From a virus, in the IMG/VR virus record IMGVR_UViG_3300008216_000058, positions 1-27,521 of that record: a stretch of 27,521 bases of DNA. One strand, written 5' to 3'. Below are positions 1 to 27,521 of the stretch, one piece after another. The notes below the pieces were generated by a model, which saw nothing but the letters and a program-made list of their open reading frames with translations, did not search any database and was not told the DNA's origin. The position numbers and the translations under genes were made by a program. Each line of letters begins with the position of its first letter. Positions within the stretch are counted from its first letter, which is position 1.

Positions 1-4
1 ACTA

Positions 5-2446
5 ATGGCAGCTCCTGTTTTCAAAATGTTCAAGGGTCCGTTCAAGGGCGTCGAAATGCGTGACGCCTACCAAACAGATCAGCACTTGGAGATTGCCATC
101 AACGTCAATCTCAGCCGGGGGTATATCGAGCCGAGACCGGGGAAACACGCAATGTCGTTTGCTCGGGACGACTCACGCTCAGCCACCGTCGATTACATGG
201 ACAACATTGGTTATATTGCCAACCCGCGAGTACACCTTATAGATAGGCCAACGTCAGACACCTGGCTCTTGGTAGTCGGACCCTACACCAGCAACCAGCT
301 GGGCGCCGGTAATGAGCAGGAGTTCATTGAAATTCAGGCCTTTAACCTAACAACAAATACCAGGGTTGAGTTTCTAATGAATACAACCCTGACTTCCCAG
401 GGCGAACCGTACCACAGGGAATTCAACTGCAGTTTTGTGGATACCTTTCTGCCGGGCGGGCGGGCGGCAACGCTCATTTGTACAGACAACGGCACATACG
501 TTTTTACCCCTGACATGGCCGAGGACCCAGACAATGCCGGCAATGTGTTTTTGGGAGTTGATAGCCCAACGACCCAAACCCGGCTGCGCCACACTAGCGT
601 TCGCTATGAGGACACAAGCGGGTTCAAGTCCGGGTATGATGCAAGCCTGAACCACGACACCATGTTTTCGTATGCTGAGAATGCACCTCCGGGCAGCATT
701 GCAGAGGCACACGCAGGAATGGTTTTCTATGCGGGGTTTGATGGTCAGCGGTCACTAACCATGCAGAGTCAAATCGACAACGACTCCACTGGCAACCCAC
801 AATGGATGAAGCCTGACAGTGACAACATCCCGGTTACCATGATCGACAACCAGTACAGCGTCAGGATGGGCCGGCATATGTTTTGTTGGTCCGACCTGGG
901 TGACCCGTTGGCAGTCAACGAGACGGCGTTTGGCACGGTGGACTATGGGCAGGAAATAACAGGGCTCAAGTCATTCAACGACGTTCTGTTCATTTTCACC
1001 AGACGGTCCACCTTTGGGTTTGTCGGCGGCATTGACCCAAAAACCTCCAAGGTCTGGAAGGTCAGTAGCATTGGATGCACTGCACCAAACACCCCAGTGG
1101 TGGCTGGTGAAAAGATTTTCTGGATAAACGACAACGGCATCTGGGCATCCGATGGTCCAAAAACGCTCCGCATTAGCGACCCCATCGGCAAACTGTTTTC
1201 CGACGAGGAAGACTCAGGGTATATACCGCGCACAATTAGCGACCCGTTTTTGAAAGAACATTATGGGCTAGCAAAGGCTGGCGATTTTGGTATTGCCGCT
1301 GGTCTGGGCTACCCGTGGAAGATTGACAAGAAGCTGCTGCACCTGGCCACCGCAGTACACAACCCCATTCACCACCAGATTTGGTTTAACGTTCCCGTGA
1401 CAAGCTCCCTGAGATTTGATGACGATGCCAGCCGCTGGGCGGGTTATGACTTTCAGTACGCCAAGCACATTAATGCGCTAACCATTGTTTACGATTATGA
1501 GCTGGATGCGTTCTCATTCTATGTAGACGGCAACTTTTCCTATCGCACCTTTTGCGCCGACGCAGTCTATTGGCCCGAGCAAAACCAAATGATAATTGCC
1601 TGCGTTTCACAAATCACCCACAGTGACACCGATGATGACCACCACGGTCAGTTTCAATCAACGCTCGAAACCTTTCCTCATCACGGCCAGGACTGGGCAA
1701 CGCCCATGTACGCAAAAGCTTGGACCGCAGCCGGTGGTGGCGGGGTGTCGGGAATGAACGCAGCTTTTGGGTTCGCAAAACGAACGGTCCCGTATGCCTG
1801 GTGCAGCGCCCGTCTGTTTAGAGACAACGAAGAGTATGTTGATGTGCGGCGACCGAGGATAACCATGCTCGCCAGCGGTCACAGGCTAAAAAGAGATGTA
1901 CTAATAGGTGGCGTGGAAACAAAAGACTGGGCACCCGTATGGTTCCTTGAGACAGAGCAGGCAGCATATGAAGAATGGAAGGACTCAACAGCAACCGCTG
2001 GGCTATCAGACGCCGGCGGCGCCTTTTCCCAGGAGGGCATGCTGCAGTGTCACCCACGAGCATATGACAACATTGCATCTCCCGACACCATTGCACTAAA
2101 CGTTGCCGCAGACGAGGTGGCGCAACCAGCTTATTTCTGGAGTGGTGTTACTTCACTTGGAAGTAACGGCGACCTGACGCTTGGCAAATGGGATAGCGGC
2201 GACTACGAGCCCGCAGCAGACAAGATGGTCTGGGGGTCTGTAGACTGGTTTACCCAGCAGATTTATTACCCCGAGGGCAACTTGGCAGGGAAGTCTATTC
2301 GCGTTGGTGTTGTGTATCCCGACTTTTGGGTTGAGGACGGGCAGGGCGGGCAGGGCAATACCTATACCGAACACACTGCCCCTCCGCCTGTTGGCGTTGT
2401 GAGCTCATTCTCGTTTGAAGTTCAACGCGGAGAAACAACTCGATGA
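5..2446 (+). CDS. Tail nozzle / tail-tube-like structural protein
   Basis: An 813-residue protein with no signal peptide or membrane segment and many short beta-type stretches. The N-terminus (residues about 25-50, with INVNLSRGYIEPRPGK) resembles the opening of podovirus tail nozzle or tail tubular B-like proteins, which start with a list of protomer contacts and an 'EPRPG'-like turn. The middle (about residues 315-400, with GLKSFNDVLFIFTRRS and EKIFWINDNGIWASDG) looks like beta-propeller blades, as in such nozzles. It would form the distal tail tube through which DNA leaves. It is the first gene of the late block here. Its ATG overlaps a possible upstream TAA at bases 3-5, and its TGA overlaps the next ATG (ATGA at 2443). 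The assignment rests on pattern resemblance only. Another large tail or baseplate protein is possible. Confidence 0.5.
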   Translation: MAAPVFKMFKGPFKGVEMRDAYQTDQHLEIAINVNLSRGYIEPRPGKHAMSFARDDSRSATVDYMDNIGYIANPRVHLIDRPTSDTWLLVVGPYTSNQLGAGNEQEFIEIQAFNLTTNTRVEFLMNTTLTSQGEPYHREFNCSFVDTFLPGGRAATLICTDNGTYVFTPDMAEDPDNAGNVFLGVDSPTTQTRLRHTSVRYEDTSGFKSGYDASLNHDTMFSYAENAPPGSIAEAHAGMVFYAGFDGQRSLTMQSQIDNDSTGNPQWMKPDSDNIPVTMIDNQYSVRMGRHMFCWSDLGDPLAVNETAFGTVDYGQEITGLKSFNDVLFIFTRRSTFGFVGGIDPKTSKVWKVSSIGCTAPNTPVVAGEKIFWINDNGIWASDGPKTLRISDPIGKLFSDEEDSGYIPRTISDPFLKEHYGLAKAGDFGIAAGLGYPWKIDKKLLHLATAVHNPIHHQIWFNVPVTSSLRFDDDASRWAGYDFQYAKHINALTIVYDYELDAFSFYVDGNFSYRTFCADAVYWPEQNQMIIACVSQITHSDTDDDHHGQFQSTLETFPHHGQDWATPMYAKAWTAAGGGGVSGMNAAFGFAKRTVPYAWCSARLFRDNEEYVDVRRPRITMLASGHRLKRDVLIGGVETKDWAPVWFLETEQAAYEEWKDSTATAGLSDAGGAFSQEGMLQCHPRAYDNIASPDTIALNVAADEVAQPAYFWSGVTSLGSNGDLTLGKWDSGDYEPAADKMVWGSVDWFTQQIYYPEGNLAGKSIRVGVVYPDFWVEDGQGGQGNTYTEHTAPPPVGVVSSFSFEVQRGETTR

Positions 2447-3240
2447 GTAGGTATTACGGAGTGGGCGCAACCAGGGGGTTTGGTGAGGTTGGTGGTGAAA
2501 CCTGGGTGACCGGCCTGCAGCACGCGATTGACCGTGTTGCAGATAGGGTTGATCACTGGGGCTTGCTGGTCAGGCCCAACCAACCGATTGAGGCGGCAAT
2601 CCACAAGCTGCCTGAGACCGGCGGCAAGATAATCCTAACAGAGGGCGAGTATATTATCCGCGCCCAGATCCGCGTGGAGAAGCCGGTGGCCTTTGTATCG
2701 CTGGCGCCAAACCGCACTATCGTGCGACGGACGGCATTGGCCGGGGATGCCATTTTTTGGGCAGATAGCCCTAACGTTAGCTTCGACGGCATTACATTCA
2801 CAGACGAAGCCCAGGGTGGTTCCTGCATCCGAGCAACGGGCGACAATTGCGTCATCAAGAACTGTGTATTCAAAAGCTTCAAGCACGCGATTCACTCAAA
2901 CCAAGATGACGACTCCCTGCACAGTAGCTGGTCAAGCCTAACAAACAACCGCTTTGTCGGGCCTGGCAAGGCAACTGCGGCCAGCGGTGGTGACGGAGAC
3001 TTCATTCACGAGGCGCCAGTATGGCTCGAGTATGGCAACCAGTGGGTGGTTCACGGCAACCACTTTGGCGAGTGGGGAGCGGATGGTGACATAAGTGAAG
3101 ACACCCCCGCAATTCTCGGCGGGCCGACGTATAGCTACTCGTCAATAACAACTAACATCGCGCCAACCCAGCAAATTAAGTACAAGGGTGGGATGAATAA
3201 CGGAGCTCAGGCCAACGTGGCAGTGGTGGTGGTTTACTAA
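2443..3240 (+). CDS. Tail-spike-like right-handed beta-helix protein
   Basis: A 265-residue protein. Residues about 45-70 carry the turn 'GGKIILTEGEYII', typical of the first coil of pectate-lyase-type beta-helices. Regularly spaced coils follow (SFDGITFTDEA, GDNCVIKNCVFKSFKHAIHS, LTNNRFVGPG, NQWVVHGNHFGEW) with an N/D-x-F-x periodicity. Such proteins form the shaft or enzymatic body of phage spikes and may bind or cut surface glycans, but no catalytic triad can be named with confidence. The helix is short compared with full tail spikes of more than 500 residues, so it may be a minor spike or an assembly partner of the fibre. It is translationally coupled to the nozzle-like gene (ATGA overlap) and to the next gene (TAATG). 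Family fold is moderately sure; substrate is unknown. Confidence 0.55.
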   Translation: MSRYYGVGATRGFGEVGGETWVTGLQHAIDRVADRVDHWGLLVRPNQPIEAAIHKLPETGGKIILTEGEYIIRAQIRVEKPVAFVSLAPNRTIVRRTALAGDAIFWADSPNVSFDGITFTDEAQGGSCIRATGDNCVIKNCVFKSFKHAIHSNQDDDSLHSSWSSLTNNRFVGPGKATAASGGDGDFIHEAPVWLEYGNQWVVHGNHFGEWGADGDISEDTPAILGGPTYSYSSITTNIAPTQQIKYKGGMNNGAQANVAVVVVY

Positions 3241-3803
3241 TGGCTGTAGTTGTAAAACCATACACGTTCGCAGCCGGAGCCGCTGCCTATGCCGAACACG
3301 TTAATGCCAACTTTGACCAGATAACCGCGACAATCAACGGAGACATTGACCACGCAAATCTGAGGGACGAGGCATTCATAACATCGTTCAACTTCCACCA
3401 CGCGGGGTTGATTCCCGCCAGCGGTGGAACGGCTCGCAACTTTACGTTTACCTGGCCGACGCTCAACAGTGGTGGTGTGGTGGTGGAGCTCACAATCAAC
3501 GAGATAGGCATTGCCTTTAGCAACACCACGGCATCGGCGGCACCCACGGGCATTGCCCGGCTGGAGCTCTATGAGTGGGGTGGCGCGGCTTGGGTTTCGA
3601 TGGGCGGACAGGCAGACGCGATTGCGAAATTCACACCAGTTCTCGACACTACGTTCACGGCAGGGAAAACCACTCTAGAGGGTGGCAAAACCTACAGACT
3701 GGTAATAAAAAGCGTCGTAGCCGATGGCGACGAATCTAACGCCCATGACATAGATGTTTGGCTAGAGGGCAGCGCAAGCCTGCTTGAGAGGTTCACAGGA
3801 TGA
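3240..3803 (+). CDS. Small virion structural protein, paralogue A
   Basis: A 187-residue protein whose first 45 residues (VVKPYTFAAGAAAYAEHVNANFD, then INGDIDHANL) form a module seen in small phage tail or fibre-associated proteins: a 'KPYTFTAG...VNANFD' segment that probably docks to the tail. The remainder is predicted beta-rich (WPTLNSGGVVVELTINEIGIAF, GKTTLEGGKTYRLVIKS) and fits a compact jelly-roll. The following gene has the same layout and N-terminal motif, so the two are tandem duplicates. The start overlaps the previous stop by one base and the stop overlaps the next ATG. A receptor-binding or fibre-adaptor role is inference. No enzymatic motif is visible. Confidence 0.55.
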   Translation: MAVVVKPYTFAAGAAAYAEHVNANFDQITATINGDIDHANLRDEAFITSFNFHHAGLIPASGGTARNFTFTWPTLNSGGVVVELTINEIGIAFSNTTASAAPTGIARLELYEWGGAAWVSMGGQADAIAKFTPVLDTTFTAGKTTLEGGKTYRLVIKSVVADGDESNAHDIDVWLEGSASLLERFTG

Positions 3804-4339
3804 GCATAGTACATAAACCATTTACATTCACCGCGGGCCAGGCGGCTATTGCATCTCAGGTGAACAGCAACTTCGACACGTTATACTCAGCCGTAAACGG
3901 ACAGCTCACCGCTGCAAATATCAAAACCAACCAGTGGTTGGACAGCAAAACCTTCCACTTCCAGGGACCAATGGGCACCACGACCCAATACTTTATTTTT
4001 AGGAATGGGTCACATGGCGGCAATGGCAAGATTCAGGAGCTCGGGGTTTGCTTTGCCGCCACAACTGCAGCCGCAGCCGCAGACGGGACGGTGGATGTGG
4101 ACTTGTTCCGCATCACCAATGCAGCCAGCGTGCCGTCTGGCGGGATGACACAACTAAACACCGCGGCAGTGACGGCAAACACAAAAGATATTGCGGTAAC
4201 CACAACATCTTTCAACAGTGTCCTAACTGCCAATTCAACCTTTTTAATTCGCATGGTACCCACGGCGGGGGTTGGGAACTTCAACGGTGAGGACATATCT
4301 TGTTGGATAACGTATTCTGGTAGCATCTTTACGCCATAG
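3800..4339 (+). CDS. Small virion structural protein, paralogue B
   Basis: A 179-residue protein. Its N-terminus (IVHKPFTFTAGQAAIASQV, then NSNFDTLYSAVNGQLTAANI) matches the upstream neighbour nearly position for position, while the C-terminal beta-rich half has diverged. In both, a KTFHF/FNFHH-type strand follows the shared module at about the same place, supporting an ancient tandem duplication rather than chance. The ATG sits in an ATGA overlap with paralogue A, so production of the two is probably coupled. A heteromeric adaptor or fibre-tip role is inference; the sequence gives no direct function. Confidence 0.55.
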   Translation: MSIVHKPFTFTAGQAAIASQVNSNFDTLYSAVNGQLTAANIKTNQWLDSKTFHFQGPMGTTTQYFIFRNGSHGGNGKIQELGVCFAATTAAAAADGTVDVDLFRITNAASVPSGGMTQLNTAAVTANTKDIAVTTTSFNSVLTANSTFLIRMVPTAGVGNFNGEDISCWITYSGSIFTP

Positions 4340-4348
4340 GAGGCGATT

Positions 4349-4771
4349 ATGGGTTTTTGGGGATCACTTGCAAAAATTGGTGGGACACTTGGTGGCTATG
4401 CGCTCTATGGCTCAAATCCCATTGCCGGCGCTATGGTTGGTGGGCTTGTTGGCAGCGCAGCCGCTGACGCCATTGAGGGCGAGCCCGAGTTGCCAAACCT
4501 TACCGGCACGATGGAATCCCCCACCACCTGGATGCCGCTAATGATGCCGCAGATGTCGGGAGGACAGCTCAGCCCAGGGGCACAAACCACTATCGGGTCT
4601 GCCTTTGGTGCGGGCCAGGAAAAACAAAAAGAGGCTGCACTCGCAAATGCGCTTGCGGCACAACGCTCTAAGGCCCTCACCTATATGCTGATGAGTCAAA
4701 CCGGGGGCGGTGGTACGGGAGGAATGTCCCTGCCCATGATGATGATGATGCAGGATCAAGGAAAGAAGTAA
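4349..4771 (+). CDS. Gly/Met-rich small virion protein
   Basis: A 140-residue protein preceded by a full AGGAGG ribosome site at 4338-4343. Residues 1-45 are glycine- and small-residue-rich with a hydrophobic face (GGTLGGYALYGSNPIAGAMV, then GGLVGSAAADAIEG), resembling a glycine-zipper membrane-interacting segment. Residues about 50-80 are Pro/Met-rich, and the C-terminus ends in a run of methionines before DQGKK. Small proteins of this type often lie just before internal or ejected virion proteins in podoviruses. A membrane-insertion role during DNA delivery is plausible but inferred. No close family is recognised. Confidence 0.45.
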   Translation: MGFWGSLAKIGGTLGGYALYGSNPIAGAMVGGLVGSAAADAIEGEPELPNLTGTMESPTTWMPLMMPQMSGGQLSPGAQTTIGSAFGAGQEKQKEAALANALAAQRSKALTYMLMSQTGGGGTGGMSLPMMMMMQDQGKK

Positions 4772-4772
4772 G

Positions 4773-6422
4773 ATGGTTCAACAATATAATTCAAGCAACC
4801 AAGCAAAAACGAAGCCAGTGGCCGGTTATGCCCGTAACCTGCCCAAAGGGGCTCCACCGGTACCAACCTTCCTGCCCGCCAAAACCCCGCCACCGGCTGC
4901 AACATCAGTAGCCAGAACAGCCGTGCCACCGCGGGCTGGTGGCGAGCTGACGAAGCGAGTAGCAGACACGCAAGACTACTCCCGAGCATATGCACAGGCT
5001 CGGGCTCAACAGGCAGCACCCCCACCGGCCTACAGGCCGGGCACGCAGCCTGGTGCTCCCACGCCAGCTGGCATTCGCCAGCCTGTGCCCGCCATGGCAA
5101 GAGGGACAATCCTCGGGCCTGCCGGGAGTCAACCCGCGGGACAACCGCCTGCCGCACAAGTCGGTGATTGGTCAAACATGGCCCTTCCACCCGCAGTTCT
5201 CCCGCAACAGGACATTGCTCAGCAACTCGCTGCGGCTCGGGCCGGGATGCCAACGTATGAGCAGATGTCTGCGTTGCAAGCGCTACCGGGTTCCGCATAT
5301 GAACCGCTTTATGCTGAGTCACCTGGCGGTGAGGTGGCGGCGCAGGCGGATGCGGCAGCCAACGAGATAGCGGCAGCCATGCAGAAGTACAAAGAACTAT
5401 ATGGCGAGCAAGGTATGGATCAGCTCCAACAACTCATTGAAAAGTGGAGGGCTGGAGAGGAACTCTCAGAGGGTCAATATAACCTCTTGGAGGAAATAGG
5501 GTTAATAAGCGGTGAAGAAACTATAGCCGCTGGAATGGAGAAAGTCAGCAAAGGTGATTACCACCTAAGCCCTAATGAATATCAGGCAATGCGAGAGTCT
5601 GGAGACCTGCCAACCCCGGAGGGGTTTAAGTGGGAGAAGAACGAGAGCGGCAACTGGGAACTGAAACAAATGTCTGAGGATGAGTACCTCGACTGGCAGA
5701 TGGATCAAGCTGTAAAGGATATAGCAGACGACACCAAGTTTTATGAATCGCTCGATGCGTATGCAGCACAGATGGAACGGCAACTCACCGAGGCACAGTT
5801 CCTGGCCGGGGGACAAATGTCGTCAGCAGGGCTCTGGCAGACCGGCCTTGGAGCTCGACGAATGATGCAGGTTGAATCGGCGGCAATGGCAGAGATGTCA
5901 GCGACGATGAGTGACATGATCGTTCAGCACCAACAGGCCAAGTGGCAAGCAAAATTACAATGGCTCCAAGGAAAAACAAGCCTCTGGGCGCAGAGGGCAG
6001 CGATTGAAATGCAAGCAACCCTTTCCGCATTCAACGCCGCCATGCAGGGCGCGGACACGTTCATGGCGTGGCTTGATGCCAACGGCATGGGCGACTATAT
6101 GGACGAATACTGGGCAAAAGTTAAGGTCTGCCAAGAGGCGGGGGATGTCTCAAGTATTACCTGCGTCTTTTCTCTGTTCGAGGATTTCCGGGTAGACCAC
6201 GAGGGCAACCTTGGTCATAGCGGCAAAAGCGCAGAAGAGCTGTTTGATATTAATTCGTGGAAGGAGGCAAAGGGAGTAGAAAAATGTGGTAACTGCTGGA
6301 ATCTCAAAAACTGGTCCTGCTGCCTGGGTCAGAGTGATGCAGATGAGGAGTTTAAGCACACCGCGCCAAACCCAGCTAGCGGCAAGGTTTATAAGGCCGG
6401 CGGCAAGAAGGCCTACGGATAG
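4773..6422 (+). CDS. Internal virion-type protein with Pro/Ala-rich head and C-terminal cysteine cluster
   Basis: A 549-residue protein. Residues 1-170 are low-complexity Pro/Ala/Gln. Residues about 190-240 and 310-430 are helical and acidic to amphipathic (for example KWQAKLQWLQGKTSLWAQRA). The last part holds four close cysteines at C505, C508, C516 and C517 in a Trp-rich context, plus two earlier ones. This composition (disordered head, long helices) is typical of internal or ejected podovirus proteins, and it lies two genes before the giant protein, where such proteins usually sit. The start is chosen at ATG 4773, one base after the previous stop, with a GGAAAG-type ribosome site. No enzymatic domain is recognised. 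Confidence 0.45.
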   Translation: MVQQYNSSNQAKTKPVAGYARNLPKGAPPVPTFLPAKTPPPAATSVARTAVPPRAGGELTKRVADTQDYSRAYAQARAQQAAPPPAYRPGTQPGAPTPAGIRQPVPAMARGTILGPAGSQPAGQPPAAQVGDWSNMALPPAVLPQQDIAQQLAAARAGMPTYEQMSALQALPGSAYEPLYAESPGGEVAAQADAAANEIAAAMQKYKELYGEQGMDQLQQLIEKWRAGEELSEGQYNLLEEIGLISGEETIAAGMEKVSKGDYHLSPNEYQAMRESGDLPTPEGFKWEKNESGNWELKQMSEDEYLDWQMDQAVKDIADDTKFYESLDAYAAQMERQLTEAQFLAGGQMSSAGLWQTGLGARRMMQVESAAMAEMSATMSDMIVQHQQAKWQAKLQWLQGKTSLWAQRAAIEMQATLSAFNAAMQGADTFMAWLDANGMGDYMDEYWAKVKVCQEAGDVSSITCVFSLFEDFRVDHEGNLGHSGKSAEELFDINSWKEAKGVEKCGNCWNLKNWSCCLGQSDADEEFKHTAPNPASGKVYKAGGKKAYG

Positions 6423-6431
6423 GAGTCTAAC

Positions 6432-7892
6432 ATGGCAATTCAATTCCAGAGTCCAATAGCCGCCGCCCGGCGCAAGGAGCGGCTAGCAAGAGAGCAAATG
6501 GCGGCTGACTTTCAGATACAGGCCATGCGCGGTGAACAAGACCGAATTGCAGCTGAGCAGCGAAGCAAGCAGTCGATGCAGCGAGCAGCGTTGCAGCACT
6601 TTCTCGGGCAGGCACAACAGTTTGGTGGAATGGACGAGACCATTGCCCGGCAGAAAAACATCATGGGAGAGCTACGGGCTCAGGCAGCAGAGGCGCACAG
6701 GGTCGAGGAGCGACCAATCCAGCTGCGGGAGATGAAATCTCTTACGCGACAAAAAGAATATGTCGAAAACATGATAACCCTGAAGAATGCCATAGCGGGC
6801 GGACAGGACCTGTCCACCGTCTCGCTCGTGGGCCCGGCAGTGAGTGCAGAGGCGCGCGCACGCATGGCGGCAGAAGCCAACCGCATCACAAGCGAAAAGG
6901 CTCAAACCCTGCTGGACAACCTCAACCTTCAAATCTCCCGCCAGGGCACCAAGGCCTTTCAGGTGGGCAAAAAAGGCACCGGGGTTGGGAAACTTAAGGT
7001 CAGACACCAGACAATCAAAGAGGTGAGAGAAAAGGGCTTCACTTATGAGATGGAGAAGAAGAAGCCAAAGGCACCAACAGGCAAGAAAACATCAAAGACA
7101 AAGGGCGCGCTACCGGCACCACCCAACCGGTGGCACATTTACCGACCCGCTGACAACCGCATTGCCAATGTGAATGCGCTGAAACAAAACGCGAGTAACA
7201 ACCAGATCAACTTCATCAATGGTTATCAAAAAATAATGAAGCAAGCCCACAGGGTGTCGCTGATAAGAAACCCAAAAAAGAAAAAAGCGGCGTTAACTAA
7301 CTTGCGAATACAACTGCTTTCAGGGTCCGGCAAAACGGCACAAGCCATCTATCACTTTGCAAAGGAGCGGAAGTTAGATGTTCTCCAGCAAATCGGCGTA
7401 AAAATGGAGGGTGGCGACGCTTGGTGGGGCCGCGCCAAAGGCAGGACTGAAACCTTAAAGGCCGCCGAGCGGGCCGCTGCCTCAATTCAGGAGAGCCGCA
7501 ACAAGGCAAATGCCAGGGCAAACGGAGTTGCCTTGAATAAAATGGGGCTAAAGAAAGGAATGAACCCGCTTGGCAACAAGGTAGCCGATGGAACCCTAAA
7601 GTCTCGGGCCAGAACATTGGCCGACAGCAAGACTGGCATATCTGGAAAAGCCGAAGCGCATTACAACCTGGTTGTAAACCGGTATGAGGACTCGGCTGAT
7701 AAGGCCAAATATCTAGACCCAAGAGATAGAAAAGACGAGATCATGTCAAAACAAAGAGTGACTCTGCGGGACGATGCTTGGGAGGAATTATACCAGGACA
7801 CGCTCAACGACCTGCTTGAAAAATTCCAGCGCTACCGCAATGCAGCAAGAAGCCAGCTGCTGAAAGACGCAGGACTACTAGAGAGCAACTAA
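6432..7892 (+). CDS. Lys/Arg-rich helical internal virion-type protein
   Basis: A 486-residue protein, strongly basic and mostly helical. Residues 1-110 form an amphipathic coiled-coil-like stretch rich in Gln, Ala and Arg (AARRKERLAREQMAADFQIQ). Residues about 190-235 are Lys/Pro-rich and probably disordered (KKKPKAPTGKKTSKTKG). The C-terminal 200 residues are helical and charged. AGGAG at 6421-6425 precedes the ATG. The high basic charge could neutralise packaged DNA or bind membranes, as in ejected proteins. Placement directly before the giant gene, 1 base from its start, suggests a shared ejection complex. Function is inferred from context only. Confidence 0.45.
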   Translation: MAIQFQSPIAAARRKERLAREQMAADFQIQAMRGEQDRIAAEQRSKQSMQRAALQHFLGQAQQFGGMDETIARQKNIMGELRAQAAEAHRVEERPIQLREMKSLTRQKEYVENMITLKNAIAGGQDLSTVSLVGPAVSAEARARMAAEANRITSEKAQTLLDNLNLQISRQGTKAFQVGKKGTGVGKLKVRHQTIKEVREKGFTYEMEKKKPKAPTGKKTSKTKGALPAPPNRWHIYRPADNRIANVNALKQNASNNQINFINGYQKIMKQAHRVSLIRNPKKKKAALTNLRIQLLSGSGKTAQAIYHFAKERKLDVLQQIGVKMEGGDAWWGRAKGRTETLKAAERAAASIQESRNKANARANGVALNKMGLKKGMNPLGNKVADGTLKSRARTLADSKTGISGKAEAHYNLVVNRYEDSADKAKYLDPRDRKDEIMSKQRVTLRDDAWEELYQDTLNDLLEKFQRYRNAARSQLLKDAGLLESN

Positions 7893-7893
7893 G

Positions 7894-10800
7894 GTGGGAC
7901 GACGACGCATAACCTACGGCGAAGAGGGCGACGTTGGTGACTTCCCAGAGCCAAGACGAAAGAGGTATCGGCGCGGCGGGCGGCGCAAGAAAACAACAGA
8001 CGACTACCTCTCCGAGATTGCTGTTGACCCAGAAAGGGAAGCCTTTGAGCAGCAGATGTTCGGGTTGGGGGGACTTGGACCGACAACTCCACCCGCAATA
8101 GAGTCAGCCCTGGAGCAAGCCCTTAGTGGTGAACCGGTATTGCAGGAATCTCTGACGGGCGGCAAGGCCGGCGCAGCTCCGCGCCGCGACACATCAACGG
8201 ACTGGTATCAACCTTGGTATGCGACCGACGAAATGATTGCAAAAGCCCGGCCAGAGCTAGAACCGGACGAACCCACGGCGGCTGACAAGGCTGAGTGGAT
8301 GCCTCAAATCAAGGATGAGTTTATCCCGCTCTACGGCAAGCTTAGAACGGTCACACTGCCCGACGGAACGAAAAAGGAGTTTCAAAAACACGAGCTCCAT
8401 AAAGAGGAGGCCATAAAGTGGGACAAGAAAAAGGACGAGAGTTGGCAGGAATACAAGCAGCGAATGCTCTACCTGGTAAAAAGCCCCGGCATGACCTCCT
8501 TCGTCCCAACAGTAATCAGAACCGATCCAGACCGCTACGGTGATGTCGTTACTGCGCTTGAAGACTTGGAACCCATTATCACAAGCGACAGGCCGGGTCA
8601 CCAGAGGGTTATTCCGAGAAAAAGCGAGGGCGTTGAAGCCGCCAACCTATCAGGTGAGGAACTGAAGGCCTACGGAATGCAGCGGGTTATGGAGGCGCCC
8701 ACATTCGGACAAGACCCGCTTGACTGGACGGGTAGGCTCTTGATGGGCACAGTCGCCACGAAGCCTGCGTTTGTTGGCCGGGTAATGGCTAAGTTTGGCA
8801 ATTACGTTGGAAGCGAGATTTTGCAAGAGGCAGGCAAAGACCTTCAAAGCATCTTCCCGCAAGAGGGCGGCAGCTTGCCGGTCGTATTCAACATCGTCAC
8901 CCGAATCCCAGATGTGGTTGATGCTCTCACAAGCTATACCCCGCCGGATGCCTTCAAGCCTGGCCAACGGTTGGACTGGGGTTCTGTTGTTCATTACGCC
9001 CAAGAGCGAGCCCACATCAAAGGAAGTGAGTATCGCATGCTTCACTCTGACGAAATGGGCCACTACGAGGAGCTCGAGGGACGAAGCGTCTGGGGTTACT
9101 ACAACCCATGGGGCGAGCCAATGGCCCAATCCACCAAGGACAACAGTAAGTTTAACCCGATCACCCCGCTCTTTGAGTCCAAGTTTTGGGAGAACACGGG
9201 GGAAGAATTCAAGGGTTTAATCATGATTATACCCATGTCGCTTTCAGCCATCGGTTATTTGGGTGGGCGCGACCCGATAGAGGAAAGGCTTGCTGAGATT
9301 GGAAAGTTTGGTGCCGACATCAGTGGTCATATTGGACACCACCTCGGCATGATACCTCAACTGCGGTATGGAGATTATGTTGAACATGGCCTTGTCTCTG
9401 CCGTAGCCGACCCTCTCATTGTTCTGGCACCCCTTAAGGGCTTCATGGCGGGCCGAGCAGCGGCGAACCTGGATAGAGCTGGCCTGATGCGGGTCACCGA
9501 AATGGGCCAAGAGGCCGCAGCAGCACACGGTGAACGCATTTCCACAATGATAACCAAGCTTGAGACAAGGGTTGCGGAGGGGCACTCGAGGGTGCAAGCG
9601 CTTCGCGAGGGGCGCCGGGCTGGAAAGACATTGCCCAAGTACGAGGTTACGAAGGCTGAGATAAACGAAATCGCAGAACGAACCGTCCGCGCCCAAGCGC
9701 AGTTGCAGCGCATGAAGGCCTACCACGCCCACTACGAGTCAATGTTAGAGCAGGGCGCGTTGCCTAAGCGGTGGATTGACCCCGAGGCAGCGGACCTTTT
9801 CGTTCCCGGCGAAAAAATAGTGCGTGGGCAGAGGTATAAGTACGGGGAGCTCTATCGAGACCCGCTTTCGGTTATTGACGACCTAAGCGCCGAAATCGCC
9901 TCTGCTGACGCGCAGGTACTTCGCGCAGAAACCTGGTTGCGAAAACACGATCCAAAGTGGCGAGCTCAACCAGAGCTGACCATGACAGAAAGCCAACTTG
10001 GCAAGTGGATAAAACTCGACGGCAGTCCAAAGGCTGCCTTTGTTGCCAAGATTGATGACATTGCCAAGACCTTTGCTGAGCTTGAGGAACTCAAGGCTGC
10101 TGCGGCAGATACCCGAGCGGGCAAGGTTACGAGCACTGCAATCCAAAAACTAGAACAGCGCATTGCCACAAAGTTTGAGGCTATACCTGACGAAGTCGCA
10201 TGGCGCTATCGAGAGCGGATTCGACGGGTGCTCGAGGAGCGTGGAAACGCCGCGGCACTTAGCGTGTTTGAGCAGAAGCTCTCGGGTCTGTATGGCAGGG
10301 TCTCGCCAAAACAAGCGCCGGGGTTTGCCGCAGCCGAGGGGCCGCGGGTGCTTCTCGGTGAGGCAGGAGAAACCGCAGCACTCCCGCAGATGGCTGCTGG
10401 CATTACAGCCGACTGGTTGCCGGGTGGAGCTCGGGCACAAATACCCAAGTTTGTGGTCAAGGAAGCTTTCCCGGCACCGTGGGAGATGGGGCTGCGCGAG
10501 TTTACAGTTGAGTGGAATCGCCTGCGGTCTGCTGTGAAAACTGCGCGAAGCAACCTGTCGCGACGATTAAGGGAGCAGTTTGACCGCGGGGAAATTACCA
10601 CCAGGGACTTACGCCGACGCGGCTGGTCAGAGGCTGAGATAAGCCAGTACGAGCGGCTTAGGGATATGGCTGGAACGCACAACCCGTTTGCCGCACCACA
10701 ACCAAGGTTTGTACTCAGGGATCTACAACGACTACAACAAAAAGGCTTGGCTGGTGCGGAGGAAGCCGCGACTTTGGCAGCAGATGCAAACCTGAAGGCA

Positions 10801-13800
10801 CTGGGAGCCGGCAAGGGTGCGGCTGGTCGCGCCGCAGCAGAACTCAACCTTTGGGCCGAGGAGCTCGCGGCTGCAGGCAAAACACCGAAGGTCGCCCTGA
10901 AGGAAGCAAAGGCTCGGGCAGCGGAACTCAGGACCACTCAAGCTAAGTTTTTTGAAAGTGTAGAAACCGAGGCCACTGCAGCTCGGCGGGCTGGAATGTC
11001 AGCAGAGGTTGTAGAGGTAATGGACCGCGCCGCAATGTGGCATAAGGTAGAGCGCTTCATTGGGCACGTCATGCGATATGCGGACCCGTTTACGGCGGTC
11101 ACGCAAGCGTGGAGGTACCGCAACCATTGGATTGACAACTACGGCTTGTCTGAGGGCGCTACTCGCTTCACACCAGGACAACTTCTAAAAAGTGAACAGG
11201 CGGAAAAACTGCATGAGTTCACAATGGCCCAGCGGTATTGGACCCGCAACCGAAACAACGCCAACCTGGCGGCACGTCGAGCACTGGGACGAGCTGCCGA
11301 GAGTGAGGTGACGCAATTCCAATTTCGCTCACAGGAGTACCTGCGTGAGATATCGGAATACGACATATATGGTGTTGTCGCGGGCGACACCCTGGACACC
11401 ATCGCAGCAAGGTACGCAACAACCCTCAAGCCCGCGTGGCGTGTAAAGCAGGAGATTATTCGCGACAACCGTCTTGACCTCATACGCCGCAAAAACTCAG
11501 GCGAGTCTGTTGGACCGGCGATGGATGCTGCATTAGAGCGCATTCCGGTGGAGTGGGAAACGGCCAAAGGTGCCGTTGGTGAAATTGAACGACTAATAGA
11601 CGCCCACGGCGTTTATTTTTGGGAACATGTTCCCGAGGCTGTTCTGTTTCAGAAGCAAGACATTTTGCGAATGATTATGGACTCAGCATCAATTCCGGGT
11701 TCACAGCTCAACCTGCGGCTAATGAGACATCCGCTTTTGCAGGGGCTGGAGCGCAACCAAAAGCTAGAGCTCGTTATCAGGAACACGAGCGGCGCTAACG
11801 AATTGATGGCAACAACCATTCGCAACATCCAGACGAGGGTCAGGGACATCAGGGTTGACCCAAAGACCCTCGTGCTCGAACCCGGTGAGGTGTTGAGAAT
11901 TAGGGACACCGACCTCACTCGGATGAAGGCTCGCCAGCGCACAGTGTTTGAGGCAATCCACTATGAGCACGCTGATGTGCTAGCCAATGTATACCGGGAT
12001 GCCCACGCACCCGCAGGCATGCGGTTCTCTGTTCGCGAAGGGGCCCCAAACGCGGCTGAGTACGAGGCGTGGGTGCGTATAGCAAACCGCTATGACACCG
12101 CAATCGACCTATCCAAGGAGCTCACGCTTCAGTCCATTCAGGTTGACCTACTGTCAGCAACCGACAATCTCTATGAGATATGGGCATCTAATTGGTATAG
12201 CCGCGAGGGCCGAAAGGGCGCCCTGGAGCGGAGGCTTACAAAAAAAATAGAGGACCGAAAAGCGCTTGAAGGTTATGAGGAGATGACCAAGCGCGAAAAG
12301 AAAAGATTCGACAAGGAAAACGACACCTGGCTAGCCGAGCAGCTCCAAAAGTTTGATGCCGTGGAAACCAATGTAATGGGCCATCAAACATTCGAGGGAC
12401 TAAAGGGGGCGGCAGAGCGCAAGCGGCGATTGGGCGACCCCGAGAGCGGCATATCGATCCAAGAGCGCATTAACGAATATGGAATGAGCGGCGAGCTCCA
12501 AGACCTCATCCTCGAGGGAATGATGCAGCAGAAGCGGGACATCGCAACTGCACGCATGTGGCGCAAAATGAGCGAGGACAACAGCATGTTTTCGCGCACT
12601 CAGAAAATGGGATGGTATGAGGTTAACAACTCCAGCCTGCCCGGAACGGGCTTGAAGAAGTTTGGCAAGGAGCTTCCTGACAAATTCTACCTACACCCGG
12701 ATGTGTATTGGGACTTCAAGGGAATGTCCTATATGCAGAAACACCAGGGCCACGCACTGGTAAAGGCCTTGAGCTATTGGAAAGCCTTCAAGACCGCGCT
12801 CAACCCTGCCGTTCATGCAACAAACATTCTCAGCAACGTCCTGCTCTTAGGTCCAATGCATGGCTTGAGCCCGTGGGACCCGCGCGCAGTAAAAGCAATG
12901 TCAATGGCAACAAAGGAGTTCGTCCTTGGCCGTCGCAGCGTCCATTACCAAGCTTGGATAAACAATGGCGGGAGTCCCGCGGGCGCACTAAACCGGATCG
13001 AAATGGTAACAGACGCTCAACGGGCCTTTGGCAACATGATGTTTGGTGCTATTGGTCGCGGCAAAGAGGGTGTTCGGATTGCCGGTGAAATGCTGACTTC
13101 AACCCTCAAGCGTGAGTGGAGGGGCGCGGGCAGGGCATTTAAGCAGCTAAATTATGATCTCCCTGGGCTGGCGTACAGCGCTGGCGATGACTTCTTTCGC
13201 TTCTCTTTGTTCCTCCTGAAGACCGGCAGGTATATGGGTAAAGGGCGCCGTGCGGCGCTAATCAAGCAAGGCAAGGTTAGGTTTGTCTCCCAGGCTTGGG
13301 AGGGTGAGGCAAAAATAGGAACAATGACCGGAAGGACCGGCAAGGGCACCTACCAGTTTCTTGACGATGCCTATGCCGCCCAGCTCGGGCGCCGGGCGTT
13401 TGCCCGTTATGAGGAGATGGCTGGCTTTATGCGCTACGTCTCAACCAGCGTAATTGGTAAGCCGTTTCTTGCATTCGATACAACAACAATACCCATGTTT
13501 GCAGAGTGGCTGCGAGCAAAGCCGCTGCAGGCCAGAATGTGGCAACAAATGTACGAGTCAATGACCGACATAAACTTTCGCAAGAGTCATATGACCGACG
13601 AGCGGGCCAAGAAGCAAAAAGAGAATCTGCCTGACTGGTCAGAAGACAAGATGATGATGCTGCGGCAAATAGCGCCCGAGCTCGCTGAGTCTGACACGGG
13701 TGCCGAAAACTGGTTCAACGTCTTGAAGTATGGCATTGGTGGTAGGTTGCTGCGACACAAGGGTGAAAGCATGTTGCAGTGGACGCAGCGGGTTATGGGC

Positions 13801-14850
13801 AGCGAACATCCGCTATACTCCATTCTCCTGTATAATTTTGTCGGAGAGCATCCCTACTTTCACACAAAGCTCGACGCCGACCACCCACACAGAGGCCGCG
13901 TCTTGCGGTCTCACTTTTTTCAAACCATTCTTCCCAGCTATGCTCCTGGAGGTTACGCTTGGCAGCGCATTGAGGACTCAGGTTTTCGCTTCTTTTCACC
14001 CAACGAGTTTGGGCGCCCCCGCTACGGACGGGGTGTTGATGAGAAACCTTGGCAGGCTTTTCTCGCCGTCCTTGGTGGAGTTAACATACAGGAGTTCGAC
14101 CCCATTCTGCGAAGCGAGCAGCAGCAAGTGGAGACCCAAAAGGCAGGTGGTGGTTTTAGCGGCGGTGGGCCACTGAACCAAATCAAGGCTCTGAAGAAGC
14201 GCTACGCCTCGGGTAAGGAGCGTTACGCAACCACCCCCACCGAGTTAAGAACAGCAATTCGAGATCTCTACAACATAGAGTACCAACGAGCACGCGAGGA
14301 AGGGGCAAGGGTTCAGCCCGTTTCAGAGGACCAGCTGGACCGAGAAGTGGCACAGACCGAGGCCCTGAAACACCACACAATGCAGGACTTGATTAAGCGG
14401 GTTGGCGCCCGCGTGCAGGTCTACAAAACGCTCGGGCGCAACACTGCCATCGACATCCAGCACAAGCAGGCCGAACTGGATAAATCCAACAGGAAGCGCA
14501 AGGAGATCATTGCGCTCGCAGTTACTGCGGCCCACGGTGCTGACGACTGGTCAGCATACAAAGATGTGTTCACCTTCATTGAGGACAACACGCCACAACT
14601 GGGTGACGAGTGGGCGTCTGCCTCGCGTGTTGTAAATTACCAGAGCATCATAAACACAATGCTTAAGCGAAACGAGTTCCGGCGGGCCGCAGTATTGGTT
14701 CGGCAGTTGGAGCATATGGGCGATGATGCCCTTGATTCTATGATGGAAATGGACGCTGACTACAACGTTTCGACATGGTACGATGAGCAAATAAAGCGAA
14801 TCGCCAGGTCAAGGCGCAAGTACATCGGCAAATTGAAACGAGGAGAATAG
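7894..14850 (+). CDS. Giant (2318-residue) ejected/internal virion protein with LysM-like segment
   Basis: One uninterrupted 6957-base frame beginning at GTG 7894, the only start that uses the space after the previous stop (TAA 7890-7892). The N-terminal 60 residues are Arg-rich. Hydrophobic stretches occur near residues 441-457 (LIMIIPMSLSAIGYLGG) and about 497-515. Residues about 530-1020 are long Ala/Glu/Lys helices, coiled-coil-like. Residues 1159-1196 read like a LysM peptidoglycan-binding motif (YGVVAGDTLDTIAARY, then a late RDNRLDL), although the spacing is longer than usual. Around 1637-1650, NPAVHATNILSNV recalls segments of phage 'large polyvalent protein' domains. Proteins of this size in podoviruses are packed in the head and ejected to span the envelope. 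No transglycosylase or polymerase catalytic motif could be identified by eye. Role is inferred; reality of the gene is certain. Confidence 0.6.
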   Translation: MGRRRITYGEEGDVGDFPEPRRKRYRRGGRRKKTTDDYLSEIAVDPEREAFEQQMFGLGGLGPTTPPAIESALEQALSGEPVLQESLTGGKAGAAPRRDTSTDWYQPWYATDEMIAKARPELEPDEPTAADKAEWMPQIKDEFIPLYGKLRTVTLPDGTKKEFQKHELHKEEAIKWDKKKDESWQEYKQRMLYLVKSPGMTSFVPTVIRTDPDRYGDVVTALEDLEPIITSDRPGHQRVIPRKSEGVEAANLSGEELKAYGMQRVMEAPTFGQDPLDWTGRLLMGTVATKPAFVGRVMAKFGNYVGSEILQEAGKDLQSIFPQEGGSLPVVFNIVTRIPDVVDALTSYTPPDAFKPGQRLDWGSVVHYAQERAHIKGSEYRMLHSDEMGHYEELEGRSVWGYYNPWGEPMAQSTKDNSKFNPITPLFESKFWENTGEEFKGLIMIIPMSLSAIGYLGGRDPIEERLAEIGKFGADISGHIGHHLGMIPQLRYGDYVEHGLVSAVADPLIVLAPLKGFMAGRAAANLDRAGLMRVTEMGQEAAAAHGERISTMITKLETRVAEGHSRVQALREGRRAGKTLPKYEVTKAEINEIAERTVRAQAQLQRMKAYHAHYESMLEQGALPKRWIDPEAADLFVPGEKIVRGQRYKYGELYRDPLSVIDDLSAEIASADAQVLRAETWLRKHDPKWRAQPELTMTESQLGKWIKLDGSPKAAFVAKIDDIAKTFAELEELKAAAADTRAGKVTSTAIQKLEQRIATKFEAIPDEVAWRYRERIRRVLEERGNAAALSVFEQKLSGLYGRVSPKQAPGFAAAEGPRVLLGEAGETAALPQMAAGITADWLPGGARAQIPKFVVKEAFPAPWEMGLREFTVEWNRLRSAVKTARSNLSRRLREQFDRGEITTRDLRRRGWSEAEISQYERLRDMAGTHNPFAAPQPRFVLRDLQRLQQKGLAGAEEAATLAADANLKALGAGKGAAGRAAAELNLWAEELAAAGKTPKVALKEAKARAAELRTTQAKFFESVETEATAARRAGMSAEVVEVMDRAAMWHKVERFIGHVMRYADPFTAVTQAWRYRNHWIDNYGLSEGATRFTPGQLLKSEQAEKLHEFTMAQRYWTRNRNNANLAARRALGRAAESEVTQFQFRSQEYLREISEYDIYGVVAGDTLDTIAARYATTLKPAWRVKQEIIRDNRLDLIRRKNSGESVGPAMDAALERIPVEWETAKGAVGEIERLIDAHGVYFWEHVPEAVLFQKQDILRMIMDSASIPGSQLNLRLMRHPLLQGLERNQKLELVIRNTSGANELMATTIRNIQTRVRDIRVDPKTLVLEPGEVLRIRDTDLTRMKARQRTVFEAIHYEHADVLANVYRDAHAPAGMRFSVREGAPNAAEYEAWVRIANRYDTAIDLSKELTLQSIQVDLLSATDNLYEIWASNWYSREGRKGALERRLTKKIEDRKALEGYEEMTKREKKRFDKENDTWLAEQLQKFDAVETNVMGHQTFEGLKGAAERKRRLGDPESGISIQERINEYGMSGELQDLILEGMMQQKRDIATARMWRKMSEDNSMFSRTQKMGWYEVNNSSLPGTGLKKFGKELPDKFYLHPDVYWDFKGMSYMQKHQGHALVKALSYWKAFKTALNPAVHATNILSNVLLLGPMHGLSPWDPRAVKAMSMATKEFVLGRRSVHYQAWINNGGSPAGALNRIEMVTDAQRAFGNMMFGAIGRGKEGVRIAGEMLTSTLKREWRGAGRAFKQLNYDLPGLAYSAGDDFFRFSLFLLKTGRYMGKGRRAALIKQGKVRFVSQAWEGEAKIGTMTGRTGKGTYQFLDDAYAAQLGRRAFARYEEMAGFMRYVSTSVIGKPFLAFDTTTIPMFAEWLRAKPLQARMWQQMYESMTDINFRKSHMTDERAKKQKENLPDWSEDKMMMLRQIAPELAESDTGAENWFNVLKYGIGGRLLRHKGESMLQWTQRVMGSEHPLYSILLYNFVGEHPYFHTKLDADHPHRGRVLRSHFFQTILPSYAPGGYAWQRIEDSGFRFFSPNEFGRPRYGRGVDEKPWQAFLAVLGGVNIQEFDPILRSEQQQVETQKAGGGFSGGGPLNQIKALKKRYASGKERYATTPTELRTAIRDLYNIEYQRAREEGARVQPVSEDQLDREVAQTEALKHHTMQDLIKRVGARVQVYKTLGRNTAIDIQHKQAELDKSNRKRKEIIALAVTAAHGADDWSAYKDVFTFIEDNTPQLGDEWASASRVVNYQSIINTMLKRNEFRRAAVLVRQLEHMGDDALDSMMEMDADYNVSTWYDEQIKRIARSRRKYIGKLKRGE

Positions 14851-14854
14851 ACAG

Positions 14855-15295
14855 ATGGCTGGAGCCACATTTAAGCACAAAATAAGGTTTACTGCGGATG
14901 ACCACGAAGCCTTCCTTAGACTGCCGGCAGCATATGACGTGATTCAAATACAGCTTCACATTGCGGATGGAGAAGAGGGAGCTGGGCTTGACCAACTGCT
15001 TATCCAGGGCGTCGATGAGGATGACGATCTTATCACTCTTCCTGGCGGTAATGGTGTAGCGGGTGCGTTTAAGCTTGAAAAGTTGGGTACCATTGATCCA
15101 CCGGATGCGGTTCTTCAGTTTAGCTGGAAAGGCCCTCAATTAAAATTTACCATAAATGAGGTCACTGCCGGTCTAGACTTGGTTGTAAAAGTCAAAACCT
15201 TCATGGAAAATTCTGGTGACACTGACACAAACAGCCCATATCCAGCACTTACGGCCACCGCCGCCACCGGCCCCACCCGCTCACTGAGAGGTTAA
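14855..15295 (+). CDS. Small beta-rich virion protein
   Basis: A 146-residue protein with AGGAGA at 14841-14846 before the ATG. It is acidic (DGEEGAGLDQLLIQGVDEDD) and predicted to be beta-rich, with alternating hydrophobic strands (DVIQIQLHIAD, AVLQFSWKGPQLKFTI, GLDLVVKVKTF). No family is recognised. It lies between the giant ejection protein and the tail fibre, so a minor tail or fibre-attachment role is possible. The Thr/Ala/Pro-rich C-terminal 20 residues look disordered. Confidence 0.4.
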   Translation: MAGATFKHKIRFTADDHEAFLRLPAAYDVIQIQLHIADGEEGAGLDQLLIQGVDEDDDLITLPGGNGVAGAFKLEKLGTIDPPDAVLQFSWKGPQLKFTINEVTAGLDLVVKVKTFMENSGDTDTNSPYPALTATAATGPTRSLRG

Positions 15296-15298
15296 CCA

Positions 15299-17833
15299 AT
15301 GTCAAGATTACCAGTAAACCGTAACTTCGTATCCAACGACGCCTCCGAGGCCGCAGAAGACTTAGCGGATGGAGCCAGAAATGGCGACCTAACCGTAACC
15401 GGCAACCTCACGGTGAGCGGAACTACGACAACCGTTAGCACCACCAACCTTGAGATTGAAGACAAGAATATCGAGCTAGCAAAGACCAGCAGCCCAAGCG
15501 ACAGCAACGCTGATGGTGGCGGTATCACGCTCAAAGGCACAACTGACAAAACCATTCTCTGGGAGAATGATGATGACAAGTGGCACTTCAACCAAGGTAT
15601 CGATGTTATTGGCACTGGCTCATTTGCTGGCGCTGCTGCGTCACTATCACAGGGTAACGTTCAGGTTGGCGTTGACTCAGGGGGTGACCCCGGTGGTGAA
15701 CTGATGTTCCATACCGATGATTATGTTGGTCTCCGGTGCGCCGACTCCGGGGCTTTGTCTCTTGCGGTGAAGCCATCCGGCAACGTGGGGATCGGCACAA
15801 CGGCACCGGCTGTAGCCTTAGATGTGATTGGCACTGGCTCATTTGCGGGAGCGGAGGCATCCCTATCACAGGGTAACGTTCAGGTTGGCGTTGACTCGGG
15901 CGGCGACCCCGGTGGCGAGTTGATGTTCCACACGGACGACTACATAGGCATCCGCTGTGCTGATTCAGGCGCACTACCGTTTGCAGTAAAACCATCCGGC
16001 AATGTTGGCATTGGTGATGTTGCTCCCGGCACCCAATTACAGGTGTCAGGCACAGCGCCATACGTGACGCTGAAGAACAGCACAGCAGAGAACACAGCGG
16101 GTGGTTGCGAGTCTAAGATTATCTTCGAGGACCATGCAGACGTAACGCTTGCACAGGTAGAAGGAAGTCACAGCGGAAGCTCGGACGACACCAAGGGTAA
16201 GATGATTCTATCTACCCATACAGGCTCTGCGCTGACTGCTGCTGTTACTATTGATGACGCTCAGGATGTTACCTTTGCTGCGGATATAACTGCGGACGGG
16301 TCTTTGTTTCTCAAGGAAAAGGCAGACGCAGAGGGAGACACCGCCGCATACGGTCAGTTATGGGTCAACACAGCCACTCCTAACGAGCTGTACTTCACGA
16401 CCGATGCCGGTGATGACATCCAGCTCACAGATGGCACGTCTACCTCTGGCGGCGGTGCCGTGTCGGCAGTGGCCAATGGTGTAGACAATCGAATCACTAC
16501 CTTTAGCAGTTCAACAGCCTTAAACGGAGAAGCCAACCTCACCTTCGATGGCTCGACTTTGACCGTTGCTGGCGAGGTATCTGTTGGGAGTGGCAGCGCG
16601 ACAGGCGTTGTCGAGTCCAACGGAAACTATGACTTGAAACTACAGACAGGTAATTCCACAACCGGAAGCATTACAATTACAGACGGTGCGAACGGTGACA
16701 TCGCCATTGAGCCCAACGGAAGCGGGGGTTTTGAGACAACGGCCTACTTCCATCACGAGAAGGGGATCCAAGGCGCTTACACGGCGGTGACCGCGAACAC
16801 AACGCTGAGTGATAGTCACTTTATTATTCAGGCGTCGCGAAGCGCCGAGCTTACGCTACCCGCCGTTGGTTCCGCCGGACGGTGGTACTTCATAACCCGC
16901 ATTGACGATGGTACGTCCGATGGAGCCGTGGAGATTGATGCGGACGGCAGCGAACGAATCGAAGGCAACTCTGAATACCATCTTGAATCTGACGGTGACG
17001 GTGTTGCGCTGTATGACAACGGTGCAATGTGGATTGTCATGTGGGAGAAGAAAGCTCCTACCCGCGCAGGGTTTGCACCGACAGACGTAGAGAACTGTGC
17101 GCTGTGGCTAACGGGTGATGCTGGTCTTACCAAAGACGGTGACCACGTAACCACGTGGGCTGACCAATCCGGTAACAGCAATGACGCCACTGTAATTGGG
17201 AGCTTCGATGGTCCAACCTCAACCACCGGCACTCGGGTGGGCGGATTGGATGCGCTTTTGTTTACGCGGGGAAGCGCTGATGGCAGCTCACTTTACCCAG
17301 ACGGGCAAGCCCTTCGGCTCGCAACGGATATATTTTCTGACAACGATCAACCTTGGACGGTGTTTGTTGTAGTGTCCAGCAGCGGCGACATGACAGCGGG
17401 AACGCACATTATGGGCACCGGCAGCGCTTTAAATACGTTTCTGTACTCCGCAGACGGAAACAGTTTTGGTAAGAAGATTTTTGTAGACAACAGTAGCCAC
17501 GCTGGCATTAACATGACAAACGCACTCGCAGGAACGGAAACTATCAGCGGCCACGTTCTCAATGGCGTAGAAGTTATCATTGGCTCCTACACGGGCGGCA
17601 CCAATGTCAAGCTGGACGGCGGGGGTAGGGCGTGGACTGTCAATGACGATCCTTATGTAGGTGCTGACTATGACTACTCGTTTGCCACAATCGGCGCGTC
17701 TACAGGTGGCGGCACCTCTGCGCTGGCTGATGCCTTTAACGGCACCATGTGTGAGATAATCGCTTATCAGCGCGCACTAGACCACAGTGAAATCATGCTT
17801 GTTCGAGACTACTTACTTAGTCGTTGGACATAG
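15299..17833 (+). CDS. Modular tail fibre with LamG-like C-terminus
   Basis: An 844-residue protein. Residues 29-62 (GDLTVTGNLTVSGTTTTVST, then NLEIEDKNIELAK) and 80-100 (TDKTILWENDDDKWHF) are the shaft motif common in fibres of marine myo- and podoviruses. Residues 102-247 are two near-identical 73-residue repeats. Residues about 250-380 carry further shaft repeats ending LWVNTATPNELYFTTDAGDD. Residues about 505-583 form a small beta domain (AELTLPAV, IEGNSEYHLESDGDG, WIVMWEK). From about 590 to the end, WLTGDAGLTKDGDHVTTWAD and DAFNGTMCEIIAYQRALDHS fit a LamG/concanavalin-like jelly-roll, a likely receptor- or glycan-binding tip. There are three bases between the upstream stop and this ATG. 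Fibre identity is sure; the ligand is unknown. Confidence 0.85.
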   Translation: MSRLPVNRNFVSNDASEAAEDLADGARNGDLTVTGNLTVSGTTTTVSTTNLEIEDKNIELAKTSSPSDSNADGGGITLKGTTDKTILWENDDDKWHFNQGIDVIGTGSFAGAAASLSQGNVQVGVDSGGDPGGELMFHTDDYVGLRCADSGALSLAVKPSGNVGIGTTAPAVALDVIGTGSFAGAEASLSQGNVQVGVDSGGDPGGELMFHTDDYIGIRCADSGALPFAVKPSGNVGIGDVAPGTQLQVSGTAPYVTLKNSTAENTAGGCESKIIFEDHADVTLAQVEGSHSGSSDDTKGKMILSTHTGSALTAAVTIDDAQDVTFAADITADGSLFLKEKADAEGDTAAYGQLWVNTATPNELYFTTDAGDDIQLTDGTSTSGGGAVSAVANGVDNRITTFSSSTALNGEANLTFDGSTLTVAGEVSVGSGSATGVVESNGNYDLKLQTGNSTTGSITITDGANGDIAIEPNGSGGFETTAYFHHEKGIQGAYTAVTANTTLSDSHFIIQASRSAELTLPAVGSAGRWYFITRIDDGTSDGAVEIDADGSERIEGNSEYHLESDGDGVALYDNGAMWIVMWEKKAPTRAGFAPTDVENCALWLTGDAGLTKDGDHVTTWADQSGNSNDATVIGSFDGPTSTTGTRVGGLDALLFTRGSADGSSLYPDGQALRLATDIFSDNDQPWTVFVVVSSSGDMTAGTHIMGTGSALNTFLYSADGNSFGKKIFVDNSSHAGINMTNALAGTETISGHVLNGVEVIIGSYTGGTNVKLDGGGRAWTVNDDPYVGADYDYSFATIGASTGGGTSALADAFNGTMCEIIAYQRALDHSEIMLVRDYLLSRWT
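15602..16039 (+). repeat. Two tandem 219-base coding repeats in the fibre gene
   Basis: Unit 1 is 15602-15820 and unit 2 is 15821-16039, in frame, 73 codons each. Both encode DVIGTGSFAGA, then SLSQGNVQVGVDSGGDPGGE, LMFHTDDY, RCADSGAL and KPSGNVGIG. A 35-base identical block starts at 15644 in unit 1 and 15863 in unit 2. Differences elsewhere are largely at third codon positions, so selection keeps the protein. This repeat could change copy number by recombination. Confidence 0.9.
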
Positions 17834-17844
17834 GAGAGTTAAAA

Positions 17845-18057
17845 ATGTTTTCACTTCCAGAAAACGCTGACGCTGGAACCGTGTACGTCATTAAGCGGGT
17901 TGATGGCTCGAACGCAATCACGGTCAGTCGAAGTGGAAGCAGCGATACCATTGACGGCGAAACATCCGTGTCGCTTGATAACAACTACGACACAATTACA
18001 GTGATTAGCGATGGCGCTAACTATCACACCATCAGCGAGCTTGTTGGTGGTCACTAG
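17845..18057 (+). CDS. Free-standing 70-residue fibre-type beta domain
   Basis: ATG 17845 is chosen because AGGAGA at 17832-17837 sits just before it; an in-frame TTG at 17824 lacks such a site. The protein (SLPENADAGTVYVIKRVDG, then DTIDGETSVSLDNNYDTITV) matches the small beta domain found inside the fibre at residues about 505-583 (LPAVGSAGRWYFITRIDDG, RIEGNSEYHLESDGDGVALY), keeping the LP..-AG-x-x-Y-x-I-x-R, I-x-G and L-x-x-x-x-D positions. Such domains end many phage fibres. Here it is a separate gene 11 bases after the fibre stop, possibly a trimerising cap or tip partner. Homology is seen; function is inferred. Confidence 0.65.
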   Translation: MFSLPENADAGTVYVIKRVDGSNAITVSRSGSSDTIDGETSVSLDNNYDTITVISDGANYHTISELVGGH

Positions 18058-18066
18058 GAGTTAGAT

Positions 18067-18285
18067 ATGAAACATCATAGTTTTGCCAGTTGGCCCAAAA
18101 CACACGTGAAGCAGGAAGCGGTGGCACCCGCTACACCCTCACCAACCCATACCGAACCGGTGCCAAACTACAGCGCTTTGCTAAAGCGAGAGCTTCTGGA
18201 GCTCGCTGAAGGTCTGGGTGTGGAGGTGTCATCTCGGGCCACCAAGGCCGAAATAATTGCTGCTCTGGTGGCCCGAGATGGCTGA
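18067..18285 (+). CDS. Small protein with C-terminal HeH/SAP-like helix-hairpin motif
   Basis: A 72-residue protein with AGGAG at 18056-18060 before the ATG. Residues 1-36 are Pro/Thr-rich and probably disordered. Residues about 38-72 (LLKRELLELAEGLGVEVSSR, then ATKAEIIAAL) fit the two-helix HeH/LEM/SAP pattern (helix, hydrophobic turn, 'TKxEIIxxL'). These motifs in phages occur in nucleic-acid-binding or head-tail accessory proteins. The stop overlaps the following gene by 8 bases. Motif is moderately sure; role unknown. Confidence 0.5.
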   Translation: MKHHSFASWPKTHVKQEAVAPATPSPTHTEPVPNYSALLKRELLELAEGLGVEVSSRATKAEIIAALVARDG

Positions 18286-18850
18286 CCCAAAACAAGAGGC
18301 ACTGCGAACGATACTGGCCAGAAAGAACGTTGTTCCAAGCGGCCAGGGAACAATGGGACCAATTGCCATGGGTAACTCAGGCTTGCCACCCGTGCAACCC
18401 GCCAAGAGCCCGCTGGAAATGGCCGGTCAGACCATGCAGGGGTGGGGTGAAAACTTCCCTGCATACTTCAGCCAGGGCCCACACGGCGGGCGCGAGGGCG
18501 GTCTTCAGGTACCCACAGGCGGTGACACGTCTCTCGGGGGTAGCCTTTCGGTCAGCGGCGAGGACAAGCGCTTTGAGCTTATGGCCCAAAAAATGGGCGT
18601 AACCCCCCAAGAACTCAGAATGTTTCTGGCGATGCAGGGCACCAAGCCGCAGAGCCTGGGAATGTCTTACAGCGGCAACCCACTATCGCTCTCATACGAG
18701 ATGTCCCTTCCCCCTGGTGACCGATCCATATCGGCTGGCGGGAGCTACAACTTCCCCAAGGGTGGAGGACAGCTAGGGCTTGAGGGCACATACGATGTCG
18801 ACAATCCCGCAACATCCAGCCTTATGGGTACTTACGGAAAGAGGTGGTAA
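18278..18850 (+). CDS. Gly/Ser-rich unknown protein with beta-hairpin-like C-terminus
   Basis: A 190-residue protein. ATG 18278 is preferred over an upstream in-frame TTG (18257) and overlaps the previous stop by 8 bases. The N-terminal 70 residues are Pro/Gln/Gly-rich. The rest alternates glycine with strand-forming residues (LGGSLSVSGEDKRFELMAQK, LGMSYSGNPLSLSYEMSL, SISAGGSYNFPKGGGQLGLE), like short amphipathic beta-strands of a porin-like or secreted beta protein. I do not recognise a family. It directly precedes the endolysin (TAATG junction), so it may belong to the last virion genes or to the lysis block. Confidence 0.4.
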   Translation: MADPKQEALRTILARKNVVPSGQGTMGPIAMGNSGLPPVQPAKSPLEMAGQTMQGWGENFPAYFSQGPHGGREGGLQVPTGGDTSLGGSLSVSGEDKRFELMAQKMGVTPQELRMFLAMQGTKPQSLGMSYSGNPLSLSYEMSLPPGDRSISAGGSYNFPKGGGQLGLEGTYDVDNPATSSLMGTYGKRW

Positions 18851-19644
18851 TGAACGTTGATGTTAGAGCGTTACAGGAGTTCTTGACGTCTCTGGGGTTC
18901 TCACCCGGCCCCATTGATGGCATATATGGGCAGCAGACCCATACCGCCCTTATGTTAGCAAAACAGTCTCGCGAGCCCATCCCGTCCTACATTGAAGGCA
19001 TCGACGTTAGCGGCTGGAACCACGCCGTAGACTGGAAGAAAGTCGCCGCGGCGGGCTGCCGCTATGCATTCATCAAGGTATCGGAAGGCAGTACCCATCG
19101 GCACCGCAACCGCCAGCGTAATTTCGCCGGAGCTCGGGAACACAAGATACCCTGCGGGCCGTATCATTTTGCTTTGCCGCGGACTTATCAACAGCTCAAA
19201 ATGAAAGACGCCAGAAAAGAGGCAGAAAATTTTTTGAGTTGTTACGGTGATCCTCAACCAGGAGATTTACGCGGCGTCTGCGATCTCGAATCAGGATTAA
19301 TTCCGCACAAACACAACTACAACTGCGAATGGATACTGGAGTGGTGTCGGGTGGTTGAGGAGGCCCTGGGATATAAACCGATCCTCTATACGGCCAGATG
19401 GGCGACAACCAGCAGAATACTCAAAGCAGACGCGAGCCTACTCAATGAGCTCGCCAAGTTTGACCTGTGGTGGGCTGAGTACCGCCCCGAGGAAACCAAG
19501 GTGCCAACCAAGCCGCTAGAACCATGGAGCTCATTCGCGATTTGGCAGTATACCGGCTCCGGCTCAATTGATGGTATAAAAGGCCGCGTAGATATTAATA
19601 GAATGCGGCCAGAGACGCTGGCTAAACTGAGGATAGACGCATGA
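18850..19644 (+). CDS. Endolysin: PG-binding domain plus GH25 lysozyme
   Basis: A 264-residue muramidase that would cut the N-acetylmuramic acid-N-acetylglucosamine bond of peptidoglycan at the end of infection. Residues 3-40 (VRALQEFLTSLGFSPGPIDG, IYGQQTHTAL) are a PG_binding_1-type wall-binding repeat. Residues 48-260 are GH25: GIDVSGW (D52), FIKVSEG (74-80), YHFA (105-108), CDLES (D145, E147 as the catalytic pair), YTARW, WQYTGSG (232-238) and VDIN (247-250). Length fits a two-domain GH25 endolysin. ATG 18850 shares a base with the previous TAA; a GTG at 18844 is less likely. The stop overlaps the next ATG. No signal peptide is seen, so release should depend on a holin. Confidence 0.93.
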   Translation: MNVDVRALQEFLTSLGFSPGPIDGIYGQQTHTALMLAKQSREPIPSYIEGIDVSGWNHAVDWKKVAAAGCRYAFIKVSEGSTHRHRNRQRNFAGAREHKIPCGPYHFALPRTYQQLKMKDARKEAENFLSCYGDPQPGDLRGVCDLESGLIPHKHNYNCEWILEWCRVVEEALGYKPILYTARWATTSRILKADASLLNELAKFDLWWAEYRPEETKVPTKPLEPWSSFAIWQYTGSGSIDGIKGRVDINRMRPETLAKLRIDA

Positions 19645-19946
19645 AGCAACAGCTTTTAAGGTGGTGGCCCATCATTGCTGCCCTGCTCGGGGGTATCGGG
19701 TGGCTGGTCTCCACGAGCATTGACCTGGGAAGAATGCAGCAGGACGCTGAAACCAGTCATACCGTTTCCGCCACCGAAGATAATAAATTGCACAAACGAA
19801 TTGACCACACCGACAAAAAAGTGGGTAAACTCCAGCAAAAGGTAAACAAAATGCAGCAAAGTCAGGCGCGAGTGGAAGCCTCACAGCAGGCCATACTCAA
19901 GAACCAGGACCGCATTATTATTAAGCTAGATAGCATGGAGAACTGA
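19641..19946 (+). CDS. Inner-membrane coiled-coil lysis protein (i-spanin candidate)
   Basis: A 101-residue protein: a short basic start (MKQQLLRWW), one membrane segment at residues about 10-27 (PIIAALLGGIGWLVSTSI), then a long heptad-type coiled coil to the end (LHKRIDHTDKKVGKLQQKVN, then KMQQSQARVEASQQAILKNQ). That layout (N-terminal anchor, periplasmic coiled coil) matches inner-membrane spanin subunits, which together with an outer-membrane lipoprotein fuse the two membranes at lysis. It overlaps the endolysin stop and the next start (ATGA and TGATG), so it is in the lysis operon. A coiled-coil holin accessory protein is the main alternative. Confidence 0.5.
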   Translation: MKQQLLRWWPIIAALLGGIGWLVSTSIDLGRMQQDAETSHTVSATEDNKLHKRIDHTDKKVGKLQQKVNKMQQSQARVEASQQAILKNQDRIIIKLDSMEN

Positions 19947-20389
19947 TGAGCAAAAAGAACGAACCAAAGGAAATGAAACGCAGCCTGACTGTACAGAGCA
20001 GCTTGGCGCTAGCGGTCCTTATTGTCGCCAAGAGCCTGCTGCCCCTGTACACCAACCTGGAGATTCCTGATGAGGTCTTTGTTACGCTGTGCAGTCTGCT
20101 CGGGGTCACGGTAACCTACGGAATGCGCCGGGCAATTGTGCCAATCCTTATCGTTGGGATGTCTATGAGCTCCATCCAATGCACGACAACCACCTGCGCA
20201 AAGGCTCAGGTACGCATCGCAGCACACCCAGAACTACCGGCTCCTGCTGGTGTGGTGAGAATTACCTGTGACGGTGAACTCAAGGCTGAAATAAAAGCAA
20301 AGCGGGTACCTTCGGTGAGCTGTGAGGAAGCCGCTATCTGTTGCGAAGGCATGGACAACATCCCGCTACCTGAAGAGATGGAAGAATGA
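19946..20389 (+). CDS. Three-hydrophobic-segment lysis protein with Cys-rich tail (holin and/or o-spanin candidate)
   Basis: A 147-residue protein. Hydrophobic segments lie at about 19-35 (SLALAVLIVAKSLLPLY), 44-60 (VFVTLCSLLGVTVTYGM) and 63-78 (AIVPILIVGMSMSSIQ), the last ending at C79. The tail to residue 147 is polar with cysteines at 79, 84, 108, 126, 132 and 133. Three segments next to an endolysin suggest a holin. In addition, an in-frame internal ATG at 20123 (M60) followed by RR, a hydrophobic run and C79 mimics a lipoprotein signal peptide, although the -1 residue (Q) is not the usual Gly/Ala/Ser. One gene could thus give a holin and an outer lipoprotein. This is inference. Confidence 0.4.
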   Translation: MSKKNEPKEMKRSLTVQSSLALAVLIVAKSLLPLYTNLEIPDEVFVTLCSLLGVTVTYGMRRAIVPILIVGMSMSSIQCTTTTCAKAQVRIAAHPELPAPAGVVRITCDGELKAEIKAKRVPSVSCEEAAICCEGMDNIPLPEEMEE

Positions 20390-20634
20390 GCGATGAAGCC
20401 GCGAAGAAAATAGTTGGCCTTTTACTCGACAGCCTTCAAGATTCCGCACGCCAGGCGTTACCTAGTTTTGTTTTGGATTCGTGGCTCGCGGCACTCGCAA
20501 ACGTAGTTGAGGCCGGCTTATATCACAGCTGGATTGCTATCGTATCCAACTCCCTTGAGATAGAGGCCGACGTTGTGGAAATTATCGACGAGCGTGAAGG
20601 ACTCACTGAGGCCTCATCCACAAAAGAACATTGA
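20386..20634 (+). CDS. Small unknown protein ending the lysis cassette
   Basis: An 82-residue protein coupled to the previous gene (ATGA). It is helical and amphipathic (AAKKIVGLLLDSLQDSARQA, LDSWLAALANVVEAGLYHSW), with an acidic end. There are no clear membrane spans, motifs or cysteines. It is the last gene before a 52-base gap that separates the lysis block from replication. A lysis regulator or antiholin-like role is only a positional guess. Confidence 0.35.
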   Translation: MSDEAAKKIVGLLLDSLQDSARQALPSFVLDSWLAALANVVEAGLYHSWIAIVSNSLEIEADVVEIIDEREGLTEASSTKEH

Positions 20635-20686
20635 ATTTATTGACAGGTATCCCCCTTGATGGATCGATAAGAGGCTGGAGGTAACT

Positions 20687-22039
20687 ATGTCACGAAGAAG
20701 AATTATAGATCCGTCTTTTTGGGAAGACGAGACCGTAGCCTCATGGCCGCTCGTCTCCCGTCTCACCTATATTGCCCTTTGGAACCACTCTGACGACTAT
20801 GGGTTCGTTAGGGCTGCACCCAGCTATCTACACTCGCGGTGCTTCCCATACGATAACAACATAGACATGAAAGCCGCCCTGGAGCCACTGGTTGCATCCA
20901 ACCGATTGCTGCTCTACCAGGTAAACGGGGAGTCGTATGGACACCTTTCGTCGTTCCTGAAGTGGCAGACGATCAATCGACCCTCAAAAGGGGGTAACCC
21001 AAAAATCGAAGAAGGTTCACGTATTCCTCATGGAGACCTCACTGAGGACATGCTTTTTCAGCAACAACCCCCTGTGTTGTCCCCATCCATCTTTACCGGT
21101 GGCTGGACCCCCCCTGCTGTGACAAAAACGCATGACCGCCCCATGCTCACTGAGGGATACGTGAACGCTCAACCAGCACTCACTCCTGAAGTTAAAGTTA
21201 AGTTAAAACAACCTCTCCCTACGGTCGAGGTTGTGAACGCGCCCGCGCGCGAGGAACAACCACAACCAAATCAAATCATCGAAAATGGGGTAATGCAGAG
21301 CTTGGAGAAGCAGTGGGAGCCCGGTTCGGGTGCTGAGAAGGTGGTAGAGGGTTGGTGGAAGTATTACAACCATCTGGGGCAGCAGGAGAACGCTTGGCAC
21401 ACCAGGGCGTTTGAGACGCACCGAGACCAGCTCTTGCGGGTTCTGAACACTGGTGTAAGCAACAAGGACATGAGGTTGGCGATTACCTACCTCTACCGCC
21501 ACACCCGGCGCCGCTACATGCCAAACGGCGACGACCTTTACCGGCACCCAACAACCTTGTTTGGTCGCATTGACGAGCCGTTTTCAAAACTACAGAACCG
21601 CATTGACACGTTGATGATGGAGGCGGTTATCTGGGAGGATTCTCAACGGCCAGCCACGCCACCACCCGAGCCGGTTGATGCTGCGGAGCTCAAGCGCCAC
21701 CAGCAGTTGGCCGAGGGGTGGTTGGATTGGATAATAACAAACCCTGTCGAGGCGGCTGCGATGGCTTCAGCGAGCGCGCATGAGGGCGCATCTCTTGGCG
21801 CGAAGCAGAAGAGATTGAAGGATTGGACGGCTGAGTTGGAGCGGATAGCAAACAAGGGGGGCAATCTCGACCTTTGCCTCCATAGTCACATTACGCAGGG
21901 CGTTGACGACGGGCTGCGAAAGGAGATTGAGAATGGCGAACGTCCTGGGGTTATACGGAAGATCAAAGTCAGTGAAGGCGAAAGTGAGGAGACGGAGCAA
22001 CAGCAGGTCAATGCGACCGCTGATTCAACGAGGGTCTAA
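20687..22039 (+). CDS. DnaD-like phage replication initiator
   Basis: A 450-residue protein. Residues 1-105 (RRIIDPSFWEDETVASWPLV, then SRLTYIALWNHSDDYGFVRA) are the winged-helix N-terminus typical of phage replication/DnaD-like proteins, which open 'R-IDP-FW-D--v----p--rLlfi-LW--aDd-G'. Residues about 110-205 are a Pro/Gln-rich linker. Residues 205-450 are helical (EGWWKYYNHLGQQENAWHTR and onward) and may contact helicase or DNA. The initiation site GAGG-TAACT-ATG is shared exactly with the gene at 27034. It is the first gene after a 52-base gap, so a transcription unit may start here. It probably nucleates replication at the phage origin. The helicase and polymerase are not in the window. 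Confidence 0.65.
   Translation: MSRRRIIDPSFWEDETVASWPLVSRLTYIALWNHSDDYGFVRAAPSYLHSRCFPYDNNIDMKAALEPLVASNRLLLYQVNGESYGHLSSFLKWQTINRPSKGGNPKIEEGSRIPHGDLTEDMLFQQQPPVLSPSIFTGGWTPPAVTKTHDRPMLTEGYVNAQPALTPEVKVKLKQPLPTVEVVNAPAREEQPQPNQIIENGVMQSLEKQWEPGSGAEKVVEGWWKYYNHLGQQENAWHTRAFETHRDQLLRVLNTGVSNKDMRLAITYLYRHTRRRYMPNGDDLYRHPTTLFGRIDEPFSKLQNRIDTLMMEAVIWEDSQRPATPPPEPVDAAELKRHQQLAEGWLDWIITNPVEAAAMASASAHEGASLGAKQKRLKDWTAELERIANKGGNLDLCLHSHITQGVDDGLRKEIENGERPGVIRKIKVSEGESEETEQQQVNATADSTRV
21921..21926 (+). promoter_or_regulatory. Ribosome-binding site of the 58-residue overlapping gene
   Basis: AGGAGA lies six bases upstream of ATG 21933, inside the initiator coding sequence. It is one of the better ribosome sites in the window and is the main reason for calling this overlapping gene. 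Confidence 0.6.
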
Positions 22040-22109
22040 GGTTCCACGCAGCATCCGCTCGGTGCAGCGTTACATGCAGTGGCAGCGTGACCTTGGGATT
22101 ACCTGGTAA
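21933..22109 (+). CDS. 58-residue basic protein overlapping the initiator gene
   Basis: A small gene in a different frame. It starts inside the last 107 bases of the initiator and ends at TAA 22107-22109, sharing a base with the next ATG (TAATG). It fills the 69 bases that would otherwise be non-coding, has a strong AGGAGA at 21921-21926 with 6-base spacing, and is very basic (GRSKSVKAKVRRRSNSRSMR, then RSIRSVQRYMQWQRDLGITW). The C-terminal 24 residues look like an amphipathic helix. Coupling on both sides and the strong ribosome site argue for real translation. A nucleic-acid-binding role is suggested by charge only. No family is recognised. Confidence 0.55.
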   Translation: MANVLGLYGRSKSVKAKVRRRSNSRSMRPLIQRGSKVPRSIRSVQRYMQWQRDLGITW

Positions 22110-22462
22110 TGCCGTCAGGAGCATATAATCGCAAGAAGGGTCACGACATGGAGCGTGACTGCGCCCGAAAATTTCGAGAAGTTATGCCGGGCGCTACGGT
22201 CAAGCGGGGCATACAAACACGGGGCGGCGAGGCTGACAAGATACCGGATTTGCAGATGCCCGTGTTTGCCCCCGAGTGCAAAAGGACCAAGCAACCCAAC
22301 ATTCGTCGTGCGTATGATCAGGCCGTTGCGGCGTGTCCCGAGGGTAAAATACCCTGTGCGATTACCCGTGCCAACGGTCGCGGCCAGGTTGTGCTGTTCA
22401 CACTCTCTTTCGACGACATGCTCGACTTTGTCCAAGAGTGGTATGAGAGCCGAGAGAAATGA
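22109..22462 (+). CDS. PD-(D/E)XK nuclease, Holliday-junction-resolvase-like
   Basis: A 117-residue protein. The catalytic pattern reads E15, then D47 in IPD, then E56-C-K58 in a strand (FAPECKRT), then Q71 in the next helix (RAYDQAV). This is the core of PD-(D/E)XK nucleases. The length and the GxxxExxCARKFRE and 'KRGIQTRGGEADKIPD' segments recall archaeal-type Hjc resolvases and phage homologues. It would cut branched recombination or replication intermediates before packaging. It is translationally coupled to genes on both sides, within the recombination cluster. Catalytic fold is quite sure; junction specificity is inferred. Confidence 0.65.
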   Translation: MPSGAYNRKKGHDMERDCARKFREVMPGATVKRGIQTRGGEADKIPDLQMPVFAPECKRTKQPNIRRAYDQAVAACPEGKIPCAITRANGRGQVVLFTLSFDDMLDFVQEWYESREK

Positions 22463-22764
22463 GTCAAGAGGGTGTTACTCGCTACGGTTGCGACAACTGC
22501 AGACGGGAGGTGTTCTCGGCACAAACCCCAGCAGGCTGGAGCACGCTGACCTTCGTTGGTCAAACGCAGACCATTTTTGATACTGCCGATATCTGCGAGA
22601 GCTGTTCCGGCGCATTCGTCGTAACGATGACCAAAAGAAAACAGATTGAAAGTGGGCGGTACGCCGAACGCGAACTCGTTGTCCACAACCCACCGCACCC
22701 AAACAACGCAAAGTATTCTCCATTTACGAAACGAGCGGTTGAAGCGGCGGAAAATGTGGGTTAG
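22459..22764 (+). CDS. Zinc-ribbon-like small protein
   Basis: A 101-residue protein with two CxxC pairs: C11-x2-C14 (YGCDNCRRE) and C46-x2-C49 (DICESCSGA), separated by a beta-type stretch, fitting a four-cysteine zinc ribbon. The C-terminal half is basic and polar (TKRKQIESGRYAERELVVHN). It is coupled (ATGA) to the resolvase-like gene and lies 12 bases before the RecB-like nuclease. Such ribbons often bind DNA or tether proteins. The exact role is unknown. Confidence 0.55.
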   Translation: MSQEGVTRYGCDNCRREVFSAQTPAGWSTLTFVGQTQTIFDTADICESCSGAFVVTMTKRKQIESGRYAERELVVHNPPHPNNAKYSPFTKRAVEAAENVG

Positions 22765-22776
22765 GTTTGCTCAACC

Positions 22777-23754
22777 ATGCCCACCAAAACGACGACTACC
22801 TATTCGGCTATTGCCACCTTTCGTAACTGCCGCCAGAAATACAAACACCGCTACCTTGATCTGCTCGAGAAAGACCTGGAAGCCCCGGCTGCGCTTTGGA
22901 TTGGATCCCTGGTTCACGACTGCCTTGAGATGTATCACCGAGGCCAACCGCTCGGGGAAGTCTTAGACTTCATCCAAGACAAAAGGGTAGCCAGTGATAG
23001 CAAGAACTGGATTCAATGCGCGGCGATAATGACCGCCTACGCCCGCAAGTACCCCCAGGAGGATGAATTCAAAATTATCGCCCTGGAGGATGAATTCTGT
23101 GGTCCACTCATCAACCCCACCACCGGCCACAGCTCGACGACTATGGAACTCGCCGGTAAGGTAGATGGCCTGATTCAATATCCCGATGGGAGCCACGCCA
23201 TCTTTGAACACAAGACCACCTCTGAAGACCTTGAGAAATACACCAAACGCCTCTGGAGTGACTTTCAAACACGCTTCTACTGCCAGGAATATGGCCGGTT
23301 CAAGGGCATCAAAATACGAAAAGCACTGTTCAACATCATCAAAAAGAGCGCCATAAAGGGCCGCAAGGGTGAAAGCGAAGAAGACCGCATTGCTCGTATG
23401 GCAGAAGACATCCAGTTCAAGCGGTATTTGTTGTCGTTTGACCCAACCCTGCTGGACGCGATTGGAGAACAGGTCTGGGAACTCAAAGACAATATGCAGA
23501 CCGCGGCTCGTAAAAACAAATACTACCAGAACGAAGACCAATGCAAACACGCCTTTGGCAGCTTCTGTGACTACTATGACCTATGCTCCTCGGGCTTGAA
23601 TCCCATTGTCCGACAATCCCTTTACAGAAAGCGGGAGCGCTCTCATACCGAGCTCTCTCAGAAGGAAACCAATGTTACCCACCAAAACCACCCCGCCAAA
23701 GCGGGACATCAGGGATATATCCCTACTCATATACGGCGACCCAAAGTGGGGTAA
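22777..23754 (+). CDS. RecB/Cas4-like PD-(D/E)XK exonuclease with Fe-S-type cysteines
   Basis: A 325-residue protein. It shows the RecB-family order: C18 (FRNCRQKYKHRY), GSLVHDCLE with H47, D130 (GKVDGLIQY), E144-x-K146 (AIFEHKTT), Q164 and Y168 (DFQTRFYCQ), then C256, C264 and C270 (QCKHAFGSFCDYYDLC). One early plus three late cysteines is the AddB/Cas4 layout that holds a 4Fe-4S cluster. It would resect DNA ends to give single strands for the downstream annealing proteins. The last 28 codons overlap the Sak4-like gene by 83 bases and look like an unstructured tail. A 9-residue repeat (EDEFKIIAL, then EDEF) is visible at residues 95-107. Free-standing nucleases of this type are common in phages. 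Confidence 0.8.
   Translation: MPTKTTTTYSAIATFRNCRQKYKHRYLDLLEKDLEAPAALWIGSLVHDCLEMYHRGQPLGEVLDFIQDKRVASDSKNWIQCAAIMTAYARKYPQEDEFKIIALEDEFCGPLINPTTGHSSTTMELAGKVDGLIQYPDGSHAIFEHKTTSEDLEKYTKRLWSDFQTRFYCQEYGRFKGIKIRKALFNIIKKSAIKGRKGESEEDRIARMAEDIQFKRYLLSFDPTLLDAIGEQVWELKDNMQTAARKNKYYQNEDQCKHAFGSFCDYYDLCSSGLNPIVRQSLYRKRERSHTELSQKETNVTHQNHPAKAGHQGYIPTHIRRPKVG
23058..23097 (+). repeat. Short 27-base direct repeat inside the nuclease gene
   Basis: GGAGGATGAATTC occurs at 23058-23070 and again at 23085-23097, 27 bases (9 codons) apart and in frame, both times encoding EDEF. It may be a small duplication in a loop upstream of the catalytic D130. Confidence 0.6.
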
Positions 23755-24472
23755 ATCGTCGTTCTGCTCTAACGCCGATGGGGCTTTGTTCATAGCTACC
23801 GAACCCGGCCTCAACCACCTGGACGTGTTTCAGATGGGCGTCAAGGACGAGGGCAACCTTGCCAGGGTTCGAGGGGAGGATGGAAATCCGGTTGAAAAGA
23901 ACCTGGATGGCTGGGAGTACATCGAGTACATTTACAAGCTACTCACCCACAAAGAGCACGAGTTCAAGACGGTCATCTTTGACACCATCGATGTGGCCTA
24001 CGACTACTGCTGTGCCCATACCTGTAAGCAAAATGGCTGGGTCAGCCCACAGGTTGAAAAGTACGACGACCAGGGAAAGCCCGTGTTGTTTGAGTGGGGC
24101 GTGGGCTGGGTGGCCTGCAACAACGCCTTTGAGGAGCTACTGCGAAAGTTCCAGCACCTCAACATGGGACTGTACTTTGTCAGCCACTCCAAGCTGATAG
24201 ACGCCAAGCTGAGAACCACCTCGGTCAAGGCCGCACCGACGCTTCCTGGTGGAGCTCGCAAAGTGGTCCTGAAGATGTGTGACATCGTGCTGTACGCAAC
24301 CAACGACGAGAATGGGCGGGTGATATTCACCAAGCCCGACCAGACCCATGAGGCAGGTGACAGAACGCTCCTGCTGCCAGAGACCATTCGGATCTCCGAT
24401 GATGACCCGCGGCTCGCAACCGTTTACAAAAGCTTTGCACATGCTATAGGAGGCAGTAATGAAGCCAACTAA
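23672..24472 (+). CDS. Sak4-like RecA-fold ATPase (single-strand annealing/recombination)
   Basis: A 266-residue protein. ATG 23672 is chosen for the AAGGA site just upstream; a TTG at 23606 would lengthen the overlap. Walker A is GDPKWGKSS (residues 22-30) and Walker B is TVIFDTID (100-107, D104). The order and length match phage Sak4/AAA_24 'nucleotide-binding' ATPases of the RecA fold, which help pair single strands and work with phage SSB. Here an SSB-like gene follows with a 14-base overlap, the known arrangement. Residues about 185-255 carry the C-terminal beta region. It fits a recombination-dependent replication or repair pathway together with the upstream nucleases. Confidence 0.8.
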   Translation: MLPTKTTPPKRDIRDISLLIYGDPKWGKSSFCSNADGALFIATEPGLNHLDVFQMGVKDEGNLARVRGEDGNPVEKNLDGWEYIEYIYKLLTHKEHEFKTVIFDTIDVAYDYCCAHTCKQNGWVSPQVEKYDDQGKPVLFEWGVGWVACNNAFEELLRKFQHLNMGLYFVSHSKLIDAKLRTTSVKAAPTLPGGARKVVLKMCDIVLYATNDENGRVIFTKPDQTHEAGDRTLLLPETIRISDDDPRLATVYKSFAHAIGGSNEAN

Positions 24473-24944
24473 TTTATCAGAACTCGCCAAAACATTCAAA
24501 CAGCACAAAGATGTGCAGATTGCCGAGCAAAAGAACTTCAGTCCGCTGCCCGCAGGACACTACACCGTCACCGTAGCCAAGGCCATGTGGGACGAAGCAA
24601 AGACCACAGGTACCCCGTGCATCCTATGGCACCTGAAGGTCGTAGATGGCGACCACATGGGACGCATGATGTTCAAACGGAACTGGCTCAAAGAGGACTC
24701 CGAGGCTAACATGAAGTTCTTGGCGCAAGACCTCAAGCTGGTGCTGGGAGAAATGCCCGAGCTCGACGACCCAAACCTGATGAACAAACTGCTCGACAAA
24801 GTGCTCTTTGTGAAGAAACAAGGGGACGGAGACCGGGACTATGAGGTCTGGATTAATGGCGTAGATAGGCGTGTAGAGGCCGAAAACCCACCCGCAATAA
24901 CCATACAACCAGGGACCATCCCTGACGACGATATACCCTTCTAG
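24459..24944 (+). CDS. SSB-like single-strand DNA-binding protein
   Basis: A 161-residue protein with a perfect AGGAGG at 24448-24453. Residues about 25-140 form an OB-like beta domain (PLPAGHYTVTVAKAMWDEAK, then PCILWHLKVVDGDHMGRMMF), as in DUF669-type phage SSB substitutes. It ends in an acidic tail, PDDDIPF, the hallmark SSB C-terminus that recruits partner enzymes. It would coat single strands made by the nuclease and hand them to the ATPase. The domain resembles phage SSB stand-ins more than bacterial Ssb. Assignment is well supported by tail and context. Confidence 0.82.
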   Translation: MKPTNLSELAKTFKQHKDVQIAEQKNFSPLPAGHYTVTVAKAMWDEAKTTGTPCILWHLKVVDGDHMGRMMFKRNWLKEDSEANMKFLAQDLKLVLGEMPELDDPNLMNKLLDKVLFVKKQGDGDRDYEVWINGVDRRVEAENPPAITIQPGTIPDDDIPF

Positions 24945-24946
24945 GA

Positions 24947-25252
24947 ATGAATGACAAAACTACCACCGGAGTGGCCAGCACCACCGCCGACGACCGACAA
25001 CTCGCTTTCTCTGCCCGATTGGCACTCGTCTTTGACCACCTTGCAAAACTCCTCGAAGAACGGCACAGACACCATGGAGATGCCGTCTTTGAGCCCGAGG
25101 CTATCTTCAGCCAAATCAGCCCAAAAGAGCGAATTTATGTCATGCTCGACTACAAGCTTACCAGGTATCAACAGGGCAACTCAGAACTGAGAGGCGAAAA
25201 CCTGGATGACATGCTAGGCTACCTCTTGTTACTCAAGATATTGGAGCAATAA
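24947..25252 (+). CDS. MazG/DUF1599-like small helical protein
   Basis: A 101-residue all-helical protein. Residues about 60-100 (KERIYVMLDYKLTRYQQGNS, then ENLDDMLGYLLLLKILE) resemble the 'DK-x2-R...E(N/S)-x2-D-x2-x2-Y-x2-L' helical pattern of phage MazG-like/DUF1599 proteins that act on nucleotides or are linked to nucleotide modification. Candidate metal-binding acids are E84, D87 and D88. The RHRHHGD segment (40-45) would match the 'YGD' turn. ATG 24947 is taken; ATG 24951 in another frame gives a less coherent product. Function is tentative. Confidence 0.4.
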   Translation: MNDKTTTGVASTTADDRQLAFSARLALVFDHLAKLLEERHRHHGDAVFEPEAIFSQISPKERIYVMLDYKLTRYQQGNSELRGENLDDMLGYLLLLKILEQ

Positions 25253-25860
25253 TGCCTGATCCCCTTACCCAACAACTCGCTGCCAAAATCGCTCAAAGAA
25301 AAGAAGCTGCTGAGAATTTATCAAGGCGTGCTGCCGAAGGAGAAGAGTCCTTCACCAGCAAAAGACAGCCACCAGGAACTATCGAGCACGCCAGAGAGAT
25401 TACCCTCGATGACTTGACAGGAAAGGGCCGTCGCACCGTTGAGGATGCGGAAGGTAAAGACGCGCGCTACCGTTTTGACTGGTACAACATGACGTACTCC
25501 ACAAAAAGCGGGAAGGGTCCGCAGGGAAAAAGAAATCCCGAGCTAAAGAACTGGATGGAGTTTGCCCTGATGCAGAGCCTTGCCAAGAAAGGATTTATCG
25601 GAAAAGGAACCAAGCGCCCCGGACCGGGAAGCCTCTCATCGCTCAAAAGTTCTGGCGAATGGATGTCAATGCTAGTCAATGCTGGGCTCGTGAAGTCCAG
25701 CCTCATACCAAAGGAGTCTGCTAGACTGCGCGCAGCAAGGAAGGTATCGCGCAAGAAAAGACTGATAGGCGAGGCCCGACAGCGACCACTCAAGGATGTA
25801 GCAACCAAGGACATGACAGCGAAAGAAAGAAGAGAGTGGTCCAAGAGGCAGAAGAAGTAG
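25252..25860 (+). CDS. Basic unknown protein (202 residues)
   Basis: The start overlaps the previous stop by one base (TAATG). The protein is Lys/Arg-rich with helical ends (LTQQLAAKIAQRKEAAENLS; RLRAARKVSRKKRLIGEARQ) and a central aromatic segment (ARYRFDWYNMTYSTKSG, WMEFALMQSLAKKGF). The C-terminal 60 residues are strongly basic and may contact DNA or RNA. No known family is recognised. It is part of the replication operon, so a DNA-binding accessory role is possible but unproven. Confidence 0.4.
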   Translation: MPDPLTQQLAAKIAQRKEAAENLSRRAAEGEESFTSKRQPPGTIEHAREITLDDLTGKGRRTVEDAEGKDARYRFDWYNMTYSTKSGKGPQGKRNPELKNWMEFALMQSLAKKGFIGKGTKRPGPGSLSSLKSSGEWMSMLVNAGLVKSSLIPKESARLRAARKVSRKKRLIGEARQRPLKDVATKDMTAKERREWSKRQKK

Positions 25861-26088
25861 ATGCCTAATCCAAAGGGTCCACAGCCCCCGGCCACCATGA
25901 CAAAACCACCAGAACCACCAGAAAAGAAAGTGGATGTGGCTGCAGAGGCTAAAATGCTCTTCAATAGCTGGAAGCCCACTACCGACGAAGGGAAGCGATA
26001 TAAGGAAGAACTCGGGGCTCTGGTTGGCGGTGGAGCTGGACCTGAAGAACTGGGACCTGAACCAGGACCGGGGCCCCTTCCAGCCTAA
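25861..26088 (+). CDS. Pro/Gly-rich small protein
   Basis: A 75-residue protein starting directly after the previous stop. The ends are Pro-rich (PNPKGPQPPATMTKPPEPPE; EELGPEPGPGPLPA), with a short helix in between (DVAAEAKMLFNSW). It is probably disordered. Position and tight spacing support a real gene; coding evidence is otherwise modest and the function is unknown. Confidence 0.35.
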   Translation: MPNPKGPQPPATMTKPPEPPEKKVDVAAEAKMLFNSWKPTTDEGKRYKEELGALVGGGAGPEELGPEPGPGPLPA

Positions 26089-26141
26089 GACGCTTGAAAA
26101 GAAGGCCTCGACATGAAAGAATTCCCACATGTACCAAGACA

Positions 26142-26348
26142 ATGACGGCAGCGAATCGGACTCAGGCACGCCTGAAAACCTGTATCGACTGCGACCGAAG
26201 CAGTTGGGAAGGGGTCTTCCTGAGATGCAAGGAATGCGGGTGCTTTATGACCGTCAAAGCGGCGATTCCCTGGATGAAATGCCCCATAGGCAAGTGGGGG
26301 CCCGGCAAGGACGTGGAGACCCCTTCAGAGACTCCTGAAGATGGCTAA
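26142..26348 (+). CDS. Six-cysteine mini zinc-binding protein
   Basis: A 68-residue protein from ATG 26142; an in-frame TTG at 26094 would add 16 residues. Cysteines at C14, C17, C29, C32, C34 and C47 (TCIDCDRS, RCKECGCFM, KCPIGKW) form a compact zinc-binding knot. The 'CxxCGCF...K...CP-GKW' arrangement is familiar from tiny uncharacterised proteins of T4-like and marine phages. The end is acidic and probably disordered. No function is established for this type. The ribosome site is weak, so the start is uncertain. Confidence 0.6.
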   Translation: MTAANRTQARLKTCIDCDRSSWEGVFLRCKECGCFMTVKAAIPWMKCPIGKWGPGKDVETPSETPEDG

Positions 26349-26375
26349 ATACTGTCCCTCCCTCAGGGGAGGTAA

Positions 26376-26389
26376 GTATATATATATAC
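26376..26389. repeat. Perfect 14-base TA palindrome
   Basis: GTATATATATATAC is self-complementary and sits at the start of the non-coding stretch after the six-cysteine gene. It is easily melted DNA and contains TATA-type -10-like hexamers. Confidence 0.7.
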
Positions 26390-26480
26390 AATTATTCCAA
26401 TACTCACAAGGGTACCCCCCCTCCGGCCGGCCAGACTCCATTATCTTCCAAGTGCCCGGAATCACTGGGGAAAGAAGCGT

Positions 26481-26502
26481 CACCCCATGGAACCATAGGG
26501 TG
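26481..26502. repeat. Inverted repeat with 10-base arms (operator candidate)
   Basis: Left arm CACCCCATGG (26481-26490), spacer AA, right arm CCATAGGGTG (26493-26502). The arms are complementary except for one position. Length and symmetry fit a dimeric repressor site. A third half-site, ATGGGGTGAT, occurs at 26562-26571. Confidence 0.6.
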
Positions 26503-26610
26503 ATTGGGGACCGAAAGCCTGGCCTAATCGGGGGACTGGTCGGCCATGAGCTCCACGATAGATGGGGTGATCCATACAAGATTCAGCTATTGCCATTCGA
26601 GTCTCAAGCC

Positions 26611-26627
26611 CATAACCTACGGTTATG
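26611..26627. promoter_or_regulatory. Inverted repeat containing the start codon of the RHH gene
   Basis: CATAACC (26611-26617), spacer TAC, GGTTATG (26621-26627): a perfect 7-base inverted repeat whose right arm ends in the ATG of the ribbon-helix-helix gene. It could be a DNA operator for self-repression or an RNA hairpin hiding the start codon. No clear ribosome site is seen otherwise. Confidence 0.55.
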
Positions 26628-26912
26628 CCTACTCGACGTGACCCAAAACCAATCGATGCCACCGTAGGTGAAGTGACCGGTAGCCTGGTTGCACTTGCTA
26701 ACACCAAAGAACCCGAATTGACGCGGCGCCAACAATTGAACGTCAAGCTATCCACTGCAGACTTTCAGCTATTGAATACGCTGCGTAAACACTACGGGCA
26801 TAGCTGGGCTTCAATGGTCTCGAGAATCCTGTGGATGATTGCCCGAACATTACGAACCGGGCGCGATCCATACACAGGTAAACCGCTTGACTGGACCGTG
26901 AACAACGAATAG
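26625..26912 (+). CDS. Ribbon-helix-helix DNA-binding protein (Arc/CopG type)
   Basis: A 95-residue protein. Residues about 37-43 (QLNVKLS) form the DNA-contacting strand, 44-56 (TADFQLLNTLRKH) helix A, and 60-74 (SWASMVSRILWMIAR) helix B, the classic RHH pattern. A 25-residue basic head precedes it and a polar tail follows. Such proteins bind palindromes as dimers and often repress their own gene. This fits the inverted repeats upstream and over its start codon, and the hairpin-like repeats downstream. No strong ribosome site precedes ATG 26625, consistent with control at the start. Fold is moderately sure; targets are inferred. Confidence 0.6.
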   Translation: MPTRRDPKPIDATVGEVTGSLVALANTKEPELTRRQQLNVKLSTADFQLLNTLRKHYGHSWASMVSRILWMIARTLRTGRDPYTGKPLDWTVNNE

Positions 26913-26927
26913 CTTGCAATCTGCAAG
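26913..26927 (+). other. Perfect hairpin directly after the RHH stop
   Basis: CTTGCA, loop ATC, TGCAAG: a 6-base perfect stem starting one base after the TAG (26910-26912). No T-run follows, so it is not a canonical terminator; it may be an mRNA end-stabiliser or operator. Confidence 0.55.
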
Positions 26928-26954
26928 TATAAGAGTAAGGTAGTTGGTAGCTAA

Positions 26955-26975
26955 TCGAATGCTAGATCCATTCGA
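26955..26975 (+). other. Hairpin 1 with CTAGATC loop
   Basis: Stem arms TCGAATG (26955-26961) and CATTCGA (26969-26975) are perfectly complementary, 7 base pairs, around a seven-base loop CTAGATC (26962-26968). The same loop recurs 45 bases downstream on a different stem. Confidence 0.75.
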
Positions 26976-26992
26976 AACAGTGCTGATTTAAC

Positions 26993-26998
26993 TATAAA
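26993..26998 (+). promoter_or_regulatory. Weak -10-like hexamer between the two CTAGATC hairpins
   Basis: TATAAA lies between the hairpins. A poor -35 match (TTCGAA, 26971-26976) is 16 bases upstream. If used, transcription would start near the second hairpin. Low confidence. Confidence 0.2.
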
Positions 26999-27001
26999 GC
27001 C

Positions 27002-27018
27002 GAGCGCTAGATCCGCTC
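27002..27018 (+). other. Hairpin 2 with identical CTAGATC loop
   Basis: Stem arms GAGCG (27002-27006) and CGCTC (27014-27018) close the same loop CTAGATC (27007-27013). It ends six bases before the GAGG ribosome site of the next gene, so an RNA form could influence initiation. Confidence 0.75.
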
Positions 27019-27033
27019 TCAATTGAGGTAACT

Positions 27034-27521
27034 ATGTCAAAGCAAAACACTATCAAGGTCTATGACGGACCGTCTCTTATCGATGGCCAGCGAATTATTG
27101 TCCTGCTAACCGGACTCGCCACGGCATCAACCAACGACAAGACTGGAGACATGCTCCAGACGTGGATCATGCGGTACGGCATCGCGCCGCATGAGGCCGT
27201 CAAGACAGGCGACGACGTCAGCGTATGCGGACAATGTCCATTGCGCCGAGTCCATTACAAAGAGTTGAACGTTTCTAAAAAGCCTTGCTACGTTCTAACC
27301 TTTCAAGCGCCACGTTCGACATGGGTCGCTAACCGTGATTTGGAAGTGACAGAATCGGAAACGGTCCAGTCACTGATAGCAGGCAGGAAAGTCCGCCGTG
27401 GTTCCTATGGTGACCCAAACGCAGTACCGATAGCAGTTTGGACAATGCTCGACAATGGCGAAAGACCTACCGGTTATACCCACCAATGGGAGACGGGCGC
27501 GAACCTTTCAGCCTATGTGAT
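27034..27521 (+). CDS. Conserved phage CxxC protein of unknown function, cut at the window end
   Basis: The frame is open from ATG 27034 to the last base (162 full codons, no stop). GAGG at 27025-27028 is the ribosome site. Visible features are DGPSLIDGQRIIVLLTGLA, then STNDKTGDMLQTWIMR, AVKTGDDVSVCGQCPLRR (C65, C68), CYVLTFQAP (C85), RRGSYGDPNAVP and TGYTHQW. The order 'G..i....T......N.KTGdm.Q..i', 'eAv..G.d.s.CG.C..R', 'CYV', 'G.YGdp...P', 'GYTh.W' matches a widespread uncharacterised phage/plasmid protein as I recall it; no function can be assigned. The three cysteines may hold a metal. It is preceded by the twin CTAGATC hairpins, suggesting specific control. Confidence 0.6.
   Translation, partial: MSKQNTIKVYDGPSLIDGQRIIVLLTGLATASTNDKTGDMLQTWIMRYGIAPHEAVKTGDDVSVCGQCPLRRVHYKELNVSKKPCYVLTFQAPRSTWVANRDLEVTESETVQSLIAGRKVRRGSYGDPNAVPIAVWTMLDNGERPTGYTHQWETGANLSAYV

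Follow-up and report, generated by a model that had tools for sequence, protein, structure and literature searches.

Twin stem-loops with one loop sequence ahead of a phage gene: a possible leader element private to one lineage

Introduction

The lambdoid nut/boxB sites and the put sites of HK022 are small hairpins in the leaders of phage transcripts, close to the 5' end. In the thrS translational operator a single leader carries two stem-loops ahead of the ribosome site, with an anticodon-arm-like 5-bp stem and a 7-base loop; this operator of E. coli was reportedly described by Romby and co-workers in 1996. The SAS and ESAS of cluster K mycobacteriophages are short repeats with inverted symmetry, found just upstream of phage gene starts and of unknown function; an ESAS is one imperfect inverted repeat with 17-bp arms and a 4-13 bp spacer, present at a large number of genes and conserved from phage to phage (PMC3203893).

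The locus described here belongs to a linear phage record in IMG/VR, the whole 27,521-nt stretch of which was analysed and is called the window below. Two stem-loops with the loop CTAGATC precede a gene of the phrog_2554 family (function not known), which occupies 27034..27521 (plus strand), extends past the window end and is referred to as gene 27034. As in thrS, the two stem-loops stand upstream of a ribosome site, with a 7-base loop and, in hairpin 2, a 5-bp stem; unlike in thrS, the downstream gene encodes no synthetase, CUAGAUC, with U at position 37, is unusual for an anticodon loop, and no binding protein is indicated for the hairpins. The likeness to nut/boxB and put lies in small hairpins near a presumed transcript start and in CGCTCTCA at 27014-27021, one base off boxA CGCTCTTA, but the order and the loop are wrong and evidence for an antiterminator is lacking. 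With SAS and ESAS the locus shares inverted symmetry just upstream of a gene start, and its phage also has a recurrent leader, GAGGTAACTATG; the pair differs from them in belonging to one gene, in being two separate hairpins (5- and 7-bp arms) and in not being conserved. An SAS-like repeat family was considered and rejected, the hairpin core occurring at a single leader within the window while only the short leader GAGGTAACTATG recurs.

Results and Discussion

The hairpin pair and its chance level

Hairpin 1 (26955..26975, plus strand) has a 7-bp stem, TCGAATG/CATTCGA, and hairpin 2 (27002..27018, plus strand) a 5-bp stem, GAGCG/CGCTC, around the same CTAGATC loop. They share a 9-base core, GCTAGATCC, at 26961-26969 and 27006-27014, which has these two copies in the whole 27.5-kb window, and the spacing between the hairpins is 45 bases. 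An earlier note made from the letters of the window had described both hairpins with these positions, the shared loop and core and the spacing, and all were found as it had given them; hairpin 2 also ends, as claimed there, about six bases before the ribosome site (hairpin end at 27018, TGAGG at 27024-27028).

A scan for hairpin pairs with stems of at least 5 strict pairs, loops of 3-10, an identical loop and closing pair and a distance of at most 150 bases returned hairpins 1 and 2 as the sole such couple in the window. Dinucleotide shuffles of the window (n=800) contained any same-loop pair in 14 cases and the 9-base core in none. Since the pair is the only one in the scan and no shuffle produced the 9-base core, the twin hairpins are real and hard to put down to chance. 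The 14 shuffles with some same-loop pair, and the many kinds of pattern that were looked for, leave coincidence a little room, yet two copies of a core that no shuffle yielded, together with compensated stem pairs, make it quite improbable.

Several familiar identities were considered for the region. No tRNA or tmRNA gene was found, Rfam covariance models gave no match against 26300-27521 up to E=1, and no relevant paper on CUAGAUC was among the literature matches listed. An intrinsic terminator (GC-rich stem followed by a T run) was rejected, neither hairpin being picked up by a terminator scan. A coding repeat was rejected as well: in gene 27034's frame both cores would be translated as Leu-Asp-Pro, yet two stop codons stand between them, so that the cores are not coding now.

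Comparison of the stems

According to the earlier note the stems are unrelated and differ in nearly every base, a view that came from comparing unaligned stems. Placed in register, the copies TCGAATGCTAGATCCATTCGA and CCGAGCGCTAGATCCGCTCTC agree in 14 of 21 columns (in common, CGA..GCTAGATCC..TC), and of the five pairs formed by both GAATG/CATTC and GAGCG/CGCTC just two are different (A-T to G-C and T-A to C-G). Both differences are double transitions, changed on the two sides with pairing retained, while the outer pairs of copy 1, 1-21 and 2-20, do not form in copy 2. What survives of the proposed covariation within one sequence is these two fully compensated pairs; its extent was overstated. 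In a simulation with four random substitutions sparing the loop, all five pairs stayed intact in about 1.2% of cases, a figure that overstates the evidence because the site was picked out for its pairing. The compensated pairs are mild evidence for selection on structure.

The hairpins occupy a variable slot

The closest relatives form three lineages (G001, L145 and L007), whose neighbouring proteins are 70-97% identical to those of the window. The nearest of them, G001 (IMGVR_UViG_3300025282_000007, 40.9 kb), has five sister contigs. It is for the most part colinear with the window; its gene 27034 protein is 97% identical and its counterpart of the 95-aa protein encoded upstream 81%. The DNA alignment with G001 stops at 26952 and restarts at 27021, and the slot so delimited (26953..27020, plus strand) is exactly the hairpin block. 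In G001 this slot contains a 190-aa membrane-protein-like gene, the start of which is also present in L145; the L007 contig, which begins 299 bases upstream of its gene 27034 copy (protein 70% identical), has a different small ORF there, and the sequence of a further relative, L146, ends short of the slot. Since G001 and L145 carry the membrane-protein gene and L007 another ORF, the content of the slot varies, and in the window it consists of the hairpins.

The hairpins were found in no other genome. GCTAGATC is absent from G001 and its sister contigs, and the CTAGATC loop is absent from the slots of G001, L145 and L007 as far as their sequence covers the region. The 58 upstream regions scanned, out of 80 loci with gene 27034 homologues, contained no CTAGATC pair, and a few of them carry unrelated repeated hairpins; in phage GenBank the homologues appear in 148 records, all below 60% identity. 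A covariance-model search across relatives, upstream of gene 27034 homologues, had been recommended in the earlier note as a check on the element, and in 359 kb it matched only the window's own two copies. The exact 19-base hairpin 1 had zero matches in 2.9 million viral contigs, and when viral contigs (115 stretches) and an 84,980-species genome collection (100 stretches) were searched for the core repeated at a distance of 24-54 bases, no second pair with both stems of at least 5 came up; many of the viral twin-core matches repeat in 9-base steps and are probably coding repeats. The twin hairpins look like a feature private to one phage lineage and not like a conserved new RNA element. Related phages of the same gene order without the loop were to count against the element, and it is indeed missing from relatives that share the flanking genes (with 97% identity in the downstream protein and 72-81% in the putative ribbon-helix-helix protein); but these have an extra gene in the slot, and for this reason none of the relatives found has exactly the window's gene order.

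The exact coincidence of the hairpin block with the window/G001 indel speaks for a scar without function, in which deletion has removed the slot gene and left the hairpins as remnants, or as a short tandem duplication that is still subject to drift. Beginning at the end of the 95-aa gene and including hairpin 1, the window sequence is colinear with the G001 slot gene's leader and initial codons. Window positions 26953-26980 align with the stretch where the lost gene begins (CATTCGAAACAG against CATTC-AAACAG), an extension beyond the promoter region that is of moderate significance only (banded p 0.013, other controls 0.03-0.07); hairpin 1 may overlie the decayed start of this gene. Homology of hairpin 2 with that gene's 3' end was rejected as not significant (p 0.35-0.49). 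Between the hairpins, TGATTTAACTAT (26984..26995, plus strand) may be a copy, since decayed, of the leader TGAGGTAACTAT, which stands at 27024. The likeness (p 0.035 for the downstream part by itself) weakly suggests a duplication reaching beyond the hairpin; the gapped repeat unit extends to TGA..TAACTAT with p 0.0012 overall and 0.035 with the core left out. In such a history the slot gene would have been lost and the leader adjoining the start of gene 27034 duplicated or reshaped. Drift, however, is not expected to give two changes compensated on both sides beside an untouched loop (about 1%, with the selection bias given above), and we consider a functionless scar somewhat unlikely.

The slot also brings to mind core-type sites of a site-specific recombinase, with inverted arms around an identical 7-bp overlap, set as a direct repeat and serving the exchange of slot content. 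The 7-bp common centre, the imperfect inverted arms that differ between the two sites and the location would agree with this, but the arms are very short, no such sites occur at the slot edges of G001, L145 and L007 in the sequence covered, and the recombinase-like gene of G001 and the relative L139 resembles, by sequence, a serine recombinase, which does not use such an architecture. Recombinase sites are thus the least credible of the readings considered.

A leader element of gene 27034

We prefer, with a probability of roughly 0.4, to read the pair as a stem-loop that was duplicated locally within the 5' leader of gene 27034 and is peculiar to this phage lineage, seated in the variable slot. 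Beyond the shuffles and the two compensated changes, it is favoured by position, hairpin 2 being 6 nt ahead of the ribosome site, and by structure prediction, hairpins 1 and 2 being present in the leader's minimum-energy fold as well as in its centroid fold. The homologous leader positions of L145 and G001 are also structured at the gene start, and the relative contig L139 has a different two-copy 36-nt hairpin unit upstream of an early-region ORF. Against the leader element, it is present in a single genome and kept in no relative, and homologues of gene 27034 manage without it, the 97% identical protein having another leader. As a whole the window leader is not more stably folded than shuffles (z -0.46 and -0.68), and no match to a promoter consensus was found in the region. 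The loop CUAGAUC holds CUAG and GAUC, each self-complementary, but its kissing energy is not unusual, 18% of random 7-mers matching or exceeding its self-pairing. Because the leader folds as shuffles do, no partner is indicated and homologues lack the hairpins, the leader element is held at no higher value and the scar described above keeps appreciable weight beside it.

If the pair is a leader element, it would have arisen in the slot where relatives hold an extra gene. With a putative promoter at 26913-26927, on the TTGCAnnnTGCAA repeat, a leader RNA would start near 26945, in which the two small hairpins would fold independently and leave the ribosome site free. They could act as stability or insulating structures, as paired sites for an RNA-binding protein, or as sites for each other's loop. 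We infer transcription, action as RNA rather than DNA and any function of the hairpins; RNA is the most likely active form, since a conserved centre with compensated arms suits hairpins over half-site operators and the pair lies just before the ribosome site. The structured element or operator proposed in the earlier note is plausible in view of the identical loops, the two compensated pairs and the position, whereas the relatives speak largely against a conserved operator. A bolder version would let the identical loops of stem-variable hairpins bind one dimeric protein, or kiss, and so control a phage early gene, as a recent acquisition in the slot of a lost gene; this we regard as a long shot. 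If functional, the pair would show how fast a structured leader can be built by a phage where the gene content of a slot changes from one relative to the next.

Inverted repeats flanking the 95-aa gene

The pair could also act as double-stranded DNA, as two operators for a phage regulator such as the putative ribbon-helix-helix protein encoded next to it. Two dyads spaced by 45 bp, ahead of a gene and beside a small candidate DNA-binding protein, would fit this arrangement. That protein (95 aa; 26625..26912, plus strand) is ribbon-helix-helix-like by eye only, and its assignment to this class in the earlier note could not be upheld: there was no profile match, structure prediction was of low confidence (pLDDT 67, three sequences), and phage GenBank records contained no match to it. 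The unconfirmed fold weighs against the operator pair, as do a conserved centre with variable arms, the reverse of usual half-site recognition, and the fact that relatives with a 72-81% identical protein lack these sites and have kept two other inverted repeats. A DNA operator pair is accordingly an unlikely explanation of the hairpins.

One of the two kept repeats ends exactly on the start of the 95-aa gene (window 26611-26627; L014 2987-3003; L145 5991-6010). It reads CATAACC-TAC-GGTTATG in the window, CATACC-TGAAG-GGTATG in L014 and CATATGCTGG-CCAGCATATG in L145, the dyad being kept while the sequence has changed, and is likely an autoregulatory operator or a start-codon hairpin. The other, CTTGCA-ATC-TGCAAG (26913..26927, plus strand), follows the gene directly and overlaps a -35-like TTGCAA. 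Its dyad is likewise present in the three genomes, as CTTGCAA-C-TTGCAAG in L014 and TGTTGCA-ATC-TGCAACA in L145, where the pair outside TTGCA-NNN-TGCAA is flipped from C-G to G-C; it is a putative promoter or operator of the slot. Judged by sequence comparison, these two repeats are better regulatory candidates than the twin hairpins, since their dyads are kept despite change in three genomes, and they would suit autoregulation by the 95-aa protein together with control of the next gene. The contrast counsels caution: two-copy covariation in one sequence failed the comparison with relatives, and the nearby inverted repeats passed it.

Other elements in the phage group

The ribosome site and start codon of gene 27034, TGAGGTAACTATG (27024..27036, plus strand), have a near-identical counterpart, GGAGGTAACTATG, at 20677-20689 before the replication initiator gene. 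Both belong to a recurrent gene leader, (G/T)GAGGTAACTATG, which stands before several genes of the phage group, at 20677-20689 and 27024-27036 in the window and at 15381 and 22402 of the reversed G001 contig.

In L145 (6300-6355) the start of the slot gene lies in a long hairpin (GGTAGTTCAT-ACTCCG ... CGGAGT-AACT-ATGAACTACC) over the ribosome site and start codon (z -5.3), and at the homologous leader position G001 has a hairpin, TAGTTAGC-TTTAGGAG-GCTAACTA, at the gene start. The two 36-nt units of L139 (3576-3611 and 3642-3677, 89% identical, z -5.1) each contain CTCG-GACAGAT-CGAG, in the first unit within a 17-bp perfect stem.

A conserved non-coding element, TATATATATAT...CTCACAAGGGTACCCCCCCTCC, is present in single copy at 26377-26424 of the window, near base 20463 of the reversed G001 contig, and in L145 and L146. 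Its core is confined to this phage lineage among 2.9 million viral contigs, and the element is a possible origin or promoter. The reversed G001 contig also carries four copies of CAGGTGTTG (at 22978, 23029, 23260 and 23325) between an early gene and a recombinase gene (resolvase-like start MKAILYIRVSTNKQ), which are possible iterons or regulator sites.
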